This document shows, piece after piece, positions 1 through 64,000 of a DNA stretch of 64,000 bases (its first letter is position 1; each line of letters opens with the position of its first letter). The position numbers and the translations under genes are program-made. This DNA comes from Marinobacter algicola DG893 (lineage in GTDB: Bacteria > Pseudomonadota > Gammaproteobacteria > Pseudomonadales > Oleiphilaceae), in the NCBI RefSeq assembly GCF_000170835.1, contig NZ_ABCP01000002.1, forward strand, positions 248,001 through 312,000. Reading direction: 5' to 3'. The notes under the pieces were generated by a model. The model searched no databases. It was not told the DNA's origin and saw only the letters and a list, made by a program, of their open reading frames with translations.

Positions 1-641
1 ATCGCCGCCCAAATGACCGGTTGCCTCAGGATGTCGGCCATTGGACGACCACCCTCCCCCAAGGCTTCCCGTACTCGCTCGCCGCTGGCGCGGTACCCGA
101 AAACCAGTACGACCATAGCCAGCACCTGCACGACACTCAGTGCAAGCCATCCCCCCATGAAAGGGTATTCGGCTTGACGTCCACCGCCCAAAAGCGCAAT
201 TTCCGGCCCCAGCCACGCCGCTAAAAGGCCGCCGAGAAGCACCCTGGCTGCTGCGGAGCCAGCCATCTCGGGCTCGACTGACTCCATGGCCGCAAAGCGG
301 TACTGGTGAACCACCGCCAGCCCGGTTCCACCCACAACTGCCGCAGCGCACAAGAACGGGAAACTCGCATTCCAGGCTGACAGCGCACCAAACAACCCGG
401 ACACCATACCCGCCAGCGCGCCAAGCAACATAACCGGCTTTCGCCCAAGGCGCTCCATCAACCACGTGGCGGGTTTAATAGCCAGGACTGTTCCAACAAC
501 CACAAGGCCCACGGGCAGGGTTGCCCACTCGGGTGATGGCGCCAGAAGACGTCCGTGAATGCTTCCGATAAAGACGATAAAAGGCGCTGTACACATGGCA
601 AGCGCCTGGGCGGCGACCAGTATCCATACATTGATCGGCAT
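1..641 (-). CDS. MFS transporter, C-terminal part beyond window
   Basis: The reverse strand is open from an ATG at 641 to the window edge, giving at least 213 residues. The protein starts MPINVWILVAAQ and has several hydrophobic segments. A basic loop after the second one (around WLMERLGRKPVML, residues 60-72) matches the conserved loop between helices 2 and 3 of the major facilitator superfamily. I therefore call it the N-terminal half of an MFS permease; the substrate cannot be told. The start lies only 9 nt after the cheR stop, so the gene is probably read from the cheR transcript, with any ribosome-binding site inside the end of cheR. No Shine-Dalgarno sequence is obvious. The 3' end is outside the window. 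Confidence 0.75.
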   Translation of the reverse strand, partial: MPINVWILVAAQALAMCTAPFIVFIGSIHGRLLAPSPEWATLPVGLVVVGTVLAIKPATWLMERLGRKPVMLLGALAGMVSGLFGALSAWNASFPFLCAAAVVGGTGLAVVHQYRFAAMESVEPEMAGSAAARVLLGGLLAAWLGPEIALLGGGRQAEYPFMGGWLALSVVQVLAMVVLVFGYRASGERVREALGEGGRPMADILRQPVIWAA

Positions 642-650
642 TGGGTGAGC

Positions 651-1478
651 CTATTTCTTGCGGTAGATAATCCCTGGGTGGCATTGCACCATTTCGTAGA
701 GGTGAGGCAGCCCGTTCAGCGATTCCGATGCTCCCAGTATCAGGTAACCACCGGGATTGAGAGTGGCGTGGATACGGGTCAGGATGTCCTTTTTAAGCTC
801 AGCCGAGAAGTAGATCAGTACGTTCCGGCACATAACGATATCAAACTTCCCGAGCATGTAGCGTTCAAGCAGGTTCAGTTCCCTGAACTCCACCATGCTC
901 TTGATCTGCGGTCGGATCTGCCAGCTGCCGTTCATGGCGGGGGTGAAAAACTGCTTTTGCCGTTCGGGAGACAGGCCCCGACCAATGGCGATCATCTCGT
1001 ACTCGCCGCGGCGCGCAACCTCAAGAACGCTTTTCGAGATGTCGGTGGCGGTGATCTTCACATCCCTCAGTCTACCCGGCCGCTGGCGACGAAATTCTTC
1101 AAGAATCATCGCGACCGAATAGGGTTCCTGACCTGTCGAACAGGCGGCAGACCAGATACGGAGTGACTGTGTCGATTTTCTGTCGCCGAATTCGGGCAAC
1201 AGCTTTTCCTGCAGGATGCGAAACGGGTGATTGTCGCGAAACCAGAGGGTTTCGTTCGTCGTCATTGCGTCGATCACGACTTCTTTCAGGCTGCTCCGAC
1301 CGGTTCTTTTTACCCGATCAAGCAGATCCCCCAAGGTACTTAGCTTGTTCTCTTCCATGATTCGCCGCAAACGGCTCTTCACCAGGTACTGCTTGTTATC
1401 CCCGAGCAAAATGCCACACGCATCCTGCAGGAATGATTTAAAGGCCTCGTATTCCTGTGGCGTTATTTCAGCTTTCAT
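651..1478 (-). CDS. cheR: Chemotaxis protein methyltransferase CheR
   Basis: A 275-residue protein of normal CheR length. CheR transfers methyl groups from S-adenosylmethionine to glutamates of chemoreceptors, setting adaptation in chemotaxis. Residues 1-70 form the helical CheR N-domain. The motif TTNETLWFRD (73-82) and the SAM-binding loop IWSAACSTGQEPYS (108-121) are typical of the family, and DIVMCRNVLIYF marks the later part of the catalytic domain. It lies 41 nt downstream of cheV on the same strand and the two form an operon. The same cheR-cheV-flgA-flgM-flgN neighbourhood is known from Pseudomonas aeruginosa. Confidence 0.95.
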   Translation of the reverse strand: MKAEITPQEYEAFKSFLQDACGILLGDNKQYLVKSRLRRIMEENKLSTLGDLLDRVKRTGRSSLKEVVIDAMTTNETLWFRDNHPFRILQEKLLPEFGDRKSTQSLRIWSAACSTGQEPYSVAMILEEFRRQRPGRLRDVKITATDISKSVLEVARRGEYEMIAIGRGLSPERQKQFFTPAMNGSWQIRPQIKSMVEFRELNLLERYMLGKFDIVMCRNVLIYFSAELKKDILTRIHATLNPGGYLILGASESLNGLPHLYEMVQCHPGIIYRKK

Positions 1479-1519
1479 TGGATCTCATTATCGAGTGAGT
1501 CGGAAGTAACGGAAGAGCG

Positions 1520-2452
1520 TCACTGCTCGCGGTCGACAATTTCCATGACCCTTTCAGCCAACTCATCGGGGCTGAATTTAGCCATGAAATCGTCAGCGCC
1601 TACCTTCTGCACCATCGCCTTGTTAAACACGCCACTCAGAGACGTGTGCAACATGATAAATACATCCTTGATTGCAGGCTCATTTTTACACTTGGTGACC
1701 AGAGTGTACCCGTCCATTTCTGGCATTTCGACATCGGATATAATCAAACACAGGTGATCGACTGCGCGAGAGCCATCTGCCGTAACTTCTTTCAGGTAAT
1801 CCAAGGCCTGCCTGCCGTCATTTTTGGTCACCACTTCCATACCGATGGCTGTGAGGCAACGTTCGATCTGACGTCGGGCCACTGCGGAGTCATCCACGAC
1901 AAGCACTGGCAGATGGCCGGGCACCCTCTCTGAACTGCGGTTGCGAACGTCTTCGGTGACATCCTCCTCAAACGGAGAGACTTCGGAGAGTATCTTTTCA
2001 ACATCGATAATCTCAATCAGCTTGTCTTCAAAGTGGGTTACCGCCGTCAAGTAAACATCTTTGCCCGCACCTTTCGGTGGCGGCAGGATGTCTTCCCAGT
2101 TCATATTCACGATGCGGTCCACACCGGCCACCAGGAAACCCTGGGTCTTGCGGTTGTATTCCGTAATGATCACGAAGCTGGTGGCCATTTCTTCCTTGGG
2201 GATGCCAGGCAGCCGGATTGACATGCCAAGATCAATGATAGGGATAGTCTCGCCACGAATATGGGCCACACCTCGAACCATAGGGCGACTATTCGGCAAT
2301 GATGACAACCGGGGACACTGCAGCACTTCCTTTACCTTGAAGACATTAATGCCGTACATCTGCCGGCCCCGAAGGCGAAATAACAGAAGCTCCAGACGAT
2401 TTTGCCCCACCAGCTGGGTGCGCTGATTAACACTGTCCAATACCCCTGCCAT
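1520..2452 (-). CDS. cheV: Chemotaxis coupling protein CheV (CheW-REC)
   Basis: The protein is 310 residues if started at the ATG at 2452 (MAGVLDSVNQRTQLVG), which is the canonical CheV N-terminus. A GGGAG box lies about 10 nt upstream. An in-frame ATG at 2491 would add 13 residues and is less likely. Residues 1 to about 165 form a CheW-like domain that couples receptors to CheA. A receiver domain follows, beginning VLVVDDSAVARRQ, with the phospho-acceptor Asp in IISDVEMPEMDG. CheV acts at the receptor array and its phosphorylation tunes adaptation. It is co-directional with cheR and divergent from flgA. Confidence 0.95.
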   Translation of the reverse strand: MAGVLDSVNQRTQLVGQNRLELLLFRLRGRQMYGINVFKVKEVLQCPRLSSLPNSRPMVRGVAHIRGETIPIIDLGMSIRLPGIPKEEMATSFVIITEYNRKTQGFLVAGVDRIVNMNWEDILPPPKGAGKDVYLTAVTHFEDKLIEIIDVEKILSEVSPFEEDVTEDVRNRSSERVPGHLPVLVVDDSAVARRQIERCLTAIGMEVVTKNDGRQALDYLKEVTADGSRAVDHLCLIISDVEMPEMDGYTLVTKCKNEPAIKDVFIMLHTSLSGVFNKAMVQKVGADDFMAKFSPDELAERVMEIVDREQ

Positions 2453-2526
2453 CGTCTTTATCTCCCGCTCGAAACGTCTTGCCGCCGGCATGCATCTTGC
2501 TGCGATATTCTAAAAAGTCGTTTGGG

Positions 2527-2543
2527 ACCGGCTATGTGCCGGT
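2527..2543. repeat. Inverted repeat in the cheV/flgA divergent region
   Basis: ACCGGC-TATGT-GCCGGT is a perfect 6-bp stem with a 5-nt loop. It lies between the divergent cheV and flgA genes. It could be an operator or a small hairpin in the cheV leader. There is no T-tract, so a terminator is unlikely. I found no convincing sigma-54 or sigma-28 promoter for either gene in this region. Confidence 0.35.
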
Positions 2544-2650
2544 TTATTGACTCACTCGATAGGCTTAACGGCCGAATCCGGAAATCATTAGGATATTCCT
2601 GAACTCGGGGCCTTGCCCGGTTAATGACAGCATAGGACAAACTGCCGCGT

Positions 2651-3355
2651 ATGCGCATTACCAATTTCACCATCATACTGCTATTCGCCGTATCGGCCTG
2701 CCCCGCCATGGCTTCCACAACCACGGCCGAGCAGATCCACAGTGGCGCAGACCAATTTCTGGCGGCTTTTTCAGACGCTCAGGCAACCGAAGGCTATTCG
2801 GTTTCCTACGATACCGGCCAACTCGACGCACGCCTTTCGCTCGCAACCTGCGAGACCCCACTCAGCGTATCGTTCAGCGGCGACCCCTGGAAGACCACCC
2901 AACCCTCACTACTGGTTTCCTGCGAGGGCGAGCGCCCCTGGCGCATGTTCCTTCCGGTGTCGGTGACAATAACCGGTGACGCCATGGTTGCCGCCCGTCC
3001 TCTGGGCCGCGGCGAACGACTAACGAAAGCGGCAATACGGTCAGATAACGTGGTGGTGAACTCAATTCGACGGGGTGCAATAACCAATATCGAGCAACTT
3101 GTGGGCATGGAAATGCGCCGCGGGGTGAACACCGGAACCGTATTTACGCCGGATCTGGTGTTGGCACCCGCCGCGATCGAACGGGGGGACCATGTTATCA
3201 TCAGCGCCCGCAGCGGCAATTTTTCGGTAAACTCAAGGGGCAAGGCCCTGGCCAGTGGCAGCATCGGAGAACAGGTTCTGGTTGAGAACCTCTCGTCCTC
3301 CCGCACCGTGCGCGCCCGTGTGACGGCACCCGGCCATGTCGAGATTCCCATGTAG
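2651..3355 (+). CDS. flgA: Flagellar P-ring assembly chaperone FlgA
   Basis: A 234-residue periplasmic chaperone needed to polymerise FlgI into the P-ring around the flagellar rod. The N-terminus (MRITNFTIILLFAVSACPAMA) is a Sec signal peptide. The C-terminal half carries the SAF domain typical of FlgA, around ARPLGRGERLTKAAI and the stretch QLVGMEMRRGVNTGTVF, ending in SSRTVRARVTAPGHVEI. The gene is single, divergent from cheV, and ended by a strong hairpin at 3383-3406, so flgM downstream is transcribed separately. Confidence 0.92.
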   Translation: MRITNFTIILLFAVSACPAMASTTTAEQIHSGADQFLAAFSDAQATEGYSVSYDTGQLDARLSLATCETPLSVSFSGDPWKTTQPSLLVSCEGERPWRMFLPVSVTITGDAMVAARPLGRGERLTKAAIRSDNVVVNSIRRGAITNIEQLVGMEMRRGVNTGTVFTPDLVLAPAAIERGDHVIISARSGNFSVNSRGKALASGSIGEQVLVENLSSSRTVRARVTAPGHVEIPM

Positions 3356-3382
3356 CCTGGTTCCCGGCATTGATTCACCGGA

Positions 3383-3406
3383 AACGGCAATGTGTTGCCG
3401 TTTTTT
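3383..3406 (+). terminator. Rho-independent terminator of flgA
   Basis: AACGGCAA-TGTG-TTGCCGTT is an 8-bp perfect stem with a 4-nt loop, followed directly by a run of T. It lies 27 nt after the flgA stop and separates flgA from the sigma-28 promoter of flgM. Confidence 0.85.
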
Positions 3407-3448
3407 GGAAAGATGACAAGAGTGTCATTCAACGCTCGCAAAAATCGC

Positions 3449-3475
3449 TAAAGAAACATCAAGCCATGCCGATAG
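3449..3475 (+). promoter_or_regulatory. Sigma-28 (FliA) promoter of flgM
   Basis: TAAA at 3449-3452, exactly 15 nt, then GCCGATAG at 3468-3475. This fits the FliA consensus TAAA-N15-GCCGATAA with one mismatch in the last base. It places flgM-flgN in the late flagellar class. Transcription would begin near 3482, about 50 nt before the flgM ATG. Confidence 0.8.
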
Positions 3476-3533
3476 ACAGGTATGAAATTTTTGGAGCCGC
3501 CCAACGCGGCCGACCAGTTGAGCAGGTAACGTT

Positions 3534-3860
3534 ATGTCAGTTGACTTTAATGGAATAGGCCCAGGCCAGGTCAACACCCAGAAAACCACGGCCGATAAAT
3601 CTTCCGCTACCCAAAGCACTCAGCCCTCTACAGCTGAGCAGGCAAAGTCACAGGCGCAAAGCGCCCGCGGCGAAAACGTCAACTTGAGCAGCCAGGCGAA
3701 GAACCTGAAACAGCTCGAGCAGAAGCTCGGCAGTTATCCGGAAATGGACGATGATCGCATCGAGCAGATTCGCTCTGCCCTGGAAAGCGGCTCCTATAAG
3801 ATTGACGCAGAGAAACTGGCCCAGAAAATGCTTGAGATGGATGAAAGCATTTTCGGGTGA
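3534..3860 (+). CDS. flgM: Anti-sigma-28 factor FlgM
   Basis: A 108-residue protein. FlgM binds and inhibits FliA (sigma-28) until the hook is complete, then leaves the cell through the flagellar export channel. The N-terminal half (MSVDFNGIGPGQVNTQ and a Ser/Thr/Gln-rich stretch) is low-complexity and likely disordered. The C-terminal half has the FlgM signature, from VNLSSQAKNLKQLEQ through DDRIEQIRSALESGSYKI to AEKLAQKMLEMDESIFG. A FliA promoter lies directly upstream, so FlgM sits under the factor it inhibits. flgN starts 7 nt after its stop. Confidence 0.95.
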   Translation: MSVDFNGIGPGQVNTQKTTADKSSATQSTQPSTAEQAKSQAQSARGENVNLSSQAKNLKQLEQKLGSYPEMDDDRIEQIRSALESGSYKIDAEKLAQKMLEMDESIFG

Positions 3861-3867
3861 GTAGATC

Positions 3868-4338
3868 ATGGCCGCAATTGATGAATTGAAAGACCTTTTG
3901 TCTCAGGATATCCGCCAACTCGAATCCCTGGCGGACGTCCTGCAGCAGGAAAAAGCCTGCCTTTCCACGTCTGATATCCGTAAACTCGAAGCCCTGACTG
4001 GCGAGAAAAACACTTTGCTGGGACAGATTCGTGATCGAGCCAAGCTCAAAATCCGCCTACTGGTGTCGATGGGCTTTCGACCGGAAAACGGAGCCCCCTC
4101 ACGGTTTATTCTTAGCGCCGGCCTGTCAGATGTTTACGACTTATGGCGGGACGCCGACGAACGTCTTAAGACCTGTCACCAGTTGAATAGCAATAACGGG
4201 CGGGTTGTCAGTCACCTGCAGAAGCGCCTTTCACGTCTGACTGATATATTCCGCGGTGTTGCCGGGCACCAGACCCTCTACGGCGCTCAGGGCGAACAAA
4301 AAGCCGTATCACACCGCACCGTTCTGGCGAGCGCCTGA
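3868..4338 (+). CDS. flgN: Flagellar export chaperone FlgN
   Basis: A 156-residue, mostly helical cytoplasmic protein in the FlgN position directly after flgM. FlgN chaperones the hook-filament junction proteins FlgK and FlgL. Visible features are the long amphipathic N-terminal helices (DELKDLLSQDIRQLESLADV and EKNTLLGQIRDRAKLKIRL) typical of the family. The start is an ATG 7 nt after the flgM stop, and the GGGTGAG at the end of flgM serves as ribosome-binding site. FlgN diverges quickly in sequence, so the call rests on both context and helical pattern. Confidence 0.85.
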   Translation: MAAIDELKDLLSQDIRQLESLADVLQQEKACLSTSDIRKLEALTGEKNTLLGQIRDRAKLKIRLLVSMGFRPENGAPSRFILSAGLSDVYDLWRDADERLKTCHQLNSNNGRVVSHLQKRLSRLTDIFRGVAGHQTLYGAQGEQKAVSHRTVLASA

Positions 4339-4348
4339 CCAGGCTCCG

Positions 4349-4370
4349 GGGCTCCGTAAAATCGGAGCCC
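4349..4370. terminator. Hairpin between convergent flgN and the MshEN gene
   Basis: GGGCTCCG-TAAAAT-CGGAGCCC is a perfect 8-bp stem with a 6-nt loop. It lies between the stop codons of flgN (4338) and the convergent gene ending at 4382. No strong T-tract is present on either side. Its position suggests a shared, bidirectional terminator. Confidence 0.5.
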
Positions 4371-4381
4371 AACACATCCCA

Positions 4382-5119
4382 TCAGCGAGTATAGATTGTC
4401 ATCTGGGAATCCGGATGGAAGCGGATATTGTCGAGGGCGATGTTCCCCATGGAAGGTCCCTGGCTGCCGCTGACTCGGATATTGTCCATGCGGATCTGCT
4501 CGATCCTTTCCGGGAAAGCCAGAGTGAGCCCGCCATCGTCACGGACCGCATAACGGGGAACATCATCCCGATAATGCACCCCGGATATCGTCAGATCGGA
4601 ATCCAGGAAGTTCAGCACCGGCACAAAAATGTTCGCTGTCAGCTTGAGGCCTTCGATCACATCCGGATCGACCTGCCCTGAGCCATCATGACTTCCAGTC
4701 ATGGCGGACACATTGGCAATACGCTCCAGTAACGATTGATCACCTTGCCCGGCCACACCGGCCAGCTCGTCGTCATTAAGCGGCGACAAACCGGATCGCT
4801 CGTACAGTTGACCGGTGTCGGTGACGTCACGTGAATCATTCGTGGTGCTGCCGGCGGCAAAACTGACCAGTGGCTGAAATGGCAACACCGCCATGGTGAC
4901 CAGGGCAGCCGCGTTGCGGTAACGTGATTGGTGCTTGAGCACCCGATGGAGCTCACGCTCGGTAATCCAGCCGGACTGTATAAACACCTCGCCGAGCCGC
5001 TGACCGGTCTCATGCTGTAGGCGCAAGCCCTCTTCCAACTGAATTTCGGAAAGGTATCCCCGATTTATCAGCAACCGACCGAGACGGGATTTTTCTTCGA
5101 AGCCCTGACGGATTTTCAA
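4382..5119 (-). CDS. MshEN-domain membrane protein, putative c-di-GMP receptor
   Basis: A 245-residue protein that I cannot assign to a named gene. Residues 12-35 and 41-64 are two copies of the 24-residue MshEN motif, separated by exactly 5 residues. The first has R12-L13-G14, L17, G21, L28, L32 and Q35. The second has R41-L42-G43, F46, G50, L57, L61 and Q64. In known MshEN domains (N-termini of some type II secretion and pilus ATPases) this arrangement binds cyclic-di-GMP. No ATPase domain follows. Residues 70-89 are hydrophobic ([19 protein letters not shown]). Then comes a [12 protein letters not shown] segment (about 107-118) and a beta-rich tail ending MTIYTR. I associate the DDEL-GQ motif with FilA/DUF6160-like surface proteins, from memory only. 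I infer a cytoplasmic c-di-GMP sensor tethered to an exported domain. Confidence 0.7.
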
Positions 5120-5361
5120 GGTATGCCTCCAATAGCTTCACAGTAATTGCCGTACAACCTGGCCCGGTCAGAGTGCATCAATGTCACCGATGCGATAAAA
5201 GGTTAGCTTATAGTCATGAACTCCGCAGGGAATATGCCCGACTTGACAAGTATTATCTGCTAACATCCTGCAACAGACTGGATTCATGGGAACAGTATCG
5301 CAGCAAACATTCCCGGAGCTACCTACTATCCCCTGATACTAACTATGTGAGCCATTATAGA

Positions 5362-5979
5362 ATGACAAATTCCGTAAAACCGTTTCGTTATGTGATGCAA
5401 ATCGCTCTATCTGTAACCTTCATGCTGGGGTTCGCCAACTGCCTGGCAGCAGAGGGGCAACAAAGTGACCTGCCCCAGGTGATTATTGAAACCAGCGAAG
5501 GTGCTATTGAGGTGACCCTGCGACCGGACATCGCTCCCAAGACCGTTGAGAATTTCATCACCTACGCCAAAAACGGATTCTACGAAGGAACACTGTTCCA
5601 CAGGGTCATTTCGGGTTTTATGATTCAGGGTGGCGGTTTTGACCAGGATCTACGGCAAAAACAGACCCGTAGCCCCATCCGTAACGAAGCCAAGCCAACC
5701 GCCAAGAACCTTCGTGGTACGATCGCCATGGCCCGCACAAGCTCACCGGATTCCGCCACGTCCCAGTTTTTCATCAACTTGACCGACAACGACTTCCTGA
5801 ACGCAGGTGTCCGGGGCCCGGGCTATGCGGTATTTGGCAAGGTGACCGGGGGAATGGGTGTTGTGGATGCGATCGCCAGCAAGAAAACGGTCAGATCCCG
5901 AGGGATGGCAGACGTGCCCCAGGAACCCGTCATTATTCGTAGCGTTTCGGTCCGGCAAACCGATACCGCAGCAGAGTAG
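5362..5979 (+). CDS. Exported cyclophilin-type peptidyl-prolyl isomerase
   Basis: The likely start is the ATG at 5362, giving 205 residues. The frame is open further upstream to 5173, but the extra 63 residues look non-coding. A second ATG at 5395 would also give a signal peptide. The N-terminus ([19 protein letters not shown]) is a Sec signal, so the enzyme works in the periplasm, catalysing cis-trans isomerisation at prolines. Cyclophilin motifs are clear: [20 protein letters not shown], then GFMIQGGGF and [12 protein letters not shown]. It resembles PpiA. Ribosome-binding sites are weak for both starts. It lies 26 nt before mnmC. Confidence 0.9.
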
Positions 5980-6005
5980 CCCGTTAAGCCTACTGACCGG
6001 ATACA

Positions 6006-7922
6006 ATGATCGTGACTGACCCAAGGCTTCCCTCCATTGAAACCGCCGACATTGATTGGAGTAATGGCGCACCCCGCTGTCGCCGCTTTGGCGATGTTTA
6101 CTTCTGCAGCGAGAATGGCCTTGAAGAAACGCGACATGTGTTTATCAGCCAGAACCGGCTTCGCGAACGTTTCTCCTTACTGCCCGCAGCCGCCCCCTTC
6201 GTTATCGCAGAAACAGGTTTTGGCACTGGCCTGAATTTCCTCGCAGCCTGGCAAGCCTGGGATGAAACAGCCACACCACGCAACGGTTGCCTGCATTTCG
6301 TCTCCGCCGAGCGTCACCCGTTGACTCATGACGACCTTGCCCGGGCACTCATGATGTGGCCAGAGCTCAAGGCCTACGCTGACCAACTGCTCGAACAATA
6401 TCCTGCCCCCACCTCCGGCGTCCATCGCCTGGTGCTCGCTGGCGGTCGTGTCAGGCTGACACTGTTTTTCGGCGATGTGGCCGATGCCTGGCGTGAACTG
6501 GATTTTCAGGCGGATGCGTGGTTCCTGGACGGTTTCGCGCCCGCGAAAAATCCTGGCATGTGGACAAGTGAAGTCATCGACGCGATACCGGGCCACAGCA
6601 AGCCTGGCACGACCCTCGCCACCTTTACATCCGTTGGCGAGGTGCGGCGACGGCTGATTGCGGCTGGCTTCACCATGCGGAAAGCTCCTGGATTTGGCCC
6701 AAAATGGGACATGTTGACCGGCACGCTGGGCGACGCCACCAGCCCAGAAACACCGCCAGCCGCAAACGACGTTGAGTCCATTGCCATCATTGGCGCCGGG
6801 GTCGCTGGCAGCCTGCTTGCCCGGAATCTGGCGGAGAGAGGACTGCATGTTACGGTGATTGACCAGGCCCAAGAGGCTGGAACAGCCGCTTCCGGCAATA
6901 TCCAGGGTGCGCTGTACGTCAAACTGGGCATTGAGTTCAATGATCAGGCAAAGCTCGGTCTCTCATCGTTGCTGTTCAGTCAACGTTACTATCAACAGTT
7001 CGGCGGAGAACACTGGCACCCTTCCGGGCTTGTTCAACTGGCGCACAGTGATAGCGAACAAGACCGTCAGAACCGTTTCATCGCCCGCAACGACTACCCC
7101 AGCGCGGTATTGCAGCAGATCAGTGCGGAACAGGCGTCTGAGCTTGCCGGCATACCCCTGACTCGGGGAGGCCTATGGTTTCCTCGCAGTGGATGGCTTG
7201 AGCCCGGCGGCCTTTGCCGGGCATTGATAGATCACGAGCGAATTTTTCAATGCTTTGGTTTTGATGTCCACCGACTTACCCCCTGCAATGGCAAATGGCA
7301 TATCGCAGGTAACGGCGAGCAGGATGTTGTAGTCGATCGGGTGGTGATATGCGCCGGCCATCAGACACCCGACCTTATTCCGTTGAAGGGTGGCTTCCGT
7401 TTCCGCGCGATTCGAGGGCAAGTAACCCACTTGCCTGCGAAGGGGGTGAAATGCCCGGATGTAGTGGTATGCGGATCAGGGTATCTCAATCCCGCCCACG
7501 GCGGTATGACCCTGGCCGGTGCTACCTTCGATCTTCATGATCCATCGCCGACCCTGTCCATCGAAAGCCATCGGGACAACCTTTCGATGCTTGATGCGAT
7601 GGTTCCAGGGGCGGTAGACAGGGATTCAGGCGACGTTGATCCGGCCAAACTCGATGGCAAAGTCGGGTTTCGATGCACTACCCACGATTATCAGCCGGTC
7701 GCCGGCCCTCTAATGGACGCCTATGGGCAACCACTGGAAGGAGTCAACCTGTTTACCGGTTTGGGTAGCAAAGGGCTGAGTTACGCCCCCCTGCTCGCAG
7801 AGTACCTTGCCGACCTGCTCTCAGGGCAGCCTGTCTGCCTCCCCGGCTCCCTCGCAAAACGGGTCGCGACGGGCCGTTGCCACCGAGTGGAGTTAACGGA
7901 GCAGGAAACTATTAGCGCCTGA
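6006..7922 (+). CDS. mnmC: Bifunctional tRNA-modification enzyme MnmC
   Basis: A 638-residue two-domain enzyme for the last steps of 5-methylaminomethyl-2-thiouridine synthesis at tRNA wobble position 34. The N-terminal methyltransferase domain has the SAM loop ETGFGTGLNFLAAW (69-82) and the FLDGFAPAKNPGMW motif. The C-terminal FAD-dependent oxidoreductase domain starts near residue 258 with IAIIGAGVAGSLLARNLAERG and contains RAIRGQVTHLPA. It removes the carboxymethyl group before methylation. Length is close to the E. coli protein (about 668). Both domains are intact, with no frameshift. Confidence 0.95.
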   Translation: MIVTDPRLPSIETADIDWSNGAPRCRRFGDVYFCSENGLEETRHVFISQNRLRERFSLLPAAAPFVIAETGFGTGLNFLAAWQAWDETATPRNGCLHFVSAERHPLTHDDLARALMMWPELKAYADQLLEQYPAPTSGVHRLVLAGGRVRLTLFFGDVADAWRELDFQADAWFLDGFAPAKNPGMWTSEVIDAIPGHSKPGTTLATFTSVGEVRRRLIAAGFTMRKAPGFGPKWDMLTGTLGDATSPETPPAANDVESIAIIGAGVAGSLLARNLAERGLHVTVIDQAQEAGTAASGNIQGALYVKLGIEFNDQAKLGLSSLLFSQRYYQQFGGEHWHPSGLVQLAHSDSEQDRQNRFIARNDYPSAVLQQISAEQASELAGIPLTRGGLWFPRSGWLEPGGLCRALIDHERIFQCFGFDVHRLTPCNGKWHIAGNGEQDVVVDRVVICAGHQTPDLIPLKGGFRFRAIRGQVTHLPAKGVKCPDVVVCGSGYLNPAHGGMTLAGATFDLHDPSPTLSIESHRDNLSMLDAMVPGAVDRDSGDVDPAKLDGKVGFRCTTHDYQPVAGPLMDAYGQPLEGVNLFTGLGSKGLSYAPLLAEYLADLLSGQPVCLPGSLAKRVATGRCHRVELTEQETISA

Positions 7923-7982
7923 AGAAATCTAATTTCCTGCCGATAACCGGAGAAGGCCCTGTTGTAACCGGAGCAGATCATT

Positions 7983-8615
7983 ATGTCCATTCATGTCAGT
8001 GAACCCGGCAGACCCGTTGGGACACGCCTGCCGGAGATATTCCGGGGCCGCCGCGTAGGTGACGTTACAGAACTGAGCGAATCCCACGATATCGATGTTC
8101 GGCACAGCGAAGCAACCGACGCCGAATTCCAGCTTGCCGCCCGCTCCGGCCGGCAGCGTGCCATCGAGGAATACGGTGCCGCAGCATCCGGTGAACCCAA
8201 AGAGCGACGGGCCTACCTGCCCGTATCCCAGATCTGCACCCCTGCCCTGCATTCTCTGCCAGCCACCGCAAGCGTTGCTGACGCGATGGACGCCATGGAT
8301 GAAAACGGCGTTAACCATCTCGTGATTACGGCAGATGGCAACGTAGCGGGGCTCGTGGATTTACGCTGGTTACTAGCCTGGCTCCACGAAACCGAAGCGA
8401 ACGCCATGAACGCCAGTTTCGTCAATATTGAATTACCGGCCTTCCTGACCTCCTCGCCCGAGACCGACGCCCATCAGTTGGCAAGGCTCATGCTTGCGCA
8501 CCAACTGAATGCCGCTCTGGTGGTTGACGAGAGGGGCCAGTCAGCAGGCATCGTCACCAGCACCGATTACCTGAAGTTGTACGCCAACGCCAGCCGGCAC
8601 GAGGGTAGCGTATAG
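7983..8615 (+). CDS. CBS-domain pair protein
   Basis: A 210-residue cytoplasmic protein. Residues from about 75 onward form two CBS motifs: VSQICTPALHSLPATASVAD through NHLVITADGNVAGLVDLRWL, and INIELPAFLTSSPET-like sequence through ALVVDERGQSAGIVTSTDYL. CBS pairs usually bind adenine nucleotides and regulate a partner. The first 70 residues have no recognisable domain; they contain a charged Glu/Arg-rich stretch (ARSGRQRAIEEYG). It follows mnmC by 60 nt in the same direction, with GGAG about 10 nt before the ATG. The partner is unknown. It is convergent with the large lipoprotein gene, only 15 nt away. Confidence 0.75.
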   Translation: MSIHVSEPGRPVGTRLPEIFRGRRVGDVTELSESHDIDVRHSEATDAEFQLAARSGRQRAIEEYGAAASGEPKERRAYLPVSQICTPALHSLPATASVADAMDAMDENGVNHLVITADGNVAGLVDLRWLLAWLHETEANAMNASFVNIELPAFLTSSPETDAHQLARLMLAHQLNAALVVDERGQSAGIVTSTDYLKLYANASRHEGSV

Positions 8616-8630
8616 ATCGACCGCCCTCGA

Positions 8631-11381
8631 CTAATGCAGTGGTAGCCCCTCTCCGGTAAACAGCCGAACCTCCCAGGTCTCAGACGTTCCACTTACGATT
8701 TTGACCAGGGCCGTTATTTCGTCATCGCGGTAATTTTCCAGCCGCTCTATTTCACCCTCTGCACCATCCAATGACAACTGAGCTCTCCATTCCCGGCTGC
8801 TGTCAGTGCCATCATCGCTGTTTTCTTCCAGTGAAATTCTCGCCAGGATCGGATGAATCTGGCTATTTCCCTCGCTCTCGCTGAAATTACCGTTGGTACT
8901 TCCTGCAACCAGAATGTCCCGGTCGTAAGTGCGCACAGCACGCAGCGACTCAGTGGATGTATCGTCCGTGTCATTGAACGTGAAGGCGCGAGTGACATCT
9001 CCCAACGCCGTATAGGACAATGCAAACCCGGCCTGGCTGTTGATCTGACGGCGCTTCAGTGAGCGGTTTCCGTCGCCAGACTCGACGCTATAATTGCCGG
9101 TACTCTGGCCCACCAGCCAGACGTTGTTCGTTCCGTAGATGCCGTCGGACAGGTTTTCGTTGCCGGCGGTTCCCCGCTGCCTGACGTTAATTGTGCTGTC
9201 TGCGCTGGACGCGAGGAAAAAGAACGCGTCTTTTCCGCCGAGCTGGGACTGGCCACGCACCGCGCCCGAGGAATCACCGATCAGTAGCGGGCTGCTGGTG
9301 GAGGTACTGCCGCCTACAACCGACTCATCATGGCCTGCCGATCCTACCTGTCGTGTCCAGGCAACCACCGGTACAACCGAGTTGCCGTCAACGGTGGTGT
9401 CGATTCTCTGGAGAAAACTGTCCACACCTCCAGCGGCAGTTTCGTTCGGCCACTGGCCATTGCTTTCCCCGGCGTTCACGACATAACCACCGTCTTCATC
9501 AATCCCGGTCCACCTGGGAATGTCATCACCGGGTGTGCCGGTCACTATGCTCCAGACCGGTACATAACTGTCCGGATTCTGTGCCGTATCGAAGAAGTAA
9601 AGCAGGGTATGAACATCCACACCGTTACCGCCAGGGGCACCGTCCGGTGCCTGTTCACTGCCGAACGACACAACGAATTCATAGCGGGTAACGTCGTCAT
9701 CTCCTTCCTTGAAGTTACGTTCGACAAAACCGATAACCGGTTCCCCACCCTGGGCAATAGCGGCCTCTGACAATGGCTGTTGCGTCACTTCCCCTTTCTG
9801 CGTGACGATGCGCACCCAAGGACGGTCACCATCATCGACACGGTAGCCTGCAATGAATAGACGGCCGTTGTGCCCAAAAGCCGTGTCAGTGGGAATAAAC
9901 GATGTACTGTTACCCACCTCAAGCGATGAGGTCAGTTCGTTGATGTTCACCCGCAGCTTGTCGGCATCCGCCGAGGCGGCAAAATTCTCCCGTCCCGACT
10001 GATAACGCTCATCCAGGCCCAGCAGGATAAAGCGGTCGTTTTCCAGCTGGCCGTTGGTGTAGTCGTCGGGAATACGGATGCGAAAGCGCATTTCCTCAAT
10101 GCCCTCGGCAAAGGTGAGAAGATCCCCTTCCACCCAGTCGCCGTCCGCATTCCGGACTTCCACAAGGAACTCCTCGCCCAGTATCACATCGGATTCATCG
10201 TCCTCACCAAGTTTCACACTGTAGGCGCCGGCCCGTTCGCCGCTGATCAACGCAACATATTCGCGAACAGCGCCGACGTTAAGCGCATCGCGGGTTCCGC
10301 CGGCCAAGGTTTCCAGGCGCACGGTCGGTTCATTGTCCGCTATCCGCAGCAATTCCCTGACACCGGAATTGGAACTGCCAAGCCCGGCAAGGCCAGACCT
10401 CACTTCGGTCAGGCGGATGTTAAGGGTTTCCAGGGGTTCGGCCTCGGTGTCCTCAATCACTTCCAGGCGGATGTAACATTCAGTGATTCCGGGTTCCAGA
10501 GTGATCACCCCTTTGGATAGGAATCCGTCATCGTCCGGCTGATACTGAAGATAGGAAGGCACTGGTAAGGTCGGCTCACTCTGCGTGCCCAAACCGACAA
10601 TGTCCTTACCGATGATCGCCTCGTTGTCGTTGGCGGCGCCATTTTCACAACGCTGATGAGGGGGATCAATATCCTCGTCACAGCGTTGTGGATTAAAACT
10701 GGAGTCCAGTTCAAAGGCCACCTCCACGCGGGTGACAGAGGGCTGATCAAGGAGGACACGCACAAGAACGGGATAGGTGTCGCTGGTGCGTTGAACGGTT
10801 TTAACGACGGCGCCATCATCGTCGTATTCGTTTACCTCATATGTCTGGCGACCGATTTCTCCGATCTCCGGAGCCTCGCACCGATTATCCCTCTCCTCCG
10901 GTGCCTCGAACGCCTCTCCCTCGATAAAATCGTCGATGGCCAGGCTAAGCACGTTTTCCTGGACCTCAATGTCAAATGGCTGTGTACCGGCCGCACGGCC
11001 GTCATTGCCAACCAGGGTGATGTTCTCCGTCGTGCCCAGGTCATCACGACCTCTGGAGCCGCCGGTCAGCCCCGGAACGCCCCGCATGATAACACCCTGG
11101 CGCGCCTTGTTGCTGGTGTCTTCCAAAGCCAGCCAGGACGGCGCATTGGTGAGCGAATAATCGAGAATGTCGTCGCTGTCGAAAGCACCAAAATTGTAGG
11201 CGTATTCAACGCCCAGATAAGCATCGTCCGGCGGTGTTCCAAGAATGTAGGGGTCTTCGGCGTCCTGCTCGGTCTTGCAACCGCCAATGACAACCAGAAT
11301 CAGTGACAGCAGGGCGATACAGCCCCCGCGGGGAAAACGGCGAAGAATACAGGAGAGGCAAGAGAGCGAATCGGCGCGCAT
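8631..11381 (-). CDS. Large lipoprotein with Ig-like, Calx-beta and beta-propeller-like regions
   Basis: A 916-residue protein of unknown function. The N-terminus has a hydrophobic stretch ending in the lipobox VIGGC, with Cys35 as the likely lipidated residue. It should therefore be anchored in the outer membrane or exposed at the surface. Residues about 45-150 look like a putative-Ig/cadherin-like domain (YILGTPPDDAYLGVEYAYNF, SWLALEDT). Residues about 170-370 resemble Calx-beta repeats (ECYIRLEVIEDTEAEPLETL, LLRIADNEPTVRLE). From about 490 to the end there are SBBP-like blades (WTRQVGSAGHDESVVGG; VWLVGQSTGNYS; ILVAGSTNGNFSES). It is very acidic. A weak ACGGA is the only candidate ribosome-binding site. 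It is a single gene downstream of ligA. Domain names are by eye. Confidence 0.75.
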   Translation of the reverse strand: MRADSLSCLSCILRRFPRGGCIALLSLILVVIGGCKTEQDAEDPYILGTPPDDAYLGVEYAYNFGAFDSDDILDYSLTNAPSWLALEDTSNKARQGVIMRGVPGLTGGSRGRDDLGTTENITLVGNDGRAAGTQPFDIEVQENVLSLAIDDFIEGEAFEAPEERDNRCEAPEIGEIGRQTYEVNEYDDDGAVVKTVQRTSDTYPVLVRVLLDQPSVTRVEVAFELDSSFNPQRCDEDIDPPHQRCENGAANDNEAIIGKDIVGLGTQSEPTLPVPSYLQYQPDDDGFLSKGVITLEPGITECYIRLEVIEDTEAEPLETLNIRLTEVRSGLAGLGSSNSGVRELLRIADNEPTVRLETLAGGTRDALNVGAVREYVALISGERAGAYSVKLGEDDESDVILGEEFLVEVRNADGDWVEGDLLTFAEGIEEMRFRIRIPDDYTNGQLENDRFILLGLDERYQSGRENFAASADADKLRVNINELTSSLEVGNSTSFIPTDTAFGHNGRLFIAGYRVDDGDRPWVRIVTQKGEVTQQPLSEAAIAQGGEPVIGFVERNFKEGDDDVTRYEFVVSFGSEQAPDGAPGGNGVDVHTLLYFFDTAQNPDSYVPVWSIVTGTPGDDIPRWTGIDEDGGYVVNAGESNGQWPNETAAGGVDSFLQRIDTTVDGNSVVPVVAWTRQVGSAGHDESVVGGSTSTSSPLLIGDSSGAVRGQSQLGGKDAFFFLASSADSTINVRQRGTAGNENLSDGIYGTNNVWLVGQSTGNYSVESGDGNRSLKRRQINSQAGFALSYTALGDVTRAFTFNDTDDTSTESLRAVRTYDRDILVAGSTNGNFSESEGNSQIHPILARISLEENSDDGTDSSREWRAQLSLDGAEGEIERLENYRDDEITALVKIVSGTSETWEVRLFTGEGLPLH

Positions 11382-11533
11382 GAAAAAGTCCGTTTCAGAG
11401 CATTGTTTTTATGGGTGCTTTACACACCGTTACAGAACAAGCTCATGGTAATCAATTTCACGGAGGCAGGATCTGCGCGAGTTCTCAGATTCTGGCCACG
11501 GGCGGATCACAGGGTACGCCGGGGCCTGAGGTT

Positions 11534-14565
<3,032 letters not shown>

Positions 14566-14706
14566 AGTGGTGCTGTCCTGTTTGCAGATCAGATATCGTT
14601 GCTACTCTAAGAAAAGCCTGTAATGAATACAACGCAAACACAGGCCAGATGGCAGTTTTGTCATTTTTGCACGAACCTTGACCGCCTGTCCGCCAGCGAC
14701 ATGTCA

Positions 14707-17700
14707 TCATGCTTCAGCCAGCGCGGCAGCCTCGTCCACATCCACCGAAACCAACCGCGAGCATCCTGGCTCATGCATCGTGACGCCCATCAGTTGGTCG
14801 GCCATTTCCATGGCAATCTTGTTGTGGGTAATGTAGATAAACTGTACCTGTTTTGACATTTCTTTGACCATGTTGGCATACCGCCCCACGTTGGCGTCGT
14901 CCAACGGAGCGTCTACCTCATCCAGCATACAGAACGGAGCCGGATTGAGCTGGAAGATAGAGAACACCAGTGCAATGGCCGTCAGCGCTTTCTCACCGCC
15001 GGAAAGCAAATGAATGGTGCTGTTTTTCTTGCCCGGCGGCCTTGCCATGATGGCAACGCCGGTTTCCAGCAGGTCCTCGCCCGTCAGCTCAAGGTAAGCA
15101 TTGCCACCACCGAACACTTTCGGGAACAACGCCTGAAGCCCACCATTGACCTGGTCGAACGTCTCCTTGAAGCGCTGCCGGGTTTCACGATCGATCTTGC
15201 GTATGGCGTTGTCCAGGGTTTCCAGCGCTTCCATCAGGTCTTCATGCTGGCTGTCCAGATAGGTCTTACGCTCACTCTGGACCTGATACTCCTCAATCGC
15301 TGCAAGGTTGATGGCACCGAGGCGTTGGATCCGGGAACCGATTTTCTCGAGGTCTTCGGCCCAGGTTTTCTCGCTGGCATCTTCAGGTAAGGTGGACAGC
15401 ACTTCCTGCAGCCGGACATCCAGTTCCTCAAGCTGCTCCAGGTGATTGCTCGCGCGAATCTCCAGCGCCTGAGATTCCATTTTCAGCTTTTCGAGACTGG
15501 TGCGGACGTCTTGAATGGTATGCTCTATGCGGCTGCGACTTTGCTCCCGATCACGCACCTCCTGATCAATTTCTTCAAGCGCATCCCGGGCAGCACCCAA
15601 CTTTTCCTCTTCAGCCAAACGCCTGTCCAGAAGGCCTTCCAACTGCATTTGTAAGTCTTCGATAGGCTCTTCGGCGTTTTCGCGGCTTTCACGGAGAATG
15701 TCGAGGCGCTCGTCCAGGCGCTCTTTCTGCAGTTGCATTCGGTCAATGGTCTGACGCAAGCCATCACGCTGGCTGTTCAGAGACTGAAGCTGGAGCTGCA
15801 ACTGGTGGGCATGGTCGCGATCGTGCCGAGCCTCCTGACGAAGCCTGTCAAGGTTTTCGCGCAGCACGTCCCGACGCTCAAGCAGTCGCTCTTTCTCTTC
15901 ATCACTGTCCTCCGTCGATGCCAGTGCCTGTTGCCACTCTTCCCGAGTTTCCAGCAGTTGCCCCTGCTGCTCCTCGAGATTCATGGACACGTCCGCAAGA
16001 TCGTCACGAATGCGTTGAAGCCTCGCATCAATCTGTTCCGCACGCGCTTTCAGGCCACTGATCTTGGACGACAGGGTGGCGAGTTCCCGGTCAGCATTCG
16101 CCAGCTGGCCCTGGGCATCGTCCCTGGCGGCTTCCGCCCGTTCTGATTGCTCCAGCAACCGGTCCAGGTTGTCGGTGGCTACTTCAAGCGAGGCTTCCGC
16201 CTGCTCCAACTCTCCGGCCAGTGCGGTGACTTTCTTCTGGCGTTCTATAACGCCAATCTGGGCCGCGTCGGAATCTGGCATTAGTATCCAGTCAGCGGAT
16301 AACCAGGCGCCCTCTGGGGTGATGACACTCCTGCCCGGCGCCAAACCTTTCTGCCGCTCCAGCGCGTCTTCCATGGACTCCGCAGTATCAACAAGCGCCA
16401 GTACGGATGCCATGCCCCCGGCGCCGGATACTTTGCTTGCAAGCCCCTCTGATGGACGATTGGCGCTGGAGTCACTGTTCACCAATGCCAAACCTCGGGG
16501 AGCATCGTTCATGTTGGAGTGCACGCCCCCCAACCCGGGCACGCTCAACCCCTGACTGAAACGCCCAATGACCTGCTCTACCGCAAATTCCCAGCCATCG
16601 TCTATCCGAAGCTGCGTGGCCATTCTTGGACAGTCGCTGAGGCTGTGTTCATTGAGCCACGCCTGCAAAGCGTCGTCCTGGCTGCCCATTTGTTCGTCCA
16701 ACAGAGCCTGCTGGGATTCCAGCGATGCCCGCAGACTCTGGACCTGCTGTCGCGCCTCCGTGGCAGCCTGCTCTGCGTCGCGCTGGTGGTGACGCGCTTC
16801 CTGGAGTTCGTCCTGGACGATGTTGATTCGCTCAGAAGCTTCCTCTCTCTGCAACTCCAGGGTTTCCTGTTGTTCCAGCAGGTCGTCCAGTTCTGCCCGA
16901 TCAACCTGCCCTTCCAGCAAATCCTGCTCTTCTCGAAGCCGTTGTTGACGGGTGCGCAGTTGCTCAATGGCATTTTCCTGGGAACGGATACTGGACTGGG
17001 CCAGTTCCGCCTGTCGGCGCGCATCAGCCGAACGGGAACTGAAGTCCTCCCAGTTGTGCTGCCACTCGCTCATGGCATCCTCGGCACTCTGGAGCTTCTC
17101 TCCGGATTCCTCCGATTTCAGGACCAGCGCCTCCTGCTCCGGCTCCAACATATCCAGTTCTTCCTGGATGCCCGCCAGTTTCTCTTCATCCTGTTCCAGT
17201 TCGCGAGCCAATTCGCGCTGGTTGGCCATGGCCTGGTCCAGTTCCGCTGCCGTCTGGCGGCTGCGCTCGCGTTGGTGCTCAAGACTTTGTTCAATGCGGG
17301 CAATGTCAGCACCGGCTTCGTAGTAACGCGCCTGCGCCCGATTGAAATGTTCGTTACGCTCCTGATGCCCGTCCCGCAGGGATTCCAGAGCCGTTTCGAG
17401 GCTGACCCGTTCAGACAGCTGCTTCTCGAGCTCGAGCTCGGTATCCCGGATGCGGGTACGCCAGGCTTGAAGATCGGTGTCCAGGGACTGCCAGCGCAAC
17501 ACCGTCAGTTCGGCCTTTTTCTGGCGTTCTTCCTGCTTGTAGGCCTTGTATTTTTCTGCCGACTGAGCCTGACGCTCAAGGTGTTGCAGTTGCCTGCCAA
17601 GCTCGTCCCGAAGATCCGTCAGGCGCTCCAGGTTCTCCTGGGTCCGGCGGATGCGGCTTTCGGTTTCCTTGCGACGCTCCTTGTATTTGGAGATACCCGC

Positions 17701-18201
17701 CGCTTCCTCGATATACACCCGCAATTCTTCCGGCTTGGCCTCGATCAGCCGCGAGATCATTCCCTGTTCGATAATGGCGTAGCTGCGGGGACCCAGCCCG
17801 GTCCCGAGAAAGAGGTCAGTAATGTCACGACGTCGGCATTTGGAGCCATTCAGGAAATACTCCGACTGCCCCTCGCGGGACACACGGCGGCGTACCGAAA
17901 TTTCGTTGAAACGCACGAACTCGCCGGGCGCTGAGCCGTCGCTGTTGTCGAACACCAGTTCTATAGAGGCCTGGCCGACCGGTTTTCGCGCACTGGAACC
18001 GTTGAAGATAACGTCCGACATGGACTCGCCACGCAGATACTTGGCCGAGCTTTCCCCCATCACCCAGCGCACCGCATCAATGATATTGGACTTACCACAA
18101 CCGTTAGGGCCCACGACCGCGGTCATATTAGACGGAAACGGCACCGTGGTCGGGTCAACGAAAGATTTGAAACCGGACAGTTTGATGGACTTCAGGCGCA
18201 T
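14707..18201 (-). CDS. smc: Chromosome segregation ATPase SMC
   Basis: A 1164-residue SMC protein. The N-terminal head carries the Walker A motif GPNGCGKS (31-38). Two long coiled-coil arms flank a hinge near the middle (IGRFSQGLSVPGLGGVHSNM region). The C-terminal head carries the ABC signature LLSGGEKALTAIALVF and Walker B CMLDEVDAPLDDANV. SMC forms the condensin complex with ScpA and ScpB, both encoded 3-4 kb away in this window. The start is 1 nt after the stop of the GntR regulator gene (TGA-T-ATG), so the two are likely co-transcribed. A MukBEF system is not seen here. Confidence 0.97.
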   Translation of the reverse strand: MRLKSIKLSGFKSFVDPTTVPFPSNMTAVVGPNGCGKSNIIDAVRWVMGESSAKYLRGESMSDVIFNGSSARKPVGQASIELVFDNSDGSAPGEFVRFNEISVRRRVSREGQSEYFLNGSKCRRRDITDLFLGTGLGPRSYAIIEQGMISRLIEAKPEELRVYIEEAAGISKYKERRKETESRIRRTQENLERLTDLRDELGRQLQHLERQAQSAEKYKAYKQEERQKKAELTVLRWQSLDTDLQAWRTRIRDTELELEKQLSERVSLETALESLRDGHQERNEHFNRAQARYYEAGADIARIEQSLEHQRERSRQTAAELDQAMANQRELARELEQDEEKLAGIQEELDMLEPEQEALVLKSEESGEKLQSAEDAMSEWQHNWEDFSSRSADARRQAELAQSSIRSQENAIEQLRTRQQRLREEQDLLEGQVDRAELDDLLEQQETLELQREEASERINIVQDELQEARHHQRDAEQAATEARQQVQSLRASLESQQALLDEQMGSQDDALQAWLNEHSLSDCPRMATQLRIDDGWEFAVEQVIGRFSQGLSVPGLGGVHSNMNDAPRGLALVNSDSSANRPSEGLASKVSGAGGMASVLALVDTAESMEDALERQKGLAPGRSVITPEGAWLSADWILMPDSDAAQIGVIERQKKVTALAGELEQAEASLEVATDNLDRLLEQSERAEAARDDAQGQLANADRELATLSSKISGLKARAEQIDARLQRIRDDLADVSMNLEEQQGQLLETREEWQQALASTEDSDEEKERLLERRDVLRENLDRLRQEARHDRDHAHQLQLQLQSLNSQRDGLRQTIDRMQLQKERLDERLDILRESRENAEEPIEDLQMQLEGLLDRRLAEEEKLGAARDALEEIDQEVRDREQSRSRIEHTIQDVRTSLEKLKMESQALEIRASNHLEQLEELDVRLQEVLSTLPEDASEKTWAEDLEKIGSRIQRLGAINLAAIEEYQVQSERKTYLDSQHEDLMEALETLDNAIRKIDRETRQRFKETFDQVNGGLQALFPKVFGGGNAYLELTGEDLLETGVAIMARPPGKKNSTIHLLSGGEKALTAIALVFSIFQLNPAPFCMLDEVDAPLDDANVGRYANMVKEMSKQVQFIYITHNKIAMEMADQLMGVTMHEPGCSRLVSVDVDEAAALAEA

Positions 18202-18202
18202 A

Positions 18203-18886
18203 TCAGGCGCTCACCTCTTCCCTGAGAATACTCAGTACCTGTTCACGCTGATGTTCGCCAAACTCACAGATGGCGGTTTCAAGGCCGGCGGAGTCGTCAC
18301 GCACAGCTGCGTCTGCAAGTTGCCGGAAAAAGCGCCCGGTTTCCGCCAGCTCATCGCGGAAGTTCTCCAGCGCGACGAAATAGGTCCGGCTGATCGCAGG
18401 TCGGAAGTTTTCCAGGGTTTCCTCGAGGAACGGATTCTCAACAAGCCCATAGGCGTAGCGCATGACCCCGAATCCGGCATCAATCACCTGCTCGGCAGCA
18501 TCTCCGCCAGAGGAATTGAGCGCATCAATGACCGCCTGAAGCTCTCTCACCTGGCCCATAACACCAGACAGTTCGCTGCCGGACCAACGCTCAAGCACTT
18601 TGCGCCCCAGCATGCACAGCAAATCAATGTAGATATCATAGAGGCTGTTGACCAGTTCCGGAGTTAAACGGGAAACCACGGCACCCCGGCGAGGAAAGAT
18701 ATCCACCAGATGGCGGCGCTGGAGAATCAACAACGCCTCGCGCACGGAACCGCGACTGACATTCAGCTCACCGGCAACCTTGAGTTCCTGGATTCGCTCG
18801 CCCGGCCTCAGGTCGCCGGTCACAATGCGCTGCCCCAGGTGCTGGGCTATCTGTTCGGAAAGACTTTCGGGGGCCTGAAACCTCAT
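18203..18886 (-). CDS. GntR-family (FadR/FCD type) transcription regulator
   Basis: A 227-residue regulator. Residues 1-75 form the winged helix-turn-helix, with GDLRPGERIQELKVAGELNV and SRGSVREALLILQRRHLV typical of GntR. The rest is a helical FCD effector domain (YGLVENPFLEETLENFRPAI; CEFGEHQREQVLSIL). FCD domains often bind carboxylic acids, sometimes with a metal. It is directly followed by smc. A GntR-type regulator in front of smc-zipA-ligA is also found in Pseudomonas, so the position is conserved although the target is not known. The effector cannot be told from sequence. Confidence 0.85.
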   Translation of the reverse strand: MRFQAPESLSEQIAQHLGQRIVTGDLRPGERIQELKVAGELNVSRGSVREALLILQRRHLVDIFPRRGAVVSRLTPELVNSLYDIYIDLLCMLGRKVLERWSGSELSGVMGQVRELQAVIDALNSSGGDAAEQVIDAGFGVMRYAYGLVENPFLEETLENFRPAISRTYFVALENFRDELAETGRFFRQLADAAVRDDSAGLETAICEFGEHQREQVLSILREEVSA

Positions 18887-18994
18887 AAAGTTGGTCGCTC
18901 ACTCGCTACTGGCAGCAAAGAATAAGCGCAGAAGTTTACCACAGGCACCCGTGAGCCCAATCCCCTTGTCGGACATTTTAACGATCCGGTCATG

Positions 18995-19012
18995 CCGGCA
19001 AACGTGTGCCGG
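18995..19012. promoter_or_regulatory. Palindrome between the GntR gene and the GGDEF gene
   Basis: CCGGCA-AACGTG-TGCCGG has perfect 6-bp arms and a 6-nt centre. It lies in the 271-nt space between the divergent GntR regulator (18886) and diguanylate cyclase (19158) genes. It could be an operator for the neighbouring regulator. The rest of this interval shows nothing I can support. Confidence 0.35.
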
Positions 19013-19157
19013 AAATTTGACGTGCTCGCCACCAAGGCTGCTTCAATACTTCATAGATTTTTTTAGAAGCCCCCATATCCATCTGTTATTTCTGATTAAT
19101 TTACTGTTGGCCCTAAATGTGCTTTATCAGAGAAAACACCCTAACAGGCAGCTTTGA

Positions 19158-20087
19158 GTGAAACAGATTCCGTCAATCAACAAGTCCGGACCACAGCCAC
19201 AGAAACTCGCGGCCCTGCGACAGGCGCACCGCGACTGGAATGAATCCCCGGATGTGCTGACAAGGCTGACCCGAAGACTATCCACAACACTCAGCCTGGA
19301 AACGCAACTGGCGATTCTGGCTGAAGAGATCGCCAGCGTGGTTCCTTACGACTGCCTGACGTACCGGCATACCATAGCATCAAGGGAGTTTGTCTATGTG
19401 ACCGGCAAGGGCGGTCCCCATAGCTGTGATTATCGGCTCAACCTCGAAGGCAGCTTCTATGGCACGCTGTCTTTCAGCCGTCGACAGAAATTCACCGAAC
19501 AGGAGCTCGAAGGCATAGAGCTAATGCTTGCGGCCGCCATCTGCCCTGTTCGCAATGCCTGCCAGTTTATTGCCATCGAACAGGCGTCTCTGACGGATTG
19601 CCTGACAGGTGTTCCCAACAAGCGCGCTTTGGACGACGCGCTGTCTCGTGCCAGCTGTCTTGGCGACAGGCATGGAGAGGAATATTCACTGATCCTGTGC
19701 GACCTGGATCATTTCAAACAGGTGAACGACCAGTACGGCCATGTCGTTGGGGATCACATGCTGAAACTGGCGGCGGCCGAACTTGAAAAAGCCGTCAGGA
19801 ATTCCGACAGCGTGTACCGCTTTGGTGGGGAAGAGTTCGCTATTCTGCTGGCCCATACTGACGAGGTGAATGCCCGCGAAGTTGGCGATCGCATTCGCGA
19901 ATTCATCAGCACCATTGTTGTGGACTGCGGGGATACCAATGTCACGGTCACAGCCAGCTGCGGCGTGGCCATGAGGCTGGCGGATGAGACCGCCGACCAG
20001 TGGCTCGCCCGCGCCGATGAAGCGTTGTACCGGGCGAAAGCCCATGGCCGCAATTGCACACGGGTATTCGCCGCTATCAGTAACTAA
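19158..20087 (+). CDS. GAF-GGDEF diguanylate cyclase
   Basis: A 309-residue soluble protein, with no membrane segment. The start is a GTG at 19158 with a weak AGGCAG upstream; no better in-frame start is visible. Residues about 30-140 resemble a GAF sensor domain. The GGDEF domain begins near SLTDCLTGVPNKRALDD (144-160). Its active site is GGEEF (223-227), an accepted active variant. The product-inhibition site RxxD is present as RNSD (214-217), five residues upstream. It should make cyclic-di-GMP from two GTP under feedback control. The signal is unknown. Its stop abuts the rluB stop with no gap. Confidence 0.88.
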   Translation: MKQIPSINKSGPQPQKLAALRQAHRDWNESPDVLTRLTRRLSTTLSLETQLAILAEEIASVVPYDCLTYRHTIASREFVYVTGKGGPHSCDYRLNLEGSFYGTLSFSRRQKFTEQELEGIELMLAAAICPVRNACQFIAIEQASLTDCLTGVPNKRALDDALSRASCLGDRHGEEYSLILCDLDHFKQVNDQYGHVVGDHMLKLAAAELEKAVRNSDSVYRFGGEEFAILLAHTDEVNAREVGDRIREFISTIVVDCGDTNVTVTASCGVAMRLADETADQWLARADEALYRAKAHGRNCTRVFAAISN

Positions 20088-21062
20088 TCAGCGCTTTCCG
20101 GACCTGGCCGGAGGCTTGCCTGATGATTTTCGGCCGGTCGACGGACCAGCACTGTCGACCTGCCATCGCGCGCCGCCCGATTTGCGCGGCCCCGTCCCGG
20201 CCTGCTTGCGACGCTTTCGATCAAGAGTCTTCTGCTCAGACGGCGTTTTGGCCGGAATCTCCACCGGTTTCAAATCAACGGCTTTGCTCAGCGAATCCAC
20301 CGCCTTCTGATCCAGCTCTTCCCACTTACCCACGCTCAGGCGGCTTGGCAGGAAAATCGGCCCGTAGCGCACACGCTTCAACCGGCTGACCCTCACCCCC
20401 TGGGACTCCCAAAGCCTACGCACTTCACGATTACGGCCTTCCAGAAGCGTCACATGGAACCATTGGTTGATCCCCTTGCCTCCGGCCTCGCTGATATCCG
20501 AAAACTTCGCCATACCGTCGTCGAGCAGCACACCCTCAGACAATCTTTTAATCATCGCCTCATCCACTTCGCCAAATACCCTGACCGCGTATTCGCGGTC
20601 AATCTGACGTGACGGGTGCATCAAACGGTTGGCAAGCTCCCCGTCGGTGGTAAACAGCACCAGGCCGGTGGTATTGATGTCCAGTCGTCCGATGGCAATC
20701 CAACGGTGATCACGAAGCCGGGGAAGGCTATCAAATACCGTCGGCCGTCCTTCCGGGTCGCGTCGTGTGGTGACCTCACCTTCCGGTTTGTTGTAAATGA
20801 GCACCCGCCTGACCACCTCGGCCCCGGCCGCTATGTCCAGGCGCTTGCCATCCAGGTCAATGCGATCATTGACCGTAACTTTCTGCCCTGGCTCAACGGG
20901 CTTTCCATTGATACTCAGGCGACCGGCCTCGATCCAGGACTCGACTTCCCGACGCGATCCCACACCGGCACGCGCCAGTAACTTCTGTATTCGCTCCGGG
21001 CCGGAGACGGTAGTTTCATCCGGCTGCCGCTGTTCAGGTTTCTTGGGGCGATTGGCCGCCAT
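20088..21062 (-). CDS. rluB: 23S rRNA pseudouridine synthase RluB
   Basis: A 324-residue protein of the RsuA/RluB/E/F family. RluB makes pseudouridine at position 2605 (E. coli numbering) of 23S rRNA. The N-terminal S4 RNA-binding domain is clear (RIQKLLARAGVGSRREVESW). The catalytic aspartate lies in GRLDINTTGLVLFTTDG. A typical WFHVTLLEGRNREVRRLW follows. The last 60 residues are a basic, Pro/Lys/Arg-rich tail, as often seen in RluB. It follows scpB by 36 nt, so it is probably in the scpA-scpB operon. Its stop codon is directly next to that of the convergent GGDEF gene. Confidence 0.92.
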   Translation of the reverse strand: MAANRPKKPEQRQPDETTVSGPERIQKLLARAGVGSRREVESWIEAGRLSINGKPVEPGQKVTVNDRIDLDGKRLDIAAGAEVVRRVLIYNKPEGEVTTRRDPEGRPTVFDSLPRLRDHRWIAIGRLDINTTGLVLFTTDGELANRLMHPSRQIDREYAVRVFGEVDEAMIKRLSEGVLLDDGMAKFSDISEAGGKGINQWFHVTLLEGRNREVRRLWESQGVRVSRLKRVRYGPIFLPSRLSVGKWEELDQKAVDSLSKAVDLKPVEIPAKTPSEQKTLDRKRRKQAGTGPRKSGGARWQVDSAGPSTGRKSSGKPPARSGKR

Positions 21063-21098
21063 GGATCTATCCTTAAAGAGTGACTGACGCCGATGGCA

Positions 21099-21761
21099 TC
21101 AGTGAAGTGTTTGTCCTGGGGCGTTGTCGGGACTGGAGTCATCCCCATCGTCACCAGTGCTCCGGGCCGGAGACTCAAATTCGATCTCGGCCTGCATGTT
21201 TTTTTCGATTTCCCGACCGATCTCTTCCAGATCCCGGATGTCTGACAAGGGCGGCATCTGATCCAGACCTTCCAGGTTGAAATAGTCCAGAAACTGACGG
21301 GTGGTAGCATACATGGCGGGCCTGCCGGGCACGTCGCGATGCCCTACTACCCTCACCCATTCCCGCTCGAGCAGCGTACGAACAATGTTGCTGCTGACGG
21401 TGACGCCCCGAATATCTTCTATTTCGCCACGGGTAATGGGCTGGCGATACGCCACCAGCGCCAACGTCTCCAGCAGAGCGCGGGAGTACCTCTGGGGCTT
21501 TTCCTCGAATAAGCGCCCCACCCACGGAGCAAATTCTTCCCGCACCTGAAGACGGTAACCACTGGCGATTTTCTTCAGCTCGAATCCCCGCCCCTGGCAA
21601 GACTGTTCCAGCAAGACCAGCACATGCTCCATTACCTGGCGGGCCGGGCGCTCGCCTTCTTCGAAAAGATCCCGTAACTGGTCGACTGATAAGGGTTTAC
21701 CGGCTGCCAGCAACGCAGCTTCGGTTATGGCCTGTATTTTCCGGAGATTTTCCTCGTTCAT
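21099..21761 (-). CDS. scpB: Segregation and condensation protein B
   Basis: A 220-residue protein with two winged-helix domains. It dimerises on ScpA and regulates the SMC ATPase. Characteristic segments are IQAITEAALLAAGKPLSVDQL near the N-terminus, YSRALLETLALVAYRQPITR, and GRPAMYATTRQFLDYFNLE. The acidic tail is variable in the family. The start overlaps the scpA stop by 4 nt, which indicates translational coupling. Together with smc at 14707-18201 it completes the SMC-ScpAB condensin in this window. Confidence 0.94.
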   Translation of the reverse strand: MNEENLRKIQAITEAALLAAGKPLSVDQLRDLFEEGERPARQVMEHVLVLLEQSCQGRGFELKKIASGYRLQVREEFAPWVGRLFEEKPQRYSRALLETLALVAYRQPITRGEIEDIRGVTVSSNIVRTLLEREWVRVVGHRDVPGRPAMYATTRQFLDYFNLEGLDQMPPLSDIRDLEEIGREIEKNMQAEIEFESPARSTGDDGDDSSPDNAPGQTLH

Positions 21762-22591
21762 ACCGCTCTCGCCCTGACATGGATCGGGCCCAGCACCTCC
21801 GCCTGGACCACTTCGATCAATTGCTCCTTGACCAGTTCCAGGGTCGCCAGGAAACTCACCACGACCCCCAAACGCCCCTCCTCTGGAGTGAACAGACTTT
21901 CGAACGTCACGAACTGATCATCCCGCAGGACCGACAAGATAGCCGACATACGCTCACGGGTGGATAGGCGCTCCCTCTCCACATGGTGGCTGGTAAACAG
22001 GTCTGCGCGCTTGAGCACTCCCTGAAGGGCGAACAGTATTTCCCGCAGGTCCACGTCGGGATGTGGCTGACTGGAAGGCATCCGGGGCAGCGCTGCCGAG
22101 GCAACAAAATTGTCCCGTTCAAGCCGTGGTAAATCGTCTATATCTTCGGCTGCCTGCTTGAAGCGCTCATACTGCTGAAGCCTGCGTATCAGCTCCGCTC
22201 GCGGATCAATGTCCTCTTCGTCCTCGGATTCCTGTCGCGGTAGCAACATCCTGGATTTTATCTCCGCCAGGGTCGCTGCCATAACCAGATACTCTGCCGC
22301 CAGCTCGAACCGCATGGCTTCAACGGCGCCGATGTAGTCCATATACTGCTTGGTGATCTCACTGACATCGATGTCGAGGATGTCCATGTTTTGACGTCTG
22401 ATCAGATACAGCAACAGATCCAATGGCCCCTCAAAAGCCTCAAGGAATACCGCCAGGGCATCGGGGGGTATATACAGGTCGCGAGGCAGATCAACCACCG
22501 GCTTACCAGAAACACGGGCAAGTGGCGCCTGCTCAACGGGCGCATCAGCCCCCTCATCCGCCGTCGTATTGCCTGTGGTTTCCTCTGTCAT
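21758..22591 (-). CDS. scpA: Segregation and condensation protein A (kleisin)
   Basis: A 277-residue kleisin that bridges the two heads of the SMC dimer. The hallmark is FEGPLDLLLYLIRRQNMDIL (about 53-72), followed by ELAAEYLVMAATLAEIKSRM. The C-terminal winged helix (VVSFLATLELVKEQLIEVVQ) binds the SMC head. A 45-residue acidic, Ala/Pro-rich N-terminal stretch precedes the core and is typical of pseudomonad-type ScpA. It lies 29 nt after trpS and overlaps scpB by 4 nt, so trpS-scpA-scpB-rluB is a likely operon. Confidence 0.94.
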   Translation of the reverse strand: MTEETTGNTTADEGADAPVEQAPLARVSGKPVVDLPRDLYIPPDALAVFLEAFEGPLDLLLYLIRRQNMDILDIDVSEITKQYMDYIGAVEAMRFELAAEYLVMAATLAEIKSRMLLPRQESEDEEDIDPRAELIRRLQQYERFKQAAEDIDDLPRLERDNFVASAALPRMPSSQPHPDVDLREILFALQGVLKRADLFTSHHVERERLSTRERMSAILSVLRDDQFVTFESLFTPEEGRLGVVVSFLATLELVKEQLIEVVQAEVLGPIHVRARAV

Positions 22592-22620
22592 GATCTCTCC
22601 GGAACTGTCAGCGTCGGGGC

Positions 22621-23835
22621 TCAGCGGTAGTTCAGGCCCATGGCTGTCCGAACTTCCTCAAGGGTGTCCCTCGCTGCATCCCTGGCCTGCTCGCAGCCCT
22701 CTTCAATAATGGCGTGAACCAGATCGGGATTGCCTTCATATTCGCGAGCACGTTCATGCAAGGGACGCTGTTCTTCAATAATCGAGTCAATCAACGGCTT
22801 CTTGCACTCCAGGCAACCAATGCCTGCCGATCGGCAGCCGGTTTGTACCCACTCCTGAGTATCCTCATCAGAATAAACCTGATGAAGCCCCCAGACTGGA
22901 CACTTCTCCGGTTCGCCGGGATCGGTCCGCCGAACCCGCTGGGGATCGGTTTGCATGGTGCGGATTTTCTGGGAGACGTTGTCAGGGTCTTCGCGAAGAC
23001 CGATATAGTTGTTGTAGGACTTGGACATTTTCTGGCCGTCCAGTCCCGGCATCTTCGATTCCGGTGTCAGCAGGGGCTGGGGTTCCGGGAGTATCACCTT
23101 GCCACCACCTTCGATATAGCCGTACAGACGCTCGCGGTCGCCCAGGGAGATGTTCTGTTGCTCCTTGAGCAATGCCCGCGCCGTTTCCAGGGCTTCCATA
23201 TCGCCCTCTTCCTGGTAACGCTTCTTCAGGGTGCGGTAAAGCTTGGCGTTCTTCTTGCCCATCTTGACGATGGCCCCCTCAGCCTGCTCCTCAAATCCCG
23301 GTTCACGGCCGTAGATGTGATTGAAGCGGCGAGCGACTTCACGCGTGATCTCCACGTGAGACACCTGGTCTGCACCTACGGGTACCCGACCAGCTCGATA
23401 CATCAGAATGTCAGCGCTCTGCAGCAGCGGATAGCCGAGAAAGCCGTAGGTGGCCAGGTCTTTCTCTCGAAGCTTTTCCTGCTGATCCTTGTAGGTGGGT
23501 ACGCGCTCGAGCCAACCCAACGGGGTAATCATCGATAACAGCAGATGCAGCTCCGCGTGTTCCGGCACTTTGGACTGGATAAACATTGTTGAGGATCCGG
23601 GATTGACGCCTGCTGCGAGCCAGTCGATCACCATATCCCAGACGCTATCCTCAATGCCGCTGGGATCATCATAGTTGGTGGTCAGCGCGTGCCAGTCGGC
23701 AACGAAGAAGAAGCATTCGAATTCATGCTGGAGTTTCACCCAGTTCTTCAGAACACCGTGATAATGGCCGAGGTGCAACTTGCCGGTGGGACGCATGCCG
23801 GACAAAATCCGTTGCTGGGAATCGACAGAACTCAA
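22621..23835 (-). CDS. trpS: Tryptophanyl-tRNA synthetase
   Basis: A 404-residue class I aminoacyl-tRNA synthetase that charges tRNA-Trp. The HIGH-like motif lies in RPTGKLHLGHYHGVLKNW near the N-terminus. KMSKS is in DGQKMSKSYNNYIG. It is longer than the E. coli enzyme (334), in part because of an insertion between KMSKS and the C-terminus. This insertion holds four cysteines (CPVW, then CRSAGIGCLECK) that could bind zinc. The longer form is usual in Pseudomonas and relatives. AAGGAG lies 6 nt before the ATG. A sigma-70 promoter is visible at 23892-23920. Confidence 0.95.
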   Translation of the reverse strand: MSSVDSQQRILSGMRPTGKLHLGHYHGVLKNWVKLQHEFECFFFVADWHALTTNYDDPSGIEDSVWDMVIDWLAAGVNPGSSTMFIQSKVPEHAELHLLLSMITPLGWLERVPTYKDQQEKLREKDLATYGFLGYPLLQSADILMYRAGRVPVGADQVSHVEITREVARRFNHIYGREPGFEEQAEGAIVKMGKKNAKLYRTLKKRYQEEGDMEALETARALLKEQQNISLGDRERLYGYIEGGGKVILPEPQPLLTPESKMPGLDGQKMSKSYNNYIGLREDPDNVSQKIRTMQTDPQRVRRTDPGEPEKCPVWGLHQVYSDEDTQEWVQTGCRSAGIGCLECKKPLIDSIIEEQRPLHERAREYEGNPDLVHAIIEEGCEQARDAARDTLEEVRTAMGLNYR

Positions 23836-23891
23836 AGCATGAACTCCTTTTATTTATAGGGAACAGCCATCATATTGCAGGCTGACCGGGC

Positions 23892-23920
23892 ATTATAGTC
23901 TTATGTGTGGCCCGAGTTAA
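23892..23920 (-). promoter_or_regulatory. Sigma-70 promoter of trpS
   Basis: On the minus strand, TTAACT (23920-23915), a 17-nt spacer and a perfect TATAAT (23897-23892). The start of transcription would be near 23885, giving a 50-nt leader for trpS-scpA-scpB-rluB. I see no leader peptide with tandem Trp codons in that leader. Confidence 0.6.
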
Positions 23921-23955
23921 GAAGGCATTGAAAAACCTGCGCCGGAGCCGAAAAC

Positions 23956-23996
23956 AAAAAGCCCCCGGCAGTCCGCATGGCAGACCCGGGGGCTTT
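23956..23996 (-). terminator. Rho-independent terminator of the suc operon
   Basis: On the minus strand an 11-bp stem (AAAGCCCCCGG with CCGGGGGCTTT) encloses a 17-nt loop and is followed by TTGTTTT. It lies 18 nt after the sucD stop and ends the sucAB-lpd-sucCD transcript. Confidence 0.85.
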
Positions 23997-24013
23997 CCTT
24001 CACCGGCGGTATT

Positions 24014-24886
24014 TTACCAGCCAGTCACTTCCTTGAGCGCCTTGCCGATTTCAGCCAGGCTGCGCACGGTTTTGACACCGGCGTCGTTCAGTGCAGCGAA
24101 CTTCTCATCCGCCGTGCCTTTACCACCGGAGATAATCGCACCGGCGTGGCCCATACGCTTGCCAGGAGGTGCCGTCACGCCCGCGATGTAAGACACCACC
24201 GGCTTGCTGACGTTTTCCTTGATGAACGCAGCAGCTTCTTCTTCAGCGGTTCCGCCGATCTCACCGATCATCACGATGGCTTCTGTCTGCGGATCGTCCT
24301 GCAGCAACTGCAGGATATCGATGAAGTTGGAGCCCGGAATCGGGTCACCACCGATGCCGACGCAGGTGGACTGGCCGTAGCCAAAGTCGGTGGTTTGCTT
24401 GACCGCTTCGTACGTCAGGGTACCTGAGCGGGACACGATACCGACTTTGCCCGGCTTGTGGATGTTGCCCGGCATGATGCCGATCTTGCACTCACCCGGT
24501 GTGATAACGCCTGGGCAGTTAGGGCCGATCATGCGAACACCCTTGCGATCGACGTACTCTTTTGCGTAAAGCATGTCGATGGTCGGGATGCCTTCGGTGA
24601 TGCAGACAATCAGCTGAATACCAGCGTCAGCCGCTTCAACGATGGCGTCTTTACAGAACGGCGCTGGAACGTAGATAACAGTGGCTTCGGCGCCGGTCTT
24701 TTCGACCGCTTCACGCACGGTGTTGAACACCGGCAGGCCCAAGTGTTCGGTGCCGCCCTTACCGGGGCTTACGCCACCAACCATTTTGGTGCCGTACTCA
24801 ATGGCTTGCTCAGAGTGGAACGTGCCCTGTGCGCCGGTAAAGCCCTGGCAGATAACCTTGGTGTCTTTGTTGATCAGGATGCTCAT
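24014..24886 (-). CDS. sucD: Succinyl-CoA synthetase alpha subunit
   Basis: A 290-residue subunit. With SucC it converts succinyl-CoA to succinate with formation of ATP or GTP, in the TCA cycle. The CoA-binding Rossmann fold begins [20 protein letters not shown]. The phosphohistidine loop is visible in [31 protein letters not shown] and [20 protein letters not shown] are conserved. Its ATG shares one base with the sucC stop (TAATG), a strict coupling that helps make equal amounts of the two subunits. A strong terminator follows. Confidence 0.97.
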
Positions 24887-26052
24887 TATTTACCCCCTGC
24901 GGCTTTAACGACTTGCTCTGCAGCATCCGCCAGGCTGGTGGCGGCAATGATGTTCAGGCCACTGTCGGCGAGTACCTGAGTGCCCTTCTCGGCGTTGTTG
25001 CCTTCCAGACGGACAACCACAGGAACCTTGACGCCCACGTCCTTAACCGCACCGATAATGCCTTCGGCAATCATGTCACAACGTACGATACCGCCGAAAA
25101 TGTTAACCAGAACGGCCTTTACGCTATCGTCAGACAGAATGATCTTGAACGCTTCAGAAACGCGCTCTTTGGTCGCGCCGCCGCCAACGTCCAGGAAGTT
25201 GGCCGGCTGGCCACCGGACAGCTTGATGATGTCCATAGTACCCATGGCAAGGCCTGCGCCGTTAACCATGCAGCCGATGTTGCCTTCCAGCGCCACGTAG
25301 TTCAGTTCCCACTTGGCTGCTTCGGCTTCACGAGAATCTTCCTGGGAGGGATCGTGCATCTCGTGGATTTTTTTCTGGCGATACAGTGCGTTGCCATCAA
25401 CACCGATCTTGGCGTCCAGGCAATGCAGGTCACCGGCTGGCGTGATGACCAGCGGGTTAATCTCCAGCAGCGCCAGGTCACGGTCTTCAAACAGTTTCGC
25501 CAGACCCATGAAGATCTTGGTGAACTGACCGATCTGTTTGCCTTCAAGGCCCAGCTTGAACGCCAGCTCGCGACCCTGGTACGGCTGCGCGCCAACCAGC
25601 GGGTCGATTTCGGCTTTCAGAATCTTTTCCGGAGTTTCTTCGGCAACCTGTTCGATCTCAACACCACCTTCGGTGGAGGCCATGAACACGATACGACGGG
25701 TGCCACGATCCACAACCGCGCCCAGGTACAGTTCCTGGTCGATGTCGGTCAGGGATTCAACCAGAATCTTGCTCACCGGCTGGCCATTCTCGTCAGTCTG
25801 GTAAGTTACCAGGTTCTTGCCCAGCCACTTTTCAGCGAACTCACGGATTTCATCTTTGCTCTTGACCAGCTTTACACCACCGGCCTTACCACGGCCACCA
25901 GCGTGAACCTGTGCCTTTACAACCCATGCGTCACCACCGATTTCGGTGGCAGCCGCTACGGCTTCCTGAGGGGTATCGCAGGCAACGCCCTGGGATACTG
26001 GCAGGCCATATTCAGCGAAAAGCTGTTTGCCCTGATATTCATGCAAATTCAT
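24886..26052 (-). CDS. sucC: Succinyl-CoA synthetase beta subunit
   Basis: A 388-residue ATP-grasp protein, the expected length. The N-terminus [20 protein letters not shown] is nearly invariant in the family. The nucleotide-binding part includes [20 protein letters not shown]. The C-terminal CoA-ligase fold has [20 protein letters not shown] and [20 protein letters not shown]. It is 175 nt downstream of lpd; that gap contains a hairpin at 26190-26211, so sucCD may be partly uncoupled from the upstream genes. I could not place a confident separate promoter there. Confidence 0.97.
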
Positions 26053-26189
26053 AGTTAATGTCCCGCTTTCTGATGGAGGATAACCACATACGGAAATTGA
26101 ACCCGCGCTATGCGAATTCGGTTCGATGCGCCGGGGATCACCTCAGCGCATCCTTAACGCGACCGAAAACCAGCCGTTTTAATAGCAGC

Positions 26190-26211
26190 GGGGCGCCGTC
26201 ATTGGCGCCCC
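26190..26211 (-). terminator. Hairpin between lpd and sucC
   Basis: GGGGCGCC-GTCATT-GGCGCCCC is a perfect 8-bp GC-rich stem. It lies 17 nt after the lpd stop in the direction of transcription. The sequence after it on the minus strand (GCTGCTATTAAAA) has only a weak T-tract, so it may be an attenuator or an mRNA-stabilising hairpin rather than a full stop. Confidence 0.45.
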
Positions 26212-26227
26212 TGTTTCCTGGCTCGCG

Positions 26228-27670
<1,443 letters not shown>

Positions 27671-27702
27671 TTATCCCGTTATCCAATTCGTTAAGTGTCA
27701 GC

Positions 27703-28953
27703 TCAGACGTCCAGCAGAATGCGCGCCGGGTCTTCAAGCATTTCCTTGATAGCCACCAGGAACTGCACTGCTTCCTTGCCATCGATCATGCGGTGGTCGT
27801 AGGAGAGCGCCAGATACATCATCGGCTGAATCTCGACCTTGCCGTTCACAGCCATCGGACGCTCCTGAATCTTGTGCATACCCAGGATGGCCGTCTGTGG
27901 CGGATTGAGGATCGGCGTGGAGATCAGTGAACCGAAGATACCACCGTTGGTGATGGTAAAGGTGCCACCGGTCATATCCTCGATACCGAGCTTGCCGTCT
28001 TTGGCCTTGGTTCCGTACTCGACGATCTTCTTCTCAATGTCGGCCAGGCCGAGCGCATCGGTGTCACGAACCACAGGCACAACCAGGCCGCGGTCACTTG
28101 ATACTGCAATACCAATATCCTGGTAACCATGGTAAACCATGTCGTTACCGTCGATGGAGGCGTTGACCGCCGGGAAGCGCTTCAGCGCTTCGGTCGCTGC
28201 CTTGGTGAAAAAGGACATGAAACCGAGCTTGACGCCATGACGCTTTTCGAAGCTTTCTTTGTATTGCTTGCGCAGCTCCATGACCGGCCCCATGTTCACT
28301 TCGTTGAACGTGGTGAGCATGGCCGCAGTCTGCTGGGCATTGACCAGTCGTTTCGCAATGCTGGCGCGCAGACGAGTCATGGGAACGCGCTTCTCCGGAC
28401 GCTCGCCGGATCCAACATCCACCTGCGGCATATCGCCGGCCGGCTTCGATGCCGGATTTGAAGCAGCCCCTGAAGATTTTCCAGTATCTATATGATTCTG
28501 AACATCTTCTTTAGTTACGCGGCCGTCTTTTCCGGTACCCTCAATGGCGTCCGGATCAATGCCGTTCTCTTCCGCCAGCTTCCGCGCTGCCGGGCTGAGG
28601 ATGGCTTCGCCAGAGGATTTGGCAGGCGCTTCGGAGGACTTTTCCGAAGTCGCTTCGGGCTTACTTTCCTCTTTCTTGCTGTCATCCTTGGCTGCAGGCT
28701 TGGAGTCACCAGCCGCGCCTTCCTTGAACTTACCGACGACTTCACCACTTTCTACGGTGTCGCCTTCGCCCTTGAGTACTTCCTCGATAACACCATCCGC
28801 CGGAGCTACCACCTCGAGTACGACCTTGTCGGTTTCAATATCGACAATCAGTTCGTCACGTGAACAGGCTTCGCCAGGCTGCTTGTGCCAGGTCGCGACT
28901 GTCCCCTCTGCGACCGACTCTGGGAATACGGGGGCTTTTATTTCAGTTGACAT
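27703..28953 (-). CDS. sucB: Dihydrolipoamide succinyltransferase (E2 of 2-oxoglutarate dehydrogenase)
   Basis: A 416-residue E2 core subunit. Residues 1-75 form one lipoyl domain with the lipoylated lysine K43 in [10 protein letters not shown]. An Ala/Lys/Glu-rich linker follows. A peripheral-subunit-binding domain begins near [20 protein letters not shown]. The acyltransferase domain runs from about residue 185 to the end, with the active-site histidine in [17 protein letters not shown]. It transfers the succinyl group to CoA. It is 25 nt after sucA. Confidence 0.96.
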
Positions 28954-28978
28954 CTCGGATCCTTAGTTCGGTAGCTCG

Positions 28979-31816
28979 TCAGATTTCAAACGCGTCGTTA
29001 ACCAGTTTTTTCTGCTCTTCAATGTGAACCGACATATGGCCACAAGCCGGAGCCGCTGAGGCGTCACGACCGGCATACTGAAGATACAGCTTGGGATTGT
29101 GACGATGCAGCGCATTACGCATATGATGTTGGCTGCAATACCAGGCCCCCTGGTTCATGGGCTCTTCCTGGCACCAGACCACGTGCTTGAGCTTGCTGTG
29201 CTGGCTCAGGAGCTCGTCCAGATCGTCTCCCGGGAATGGGTATAGCTGTTCGATACGAACAATAGCAACGTCATCCCGCTCGTCCGCTTTTTTGCGCTCC
29301 AACAGGTCAAAATAGACCTTGCCGCTGCACAGAATCAGACGAGTGACTTTTTTCGGGTCGGAGGGTTCCTTCTCCGGCAGTACCGTCTTGAAGGTACCCG
29401 ATGTCAGGTCGTCCAGTTCCGAGGTGGCTTCCTTATGACGCAACAGGCTCTTTGGCGTAATCGCAACCAAAGGTTTGCGCAGTGGGCGCTTAACCTGACG
29501 ACGCAGCATATGGAATACCTGGGATGGCGTGGTCGGCACGCACACCTGAATATTGTGCTCCGCGGACAACTGCAGGAAACGCTCCAGTCTTGCCGAACTG
29601 TGCTCCGGGCCCTGGCCTTCATAGCCATGTGGCAACAGAAGGGTAAGGCCACATAGCCGCCCCCACTTGTGCTCACCGCTGGTCAGGAACTGATCGATCA
29701 CCACTTGGGCGCCATTGGCGAAGTCACCAAACTGGGCTTCCCAGACCACAAGACCATTGGGTGCCGTGGTGGAATAACCATATTCGAACGCCATCACCGC
29801 CTCTTCTGAGAGCAGTGAGTCGTAGATTTCAAACTTCGGCTGGTTCTCGGAAATGTGCTCCAGAGCAATATGGTGGGCACCATCCTTCTGGTTGTGCAGC
29901 ACCGCGTGGCGATGAGAGAAGGTACCACGACCAACGTCCTGGCCGGTGATCCGGATGGGATGGCCTTCATTCAAAAGCGTGGCGTAGGCCATCACTTCAC
30001 CGTAGCCCCAGTTAATCGGCAGCGCGCCGGCGGTCATTTTTTCCCGGTCACTGACAATCTTGGATACCTGACGCTGGACACTGAAGCCTTCCGGCACGTG
30101 AGTCAGTTTCTTGCCCAGTTTCTGGATCGTCTTGAGGGCAACACTGGATTTGCACTTTGCCGTCCACTCGTGGCCCAGATAAGGCGTCCAGTCGACATAC
30201 AGATCCTTGTTGGGCTCCTTGACCAGGGACTTGACCACGTGGTCACCTTTGTCCAGCTCGTCCCGGTAGTCCAATTCAATCTGCTTGGCTTCGTCTTCAC
30301 TGATCACGCCATCAGCAACCAGCTTTTCCGCATAGAGGTTGCGGGTGGTTGTCAGCTTGCGAATCTTTTCGTACATCACCGGCTGTGTTGCGGCCGGCTC
30401 ATCCGCTTCGTTGTGTCCGCGGCGGCGATAGCACACCAGATCGATCACCACATCGTTCTTGAACTCGTGGCGGTAATCCATGGCCATCTGGGTCACGAAC
30501 ATGACCGCCTCGGGATCGTCCGCATTCACGTGCAGGATCGGGGCCTGAATCATCTTGGCCACATCGGTGCAGTATTCCGTGGACCGGGCATCTTCCTGCT
30601 TGCTGGTGGTAAAACCAACCTGGTTATTGATGACGATATGAATAGTGCCGCCAACGCCATAGCCCCGGGTCTGGGACATCTGGAAGGTTTCCATAACCAC
30701 ACCCTGCCCGGCAAACGCAGCGTCACCGTGCATGATGATGGGCACACATTGGGTGCCGTTGGGGTCGTTACGACGGGTCTGGCGGGCACGGACTGAGCCC
30801 TCAACCACCGGAGACACAATTTCCAGGTGCGACGGGTTAAACGCCAGCGCAAGGTGGATTTCGCCACCTTCGGTCATCACATTGGAGGAAAAGCCCTGGT
30901 GATATTTAACGTCACCGGAACCGGAATCGGCGAGTTTCTTGCCTTCAAACTCGTCAAACAGTTCTTTCGGGTTCTTGCCAAGCGTATTAACCAGAACATT
31001 CAACCTGCCCCGGTGCGCCATGCCCAATACAATTTCTTTTGCGCCGTAGCTGCCAGCCCGCTGGATCAGCTCATCCAGACAGGGGATCAGGCTCTCGCCG
31101 CCTTCAAGGCCAAACCGCTTAACGCCCGGATAGCGGGAACCCAGGTATTTTTCGAGACCTTCCGCCGCGGTCAACCGCTCCAGCAAATGCTTACGGGTTG
31201 CAGACTCGTAGTTGGGGCGCGAGCGAACCGGCTCCATGCGTTGCTGGAACCAGCGTTTGATCCGAGTGTCCACAACGTGCATGTATTCCGCACCGATGCT
31301 TTCACAGTACGTCTGGCGAAGACCGCCAACGATATCCCGAAGCTTCATTGTTTCGGAGCCGAAATTCAGCGAACCGGTCTGAAACTCGAGGTCGTAGTCT
31401 GCTTCCGAAAGCTCGTGAAAGGCTGGATCGAGATCTTCAACCTGCGGGCGGTTCCAGACACCGAGCGGATCCAGCTTTGCTTCCTGATGGCCACGAAAAC
31501 GGAAAGCGTTGATCAACTGGAGGACACGGATCTGCTTTTTGTCCGCATCAACCGTAGCGCTGGCAGGTACGCCGCTGCTGGCAAGAAAGCGCTGGTTACG
31601 GGAGATGTGCTCAAATTGCTGGCGGATGGACGAATGGTCTATATCGCGACCTTTGTAGCCATCCACACTGGGAAGTTTATCGAAATAGCTGCGCCATTCT
31701 TCGGGAACGGCATTGGGGTCTGTCAGGTAGGTTTCGAAAAGCTGTTCAACATAGGCGAGATTCCCCCCTTGTAGGTGGGAAGTCTGCCACAACTGCTCCA
31801 TTATGCTTTCGTGCAT
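28979..31816 (-). CDS. sucA: 2-oxoglutarate dehydrogenase E1 component
   Basis: A 945-residue thiamine-diphosphate enzyme that decarboxylates 2-oxoglutarate. I place the start at the ATG at 31816 (MHESIMEQLWQTSHLQGGNL). This matches the usual SucA N-terminus and has an AAGGTGAG ribosome-binding site 7-8 nt upstream. The frame stays open to 31966, but those 50 residues are probably untranslated leader. Visible features are IVLGMAHRGRLNVLVNTLGK, the ThDP region HGDAAFAGQGVVMETFQMSQ, and AVLHNQKDGAHH with the central catalytic region. It opens the sucAB-lpd-sucCD operon. Confidence 0.96.
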   Translation of the reverse strand: MHESIMEQLWQTSHLQGGNLAYVEQLFETYLTDPNAVPEEWRSYFDKLPSVDGYKGRDIDHSSIRQQFEHISRNQRFLASSGVPASATVDADKKQIRVLQLINAFRFRGHQEAKLDPLGVWNRPQVEDLDPAFHELSEADYDLEFQTGSLNFGSETMKLRDIVGGLRQTYCESIGAEYMHVVDTRIKRWFQQRMEPVRSRPNYESATRKHLLERLTAAEGLEKYLGSRYPGVKRFGLEGGESLIPCLDELIQRAGSYGAKEIVLGMAHRGRLNVLVNTLGKNPKELFDEFEGKKLADSGSGDVKYHQGFSSNVMTEGGEIHLALAFNPSHLEIVSPVVEGSVRARQTRRNDPNGTQCVPIIMHGDAAFAGQGVVMETFQMSQTRGYGVGGTIHIVINNQVGFTTSKQEDARSTEYCTDVAKMIQAPILHVNADDPEAVMFVTQMAMDYRHEFKNDVVIDLVCYRRRGHNEADEPAATQPVMYEKIRKLTTTRNLYAEKLVADGVISEDEAKQIELDYRDELDKGDHVVKSLVKEPNKDLYVDWTPYLGHEWTAKCKSSVALKTIQKLGKKLTHVPEGFSVQRQVSKIVSDREKMTAGALPINWGYGEVMAYATLLNEGHPIRITGQDVGRGTFSHRHAVLHNQKDGAHHIALEHISENQPKFEIYDSLLSEEAVMAFEYGYSTTAPNGLVVWEAQFGDFANGAQVVIDQFLTSGEHKWGRLCGLTLLLPHGYEGQGPEHSSARLERFLQLSAEHNIQVCVPTTPSQVFHMLRRQVKRPLRKPLVAITPKSLLRHKEATSELDDLTSGTFKTVLPEKEPSDPKKVTRLILCSGKVYFDLLERKKADERDDVAIVRIEQLYPFPGDDLDELLSQHSKLKHVVWCQEEPMNQGAWYCSQHHMRNALHRHNPKLYLQYAGRDASAAPACGHMSVHIEEQKKLVNDAFEI

Positions 31817-31952
31817 TTTGAATAGCTCACCTTGGGCTGGTGCGGGGAGCTGGCTATGGTCGGCCAGGGGTATATCTGAGTCAATACGGGTTTTTACGGG
31901 ATCGACTGTGGCCACCACACCCAACATGGATGTTTTCCGTTCCCCGGTGGTT

Positions 31953-31958
31953 ATTATA
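31953..31958 (-). promoter_or_regulatory. Candidate -10 box of the sucA promoter
   Basis: A perfect TATAAT on the minus strand, in the context GAGTATAATAACC. The matching -35 region is poor (AAGGTT at a 17-nt spacer), so an activator may be needed. Transcription would start about 130 nt before the sucA ATG. Confidence 0.4.
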
Positions 31959-32047
31959 CTCAGCAAACCGTTAGGAACCTTTTAAGCTCCCGTCACGGCC
32001 TGCGTAGTGTGCACCCTGCTAAGACTTTTGACTATAAGCCTTTGGTT

Positions 32048-32075
32048 GAAGGGCCCGCGTCGTTGCGAGCCCTTC
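32048..32075 (-). terminator. Hairpin after sdhB
   Basis: An 11-bp stem with one wobble pair (GAAGGGCCCGC with GCGAGCCCTTC) and a 6-nt loop, 49 nt after the sdhB stop. There is no T-tract downstream on the minus strand. It may terminate the sdh transcript partially, leaving some read-through into sucA. Confidence 0.4.
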
Positions 32076-32123
32076 CGGGTGCGAGCCTTGTCAGCACAGT
32101 ATAGCGTTTGTTTCAGATTCTGC

Positions 32124-32828
32124 TTACGTAGCCCGCTGAAGCAGAAGGTTCCGAATGTGGCCAATCGCCCGAGTTGGGTTCAAGCCTTTTGGGCAAACGC
32201 TGACACAGTTCATGATGCCCCGACAGCGGAATACGCTAAACGGATCATCCAGATTGGCAAGACGCTCCTCCTGCGCGGTATCCCGGCTATCTGCCAGGAA
32301 CCGGTAGGCTTGCAGCAGCCCGGCTGGGCCAACAAACTTATCCGGATTCCACCAGAACGACGGGCAGGACGTGGAACAGCAGGCACAGAGGATACACTCG
32401 TACAGGCCGTCCAGCTTTTCCCGGTCTTCCGGTGACTGGTACCGCTCAATGGCGGGCGCCGGGTTGTCGTTGACCAGATACGGCATGACCTTTTCGTACT
32501 GCTTGTAGAACAGGCTCATATCCACGACCAGATCACGAATCACCGGCAATCCCGGCAACGGGCGCAATACCAATTTGTTGTTCTTGAGCACTTCCGACAA
32601 CGGCGTAATACAGGCAAGACCGTTCTTGCCATTCATGTTCATGCCGTCGGACCCACACACGCCTTCCCGACAGGAACGGCGATAGGCCATTGAGGGGTCT
32701 TGCTCCTTGACCAGGTTAAGGACATCCAAAACCATCAGGTCCTTTCCTTCCGGTATATCCAGCTCTACGTCCTGCATATAGGGCGCATTGTCGGTTTCCG
32801 GGTTGTAGCGGTACAGGCTTACTAACAT
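32124..32828 (-). CDS. sdhB: Succinate dehydrogenase iron-sulfur subunit
   Basis: A 234-residue subunit that carries electrons from FAD in SdhA to ubiquinone. The [2Fe-2S] cysteines lie in SCREGVCGSDGMNMNGKNGL with a further Cys in ACITPL. The [4Fe-4S] and [3Fe-4S] ligands are in CILCACCSTSCPSFWWNP and FRCRGIMNCVSVCPKGLNP. Each cluster is complete. It starts 13 nt after the sdhA stop and is the last gene of sdhCDAB. Confidence 0.97.
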   Translation of the reverse strand: MLVSLYRYNPETDNAPYMQDVELDIPEGKDLMVLDVLNLVKEQDPSMAYRRSCREGVCGSDGMNMNGKNGLACITPLSEVLKNNKLVLRPLPGLPVIRDLVVDMSLFYKQYEKVMPYLVNDNPAPAIERYQSPEDREKLDGLYECILCACCSTSCPSFWWNPDKFVGPAGLLQAYRFLADSRDTAQEERLANLDDPFSVFRCRGIMNCVSVCPKGLNPTRAIGHIRNLLLQRAT

Positions 32829-32841
32829 TGCACAATCCCCC

Positions 32842-34614
32842 TTAGTAAGTCCGGATCTTCGGCTGGAATGTATCCACCGTTTTCGGAGCGAAGTTTACAT
32901 CACGCTTTCCAACACGCTTGTCCAGCGGGAAGTACAGCGAATGCTTCAGCCAGTTTTCATCATCACGCTCGGTAAAGTCGTTACGGGCATGAGCACCGCG
33001 GCTTTCCTTACGCTCATACGCTGAAACGGCCGTTGCAAGGGCAACTTCATACAGGTTGTCGAGCTCAAGGGCTTCGATACGTGCGGTGTTAAACGCATTG
33101 CTGGTGTCCGCGAGCTTGGTATTACGAACGCGCTTACCAATGTCTTCCAGCTTCTGAAGACCTTCTTCCATGCTCTTACCGTCACGGAACACACCGAAGT
33201 AAAGCTGCATGCAGTTCTGCAGATCCTTACGCACTTCCGCAACGCTCTCACCTTCCGAGGCGCTGTTCAGGCGATCAAGGCGTGCCATGGCGTTCTTGAT
33301 ATCTTCCTCGCTGGCGCCATCCACTTCAAAGCCGCCGCGAAGCTGCTCTTCAATGTGCAGGCCAGCAGCACGACCAAAGACGACCAGATCCAACAATGAA
33401 TTTCCGCCGAGACGGTTGGCACCATGAACAGACACACAAGCTGCCTCACCACAGGCAAACAAGCCGGGAATGGGCGTGTCGTTGCCATTTTCATCCTGAC
33501 TCAGGGCCTGGCCACCCACGTTGGTGGGAATACCCCCCATCATGTAGTGACAGGTTGGTACCACCGGCACCGGCTCTTTCACAGGATCGACGTGAGCGAA
33601 GGTACGGGACAGTTCACAGATGCCCGGCAAGCGCAGATTCAGGGTTTCTTCACCCAAGTGATCCAGCTTCAGAAGCACGTGATCCTTGTCCGGACCACAG
33701 CCACGACCCTCAAGGATCTCAATAACCATGGAGCGCGCGACAACGTCACGGCCGGCAAGGTCTTTCGCGTTCGGCGCATAGCGCTCCATGAATCGCTCGC
33801 CCTCGGCGTTGATGAGGTAGCCACCTTCACCCCGACAACCCTCAGTCACCAGGGTGCCCGCACCGTAGATGCCAGTCGGGTGGAATTGCCACATTTCCAT
33901 ATCCTGCATCGGGAAGCCAGCGCGAAGCGCCATACCGATACCATCGCCAGTGTTGATCAGGGCGTTGGTAGTGGACGCATAGATACGGCCGGCGCCGCCC
34001 GTAGCCAGAACCGTGGCCTTGGACTTGATGTAAGCCACCTCGCCGGTTTCAATCTCAATGGCCACAACACCGACCACTTCGTTCTTACTGTTCTTGACCA
34101 GATCAACGGCGTACCACTCATTCAGGAAGGTGGTGCCACCCTTGAGGTTTGCCTGGTAAAGCGTGTGCAGCAGCGCATGCCCCGTACGGTCGGCAGCAGC
34201 ACAGGTACGGGCGGCCTGAGTGGGATTATCCGGGCCCTTGGACTGGCCGCCAAACGGGCGTTGATAAATGCGCCCTTGCTCGGTACGCGAGAACGGCAGC
34301 CCCATGTGCTCGAGCTCGAACACAGCCTGGGGACCCACGGAACACATGTACTCAATCGCGTCCTGGTCACCGATATAGTCGGAACCCTTGACGGTGTCAT
34401 ACATATGCCAGCGCCAGTCATCATTGGGGTCAGCACTGGCAATGGCACAGGTAATACCACCCTGGGCGGATACAGTGTGGGAACGGGTCGGAAATACCTT
34501 GGTGATACATGCGGTATTGACGCCGGATTCTGTCAACTGAAGGGCGGCACGCATACCGGCACCGCCGCCACCGATAACAATCGCGTCATAAGACATGGTC
34601 TTGATATTAGCCAT
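32842..34614 (-). CDS. sdhA: Succinate dehydrogenase flavoprotein subunit
   Basis: A 590-residue flavoprotein that oxidises succinate to fumarate. The FAD-binding motif is [18 protein letters not shown] (from residue 9). The histidine that carries covalent FAD is in [15 protein letters not shown]. Substrate-site segments [20 protein letters not shown] and [15 protein letters not shown] are present. The C-terminus ([18 protein letters not shown]) is typical. It starts 3 nt after sdhD. Confidence 0.97.
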
Positions 34615-34617
34615 TAA

Positions 34618-34962
34618 TTAAAGCCCCCAAAGAATCTGAATGCCCCAGACCAAATACACGAACATGGCCAGGCCGCACAGTGCCTGTACCAGGAAGCGCG
34701 GCAGGGTCGCCTTGATGTAATCCGTTGTCACTGTCCAAAGCCCAACCCAGGCGTGCGCGCCGATTGAGAGCAGTGCAAGCAGTGTGAAGATGCGGAACCA
34801 GGTCTGGTCGAAAAGCGCTGACCAGCTGTCGTAATTAATATCAGTGGTCAGGACGAACCCGAAAAGAAAAACTGTATACAGAGCAAGTACGTAGGCGGTA
34901 ACACGCTGGATCATCCAATCGAAAACACCGCTGCGTCCGAGATTCGTTACGCTGTTTACCAT
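34618..34962 (-). CDS. sdhD: Succinate dehydrogenase membrane anchor subunit D
   Basis: A 114-residue inner-membrane protein with three hydrophobic segments: VTAYVLALYTVFLFGFVLT; FRIFTLLALLSIGAHAWVGL; LVQALCGLAMFVYLVWGIQI. The H in SIGAHAWVGLWTVTTDY is the expected heme b ligand. With SdhC it anchors SdhAB and forms the quinone site. Its ATG overlaps the end of sdhC by 7 nt. Confidence 0.94.
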   Translation of the reverse strand: MVNSVTNLGRSGVFDWMIQRVTAYVLALYTVFLFGFVLTTDINYDSWSALFDQTWFRIFTLLALLSIGAHAWVGLWTVTTDYIKATLPRFLVQALCGLAMFVYLVWGIQILWGL

Positions 34963-35330
34963 ACCCAGACTCCTGCCAGAAGGATGAGAATAACGGAGAT
35001 TACGACTGTGGCTTTCGCCGCGAGCCGGCCACTTTCCAGCTCTTCGCCGATGCCCATATCCATCAGCAGGTGCTTGATACCCGCAACCAGGTGGTACAGC
35101 AAGGCAGACAGAATGCCCCAGGTAATCAGCTTCGCAAGGAAACTGTCCAGCAAGTCACTAACCCGACTGAAGCCTTCTTCCCCGGAAAGGGAAAGCTGAA
35201 GCCCATACAACATGAAAGCAACACCCACGAAAATGATGATGCCACTGACGCGATGCAGTATGGACGTGATGGCTGGCAGCGGAAAATGAAACTTGCCGAG
35301 ATCGAGATTTACTGGTCGTTTGCTATTCAC
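34956..35330 (-). CDS. sdhC: Succinate dehydrogenase cytochrome b556 subunit C
   Basis: A 124-residue membrane protein with three hydrophobic segments. I use the GTG at 35330 (VNSKRPVNLDLGKFHFPLPA), which is the normal SdhC N-terminus. The frame extends to an ATG at 35426, but those 32 residues are not like SdhC. SILHRVSGIIIFVGVAFMLY carries the quinone-site Ser and Arg. The heme-ligand His lies in ALLYHLVAGIKHLLMDMG. First gene of sdhCDAB, divergent from gltA. Confidence 0.94.
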   Translation of the reverse strand: MNSKRPVNLDLGKFHFPLPAITSILHRVSGIIIFVGVAFMLYGLQLSLSGEEGFSRVSDLLDSFLAKLITWGILSALLYHLVAGIKHLLMDMGIGEELESGRLAAKATVVISVILILLAGVWVW

Positions 35331-35514
35331 AGCGCTCTCACACTCTCTCTTGGTTCCGCGGGGCCGGAAAAGACCGGATGCGGATGGTTGGTATGTAAGG
35401 ATCGGCATGCTGGACGAATCCGGCACACGATGTGCTCAGGAGGGAGAAAAACCGGCATGCGCTCTTTTAAAATCTGACGCTGCGGCCTGTTATATCCCCG
35501 ATTCCGGGCTACGG

Positions 35515-35543
35515 ATTATAAGGAGTACCCTTTTCAATTACAA
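35515..35543 (-). promoter_or_regulatory. Sigma-70 promoter of sdhCDAB
   Basis: On the minus strand TTGTAA (35543-35538), a 17-nt spacer and a perfect TATAAT (35520-35515). Transcription would start near 35508, giving a leader of about 178 nt before the sdhC GTG. Confidence 0.6.
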
Positions 35544-35693
35544 ACGCGCAACTCTGCCAGAGCCCGTTAAATCAGGCTCCGGGACTCGCTATAAAGAGGA
35601 TTGACAAAATCAATTTAACCTCGAAAGCGGCCGTATTCTGGATTTCCCTGATTTACAGAAACTGTCAAATAATGGGTTTTATTGCCTCTTCCA

Positions 35694-35721
35694 TTGACAA
35701 AAAAAGCCAACGCCCTATATT
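35694..35721 (+). promoter_or_regulatory. Sigma-70 promoter of gltA
   Basis: A perfect TTGACA (35694-35699), a 16-nt spacer and TATATT (35716-35721). Transcription would start near 35728, about 60 nt before the gltA ATG. Confidence 0.65.
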
Positions 35722-35788
35722 TTGCCGCCAGTTTTGCGATAATACGCGCCTTCTAGCGCTTCCAAATGCTGATAAATAGGAGAGCACC

Positions 35789-37063
35789 ATGACCGACAGG
35801 AAAGCCACGCTTTCGGTGGGTGACAAGTCCATTGAGCTACCGGTTTACTCAGGCACCGTCGGCCCTGACGTCATTGACGTGAGAAGCCTTGTCCAGGAAG
35901 GCGTCTTTACGTACGACCCTGGATTTGTATCCACCGCAGCCTGCGAATCCCAGATTACCTACATCGATGGCGCCAAGGGCGTTCTCCTGCACCGAGGCTA
36001 CCCAATCGAGGAATTGGCAGAAAACTCCGACTACCTGGAAGTCTGCTACCTCCTGCTCAACGGCGAGCTTCCGACAGCGGAAGAGAACAAGCGCTTCCAC
36101 GACACCATCAAAAACCACACGATGTTGCACGACCAGATGCGCAACTTCTTCCAGGGTTTCCGCCGTGATGCGCATCCGATGGCCATCATGTGCGGTGTCG
36201 TCGGCGCTCTGTCGGCCTTCTATCACGATCAGATGGACGTCACCAACATTGAGCAGCGGGAAATCACCGCTCACCGCCTGGTTGCGAAAATGCCAACGAT
36301 TGCAGCCTGGTGCTACAAGTACAGCATCGGCCAGCCGTTCATGTATCCCCGCAACGACCTGACCTACTCTGAGAACTTCCTGCAGATGATGTTTGGCGTT
36401 CCCTGCGAGGAATACAAACCAAATCCGATCCTCGCCAAGGCGATGGACAAGATTTTCATCCTGCATGCCGATCACGAACAGAACGCGTCGACCTCAACCG
36501 TACGCCTTGCCGGCTCTACCGGTGCCAACCCCTACGCGTGTATCGCTTCTGGCATCGCGGCTCTCTGGGGGCCTGCCCATGGCGGCGCCAACGAAGCTGT
36601 GCTGGACATGCTCGCGGAAATCGGGGACGAGTCCAACATCGAGAAGTTCATCGCCAAGGCAAAAGACAAGGACGACCCCTTCCGCCTGATGGGCTTTGGC
36701 CACCGGGTTTATAAAAACTTCGATCCACGCGCCAAAGTGATGGCCGAAACCGCGCACGAAGTCCTGACCGAGCTCGGCCTGGAGAATGATCCTCTCCTCA
36801 AGATTGCACAACGTCTCGAGAAGATTGCCCTTGAAGACGAGTACTTCGTCCAGCGTAAACTTTACCCGAACGTAGACTTCTACTCCGGCCTTATTCTCAA
36901 GGCCATCGGCATTCCGACGTCCATGTTTACCGTCATATTCGCACTTTCGCGGACCATTGGCTGGTTCTCACACTGGAACGAAATGGTCAGCGGCGACTAT
37001 CGCATTGGCCGGCCGCGCCAGCTGTATACAGGCTCCGAAGCAAGGAGCTACCCCAAGAAATAG
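35789..37063 (+). CDS. gltA: Citrate synthase
   Basis: A 424-residue type II (hexameric) citrate synthase. It condenses oxaloacetate and acetyl-CoA at the entry of the TCA cycle. Catalytic regions are visible: the histidine in [18 protein letters not shown], the histidine in [16 protein letters not shown], and the aspartate in [14 protein letters not shown]. The ATG has GGAG in the 15 nt upstream (ATAGGAGAGCACC). It is divergent from the sdh operon and followed by a strong terminator. Confidence 0.97.
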
Positions 37064-37084
37064 CTTTCGGATAGCCGTTGATCG

Positions 37085-37112
37085 AAAGGCCGCTGCAACA
37101 GCGGCCTTTTTT
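37085..37112 (+). terminator. Rho-independent terminator of gltA
   Basis: An 11-bp perfect stem (AAAGGCCGCTG with CAGCGGCCTTT) with a 3-nt loop, followed by T residues, 21 nt after the gltA stop. Confidence 0.9.
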
Positions 37113-37181
37113 GTGCCCTCACATTCTGTAATGATTGATGCCTACTTCGCGCAAACACCAACCACGTCCGGAGAAACAGTG

Positions 37182-38057
37182 ATGAACGTAACTGCCGCAT
37201 TTATCGGTCTCGGCGTAATGGGCTACCCAATGGCGGGCCACCTGGCAAACGCCGGCCTTACGGTCCAGGTATGGAACCGCACTCACGCCAAAGCAGAGAG
37301 CTGGGCGAGCCAGTATAACGGCAAGGCCTGCGACTCTATCGCCGCCGCCGTTGCTGAAGCAGACTTCGTATTTACCTGCGTGGGCGCCGATATCGATCTG
37401 GAAAAAGTCTACGAAGGCCCCGAGGGCATCATTGCCAACGCCAAGCCCGGCGCTGTGCTGGTTGACCACACAACTGCCTCCGCAGGCATTGCAGAGCAGC
37501 TTGGGCAGCTTGCCAGGGCCCGCAACCTCGAATTTATTGACGCCCCGGTATCCGGTGGCCAGCAAGGTGCGGAAAACGGTCAACTGACCATTATGTGCGG
37601 TGGGGAGGCCGATCCTTTTTCGCAAGCGAAACCACTGATGGAACATTACGCCAAGGCCCTGAACCACATGGGGCCGATCGGCAGCGGCCAGAAAACGAAG
37701 ATGGTGAATCAGATCGCCATCGCTGGCCTGGTTCAGGGTCTTTCTGAAGCCCTTCACTTTGCTGAACAGGCAGAACTGGATGTTCGAAAAGTCGTCGACG
37801 TGATCTCAAAAGGCGCAGCTCAATCGTGGCAGATGGAAAATCGCTCAGGCACGATGATCGATGGAGAATTCGAGCACGGCTTCGCTGTCGACTGGATGCG
37901 CAAGGATCTGGCAATCTGCCTCGAAGAGGCGAGGAAAAATGGATCGAGGATTCCGGTCGCCGCACTCGTTGACCAGTTCTATGGAGATGTTCAGCAAATG
38001 GGGGGAAGCCGCTGGGATACTTCATCGCTGATACAACGGCTACGCAAGAAACCCTGA
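37182..38057 (+). CDS. NAD(P)-dependent beta-hydroxyacid dehydrogenase
   Basis: A 291-residue protein of the 3-hydroxyisobutyrate/tartronate-semialdehyde/6-phosphogluconate dehydrogenase superfamily. The start is the ATG at 37182, with GGAG 8 nt upstream. A longer open frame runs back into gltA but is not credible. The dinucleotide site is AFIGLGVMGYPMAGHLANAG. The substrate-binding DAPVSGGQQGAENGQL follows. The catalytic lysine lies in GPIGSGQKTKMVNQ. It oxidises a beta-hydroxy acid such as 3-hydroxyisobutyrate or glycerate; the true substrate is not clear. It is a single gene, convergent with topA. Confidence 0.88.
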   Translation: MNVTAAFIGLGVMGYPMAGHLANAGLTVQVWNRTHAKAESWASQYNGKACDSIAAAVAEADFVFTCVGADIDLEKVYEGPEGIIANAKPGAVLVDHTTASAGIAEQLGQLARARNLEFIDAPVSGGQQGAENGQLTIMCGGEADPFSQAKPLMEHYAKALNHMGPIGSGQKTKMVNQIAIAGLVQGLSEALHFAEQAELDVRKVVDVISKGAAQSWQMENRSGTMIDGEFEHGFAVDWMRKDLAICLEEARKNGSRIPVAALVDQFYGDVQQMGGSRWDTSSLIQRLRKKP

Positions 38058-38073
38058 GGTTCGCTCCAGACAA

Positions 38074-38106
38074 CTGGTAGGATGAGCATCGAACCCATCC
38101 TACCAG
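38074..38106. terminator. Bidirectional hairpin between convergent genes
   Basis: A perfect 11-bp stem (CTGGTAGGATG with CATCCTACCAG) with an 11-nt loop. It lies between the stop of the dehydrogenase gene (38057) and the stop of topA (38118). No T-tract is present, but the position and stability suggest it shields both 3' ends. Confidence 0.6.
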
Positions 38107-38117
38107 TCATCCACTCG

Positions 38118-40754
38118 TCACTTCTCTTTCGGCTGCCATTTGCCGTTCACGAACCACGCAGACCATCCAGTCGCTTTGCCGTCTTTTTCCGACATCACAT
38201 ACTGCTCCTTGCTCTTCCGGCTGTATCGGATGACCGTCGGATTACCTTCCGGGTCGCGCTCCGGAGCATCCATCAAGTAACCGTACTTGGGATCAATTTC
38301 CTTGCGATGAGGCTTGATCTCCATAACCAGCGGCGGACGCGTCTCCCGGTTCTTGGGAAACTTGCTGGCCGCGAGGAACAACCCGGAAGCGCCATCACGA
38401 AGTACATAAGTGTCTTCCACCTTCTGGCACTGCAGCTCGGGCATTGGCACTGGATCCATCTTGGGAGGCGCAGGCTCGCCGCTTTTCAGGAGCTTGCGGG
38501 TGTTCTTGCATTCGGTGTTGGTACAACCGAAATATTTACCGAAACGCCCCGTTTTCAGCTGCATCTCGGAGCCGCACTTATCGCATTCGAGGGTCGGACC
38601 TTCGTAGCCCTTTATACGGAACGTACCCTTCTCCACTTCATAGCCGGAACAATCGGGGTTGTTACCGCACACATGAAGCTTTCGGCCCTCGTCCACCAGG
38701 TAACTGTCCATGGCAGTTCCGCATTTCGCGCAACGCCGCTTCTTGCGCAGCAGGCGGGTCTCACCTTCGCCGTCCACATCTTCGTCAGCACTGACAACTT
38801 CGTCACCGGAAACCAGGTTGATGGTTGTTTTACAACGTTCTTTGGGTGGCAGGGAGTAACCTGAACATCCCAGGAAAACGCCGGTACTGGCTACGCGAAT
38901 CTGCATTGGTCGACTGCACGTCGGGCATGGAATATCGGTCTCAGTGGGGGTGTTCGCCCGCATGCTTCCATCGTCACCGCTCTCGGCGGTTTCGAGTTGT
39001 AAACGAAAACGGCCATAAAAGTCATTTAGAACTTTCTTCCAGTCCACTTCGCCGCCAGCAATGTCATCCAGCTCATCTTCCATTTTGGCGGTGAAGTCAA
39101 AGTCCATGAGGTTCGGAAAGGATTCCGACAACCGCTCGGTGACGATCTCGCCCATCTTTTCGGCGTAGAAACGGCGATTCTGCAAACGAACGTAGCCGCG
39201 ATCCTGAATGGTGGAGATAATCGATGCGTAGGTGGATGGTCGTCCGATCCCCTGCTTCTCCAGCTCCTTGACCAGACTCGCCTCAGTGTAGCGCGGCGAC
39301 GGCTTGGTGAAATGCTGACTGGGCTCGAGCTTCTTCAACGCCAGTGTTTCGTCGACCTTGATGTCAGGAAGCGCGATGTCTTCGTCTTTCTTGCCCGACT
39401 GGGGTGCCACCTTGAGGAAACCCTCAAACTTGATGATCCGGCCCCGGGTACGAAGCTCATAATCACCGTTGGCAACCACAATGGACGTGCTCAGGAATTC
39501 AGCATCCGCCATCTGGCAGGCAATAAACTGGCGCCAGATCAGATCGTAGAGTTTTTCAGCGTCCTTCTCCAGGCCGCTTATATCGGCCGGCCTACGACTC
39601 ACATCGGTCGGACGGATGGCCTCGTGAGCTTCCTGGGCGCCCTCTTTGCTGCCGTATACCCTTGGTTTCTCCGGCAGGAATTTATCGCCGAACTGCTTTT
39701 TGACAAATTCGCGGCAAGTGCTCACGGCGTCCTGACTCAGATTGGTCGAGTCGGTACGCATGTAAGTAATGAAGCCAGCTTCATAGAGGCGCTGCGCCAA
39801 CATCATGGTTTTCTTGACGCTGAACCCCATCCGGTTGCTGGCAGCCTGCTGCAGCGTGGAGGTAATGAAGGGAGCAGAGGGACGGGAGCGTGTCGGCTTG
39901 TCCTCTCGTTTGGCGACCTTGAACGTGCCATCCTTCAGGCGCTCAACATGATCGGTACTCTGCTTTTCACTAACCGGACGATAGACTTTATCGTCGTACC
40001 GCGTCACTTCAAAACGAACGGGTTGCTCGGCCTGCTTGGACGCCAGATCTGCGTGCAACTGCCAGAATTCTTCAGGAACGAACTTGCGAATTTCCCGCTC
40101 ACGTTCGACGATAAGTCGCACCGCGACCGACTGAACCCTACCCGCCGAAAGGCCTCGTGCAATCTTCGCCCACAGCAACGGCGACACCATGTAACCGACA
40201 ACCCGGTCGAGGAATCGGCGTGCCTGTTGAGCGTTCACACGGTTGTTATCGAGATTTCCCGGGTCCTTGAAGGCTTCCTGGATGGCACGTTTGGTGATCT
40301 CATTGAACACGACGCGACGATATTTTTCCGGCTCACCGCCAATGGATTGCTGGAGGTGCCAGGCGATCGCCTCCCCTTCACGGTCCAAATCCGTCGCGAG
40401 ATAGATATGATCAGCGGATTTCGCGAGCCGTTTGAGTTCGCTGACAACCTTTTCCTTACCGGGCAGTATCTCGTACCGGGCGCTCCAGTCCTGGTCAGGG
40501 TCTACCCCCATACGGGCAACCAGTTGCTCCCTGGATTTCCGCTTCTTGTGAATCACCTTTTCTTCAGGGCTCATCTTGCGGGTCAACGCCGCCTGCCTGG
40601 CGCGTTCTTTCGGATCTGACGTTGAGCCGCTACCGCTGACTGGAAGGTCGCGAATGTGCCCGACGCTGGACTTCACAATGAAGTCGGACCCCAGGTATTT
40701 GTTGATGGTCTTCGCTTTCGCTGGCGACTCGACAATAACGAGGCTTTTACCCAT
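38118..40754 (-). CDS. topA: DNA topoisomerase I
   Basis: An 878-residue type IA topoisomerase that relaxes negative supercoils. The Toprim domain begins [19 protein letters not shown] and contains the acidic [13 protein letters not shown]. The active-site tyrosine is Y331 in [15 protein letters not shown]. Three C-terminal zinc-finger-like segments follow, with cysteine pairs in [22 protein letters not shown] and [10 protein letters not shown]. The last part is a positively charged tail. It is transcribed alone. I could not place a confident promoter in the 247 nt upstream. Confidence 0.96.
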
Positions 40755-40948
40755 ATCGGAGATCTGTGTCCTTGGCGATAATCGGTTAAAAAATCAGCAA
40801 ACCGTAAACTCGCTGTAAAATCAGTCGGCTAGAAAACAGTCCATAGCCGCCACAAGTGTATAGGTGCATTGTTTTACAGGGTCAAGAAAAGCAAGACAAC
40901 CCATTCTTTTATTTCCAGGCACCTTTTTCTACAGTCAGAGACAGGAAA

Positions 40949-40966
40949 GCCCGGCATTTGCCGGGC
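40949..40966 (-). terminator. Rho-independent terminator of fadBA
   Basis: On the minus strand GCCCGGC-AAAT-GCCGGGC, a 7-bp stem with a 4-nt loop, followed by TTTCCTG. It lies 35 nt after the fadA stop. The T-tract is short. Confidence 0.6.
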
Positions 40967-41001
40967 CTCCTGAGACAGCGTTACTGATTCCGGTTAATGA
41001 A

Positions 41002-42204
<1,203 letters not shown>

Positions 42205-42210
42205 TCAGGG

Positions 42211-44358
42211 TTAGCCAAAGAACTTTTCGCCAGTCTTGGCCATTTCACGCAGCTTCTCGGTCGGATGGTACAGGGGACCAAGATCTGCAAACTTGTCTGC
42301 CAGCTCGACGAACTTGTCGACACCCATGTCGTCGATATAACGCAGGGCACCACCACGGAATGGCGGGAAGCCGATACCGAAGATCAAACCCATATCGGCG
42401 TCTGCCGGGTCTTCAACAATGCCATCTTCCAGGCAGCGAACGGTTTCAAGACACAGAGGCAGCATCATACGGGCGATGATGTCCTCGTCGCTGAAATCGT
42501 TCTTACCCTGAACAACTGGCTCAAGCAGCTTGTAGGTTTCTTCGTCGACAACCTTCTTCTGCTTGCCCTTGCGGTCCAGTTCGTACTTATAAAAGCCCTT
42601 GTCGTTCTTCTGTCCGTAACGGTTGTTATCGAACATAACGTCAATGGCGGTAGTACCCTCGTGCTTCATGCGATCCGGGAAGCCGTCAGCCATGACTTCA
42701 CCAGCGTGCTTGCCGGTATCCATGCCAACCACGTCAAGCAGATAGGCAGGGCCCATCGGCCAGCCAAACTTTTCCATAACTTTGTCGACGTGCTGGAAGT
42801 CAGCGCCGTCACGCACCAGGTTCACAAAACCACCGAAGTACGGGAACAGAACCCGGTTGACCAGAAAGCCGGGGCAATCTTTAACAACGATCGGTGTCTT
42901 GCCCATAGCCTTGGCGTAGGCAACTGTGGTGGCAATCGCCCGGTCGCTGGTCTTCGCGCCGCGTATAACCTCAACCAAAGGCATCATGTGCACCGGGTTG
43001 AAGAAATGCATGCCGCAGAAGTTTTCCGGGCGCTTCAGGTTCTTGGCCAGCAGGTCGATGGAGATGGTTGAAGTGTTTGACGTCAGAATCGCGTCTTCGC
43101 GAATGTGATCTTCCGTTTCACGCAGAACCGCATCTTTAACCTTCGGGTTCTCAACAACCGCCTCGACAACCAGATCGACATTCTTGAAGTCGCCGTAGTT
43201 CAGTGTCGGTGTGATGCTGTTCAGAACGTCAGCCATCTTGCTGGCGTCCATCTTACCCTTGTCAACGCGCTTGGAAAGAAGCTTCTTGGCCTCTTTAAGA
43301 CCCAGAGCAATGCCTTCCTGGGCGATGTCCTTCATGATGATGGGCGTACCCTTCAACGCGGACTGGTAGGCCACGCCGCCACCCATGATACCAGCGCCCA
43401 GAACGGCCGCCAGTTTCACGTCATTGGCTTCCTTTTCCCAGGCCTTGGCCTTTTTCTTCAGCTCCTGATCGTTCAGGAACAGACCAACCAGGCAGGCTGC
43501 CACGTTGGTTTTGGCCATCTTGGCGAAGCCTTTGGCTTCAACCTCGATCGCTTTGTCACGGGTAAGGCCGGCATGCTTCTGCATGACCTTGATCGCCTCG
43601 ACCGGGGCCGGATAGTTCTTGCCAGCCTGGCCGGCAACGAACGCCTTGGAGATCTCGAAAGCCATCATGCTTTCCATGGCGTTCAGCTTGATCTTGCCCT
43701 TCTTCTCATCACGACGCGCCTGGTAATCCAGCTTGCCGTCGTTGCACTGGTTGATAATGCTAATGGCTGCTTCTACCAGCTTCTCACCCTCAAGCACGGC
43801 ATCAACTGCACCAACTTTAAGAGCTTTATCGGCACGGTTCTCAGTGCCGCCGCAGATCCATTCAACCGCATAGTCAACACCGACCAGACGGGACAGACGC
43901 ACAGTGCCGCCAAAACCCGGGAAAATGCCCAGCTTTACTTCCGGAAGACCGACTTTGGCCTTCTTGTCCATCACCCGGTAATCCGTGGCAAGACACATTT
44001 CGAAGCCGCCACCCAATGCCATACCGTTGATCGCCGTTACGGTGGGGAAAGGCAGATCTTCAATCGCGCTGAATACCTCATTGGCCTTGAGGTTGTTGGC
44101 AACGAGGTCTTCTTCCGGCCCGGCAAACAGGTCGGTGAATTCCGTAATGTCGGCGCCAACAATAAAGCTGTCCTTGGAACTGGTCACAACAAGGCCTTTC
44201 AGGCCCTTCTGCGCTTCCAGTTTGTCAGTCGCGGCGCGGAGCTCTTCAATCGTGAGACGGTTGAACTTGTTCACTGACTCGCCCTGCAAGTCAAAGTTCA
44301 ACTGAGCGATCCCGCCTTCGATCTCTTTAACCGTGATGGCTTTACCTTCGTAAATCAT
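42211..44358 (-). CDS. fadB: Fatty-acid oxidation complex alpha subunit FadB
   Basis: A 715-residue multifunctional enzyme: enoyl-CoA hydratase, 3-hydroxyacyl-CoA dehydrogenase and isomerase. I start at the ATG at 44358 ([20 protein letters not shown]), the standard FadB N-terminus, with GGAG 9 nt upstream. The frame extends to 44448, but that part overlaps control sequence. The crotonase domain contains [20 protein letters not shown]. The dehydrogenase domain begins [21 protein letters not shown], and [19 protein letters not shown] holds the catalytic His. It is first in fadBA; the leader holds a PsrA-like operator. Confidence 0.96.
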
Positions 44359-44484
44359 CAACTGATCTCCAGTCTGTGTTTGGAACTGCTGAAACAGCCG
44401 CACAAGCGCTTCGCAAGACGACCGCTGATGCAGCGAGATTTCGGTCACTATTTTCTATCACTACCCGATCAAGCGATCCAAAAA

Positions 44485-44502
44485 TTCATACAGTCGTTTG
44501 AA
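44485..44502. promoter_or_regulatory. PsrA-like operator upstream of fadBA
   Basis: TTCATAC-AGTC-GTTTGAA is an inverted repeat with 7-bp arms and a single mismatch. It fits the PsrA consensus of Pseudomonas, (G/C)AAAC-N4-GTTT(G/C), with one change (CATAC). PsrA is a TetR repressor of fadBA5 released by long-chain fatty acids. The site lies 127 nt before the fadB ATG. Confidence 0.55.
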
Positions 44503-44519
44503 TCGTGGTGTGACACGAT
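44502..44519. promoter_or_regulatory. Second palindrome upstream of fadBA
   Basis: ATCGTG-GTGTGA-CACGAT has perfect 6-bp arms around 6 nt. It begins at the last base of the PsrA-like site. No known operator family is obvious to me. Confidence 0.4.
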
Positions 44520-44669
44520 GAAAAAAAACGGCTCGTTTGTCAATTTGTTTCTGGAAGAATCAACCCGACCTGCCCCGAAATGAACAGCCGAACGGCATCA
44601 GGAGGCGAATGGAATTGTTGTTTATCAAGTATGTAGTTCGAGGTATTGATGCAAAACGGCAGGTTTATC

Positions 44670-44694
44670 ATGTAAATTTTAAATTTGTTTACAT
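44670..44694. promoter_or_regulatory. AT-rich palindrome upstream of the exported-protein gene
   Basis: ATGTAAA, an 11-nt AT-rich centre, then TTTACAT, with perfect 7-bp arms. A partial half-site (TGTAAC) follows at 44702-44707. It lies about 30 nt upstream of the candidate -35 box, a usual place for an activator or repressor site. Confidence 0.4.
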
Positions 44695-44722
44695 TTACGC
44701 CTGTAACGCCCCTTAAAACAAC

Positions 44723-44751
44723 TTGATTGGCCGGCGGAGTTACTTTACCTT
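44723..44751 (+). promoter_or_regulatory. Candidate promoter of the exported-protein gene
   Basis: TTGATT (44723-44728), a 17-nt spacer and TACCTT (44746-44751). The -10 box is weak, so it may depend on a regulator at the AT-rich palindrome upstream. Confidence 0.35.
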
Positions 44752-44805
44752 CAGCCTAAGACTTTAGTCCACAATAATAAAACAGCCTTAACGGAGACCC
44801 ATCCG

Positions 44806-45621
44806 ATGAAAGACGCTCGCTTGCGGGTACGTTCCCTGGTAACGGCGCTCGTGCTGTTACTGATCACCTCCTTTACGGTCCGCGCCCAGGAAGGCGACGG
44901 TTTTCTGTCGGACCTGCATAATTTCCGGGTCAATAACTACATGGCACTCGATGCCTACTATCGCTTCAGCGCAAGTGGCGATACCGAAACCCTGAACGAG
45001 ATTGTCGCCAGTATCAATGCCGCCAACGAATCCATGAATTCGGTCGCCGACAGCACTGCCGGCGTATTGTCCGGAGCACAGGTGGAAAGCCTCAACTTGG
45101 AATTCGACAAGTTCAAGGACCTGATGCGGAGCAACATCAATGACGTGCGCAACACCGGCTATCCCGATCTGCGCCTTGTGTCCGATATGGCGAACCAGGC
45201 GTTATCGATGAACCAGGTGGCTTCAGAAATGTACGCGGTTGCCCGGGAAAGCGCCGAGGTCGCAACCGCCCAGAGAGTCGAAGCCGCACGCTCGGCGGCA
45301 GTGACCATGGCACAGATGATGGCCAAGTACTCCGCCCGCACCCATTCGTCAGTGGCGCAAACCTTCCAGGGCTCCTCCAACGACATCCCTCTTGACGAGC
45401 AGGCAAAGCAGTTTGACGCCTTGCTGTCACAGATCACCAAAGGCAGCGCCCAGGGCCCACTAAAAGCCGCACTGGACGACCTGACCTCCAAGTGGGAGTT
45501 CATTCGTGGCTCCTACATCAACTACAACGACAACAACGTTGCGTTTGTGATCGACCGCTATTCCAAGGGCATTCTCAGGGGCCTGGAAACAACCATTGGC
45601 CTGTTGCGCGAAAACGCCTGA
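44806..45621 (+). CDS. Exported, all-helical protein of unknown function
   Basis: A 271-residue protein I do not recognise. The N-terminus (RSLVTALVLLLITSFTVRA) is a Sec signal, with probable cleavage before QEGDG. The mature part has no cysteine, is acidic to neutral, and reads as a series of amphipathic helices rich in Ala, Asn and Met (for example VASINAANESMNSVADSTAG; AARSAAVTMAQMMAKYSART). The heptad-like pattern resembles four-helix-bundle sensor domains, but no second membrane segment or signalling domain follows. A CGGAGA box lies 9-10 nt before the ATG. Single gene, divergent from fadB, with a complex upstream region. Confidence 0.75.
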   Translation: MKDARLRVRSLVTALVLLLITSFTVRAQEGDGFLSDLHNFRVNNYMALDAYYRFSASGDTETLNEIVASINAANESMNSVADSTAGVLSGAQVESLNLEFDKFKDLMRSNINDVRNTGYPDLRLVSDMANQALSMNQVASEMYAVARESAEVATAQRVEAARSAAVTMAQMMAKYSARTHSSVAQTFQGSSNDIPLDEQAKQFDALLSQITKGSAQGPLKAALDDLTSKWEFIRGSYINYNDNNVAFVIDRYSKGILRGLETTIGLLRENA

Positions 45622-45633
45622 TCCTCATACCGG

Positions 45634-45655
45634 CCGGGGCGTTTCATTGCCCCGG
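45634..45655 (+). terminator. Hairpin after the exported-protein gene
   Basis: CCGGGGC-GTTTCATT-GCCCCGG, a perfect 7-bp GC stem with an 8-nt loop, 12 nt after the stop. The T-tract is missing, so it is a possible terminator only. Confidence 0.45.
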
Positions 45656-45687
45656 TCAACTCTCCTCGTCACTCTTCCAGTCCGTTA

Positions 45688-45715
45688 TTGATACCTGTCA
45701 GTGTTGGTTTACACT
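45688..45715 (+). promoter_or_regulatory. Promoter of the universal stress protein gene
   Basis: TTGATA (45688-45693), a 16-nt spacer and TACACT (45710-45715). A perfect inverted repeat CAGTGT-N6-ACACTG (45699-45716) overlaps the spacer and -10 box, a position suited to a repressor. Confidence 0.5.
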
Positions 45716-45778
45716 GATAAGACAAGGTACTGGTTTGGCACACCATGAGCTTGACCCCATCCGCGAAGGAGCGATGCG

Positions 45779-46210
45779 ATGTCGATCTACAAGAAGATAC
45801 TGGTGGCAATCGATCTGACCGAAGAGGCCCCCCAGGTTCTCAATAAGGCCGTCGAAATAAGCAAAGCCCACGGTGCCGAGTTGATGCTTGTGCACGTGGT
45901 TGAGCCAGTCGGCTACGCCTATGGGGGCGACATCCCCATGGACCTGACGGAACTGCAGGATCAATTGGACAAGGCGGCAAAGGAACAGCTCGCCGGGTAC
46001 GGTGAGAAGTACAACGTTGGCAAAGACAATCAGATAGTAACTGTGGGACGCCCTGAGTCCGAAATCCATCGGCTGTCCGAGGAGCAGGATGTGGATTTGG
46101 TCGTTGTCGGAAGCCACGGTCGCAAAGGGTTCCAGCTGCTTCTGGGGTCGACCGCTAACGGTGTTTTGCACGGCACCGTCTGTGACGTCCTTGCTATCCG
46201 CATCCAGTAG
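45779..46210 (+). CDS. Universal stress protein, UspA family
   Basis: A 143-residue single-domain Usp protein. The N-terminus SIYKKILVAIDLTEEAPQVL is typical. The ATP-binding-type motif near the C-terminus is VVVGSHGRKGFQLLLGSTAN, following G-2x-G-9x-G(S/T), so it probably belongs to the nucleotide-binding type. Usp proteins help survival under growth arrest and stress; the exact role is unknown. AAGGAG lies 8 nt upstream of the ATG. The promoter carries a palindrome that may be an operator. Convergent with the Cys-rich protein gene. Confidence 0.9.
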   Translation: MSIYKKILVAIDLTEEAPQVLNKAVEISKAHGAELMLVHVVEPVGYAYGGDIPMDLTELQDQLDKAAKEQLAGYGEKYNVGKDNQIVTVGRPESEIHRLSEEQDVDLVVVGSHGRKGFQLLLGSTANGVLHGTVCDVLAIRIQ

Positions 46211-46225
46211 CCCGACCGGGTCACG

Positions 46226-46245
46226 CGGCGCCTTAGACGGCGCCG
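46226..46245. terminator. Hairpin between uspA-type gene and the convergent gene
   Basis: CGGCGCC-TTAGAC-GGCGCCG is a perfect 7-bp stem. A T-rich stretch (TTTCATTTTT) follows 6 nt later on the plus strand. The hairpin overlaps the last codons and stop of the convergent gene (46233). Confidence 0.5.
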
Positions 46246-46904
46246 TCGCCTTTCATTTTTGCTTCCAGTTTTCGAAGCTGACTTTCCAGGGAAAAACTGA
46301 CACTGGAGGCCATTGAGAAGAAGTTCAGCAATGCCTTCAGATTGCTGTCCCCCTCACATACCGAATGGATTCGCTGCCATAGCGCCTGGTTGACCAGCTG
46401 CAGACGCTGGTTTCTCTCCACCAGTCCTTTCAGCTCCCAGTCTGGCTCCTTATGATTACGTTTCGCCAGGTACTGCTGCAACAGGTAGTGAGACACGCTC
46501 CGCATGATGAACTCATCATTGCTGGCAAACGGTAGGTGATGCACGGCCATCGATTTCAGTTCGGACAACACCGGACACCCGCTTGTCGCCATTTTCAGCC
46601 CCAGCAATGACCTCAGGGACTCCTCAAGTGTGGTGTCCTTGGAATAACGTCTACGGTCGTCCGTGACCTCCACATTGACCTTCTGATAGGCATTCTCTGC
46701 CTGAAAAGCGTTCACAACCGGAAGCATTTCGACAGCGGCGGGACATCGTGGCGACTCTGATGCTTTCAGAGGGCAGTTGGCGCATTGGCAGTGCTCCAAC
46801 TTTGTCCAGCTCGGCAGGTTGCCCGCCGATTCAGCCGGCCAGTCCGTTACTTTAAAAATCTCGGAACGTTTGTCTTCAAATTTGAAGTGATACGTTACAT
46901 TCAT
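46233..46904 (-). CDS. Conserved protein with an N-terminal cysteine cluster
   Basis: A 223-residue cytoplasmic protein of unknown function. It has C39-x-C41-x2-C44-x9-C54 near the N-terminus, followed by C110 in MATSGCPVLSELK. This pattern could bind zinc or an iron-sulfur cluster. HHLPFASNDEFIMRSVSHYL and a helical second half (GLVERNQRLQLVNQALWQRI) follow. I associate this arrangement with the DUF6901 family, from memory and not checked. Its ATG overlaps the uup stop by 4 nt (ATGA), so it is translationally coupled to uup. Confidence 0.75.
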   Translation of the reverse strand: MNVTYHFKFEDKRSEIFKVTDWPAESAGNLPSWTKLEHCQCANCPLKASESPRCPAAVEMLPVVNAFQAENAYQKVNVEVTDDRRRYSKDTTLEESLRSLLGLKMATSGCPVLSELKSMAVHHLPFASNDEFIMRSVSHYLLQQYLAKRNHKEPDWELKGLVERNQRLQLVNQALWQRIHSVCEGDSNLKALLNFFSMASSVSFSLESQLRKLEAKMKGDGAV

Positions 46905-48829
46905 TGATTCGCCTGTTCTTCCAGTTCCATCCAGCGCTCGATGACCTTCTCCAGGTGGGCTTCCTTGTCCCCCAGTTCCGCCAAGGTCGAAGAGACGCTC
47001 TCAGCGGGCCCGGAGTAAAACTCCGGATCAGAAATCTCGGCTCGAAGCTTTTCCAGTTCCGTCTCCAGCTCTTCAATCTGGCCCGGAAGTTTTTCCAGTT
47101 CAAGCTTGAGTTTGTAGCTGAGTTTTACGGGTTTTGTTTTTTTCGTATCGGCCACTGTGGGCGCTTCCGGCTTTTTTTCCGGCACCGGGTTCTGGTTCTT
47201 TGGCGGCTTGGTGGCCTTCCGGCTTACCCCCTCGGAAGGAAACCGCCCCCCCTGCCTCCGCCAGTCAGTATAGCCACCGACAAATTCCGCTACTTTACCG
47301 GAGCCGTCGAGGAACACCGTGTCAGTGGCGACGTTATCGAGGAACTCGCGGTCGTGGCTGATAACGATCACAGTACCGGCAAATTCCACCAACCGGGATT
47401 CGAGTAACTCCAGGGTTTCCACGTCCAGATCGTTGGTCGGCTCATCCAGCACCAGGATATTGGCCGGCTTACTGAAGAGCTTGGCAAGAAGAAGGCGCGC
47501 ACGCTCACCGCCGGAAAAAACACGCACAGGCGAGCGTGCCCGTTCCGGACTGAACAGAAATTCCTGCAAATAACCCAGAACATGTTTGCTCTGGCCGTTG
47601 ATCTCGATGAACTCCCGCCCCTCGGACAGGTTATCCAGCGCATTGCGTTCAAGGTCGAGCTCACCGCGGAGTTGGTCGAAGTAAGCGATCTGCAAATTGG
47701 TGCCGAGGCGAATCCGGCCGTCCGTGGGCTTCAGATCTCCCAGCATCAGCCGGACCAGGGTGGTCTTCCCGGTGCCATTTTCACCAACGAGACCAATCTT
47801 GTCGCCCCTGAGAACGGTCATGTTCATGTCGCGAATAACCGCCGTGCCATCAGGATAGGCAAATCCGGCGTCACTGGCTTCCACAACCAGCTTCCCGGAA
47901 CGGGCGGCGTCTTCCACCGAAAAGCTTGCGGTTCCACCTCGTTCGCGACGTTGCTGGCGCTCTTCACGCATGGCCTTTAGCGCCCTCACCCGGCCCATAT
48001 TGCGCGTCCTTCGGGCCTTGATCCCCTGGCGTATCCACGCCTCTTCCTGTTTTAGCCGCTTGTCGAACAACGCATTCTGGCGATCCTCCTCCTCCAGAGC
48101 CTTTTCCTTGAGGTCCAGATAACGGTCGTACGTAGCAGCGAAACTCACCAGATGTCCGCGGTCCAGTTCCACGATCCGCGTGGCCATACGGCGAATGAAT
48201 GCACGGTCGTGACTGACAAACAGAATCGCGCCACGAAACTGACCAAGGGCCTCTTCCAGCCAGGCAATAGCAGGCACATCCAGGTGGTTGGTAGGCTCAT
48301 CCAGCAACAGGATATCCGGCTCGGTTACCAGGGCGCGTGCCAACAGGACACGTCGCTGCCAACCCCCGGATAGCGTGTTCAGGCACTGCTCAGGGTCGAT
48401 GCCATATTGCTCGAGGATGGCGCCGACTTTTTGGTCCAGGCGCCAGCCATCCAAAGCCTCAAGGCGCTCCTGCACTTTCATCAGCCGGTCCAGACTGGCT
48501 TCATCCGCCGTCTGGGACAACCGGTGAAACTCCGCGAGCAACTCCCCGGTTTCCGGGAAGGCACCGGAAACTGCCTCATAGGCGGTCCGAGTGTCATTGA
48601 CGGGTAGATTCTGGGGCAACACCGACAGGATCGCGCCGTCGTCCAGCCGGACAACGCCGCCGTCCGCCGTTACCTCACCGCTGACAATCTTCAGTAATGT
48701 CGATTTTCCCTCGCCATTCCTGCCAAGAAGACACACACGTTCACCTGCCTCAATGGTCATAGAGGCCTGATCGAGCAATGGCTGCATGCCAAAAGCAAGG
48801 GATACGGCATCCAGCGTTAACAATGGCAC
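46901..48829 (-). CDS. uup: ABC-F ATPase Uup
   Basis: A 642-residue soluble ABC-F protein with two ATP-binding cassettes. The first Walker A is GRNGEGKS (36-43) with signature LSGGWQRRVLLARAL. The second is GENGTGKT with signature FSGGERARLLLAKLF. Both have intact Walker B (ILLLDEPTNHLD; ILVLDEPTNDLD). The C-terminal 80 residues form a charged coiled coil, the Uup DNA-binding domain. ABC-F proteins act on the ribosome; Uup also affects precise excision of transposons and branched DNA. It lies 1 nt downstream of the MOSC gene and overlaps the Cys-rich protein gene. Confidence 0.94.
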   Translation of the reverse strand: MPLLTLDAVSLAFGMQPLLDQASMTIEAGERVCLLGRNGEGKSTLLKIVSGEVTADGGVVRLDDGAILSVLPQNLPVNDTRTAYEAVSGAFPETGELLAEFHRLSQTADEASLDRLMKVQERLEALDGWRLDQKVGAILEQYGIDPEQCLNTLSGGWQRRVLLARALVTEPDILLLDEPTNHLDVPAIAWLEEALGQFRGAILFVSHDRAFIRRMATRIVELDRGHLVSFAATYDRYLDLKEKALEEEDRQNALFDKRLKQEEAWIRQGIKARRTRNMGRVRALKAMREERQQRRERGGTASFSVEDAARSGKLVVEASDAGFAYPDGTAVIRDMNMTVLRGDKIGLVGENGTGKTTLVRLMLGDLKPTDGRIRLGTNLQIAYFDQLRGELDLERNALDNLSEGREFIEINGQSKHVLGYLQEFLFSPERARSPVRVFSGGERARLLLAKLFSKPANILVLDEPTNDLDVETLELLESRLVEFAGTVIVISHDREFLDNVATDTVFLDGSGKVAEFVGGYTDWRRQGGRFPSEGVSRKATKPPKNQNPVPEKKPEAPTVADTKKTKPVKLSYKLKLELEKLPGQIEELETELEKLRAEISDPEFYSGPAESVSSTLAELGDKEAHLEKVIERWMELEEQANQ

Positions 48830-48830
48830 G

Positions 48831-49640
48831 TTACTGATTCTCCGTTGTGGCAGTGGTTTCCAGGGTAATCGGATCGCCGACGCGTATGGTCCCGTCCGAT
48901 TCGTGAATAGCGTTCATTCCGAAAATGACGCCGTCAGAAGTTCGCCGATAGGTTCCAAGCGTCCTTAAGGGCTGCAGATCTGCGGACTTTATGCCTTGGT
49001 CCGGGTCCACGGTGGTCAAAACGCAGCGGGAACAGGGCTTTACCAACGTGAATGTGGTGTCACCGATGCGTGCTGATGCCCAGTTGTCTTCATCCCAGGC
49101 TCCCGCACCCTCGACAACAATGTTCGGCCGAAACCTTCGCATATCGATGGCAGAATCTAGCCGCGAGTTAAGCTCGTCAAGGGATGCAAGATTGGTAATC
49201 AGGAATGGAAAACCATCGGCAAAGCTGACCCGACGATACTCGGTAACCCGGCTCGCATCAACGCGACGAAAGGTTTCCTCGGGCATATAGACAAAGCGAA
49301 ATGTCTGACCACAGTATCGGGATAACGCTGCAGATGCCCTGTCCTCTCCGTATACCGCTTTCGCCCAATCCTGCCAGACTCTAACGCGACACTCCTCGGC
49401 GTCCGGCAACAACGGAAACTCACCTTCCCCCGGTATATCTACAAAAACCCGACCTGAATCCAACCGGGTTTTTATCATGGCGAGTTCCGGATTGTTCCGC
49501 TGAGTGACGAACTCGCGCTCGGAATCCACGATCATCCAGCGACGGTCACCGGCCGGACCGAAACCGTCCAGATGGAACGAAGAAACCTGGATTCCGGCCA
49601 GGGATTTGACCGGATAGACATACAACGAATGTACCTGCAT
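48831..49640 (-). CDS. MOSC-domain protein, YcbX-like
   Basis: A 269-residue protein with an N-terminal MOSC beta-barrel (MQVHSLYVYPVKSLAGIQVS) and a C-terminal MOSC domain. The molybdenum-cofactor-binding cysteine region is visible as FTLVKPCSRCVLTTVDPDQG. The family includes E. coli YcbX, which reduces N-hydroxylated bases with a ferredoxin-like partner. Here there is no C-terminal 2Fe-2S domain, since the protein stops at about 269 residues. It would need a separate electron donor. It starts about 140 nt after tRNA-Gly and is followed directly by uup. Confidence 0.88.
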   Translation of the reverse strand: MQVHSLYVYPVKSLAGIQVSSFHLDGFGPAGDRRWMIVDSEREFVTQRNNPELAMIKTRLDSGRVFVDIPGEGEFPLLPDAEECRVRVWQDWAKAVYGEDRASAALSRYCGQTFRFVYMPEETFRRVDASRVTEYRRVSFADGFPFLITNLASLDELNSRLDSAIDMRRFRPNIVVEGAGAWDEDNWASARIGDTTFTLVKPCSRCVLTTVDPDQGIKSADLQPLRTLGTYRRTSDGVIFGMNAIHESDGTIRVGDPITLETTATTENQ

Positions 49641-49736
49641 GGGCGCTCCCGAAACACTGACGACAAGGCATTCAATATGGCCTGGCAGTATAACCGAGAA
49701 CAGGGTGTGAAGACTGTGGCTTGCTGGCTAAAAATG

Positions 49737-49774
49737 AAAAACCCGGCCTTTCCTTTCGAAAAGACCGGGTTTTT
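49737..49774 (-). terminator. Terminator of tRNA-Gly
   Basis: AAAAACCCGG pairs with CCGGGTTTTT, with a further 4-bp inner stem (CTTT with AAAG) and a small loop. T-runs lie on both strands. It ends the tRNA transcript 7 nt after the CCA end. Confidence 0.85.
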
Positions 49775-49780
49775 GGAATC

Positions 49781-49856
49781 TGGAGCGGGAAACGAGATTC
49801 GAACTCGCGACCCCAACCTTGGCAAGGTTGTGCTCTACCAACTGAGCTATTCCCGC
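49781..49856 (-). tRNA. tRNA-Gly (GCC)
   Basis: 76 nt including the encoded CCA. The acceptor stem is GCGGGAA/TTCCCGC. The D-loop region is TAGCTCAGTTGGTAGAGCA. The anticodon arm is ACCTTGCCAAGGT with anticodon GCC at 49823-49821. The T-arm holds GTTCGAATC. All stems pair. A sigma-70 promoter lies upstream and a strong terminator downstream, so it is an independent unit. Confidence 0.97.
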
Positions 49857-49873
49857 TTGATCAACGGACGCGT

Positions 49874-49901
49874 ATTCTACGGATTCATCCTGGTTCGTCA
49901 A
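49874..49901 (-). promoter_or_regulatory. Sigma-70 promoter of tRNA-Gly
   Basis: On the minus strand TTGACG (49901-49896), a 16-nt spacer and TAGAAT (49879-49874). The downstream sequence (ACGCGTCC) is GC-rich, like the discriminator of stringently controlled promoters. Confidence 0.65.
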
Positions 49902-49933
49902 CTCTTTTTTCAGGACCTTTTTCATCCGCCTAT

Positions 49934-50677
49934 TCAGGCCGGTAAGACCTCCTGTTCACCCAGAGCCAACCCGATCACGCGCGCAACGGTCTCAGACAGC
50001 GCGCTGTAATCCACGCGCTCATCGTTGAGCAAAGAATCATACCCCATACCCAAGGTGACATTAACCAACAGCGTTGCGTCTCTCTCCGGTGATGGTGAAT
50101 CCAGCCGCTCCAATATCTGTCGCAGGCCTGCTGTCCATGCTTCACGATAGCTTCTAGCCAGGCCCGCAAGACGGTCATCCCTTAGCGCTTCCATCAGGAA
50201 CACCTGTTCAGCCAGCATCTGCTGCCTGCGCTTTGTAAATTGTTCATGGAGGTAGGCCGTCGATATGACCGATAACCGCGCCGCCAACTCACTCCGCTGG
50301 GGACCACGGCGCCGGAGCGTTTCTGCGGGGATGGTGTCCAGCACCAGATTGATGGTGTCATAAAAGCCATCAAGATTGTCCCGGGCTTTTTCAGCGAAAA
50401 GCATGAATGAGTCACTGATCAATTCATGAATATCGCGAAAGTAATAGGTCGTGGCCGCCAGAGGAACTTTCGCCTCCCGCGCCACAGCTCGATGCTTGAT
50501 GCCTCGCAAACCGTCACGTGCGGCGATACGAAGGGTCGCTTCCAGGATTTTAAGACGCCTCAGCTCGCTTTTTACACGTAAGGTTTTACGCCCCCTGTAA
50601 CGAATCGACTGCCGAAGTAATCGGTTCTCCGGCAGCTCACTGTGCGCCTGGAGTCCGGGGTTCTGTAACTGCCCCAT
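49934..50677 (-). CDS. TetR-family transcription regulator
   Basis: A 247-residue regulator if started at the ATG at 50677 (MGQLQNPGLQAHSELPENR), which has AAGGA 9 nt upstream. The frame extends to 50776. The helix-turn-helix region is ILEATLRIAARDGLRGIKHR followed by AVAREAKVPLAATTYYFRDI, a clear TetR N-domain. It begins about 45 residues from the start, so there is an unusually long basic N-terminal tail (RYRGRKTLRVKSELRRLK). The ligand-binding domain is helical and unassigned. No target gene is adjacent in an obvious divergent pair. It is not PsrA by its helix-turn-helix sequence. Confidence 0.85.
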   Translation of the reverse strand: MGQLQNPGLQAHSELPENRLLRQSIRYRGRKTLRVKSELRRLKILEATLRIAARDGLRGIKHRAVAREAKVPLAATTYYFRDIHELISDSFMLFAEKARDNLDGFYDTINLVLDTIPAETLRRRGPQRSELAARLSVISTAYLHEQFTKRRQQMLAEQVFLMEALRDDRLAGLARSYREAWTAGLRQILERLDSPSPERDATLLVNVTLGMGYDSLLNDERVDYSALSETVARVIGLALGEQEVLPA

Positions 50678-50838
50678 GGCTGGTTTTCCTTGTTTCGATC
50701 GCCGGCCAGCAGCACTTGCCATGAGACCCGTGCAGCGAAGCCTGATTCTTGTTAGTTTTTGTAAATTCTGCCGCATAAGGCGCCATGAAACCTTGATGGG
50801 CTTGGCAGTTCCGGCCTGCTGAACGGATTTGAAGACGT

Positions 50839-51441
50839 TTATTGGCCGAAACGCTTACCGTTGGTTAGATAGGCTTGCTCTTCCGGGCTCGAAGAGCGTT
50901 TCAATGCCTGATTGCGGTGTGGAAAACGGCCAAACTGGTGGATAATATCCCGATGGTCACGGGCGGATTGCAGGAAGCTCTCCATGAAATCTCCGGCAAT
51001 GCCATCGGTGGCGGCGGCCAATTGCGAATAGCACTCCACGGACAGTTCCTGATCCTCGCGCTTCTCAGAATGTTGTAGCGGCATATAGAGGAAGCCCCGC
51101 TTTACCGGGGGTAATTCCATGTCCTGGCCATTACGCATTGCTGCCTTGCAAAGCTTTACTGACAGGCGGTCATTGGAAAACGCCAGTGCTCCGCCCCGAT
51201 GAATATTTCGCGTGAACTGATCCAGCAGGATAATCTCCGCAAGCGCCCCGCCGGCTTCCTTGCGCCAGTGCCGCAACCCGTCCTCCGACGCGAAAAGTAC
51301 CATCGAGAGGAAACGTCGACGGATTTCCTGGTCAAAGGCGCGTGTGGAACGGAACCAACGATTCCTGTGAAAACTGTCCGGCAGACCGTATTCATCAAGT
51401 TCACCAAACCAGAAATCCAGAATCTCTTTCCAATCGAACAT
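50839..51441 (-). CDS. DUF924 family protein
   Basis: A 200-residue cytoplasmic protein of the DUF924 family, of unknown function and helical. The N-terminus MFDWKEILDFWFGELDEYG and the motif AEIILLDQFTRNIHRGGALA are family hallmarks, together with FLYMPLQHSEKREDQELSVE. The family adopts a TPR-like fold. It is divergent from the small CbiX-type gene, with 96 nt between the two starts. It ends before the TetR gene on the same strand. Confidence 0.85.
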   Translation of the reverse strand: MFDWKEILDFWFGELDEYGLPDSFHRNRWFRSTRAFDQEIRRRFLSMVLFASEDGLRHWRKEAGGALAEIILLDQFTRNIHRGGALAFSNDRLSVKLCKAAMRNGQDMELPPVKRGFLYMPLQHSEKREDQELSVECYSQLAAATDGIAGDFMESFLQSARDHRDIIHQFGRFPHRNQALKRSSSPEEQAYLTNGKRFGQ

Positions 51442-51537
51442 ATACCCATCCTATAGTCATCAAACAGCACGGTGGCAGGCCCTCGGCTGCTACACTTTAC
51501 ATCACGATCCCTGCATCTATTCATACCAGGAGACACT

Positions 51538-51924
51538 ATGAACGGAGAAGCCCCCCGAATAATCCTACTTGCCCATGGAAGCAGTGATCAGCGCTGGTGC
51601 CGGACATTCGAAACACTTGCAACCCCGACACTGGAGTCTGTGCCGGGTTCCCGCATTGCCTACATGGAGTTGGCAGAGCCCTCCCTCGACACGGTTATCA
51701 GCGAGGGATCAAGTGAAGGCGCCCGACAGTATACCGTTGTACCGCTGTTCCTGGCGGCGGGCCGTCATCTCAGAAAAGACGTTCCCGCGATGATTGAAGA
51801 ACTGCAGTCCCGGTACGATGTCAGCATTACGCTTGCCCCGCCCATCGGGGAGAATCCGGAACTTGGGAAAGCCATTCGTGATGTTGTGATCCACGAACTC
51901 GACAGCCACAAGCAGCCGGCATAA
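51538..51924 (+). CDS. Small CbiX/SirB-type chelatase-like protein
   Basis: A 128-residue single-domain protein. The start is the ATG at 51538, with AGGAG 6 nt upstream; an ATG at 51472 is in frame but lacks this. PRIILLAHGSSDQRW and VVPLFLAAGRHLRKDVPAMI carry the two histidines that bind the metal in CbiX/SirB chelatases. Single-domain members are about 120-130 residues and act as homodimers, inserting cobalt, iron or nickel into sirohydrochlorin. No cobalamin or siroheme genes are near, so the substrate is open. It is 55 nt before the epimerase gene. Confidence 0.85.
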   Translation: MNGEAPRIILLAHGSSDQRWCRTFETLATPTLESVPGSRIAYMELAEPSLDTVISEGSSEGARQYTVVPLFLAAGRHLRKDVPAMIEELQSRYDVSITLAPPIGENPELGKAIRDVVIHELDSHKQPA

Positions 51925-51979
51925 CAATCGCTGACGACTATCAATAGCCGACCCACAATCGGCCCAGGAGCGACCAGCA

Positions 51980-52885
51980 ATGGATAATCAGATTCTGATC
52001 ACCGGTGGCACAGGCTTCATCGGCCAACTATTGTGCCAACAACTGATCAGCAAAGGCTACGCACTAACCGTCTTCAGCAGACAGTCCACGGCAAACGTTC
52101 AGGCTCTGTGTGGGCGCGTGGAAGTAGTCGGAGATCTCGAGCAACTGCGACGTCATCCGGGTTTCGATGCTGTCATAAATCTTGCGGGCGAAGGCGTCGC
52201 AGATAAACGCTGGTCCGATAGCCGCAAACAGGAACTTCGGGACAGCCGTATCCGCCTGACTAACCTCCTGGCGAACGTGATAAGAAGTTGGGAATCACAT
52301 CCGCGTGTACTGGTGTCTGGCTCTGCGGTTGGCTTCTACGGCGACCAGGGCCGTGAACGCGTGACTGAGCAGACGCCACCCCATGACGAATTCACTCATC
52401 GCATGTGCCGTGACTGGGAACAGGAGGCTCTTAACCTGGAGGCTGACGGCGTTCGCGTGTGCCTGTCACGGACGGGGGTTGTTGCTGGCCCGGGTGGCGG
52501 TTTCCTGCAACGTATGCTTCTACCCTTTCGTCTGGGTCTCGGTGGACGACTTGGCAATGGCGAACAGTTCATGCCCTGGGTTCATCGGGACGACGTGGTT
52601 GCAGCGCTTATCTGGATGCTCGAGACAGAGAAGGCCAACGGCCCTTACAACGTAGTAAGCCCCAACCCGGTCACCAACCGGCAGTTTACAAGGTGCCTTG
52701 CCGGCGTTTTGGGGCGGCCAGCCATTTTCCCCGCACCGGGTCCGGTCCTTAAGTTGGCGCTGGGCGAAATGTCCCGGTTGTTACTGACCGGGCAGATGGC
52801 CATACCTGAAAAACTCGAAGCTGAAGGGTTCCAATTCAAATACCGTGATTTGAGCCCAGCCCTGGCGGATTCGGTAAGGTACTGA
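51980..52885 (+). CDS. TIGR01777 family NAD-dependent epimerase/dehydratase-like protein
   Basis: A 301-residue short-chain dehydrogenase of the atypical SDR39U1 group (YfcH in E. coli). The dinucleotide site is ILITGGTGFIGQLLCQQLIS. Other family segments are DAVINLAGEGVADKRWSDSR, VLVSGSAVGFYGDQGRERV, LSRTGVVAGPGGGFLQRMLL and MPWVHRDDVVAALIWMLET. The physiological substrate of this family is not known. It lies directly upstream of tRNA-Glu, which has its own promoter. Confidence 0.92.
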   Translation: MDNQILITGGTGFIGQLLCQQLISKGYALTVFSRQSTANVQALCGRVEVVGDLEQLRRHPGFDAVINLAGEGVADKRWSDSRKQELRDSRIRLTNLLANVIRSWESHPRVLVSGSAVGFYGDQGRERVTEQTPPHDEFTHRMCRDWEQEALNLEADGVRVCLSRTGVVAGPGGGFLQRMLLPFRLGLGGRLGNGEQFMPWVHRDDVVAALIWMLETEKANGPYNVVSPNPVTNRQFTRCLAGVLGRPAIFPAPGPVLKLALGEMSRLLLTGQMAIPEKLEAEGFQFKYRDLSPALADSVRY

Positions 52886-52910
52886 GGCTTTGATTTTTTT
52901 CAAAAACTGT

Positions 52911-52939
52911 TTGACAGCCCGCATCGCCTTACTTAATAT
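52911..52939 (+). promoter_or_regulatory. Strong sigma-70 promoter of tRNA-Glu
   Basis: A perfect TTGACA (52911-52916), a 17-nt spacer and TAATAT (52934-52939). The region after the -10 box is GC-rich (ACGCGCCACC), as at stringently controlled stable-RNA promoters. It begins 26 nt after the epimerase stop. Confidence 0.8.
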
Positions 52940-52977
52940 ACGCGCCACCTCGACGAGGCAAGGTTTTGAAGCGATGC

Positions 52978-53053
52978 GTCCCCTTCGTCTAGTGGCCTAG
53001 GACTCCGCCCTTTCACGGCGGCAACAGGGGTTCGAACCCCCTAGGGGACGCCA
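52978..53053 (+). tRNA. tRNA-Glu (TTC)
   Basis: 76 nt including the encoded CCA. The acceptor stem is GTCCCCT/AGGGGAC. The anticodon arm is CCGCC-CTTTCAC-GGCGG with anticodon TTC at 53012-53014. The T-arm holds GGTTCGAACC. All stems pair. It has its own strong promoter. No clear terminator follows in the next 60 nt. Confidence 0.97.
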
Positions 53054-53299
53054 TTTAAACAGCTTCTTTTCTTTTGCAGTTCTACGCTGCACCCGCAATT
53101 GTTCTGCCCTGCATGCGCAGGCGCTCAACCTTCCCCGCACACCAGTCATTGCCTTAAGATTACAACTCCTAAACAGTGACATGTTTTTCTCGGTTTTTCC
53201 TGTATTTGCGAGGCATTCGCAAGAAACTGCTGCTATAGTCCTGAGAACATTGTTTGACCGTTCTCTTTGAAACCTGCCAGGGTGGCCGAAGTATAGGAC

Positions 53300-55714
53300 A
53301 TGCAAAAACTGTTGACTCGCCTGCAACGATTTCGAACCGGGTCTCCCCTGTCCTTCAGGCTGCTCGCGTACATCCTGTTGTTCAGCTCGGTATTCACCCT
53401 CATCTCTTCGGCAATCCAGATATACTCGGATTACCGGAAGGACCTGTCACAGATCGACAGACGCATGATGGTGGTCGAAACCGGTTACACCTCCAGCCTG
53501 GCCCGCAGCCTGTGGGCGCTGGATCAGAAACTCCTCCAAACTCAGCTCGAAGGCATACTCAGCCTGCCAGACATCGTCCACCTGCGCCTCAAGATCGAAC
53601 CGGATTCAGAGCTGGTCATGGGAGAAATCCCCCGCAATGCCCAGACAACAAGCCACACGTTCAAGCTCACCCATCAGGGTGATGAGATGTTCAGCCTTGG
53701 TCAGTTGACCGTTACCGCCGATCTCAGACGCGTGTTCTCGGACATGCGCCGAAAAGTTGTGCTGGTGCTAACCACCCAGTTCCTGAAGACTTTTTTCGTT
53801 TCTATCCTGATCATCTGGATATTCCAGTATTTTATCGCGCGCCACCTGACCACCATGGCCAACTATGCCCGCAATTTCTCCCTTAACAACCTGTCAGATC
53901 CGCTTGAATTGGATCGACCGGACACCCAACTGAACCGAAATGACGAGCTGGCCCAGGTCACCGTCGCTATCAACCAGATGCGGGAACGTCTCAACGACGA
54001 CCTCGAACGACAGGAGCGTGATGCCCAGGAGATCCGCAAGTTCTCCAAGGCTATTGAACAAAGTCCGTCCTCGGTTCTTATCTGTGATCGCCAATGGCGT
54101 ATTGAATATGCCAACCAGAAGTTCAGCCAACTTACCGGTTATGACAACGCAGTCATCTGTGGCAAACACCCGGGCATGGTGTCGGAGGATGCCCAGGCCC
54201 ACCGGGAAAACCGTCAGCTTTGGCAGTCCATTCGATTACAGGTGCAGCGAGTGGGTGTCTGGCAGGGTGAAATCAACAGCGTCCGCAAGAACGGTGAACG
54301 CTTCTGGGAACAATTGATCGTAACCCCCATCAAGAATTCCAAGGGCGACGCCACGGGTTACTTGATCCTTGGCGAAGATATCAGTATTCGAAAGCGCTAC
54401 GAGCAACAACTTCTCCGACAGGCCAATTACGACATCCTGACCGGGCTTCCCAACAGGATGCTCGCTTTGGACCGTCTGAAACTGGCCCTGGCACAAGCAA
54501 GACGGGAAAGTTCTCTGGTTGGCGTGATGTTTCTCGACCTGGACAACTTCAAGCACATTAACGACACCCTGGGGCACGACGCCGGCGACAACCTGTTGAT
54601 AGAGGCCGCACGACGGATTTCAAGCTGCCTGCGGGGTACAAGCACCGTCGCGAGGCTTGGTGGCGACGAGTTCCTCGTGATATTGCCGGGCCTGACGGGC
54701 CCCGAGGCAACGTCCCAGGTGGCGGAACGTATTCTCAAAACGTTTGCCCCTCCTTACCTGCTGAACGGCCAGGAAGTGTTCGTCACCACCAGTATTGGCA
54801 TCTCCATTTTCCCGAACGACTCGGATAACAGCGGCACCCTGCTCCAACACGCCGATGCCGCCATGTACCAGGCCAAACATAAGGGCAAAAGTGCCTACGC
54901 TCACTTTGCCCCGGAAATGACGGAAGTTTCCCATGAGCGGCTGCAGATGGAATCGTTGATGCGCCGGGCCCTGGAGCAAAAAGAGTTTGAACTCTACTAC
55001 CAGCCCATTGTTCGCACGGAGTCCGGCCAACTGTGCTCTGCCGAAGCCCTGTTGCGCTGGAACAACCCCGGTATGGGCATGGTGATGCCCGACCGGTTTA
55101 TACCCCTGGCGGAAGAAACCGGACTGATAACGCCCATCGGCGAATGGGTGTTGCAGGAAGCCTGCCTGGCGGCCATGCGCTGGAAAGCATCCACTGGCAC
55201 CGACATCGGTATTTCCGTCAACGTATCTCCCAGGCAGTTCAGGGACCCGGGCTTTGTCGACACGGTCATGAATGCGCTCGATGCCAGCGGCTTGCCTCCC
55301 CAGCAACTGGAACTGGAAATTACTGAGCGACTGATCCTGGACAACACCATAGAAACCGCCGATATCCTGCGGCAACTCGATCAATCCGGCATTCGCCTGT
55401 CGGTCGACGACTTCGGTACCGGGTATTCGGCTCTCAGTTACCTCAAGAGCTACCCCTTCGATACCCTGAAAATCGACAAATCCTTTGTACAGGATGTAAT
55501 GAAAGAGCGGGAGGATGCCTCACTGGTGAAGGCCATCATTAACATGGCTCACAGTCTTGGCTTGCGTGTGATTGCCGAAGGCGTGGAAGAGGAAGCCCAG
55601 ACACACTTCCTGCAACATGAAGGCTGCGACTATTCACAAGGCTATTTCTACAGCAGACCTCTGCCCGAAAACGAGTTTCAGCAGTGGCTAAAAACCAATC
55701 ATCGCGCCCTTTGA
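53300..55714 (+). CDS. Membrane PAS-GGDEF-EAL protein (c-di-GMP turnover)
   Basis: An 804-residue inner-membrane protein. Transmembrane segments lie at about 20-41 and 157-179 and enclose a periplasmic sensor region of about 115 residues. A HAMP-like linker (180-235) follows. A PAS domain spans about 245-365 (IEYANQKFSQLTGYDNAVIC). The GGDEF domain starts near 375, with an intact GGDEF at 454-458. The inhibitory RxxD site is lost (R445-G-T-S448). The EAL domain has EAL at 582-584 and the loop DDFGTGYSALSYLKSYPF. Both domains look active, so it could make or degrade c-di-GMP depending on signal. The ribosome-binding site is weak. Confidence 0.93.
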   Translation: MQKLLTRLQRFRTGSPLSFRLLAYILLFSSVFTLISSAIQIYSDYRKDLSQIDRRMMVVETGYTSSLARSLWALDQKLLQTQLEGILSLPDIVHLRLKIEPDSELVMGEIPRNAQTTSHTFKLTHQGDEMFSLGQLTVTADLRRVFSDMRRKVVLVLTTQFLKTFFVSILIIWIFQYFIARHLTTMANYARNFSLNNLSDPLELDRPDTQLNRNDELAQVTVAINQMRERLNDDLERQERDAQEIRKFSKAIEQSPSSVLICDRQWRIEYANQKFSQLTGYDNAVICGKHPGMVSEDAQAHRENRQLWQSIRLQVQRVGVWQGEINSVRKNGERFWEQLIVTPIKNSKGDATGYLILGEDISIRKRYEQQLLRQANYDILTGLPNRMLALDRLKLALAQARRESSLVGVMFLDLDNFKHINDTLGHDAGDNLLIEAARRISSCLRGTSTVARLGGDEFLVILPGLTGPEATSQVAERILKTFAPPYLLNGQEVFVTTSIGISIFPNDSDNSGTLLQHADAAMYQAKHKGKSAYAHFAPEMTEVSHERLQMESLMRRALEQKEFELYYQPIVRTESGQLCSAEALLRWNNPGMGMVMPDRFIPLAEETGLITPIGEWVLQEACLAAMRWKASTGTDIGISVNVSPRQFRDPGFVDTVMNALDASGLPPQQLELEITERLILDNTIETADILRQLDQSGIRLSVDDFGTGYSALSYLKSYPFDTLKIDKSFVQDVMKEREDASLVKAIINMAHSLGLRVIAEGVEEEAQTHFLQHEGCDYSQGYFYSRPLPENEFQQWLKTNHRAL

Positions 55715-55749
55715 TCCAGCACCGACTGGCGCTGCCCTGACGGACCGGC

Positions 55750-57174
55750 TCATCGCTTCTTGCTCTTCATTCGCGCTTTTTTCCGCACAGGCCGCCCTTT
55801 CTTCAGGTCATTGTCCTGCTTGACCTTCTGACGCGGTGTCAGCCGGCTAACCTTGTTAGCGAACGGGTTTTCACTGGAACGGAACTCGAAACGAATGGGG
55901 GAACCATTGACCTTCAAAACCTTGCGGAAGGTATTCTCCAGATACCGCTTGTAAGCCCCCGGCAATGCGTCAGTCTGGTTTCCGTGCACCACAATCACCG
56001 GAGGGTTGGACCCACCCTGGTGGGCGTATCGCAATTTTATTCGGCGCCCCTGTACAAGTGGCGGCTGGTGCTGAGCCGTAGCGTCCTGGAGGATGGCCGT
56101 CAGGCGATTGGTCGGCCACTTGGCCATCGCTGACTCATAGCAGGCATGAACCGAATCGTACATAACCCCCACGCCGGACCCGTGAAGCGCAGATATATAA
56201 TGCTTGTCCGCGTAGTCAAGAAAGTCCAGACGGCGCTGAACCTGCTCTTTTACCTTGGCCCGGTCTTCCGGGTCCATACCATCCCATTTGTTGACCGCAA
56301 CCACCAGGGAGCGCCCGGCGTCCAGAACAAAGCCAATCAGATGCAGATCCTGGTCTACCAGACCTTCTCGGGCGTCGATAACCAGGATGACCACATGGGC
56401 GTCGTCGATGGCCTGAAGGGTCTTGATAATCGAAAACTTCTCCACCACTTCACTAACGTTCTTGCGACGACGCACACCAGCTGTATCAATCAGTGTGTAC
56501 TGGTTATCCATGCGCTCAAACGGAATGTAAACGCTGTCCCGGGTGGTACCGGGCATGTCATAGACAATCACCCGGTCTTCTCCGAGCATGCGATTGACCA
56601 GTGTTGACTTGCCTACGTTCGGCCGCCCGACAATGCCAATGCGGATGCCTGGATAACGATCAGCACGGTCCTGCGCTTCACGCTCTTCCTCGGACGGCAG
56701 CAACTCTTCCAGCATGGAGCGAATGCCCCGGTTGTGAGAGGCGGCAATCAGGTAGGTGGAGTCGAAGCCCAGAGCATAGAAGTCAGAAGCGGCAATGTCG
56801 GGATCCTGGCCGTCAGTTTTGTTGACCACGAGATGCGCCCGCTTACCGGTCTTGCGCAGATGGGCAGCAATCAGCTCATCGCCGCCATTAAGGCCGGCCT
56901 TGCCATCGACCAGAAACAGGACAATGTCTGCTTCCTCGACAGCCTGCATGGACTGGCGAGCCATTTCAGCGTCCAGGCCTTCCTCGCCCCCGGTCAGGCC
57001 ACCGGTATCAATCACGATAAAGCGCTGTCCCTCGTAATTGCCCTCACCGTATTTACGATCACGGGTTAAACCGGGGAAATCCGCTACAAGCGCATCCCGG
57101 GACCGTGTCATTTGATTAAACAGTGTCGATTTGCCCACATTGGGACGTCCGACAAGAGCAATTACAGGGGTCAT
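55750..57174 (-). CDS. der: Ribosome-assembly GTPase Der (EngA)
   Basis: A 474-residue protein with two GTPase domains in tandem. The P-loops are [13 protein letters not shown] (near residue 8) and [13 protein letters not shown] (near residue 188). The G3 and G4 motifs are DTGGLTGG with NKTD, and DTAGVRRR with NKWD. The C-terminal KH-like domain follows ([20 protein letters not shown]), with a basic tail ([14 protein letters not shown]). Der acts in late 50S ribosome assembly. It lies 62 nt after bamB. Confidence 0.96.
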
Positions 57175-57236
57175 AGTCTTTCGCTACACATTAAACAGGG
57201 CCCGCGCTTCACAGCGATAGGGCCGGAAAGGAGCAC

Positions 57237-58409
57237 TCAGTCGAGCGTCCGGAGTTTCAATACCGACAGTTTACCGCTATTGCCATACACAAGAAGGTTA
57301 CCGTTCTGCAGGCGCTGGAAAGCTACCCGTAGGCCCTCGTCGTCAAATTCAAGCTGCCCCTTCAGGCTGCCGTCTTCCAGCGACAGCATATGAATGTATC
57401 CCTCGAAATCACCAATCAATAGGTGATCCTCATAGACAACCGGCTGCGTCGGCTGGCGCCAGGACAAACGATCCTGAACCCACAACTCGCGACGGTCGGA
57501 ACCGCGGTAGGCGGTGATCTCACCGTTGGCACCGGAGACAAAAATATTACCGTTGCCGATCATTGGTGACTGCAGGCTGGAGGCAGAACGACTCCAGATT
57601 TCCTGCCCGGTTTGAAGGTCCACCAGCGCAAGCTTGCCCTGATAGCCCACAATCATCGCTGCACTCTCCAGAATCAGCGGCTCACCGGCCACATCAACAA
57701 GACGCTCAAGTTCGGTACGGCCCTGCGGCTGGCCAACTTCATACTGCCAGATGGGCTGACCGTTCTCAGTGGAGATTGCCATTAGCTTGCCGTTGGCCAG
57801 CGAAGCCAGTACAAGATCTGCCCCTACAAGTGGCGAGGCCGCTGCACGTATCGACAGGACCGGGACATCACTATCGTATTGCCATGCCTGCTCCCCGGTG
57901 GCGGCATCGAATGCCAGCACCTTGCCATCGATGGTCTGTGCCACCACCAGGCGTCCGTTGGACTGGGGGGATGCCAACACCTCGTTGGGCAAAGGCTGCC
58001 TCCAAAGCGCAGAGCCATCCTCGCGCGCGAGGGCCATCAGCTCAGCATCACGGGAGACCAGATACAGGTTATCCTGATCGCCACCAACGCCGGCACTGAT
58101 TTCCTCGTCAAGATCCCGGAACCAGAATACCTCACCGTTTTCGGATGCGACGGCATAGACTTCACCATCGGCCGACGCGGCATACAATCGCTCTCCAGTG
58201 TTTAGAGGGGCAAGGTACAGGAACTTGTCATCATGCCCGTCCCCAACGCTCATGCTCCAGACAGGCTCAAGCTCGACGCTGGATGAAATCTCCGGAACCG
58301 GTGCAGGTTGCTCAAAGGTGTCACTGGTGCTACATCCTGCCAGAACAGCCAATGCCAGCATGCCTGCTAGCGAAAGGAGTCTTGTATGCCCATTAACCAA
58401 CCAGGGCAT
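57237..58409 (-). CDS. bamB: Outer-membrane assembly lipoprotein BamB
   Basis: A 390-residue lipoprotein of the BAM complex, which inserts beta-barrel proteins in the outer membrane. The signal ends in the lipobox LAVLAGC with C26 lipidated. The mature part is an eight-bladed beta-propeller of PQQ-like repeats, for example GEVYAVASENGEVFWFRDL, DGKVLAFDAATGEQAWQYD and LALVDLQTGQEIWSRS. The start shares one base with the yfgM stop (TGATG). The pair yfgM-bamB is conserved in gammaproteobacteria. Confidence 0.94.
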   Translation of the reverse strand: MPWLVNGHTRLLSLAGMLALAVLAGCSTSDTFEQPAPVPEISSSVELEPVWSMSVGDGHDDKFLYLAPLNTGERLYAASADGEVYAVASENGEVFWFRDLDEEISAGVGGDQDNLYLVSRDAELMALAREDGSALWRQPLPNEVLASPQSNGRLVVAQTIDGKVLAFDAATGEQAWQYDSDVPVLSIRAAASPLVGADLVLASLANGKLMAISTENGQPIWQYEVGQPQGRTELERLVDVAGEPLILESAAMIVGYQGKLALVDLQTGQEIWSRSASSLQSPMIGNGNIFVSGANGEITAYRGSDRRELWVQDRLSWRQPTQPVVYEDHLLIGDFEGYIHMLSLEDGSLKGQLEFDDEGLRVAFQRLQNGNLLVYGNSGKLSVLKLRTLD

Positions 58410-59065
58410 CAGGCTCCCTCCTCAACACCAAGGTCGGATAACTTGAGCTCAAGAATGCCGCTACGACCTTGCTGATTCATTTCGCGGGCCGCCAGATACG
58501 CTTCACGAGCCCCTTCGCGATTGCCCTGGGCGAGTAGAATATCGCCTTTAAGCTCGGTAAAAATAGCGCCGAAACTGCCGGTATTGCCCGTACCCTCGAT
58601 GGTCGCCAAAGCATCTTCGTACTGTTCCGCCGCGAACTGAGCACGGGCCAGGCGGTTGCGAATAACCATCGCCAAAGCTCCGCTTTCGCCGGCCTTTTCC
58701 TGCGCCCAGGTCAGGGACTCGATCGCTCCCTCCGGATCGCCCTGATCCATAACCTGCTGACGAGCAAGCATCAACATGCCGTAGATAGCGAAAGCGCTGT
58801 CGCTGTATTCTTCCCGCAGGTTCTCAGCCACGTAGGCAACAGTATCAGCGCGATTTTCATCGGTCTCATCGCTATAGGCATTGATCAGCTCGGCAAACTG
58901 GGAAGCGGCTTCCGTACGCTGCTGCATTTGATGGTTCTGCCAGGCCTGCCACCCGAAAACAATAGCCAGCGCCGCACCGACGCCAATCAGGAGCGAGCTG
59001 CCATTCTTCTTCCACCAGTCCTTGATTGCCTGGACCGTTTCTTCCTCAGTACGCATTTCAGCCAT
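58409..59065 (-). CDS. yfgM: YfgM-type periplasmic TPR protein
   Basis: A 218-residue protein with one N-terminal transmembrane segment (about 23-41, LLIGVGAALAIVFGWQAW) and a periplasmic TPR-like domain. In E. coli YfgM associates with the SecYEG translocon and with PpiD, and links to periplasmic chaperones. Features are AEMRTEEETVQAIKDWWKKN at the N-terminus and helical repeats such as IESLTWAQEKAGESGALAMV. It is 50 nt after hisS and coupled to bamB. Confidence 0.9.
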   Translation of the reverse strand: MAEMRTEEETVQAIKDWWKKNGSSLLIGVGAALAIVFGWQAWQNHQMQQRTEAASQFAELINAYSDETDENRADTVAYVAENLREEYSDSAFAIYGMLMLARQQVMDQGDPEGAIESLTWAQEKAGESGALAMVIRNRLARAQFAAEQYEDALATIEGTGNTGSFGAIFTELKGDILLAQGNREGAREAYLAAREMNQQGRSGILELKLSDLGVEEGA

Positions 59066-59115
59066 GATGACTCCTGCAATAGATGATTATTATGCTGTAA
59101 CTTGTCGGCGCGCCA

Positions 59116-60396
59116 TCAGCGGCCAAGCAGTTCTTCAAGCGTCGCGGCCAGGTCGCCCTGGGCAACGTCCTGTTGCGCCTCGTCTGACCGTAACGGCTTT
59201 AGGCCGGCTGTCCCGTTGGCAACCTCATTCTCACCCAGAATAACCGCGTAACGGGCGCCACTGCGATCCGCCTTTTTCATCTGACTCTTGAAACTACCGC
59301 CGCCGCAGTGGCCCATAACCGTCACGCCCGGCAAGGCATCGCGAAGGGATTCCCCCAGCGCCAATGCGGGTGCCACGGTGGATTCGCCCATAGCCGCAAC
59401 ATACACATCGACATTGCCATTGGCACTGTCTGGCACAAGGTTAAGCGTTTCCAGCAGCAGAATCAGCCGTTCGAGCCCCATGGCGAAACCGACCGCAACC
59501 GTTGACTTGCCTCCCAGTTGCTCCACCAGGCCATCGTAGCGACCACCGGCGCATATCGTGCCCTGGGCACCCAGACTGTCGGTAATCCACTCGAACACGG
59601 TTTTGCCATAATAGTCGAGCCCGCGAACCAGCTTTGAATTCACCGTATACTCGATGCCAGCTGCGTCCAGCAACGAGCGCAACTGCCGGAAATGCTCCCG
59701 AGACTCATCGTCGAGGTAATCATCCAGGCGAGGCGCGTCCACCAGAAGCCTCTGAGTCTCCGGGTTCTTGCTGTCCAGAATGCGCAGCGGGTTAGAGCCC
59801 AACCGCCGCTGGCTGTCATCATCCAACTGGTCCCGGTAATCCGAGAGGTAGGCCACCAAGGCTTCCCGGTATTCCTTTCGGGCGGCCGACGTACCAATGG
59901 AATTGATTTCCAGGCGGGTATGCTCACATAGCCCAAGTGCGCGCCAGAGCCTGGCGGTCAGTACCAGGAGTTCGGCATCGATATCGGGGCCGGCCATACC
60001 AAAGCATTCCACACCAATCTGGTGGAACTGGCGATAACGGCCTTTCTGGGGGCGCTCATGACGGAACATGGGGCCGGTGTACCACAGGCGACGGGTCTGG
60101 TTGAAAAGCAGACCATGCTCCTCCGCGGCACGAACACAGCCGGCAGTGCCTTCAGGACGCAGGGTCAGGCTGTCGCCATTGCGATCCTCGAAGGTGTACA
60201 TTTCTTTCTCGACAATATCCGTTACTTCGCCAATGGAACGCTTGAACAGGTCCGTCTGCTCAACCACAGGCATGCGGATTTCCTGATAACCGTACTGGGA
60301 AAGCACTTTCCGGACCGTGTCCTCCACAAACTGCCACACCGGCGTCTGCTCTGGCAGGATATCGTTCATCCCGCGGATTGCCTGGATCTTAGCCAA
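59116..60396 (-). CDS. hisS: Histidyl-tRNA synthetase
   Basis: A 426-residue class II aminoacyl-tRNA synthetase. [20 protein letters not shown] opens the protein. Motif 2 lies around [20 protein letters not shown]. The histidine-specific motifs are [15 protein letters not shown] and [18 protein letters not shown]. The anticodon-binding domain is C-terminal. It follows ispG by 46 nt, in the conserved order rodZ-ispG-hisS-yfgM-bamB-der. Confidence 0.96.
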
Positions 60397-60442
60397 GTTA
60401 CTACCTTATCTGTATCTGTTTTGGTGATTGGACGATCTGCTC

Positions 60443-61561
60443 TCAGTCGGCCGAGCGGGTAATGATCGCGTCTTCCTTTTCCTTGCGACGGGCCACTTCC
60501 TCGCGGATCAGCCGTTCCAGGTCGTCGGTCAGATTGGCGTTATCGAGTTTCTGATTGGGCTTGCCCGCTGCGTAGAACAGGTTCTTGGGACTGCCGCCGG
60601 TCAAGCCCAGATCTGCCACCTTGGCCTCACCCGGTCCGTTGACGATACAGCCAATGATGGCAACATCCAGCGACTCGTTGACGTCCTCCAGGCGAGCCTC
60701 AAGGTCATTCATGGTCTGGATGACATCGAAATTCTGGCGTGAACAGCTTGGGCAGGCGACAAAATTGATACCCCGGCTTCGCAGGCGCAAACTTTTGAGA
60801 ATATCGAAGCCGACCTTGATTTCCTGCACCGGGTCTGCCGCGAGCGACACCCTGATGGTGTCCCCAATGCCGTCCATCAGCAGCATTCCCAGACCAATGG
60901 AGGATTTGACCGTGCCGGAACGGAAACCACCTGCTTCGGTGATACCCAGATGCAGCGGTTGTTCAATCTGTGCGGCGATCTGACGATAGGCCGCCACCGT
61001 CATGAAAACTTCCGATGCCTTGAGGCTAACCTTGAAATTCTGAAAATCGTGTTTGTCCAGAATATCGATATGGCGCATGGCGGATTCCACCAACGCCTCC
61101 GGTGTGGGTTCGCCATACTTGCGCTGCAGGGCCTTTTCCAGCGAGCCTGCGTTAACGCCAATACGAATCGGGATATTGCGATCCCGTGCGGCACTGATCA
61201 CGGCGCTGACACGGTCATCCCGGCCGATATTACCCGGATTGATACGAAGACAATCAACTCCCAGTTCAGCCACCCTCAAAGCGATCCGGTGATCGAAGTG
61301 GATGTCGGCCACCAAGGGTACCGACACCATTGAGCGAATCTTGCCGAACGCTTCCGCAGCATCCATCGTAGGCACGGATACCCGCACAATGTCCGCTCCA
61401 GCCTCCTGCAGAGCACGGATCTGGCCAACGGTTGCATCCACGTCGCAGGTGTTGGTGTTGGTCATGCTCTGAACAGCAATGGGCGCATCCCCACCCACGG
61501 GAACATCGCCTACCATTATCTGGCGTGATTTGCGTCTTTTAATCGGAGATTCGTGATTCAT
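60443..61561 (-). CDS. ispG: 4-hydroxy-3-methylbut-2-enyl diphosphate synthase IspG
   Basis: A 372-residue protein from the ATG at 61561, exactly the E. coli length. A TTG at 61579 is in frame but is unnecessary, and AGCAGG precedes the ATG by 5 nt. IspG makes HMBPP in the MEP isoprenoid pathway. The [4Fe-4S] cysteines are in [12 protein letters not shown] and [13 protein letters not shown]. The barrel domain begins [20 protein letters not shown]. It lies 35 nt after rodZ. Confidence 0.96.
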
Positions 61562-61596
61562 ATAGCCTGCTAACCGCAAAAGAGGGTTCGAAACGT

Positions 61597-62646
61597 TCAG
61601 ATATCCAGCGTGAACTCTGCTCGGTTGTTGACCACCCGATAACCGGAAAGGTCAATCGGTTGACCATCAAATCTTATGGATTCGATGGCATCGACCGCGC
61701 CGACAACAACGTCGATGGGCAGCCTGCCTGATACATTAATCCTGTCGCCATCCCGTTGCAGGGAGCCCACCAGACGATTGCCTGCCGAGTCGGTGACCTG
61801 AACCCAGCACTCGTCGCTAAATGTCATTTCCAGGCGGGCGCTACCAACGGCTGCCGTTGGCTGGGCACTCTCCTGAAACGCTGGTTCCGGCTCACTGGTC
61901 ACCACCGGAACCCGGCTCACATCAACCTCTTCGGCAGCAGGTTGCGCAGCAGGAGCGGAATCCTCTTCGACCACCGGGGCCGGAGAGCCGGAATCCGGCT
62001 CATTCACCTGAGGCTGCTCGGGTAGTCCTGCCAACTCGTTATTGTCCTCAACGATTGACGCTTCATCAACCGGCTCGGAGAGCGCTGCTTCGGTTCCCGG
62101 CTCAGATAACTCGGTATCGACAGTGCCATCCACCGAGGCCATCTCTTCGGTCGGTTCAGGCTGCGCGGAAGCATTTGGTTCCGAGGAAACTGTCGGCTCG
62201 GCCGTGTCGCCTGTTATACCGTCCAATTCACCCGTAAAACGCAGTGCGAGAAACGCGATTACTGCTATGGCCAACATGAGGAGCAAAAGCTTCGCGACGC
62301 GTCGCTTGCGCCGCCTGCGACGCTCAATATCAATCAGCGGATTGGCTTCTTCTGCCTGAACTTTTTGCTGTCGAAGCGGTTCCAGCTCTTCATCCAGCGT
62401 TGCGATCACCGCATCCGGATCAAGGTCAACCTGTCGCGCGTAGGTTCTGACATAGCCTTTAAGGAACAGTTCACTGTCGATCTGTTCATACTTCCCGTCC
62501 TCTATCGCCTGAATCACCGCCGGGCGAAGATGTTGGGCATCGGCCACGGCGGAAACACTGAGCCCCTTCTGCTCACGCGCACGTTTGAGCAACTGGCCCG
62601 TAGGCTCATTCAGGCTCGACGGTTGTTGTGCGTCATCACTGTCCAT
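61597..62646 (-). CDS. rodZ: Cell-shape protein RodZ
   Basis: A 349-residue bitopic membrane protein linking MreB to the cell-wall elongation machinery. An N-terminal helix-turn-helix domain ([20 protein letters not shown]) binds MreB. A basic juxtamembrane stretch (RRRRKRR) precedes the transmembrane segment [18 protein letters not shown] at about 120-137. A long acidic Ser/Pro/Glu-rich periplasmic linker follows. The C-terminal DUF4115 domain ([20 protein letters not shown]) is intact. The start overlaps the end of pilF by 11 nt. Confidence 0.93.
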
Positions 62647-63442
62647 TGGATGTCATCACCCTGTATTGTTGGTATTCGACAGAGTTTGGAAAATTGTTCT
62701 TCAGCAGGAGCGCGAGACTCGATTCCCGGTTCCTGTCGCCCAGATGCCGAGCAATGCGGATGCCCGTATAGAGGCTTTCAGGAGAATGGCGGAGATTCTG
62801 GTTCCGTTGCATCAGAGTCATCAGTCGGCTGTAGTGGCGGGAGGCGGCCTGATGCTCTCCGGATTCAACCAATGTCCGTGACAACGCAAGCAATGACTTT
62901 GCGTCACCGCGGGATAAATCAACAGCGCGCCGGTACGCCGTCGTGGCGCCCTCAAGGTTGCCAATTCTTTCCTCGGTCAATCCGAGATTGAAGAACACGG
63001 AGGCCCTGTCGTTGTATGACGTATCCCTGGAGGCCGCCAGGAACTGCTCGCGGGAATCCTCAAACCGGCCAGCGCCGTACAGGAATGCCCCGTAATAAAC
63101 GCGACCACGGGTATAGCCCTGATCACTTTCGAGTGACTCCTTGAAGGATCGCTCAGCCAGTTCCGGCTCGCCCTCGGCATTATAGATCAGCCCCATGGCT
63201 GCCAATGCCCCGGGGTCATCAGAGTCCAATTCAAGCGCCCGTTCGAGGTGGTGCCGGGCTCTTTCCAGATTATTCTGGCCAATATAGGCGGTCCCCAACT
63301 GGACATAATTCCTGATGGCCTTGTCGCGATCTGCCTCGCGGGCAAAACGGCTATCGGTATTGGTCACGCACCCTGCGACAAACATCGCCAGCAATACCAC
63401 TACAAGCGCGGCCTGCATCCTTTTCACCGAATTAAATGTCAC
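62636..63442 (-). CDS. pilF: Type IV pilus TPR lipoprotein PilF/PilW
   Basis: A 268-residue outer-membrane lipoprotein, the pilotin that helps the PilQ secretin assemble. The lipobox is FVAGC with C25. Six or so TPR motifs follow: KAIRNYVQLGTAYIGQNNLE, ARHHLERALELDSDDPGALA, AAMGLIYNAEGEPELAERSF, and others. It lies between rlmN and rodZ as in Pseudomonas. It indicates that the organism makes type IV pili, although no other pilus gene is in the window. Confidence 0.92.
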   Translation of the reverse strand: MTFNSVKRMQAALVVVLLAMFVAGCVTNTDSRFAREADRDKAIRNYVQLGTAYIGQNNLERARHHLERALELDSDDPGALAAMGLIYNAEGEPELAERSFKESLESDQGYTRGRVYYGAFLYGAGRFEDSREQFLAASRDTSYNDRASVFFNLGLTEERIGNLEGATTAYRRAVDLSRGDAKSLLALSRTLVESGEHQAASRHYSRLMTLMQRNQNLRHSPESLYTGIRIARHLGDRNRESSLALLLKNNFPNSVEYQQYRVMTSNGQ

Positions 63443-63488
63443 AGTCGGTAATTCCTCTTGAATTGGAAGGTGCCTATCAGCACTGGGT

Positions 63489-64000
63489 TTACGGACTGAC
63501 CTGTTGAACCTGTATATAACGCTGACTTCTCTTGGTGCGGTCTTCCACCATCCCTACCAGTTGGCCACAGGCAGCGTCGATATCGTCACCGCGGGTGGTT
63601 CTCACCGTGGCGATGTACCCGGCCTCATTCAGAACGGACTGGAAACGGCGGGTGGCGTTCATACTTGGACGCCGGAAATCGCTCTCCGGGAACGGATTGA
63701 ACGGAATCAGGTTGATCTTGCACGGAAGACCGCGAAGTACCACCGCCAGCTCCCTTGCGTGCTCGGGCTGGTCGTTAACGCCCTCAATTACAGTGTACTC
63801 GATGGTTGCCTTTCGCTTGTCCGGCAGACGTGCCAGGTAACGACGCGTTGCTGCAAGCAATTCCGCAATCGGGTACTTTTTATTCAACGGCACCAATTGG
63901 TTACGCAACTCATCATTGGGGGCATGGAGCGAAATGGCCAGTGAAACATCGGTAACTTCACCCAATTTGTCCAGTGCCGGAACCACACCGGAGGTACTGA
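63489..64000 (-). CDS. rlmN: Dual-specificity 23S rRNA/tRNA methyltransferase RlmN, C-terminal part
   Basis: The frame is open from the window edge to the stop at 63489, giving the last 170 residues or so. The N-terminus with the radical-SAM CxxxCxxC motif is outside the window. Visible family features are [40 protein letters not shown], and [18 protein letters not shown]. The methyl-carrying cysteine is in [12 protein letters not shown]. RlmN methylates C2 of A2503 in 23S rRNA and A37 in some tRNAs. It is 46 nt upstream of pilF. Confidence 0.95.

Follow-up and report, generated by a model that had tools for sequence, protein, structure and literature searches.

Receptors for the intracellular messenger c-di-GMP act mostly on transcription, enzymes, motors and secretion ATPases. 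MshEN, the c-di-GMP domain of the ATPases MshE, PilF and PilB, is already known outside ATPases as well, having been noted by Wang et al. (2016) in many non-ATPase proteins, including FrgA and PA3740 of Pseudomonas aeruginosa (PMC5013675). PA3740 is likewise known as a receptor: according to the accounts of Duvel et al. (2016) given in PMC5013675 and PMC8789108, it binds c-di-GMP. The binding motif was mapped to LKKALKKQTNLR, as PMC8789108 relates from Duvel et al., and PMC5013675 places the key residues, LxxxLxxQ, at 55-62. PA3740 has been linked to swarming (PMC5013675), had no effect on biofilms in one background, in a paper that calls it a PilZ protein (PMC8335546), and was down in a motABmotCD mutant (PMC3174259) and up in a stringent-response mutant (PMC7122816). 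As regards export, N-terminal extensions of signal peptides slow export and delay cleavage or inner-membrane release in FhaB and EspP (PMC5422565), a precedent for the mechanism considered below.

The gene and its MshEN domain

The window, as we call the whole 64,000-nucleotide stretch of Marinobacter algicola DG893 DNA analysed here, carries on its reverse strand a gene whose product joins an MshEN domain, a predicted signal sequence and a C-terminal beta domain:

4382-5119, reverse strand: whole gene, comprising MshEN domain, predicted signal sequence and C-terminal beta domain; 245 codons, TTG start
5126-5130, reverse strand: GGAGG ribosome-binding site, read from the sequence; a GGAG-type site is conserved before the GTG or TTG start in orthologs
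5015-5086, reverse strand: MshEN motif 1, residues 12-35, by profile match, motif scan and ortholog alignment
4928-4999, reverse strand: MshEN motif 2, residues 41-64, on the same three grounds

The open reading frame at 4382-5119 is real. A chance motif, a wrong frame and a wrong start were each ruled out because the ribosome-binding site, the start and the frame are conserved; the start codon is mostly GTG among orthologs, with the GGAG-type site kept ahead of it. The closest named relative, M. salarius R9SW1, has a protein 95% identical, and full-length relatives were found in 83 of 120 Marinobacter genomes, in 13 of the 13 sampled genera of Marinobacter's bacterial family (Oleiphilaceae) and in further families of the Pseudomonadales, for which the counts are lower bounds, seven candidates having been scored per genome. 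In the family with the PA3740-type proteins they occur in 42 of 148 genomes, and a profile of the window protein's family aligns with these Pseudomonas-type proteins over positions 8-239 of 246 (E about 1e-40). The MshEN domain is under strong purifying selection (pN/pS about 0.21), and the signal segment (0.17, and 0.08 for R-Y-R alone) and the C-terminal domain (0.25) are constrained too, while the linkers evolve fast (0.56-0.65).

Residues 12-64 match NCBIfam NF053729, the MshE-related c-di-GMP domain, over positions 1-53 of 53 (E 1.2e-17; 63.4 bits, with a cut-off of 38), and matching sequences in the PDB are MshE, PilF and PilB. The two 24-residue motifs (RLGxxhhxxGhhxxxxLxxxLxxQ), separated by a 5-residue spacer, have all their key positions, and a scan of the window in all six frames gives the strict motif at residues 12-64 alone. 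The original prediction had placed this pair of motifs here, and the profile score of 63 bits, the motif scan and the 54 aligned orthologs bear it out. A Pfam search, with matches considered up to E 10, did not return MshEN and gave FumaraseC_C and DUF4388 below threshold only; the NCBIfam match nevertheless settles the assignment. Phenylalanine at position 6 of the second copy had been described as the only deviation. It is indeed there, but it is hardly an oddity, being found in 34 of the 54 orthologs (leucine in the other 20), and position 11 deviates too, with an aromatic residue in both motifs (Y22 and W51) where the published consensus has L, V or I (PMC5013675). The key c-di-GMP positions are invariant or nearly so across the 54 orthologs, and within the window's bacterial family all 16 nucleotide positions are intact in 77 of 83 proteins.

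A full-length model built from 39 sequences has a mean pLDDT of 59, rising to about 69-80 in the MshEN block, where the predicted four-helix MshEN_N fold superposes on MshE with c-di-GMP (5htl) with a Z of 8.4 and 1.3 Å over 56 residues. Profile search and structure prediction, both named as checks in the original prediction, agree on residues 12-64, which by profile and model are a complete MshEN domain and a candidate c-di-GMP binder. As had been predicted, no ATPase follows: no ATPase domain was matched in Pfam or NCBIfam in this protein of 245 residues. The genome holds two MshEN genes, one of ATPase size and the other the gene at 4382-5119, as well as eight PilZ matches.

The segment after the second motif and the domains beyond it

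The remainder of the protein contains four further features:

4916-4927, reverse strand: S-R-Y-R (residues 65-68), a positive n-region; R66, Y67 and R68 are invariant in 54 orthologs
4856-4915, reverse strand: hydrophobic segment and predicted signal-peptidase site S-F-A|A (residues 69-88), from the ortholog pattern and the lipobox in homologous segments
4742-4783, reverse strand: conserved 14-residue motif (residues 113-126) after a variable linker, weakly resembling the start of DUF6160-type exported proteins
4385-4663, reverse strand: C-terminal beta domain (residues 153-245), predicted to be extracytosolic, from conservation, the model and cargo-only paralogs

Motif 2, which ends at Q64, directly abuts S-R-Y-R, and a short hydrophobic stretch, P-F-Q-P and S-F-A|A follow. 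The features of a Sec signal peptide are present, namely a positive n-region, a hydrophobic core and small residues at -3 and -1; all 54 orthologs have alanine at position 88 and S, T or G at position 86, the -1/-3 pattern of signal peptidase. Hydrophobicity (KD 1.7 over 19 residues) would also permit a membrane anchor. In the model a single helix spans residues 54-89 and joins MshEN alpha-4 to the signal segment, with low confidence beyond about residue 66. Across 197 collected MshEN open reading frames, ATPase type included, 156 have a hydrophobic 12-mer after motif 2 preceded by a net charge of +1 to +4, a figure that describes the set rather than counting 156 independent events, because many of its members are close orthologs; a small-x-small site is present in 154 of these. 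MshEN sequences of the ATPase type have no such hydrophobic stretch and a net charge mostly between -1 and +1. In five relatives (L121-L125) the homologous segment carries a lipobox (LAGC, LVGC or LTGC), and a proline stands at Q+16 in lipobox and non-lipobox versions alike. Pfam matches, considered up to E 10, did not include an ESPR profile.

The domains that follow the MshEN-signal segment vary among relatives. They include Ig and FN3 (L120, L121, L124), DUF547 (L119) and, in a 475-codon protein in a minus frame of L170, Beta-lactamase2 (E 5.1e-19) after two MshEN copies and a signal-peptide-like segment. A 397-codon protein in a minus frame of L196 has three tandem MshEN-like repeats, a signal-peptide-like segment and an unassigned domain of exported type. 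Short MshEN-signal-peptide proteins, with a mature part of about 80-120 residues, were seen in L113-L116, L165 and L166; at the mature end hydrophobic residues alternate and the last residue is F, which resembles the beta-signal of outer-membrane proteins. Cargo-only paralogs, which lack MshEN and start with an ordinary signal peptide, are found in L093, L095, L096, L106 and L111, often in tandem with the MshEN form. Tandems of an MshEN protein with one or two cargo-only paralogs lie at L093:7588-9770 and around L049:5561-6977.

The second half of the window protein's own cargo domain is modelled with a pLDDT of about 80-90 (71 sequences). Its best match among solved structures has a Z of 3.7 (PARC6), the best Foldseek hit (E 0.03) is an unrelated chain, PHROGs gave no match, and Pfam gave nothing beyond weak DUF6160 (PF19657) matches in relatives, below threshold in 7 of the 71 cargo sequences (best E 5.6e-5), with none in the window protein. 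Residues encoded at 4385-4663 (reverse strand) also point weakly to the pilus-like filament of a cave bacterium, 9xfv (sequence, E 0.37; fold, Z 2.9). This is too weak to claim, and further comparison could not strengthen it.

Sequence comparison establishes the MshEN domain, the signal features, the lipobox homologs, the extracytoplasmic type of the cargos and the conservation. Because of the signal segment, the lipobox relatives and the extracytoplasmic cargos, we infer that MshEN extends a signal sequence at its N-terminal end, on the cytosolic side, and that this sequence directs export of the C-terminal domain. The description of the protein as a stand-alone receptor, which had overlooked the signal sequence at residues 65-88, does not hold, since MshEN is fused to that sequence and to a domain of exported type.

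Relation to PA3740 and genomic neighbourhood

PA3740 is very probably a member of the window protein's family. In the Pseudomonas-type relatives L100 and L133, LAKALKKQTNLR stands at the end of motif 2, exactly where the published PA3740 peptide maps and with a one-residue difference from it, and both loci adjoin rplS-trmD-rimM, PA3742 being rplS; these two points are why we take PA3740 as a member. A degenerate-DNA search of 124 Pseudomonas-type genomes did not return the exact peptide, so its identity rests on the one-residue motif difference and synteny. At the same position the 12 residues of the window protein read differently, with the key L, L and Q kept. Because PA3740 is very probably included, a c-di-GMP receptor of this family is already known. 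The original prediction was therefore right that a conserved, intact MshEN domain is found here outside secretion and pilus ATPases, and was mistaken in calling the receptor one of an undescribed kind as well as stand-alone: a full-length relative has published c-di-GMP binding, and non-ATPase MshEN proteins had been noted (PMC5013675).

Two features frame the gene:

3868-4338, forward strand: flgN, convergent neighbour ending flgA-flgM-flgN, by conserved synteny
5143-5167, reverse strand: conserved non-coding element CCGGGCCAGGTTGTACGGCAATTAC (CCGGGCCRGGTTGTACGG...TCAC), 25 bases, just 5' of the ribosome-binding site, from 16 aligned Marinobacter

In genomes of the window's bacterial family the gene faces flgN, the last gene of cheR-cheV-flgA-flgM-flgN, in convergent orientation, and a peptidyl-prolyl isomerase gene and mnmC lie beyond it. 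These flagellar neighbours suggest a link to motility or attachment, which is not general because the PA3740-type relatives lie elsewhere. The flagellar neighbourhood was accordingly dropped as a defining context, being confined to the window's bacterial family. In Pseudomonas the PilZ receptor gene flgZ sits after flgMN (PMC3913639); in the window's bacterial family this place is taken by the MshEN gene, on the opposite strand (3868-5119 of the window). The 25-base element is strongly conserved across Marinobacter, unlike the non-coding DNA around it. The upstream regions of 16 Marinobacter showed no consistent promoter for sigma-28 or sigma-54, and the element matches neither.

Possible control of export, rival readings and known systems

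We tentatively propose, with somewhat less than even confidence, that a c-di-GMP receptor is built into the export signal and that the C-terminal domain is exported or released under the control of ligand on MshEN. The 53-residue MshEN domain would stay in the cytosol, N-terminal to the Sec signal sequence, and the C-terminal beta domain would cross the inner membrane. c-di-GMP would sit between the two MshEN half-motifs and, because the last MshEN helix (with binding positions L57, L61 and Q64) is predicted to continue into the signal helix, its binding would alter how the signal sequence sits at the membrane. The rate at which the C-terminal domain is exported and cleaved would shift accordingly. 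Most likely the domain would be held at the inner membrane while c-di-GMP is bound, the messenger setting the amount or timing of the exported domain. Topology and cleavage in M. algicola, like the link between ligand and export and the sign of any such effect, are our inference.

The proposal draws on the intact MshEN domain, the signal segment, the lipobox relatives, the extracytoplasmic cargos, the cargo-only paralogs, the predicted helix 54-89 and PA3740. Against it stand the hydrophobicity of the segment, which would also fit an anchor, the low model confidence in helix 66-89 and the degenerate c-di-GMP motifs of the lipobox relatives (L121-L125), in which G10 is replaced by H, N or K in both halves and R1 of motif 2 is lost. 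Because of this degeneracy the N-terminal domain of the lipobox relatives may act otherwise, and ligand control may be confined to the main family. Moreover, a folded domain on the cytosolic side is compatible with an N-in signal sequence, so ligand binding need not affect export. Lipobox MshEN-like proteins were located at L121:5823-6875, L122:5303-6715, L123:5042-5740, L124:4432-5109 and L125:5708-6424.

Chief among the rivals is a bitopic inner-membrane receptor that is left uncleaved, in which the signal segment is an anchor and cytosolic MshEN signals through one span to a periplasmic beta domain, an inside-out arrangement in spirit like LapD. With a KD of 1.7 over 19 residues, the segment is hydrophobic enough for a membrane span by the usual threshold, and MshEN and the beta domain are conserved together as one protein. 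Nevertheless, the hydrophobic core is short and broken by P80, Q82 and P83, A88 is invariant with S, T or G at 86, lipobox versions exist, and a variable linker begins straight after the predicted cleavage site. We regard this rival as rather unlikely. It is less probable still that a cleaved MshEN-signal stub acts on a partner as a membrane-tethered c-di-GMP sensor or sink, the exported domain having a separate job. R-Y-R and the signal helix equal MshEN in conservation and are kept with it while cargos vary, but remnants of signal peptides are usually degraded quickly, and the stub would be without a known partner. That the MshEN fold is a docking or targeting domain (for example, for a secretion or pilus platform) rather than a nucleotide sensor would suit the many signal-fused relatives that keep it despite degenerate nucleotide motifs, and is very improbable given that 77 of 83 proteins in the window's bacterial family keep all 16 nucleotide positions and that PA3740 is reported to bind c-di-GMP in the accounts cited above (PMC5013675, PMC8789108).

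Should controlled export prove true, the messenger would control the export of a single protein directly, without a separate machine; the fusion of sensor and export signal suggests an intracellular messenger controlling a protein placed outside the cell. Controlled export would also account for the design of PA3740, an orphan among the c-di-GMP-binding proteins of P. aeruginosa. Since the fusion recurs with Ig, FN3, DUF547, beta-lactamase-like and short beta cargos, the idea can be tested in more than one system; that the ligand-gated signal peptide is a general module, which bacteria attach to unrelated extracytoplasmic domains to gate export or release protein by protein, we consider doubtful.

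The architecture appears undescribed in the literature searched: the open literature held no mention of MshEN fused to signal peptides, nor was a signal-peptide reading of PA3740 found there. PA3740-type Pseudomonas relatives are homologous to the window protein over the full length (MshEN, signal segment, DxEMxxVxAQG and beta domain), with about 33-35% identity, and lie beside rplS-trmD-rimM instead of flgN. The likeness to DUF6160 exported proteins is weak, on the cargo side and confined to 7 of 71 relatives, the window's own cargo having no match. The N-terminal domains of MshE, PilF and PilB (T2SSE_N, GSPII) are the same 53-residue c-di-GMP domain in sequence and predicted fold, whereas the window protein has no ATPase or MshEN_C and carries a signal sequence and an exported-type domain instead. 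NfrB of E. coli (PRK11234), to which profile matches here are weak, also has an MshEN-type domain outside ATPases and in an envelope process (PMC8669469), but it is a glycosyltransferase whose MshEN-type domain is not in a signal peptide. The ESPR of autotransporters and TpsA proteins likewise extends a Sec signal peptide at its cytosolic N-terminal end (PMC5422565), with no homology by the tests run; it is short and without a ligand domain, whereas the extension in the window protein is a predicted folded MshEN domain.
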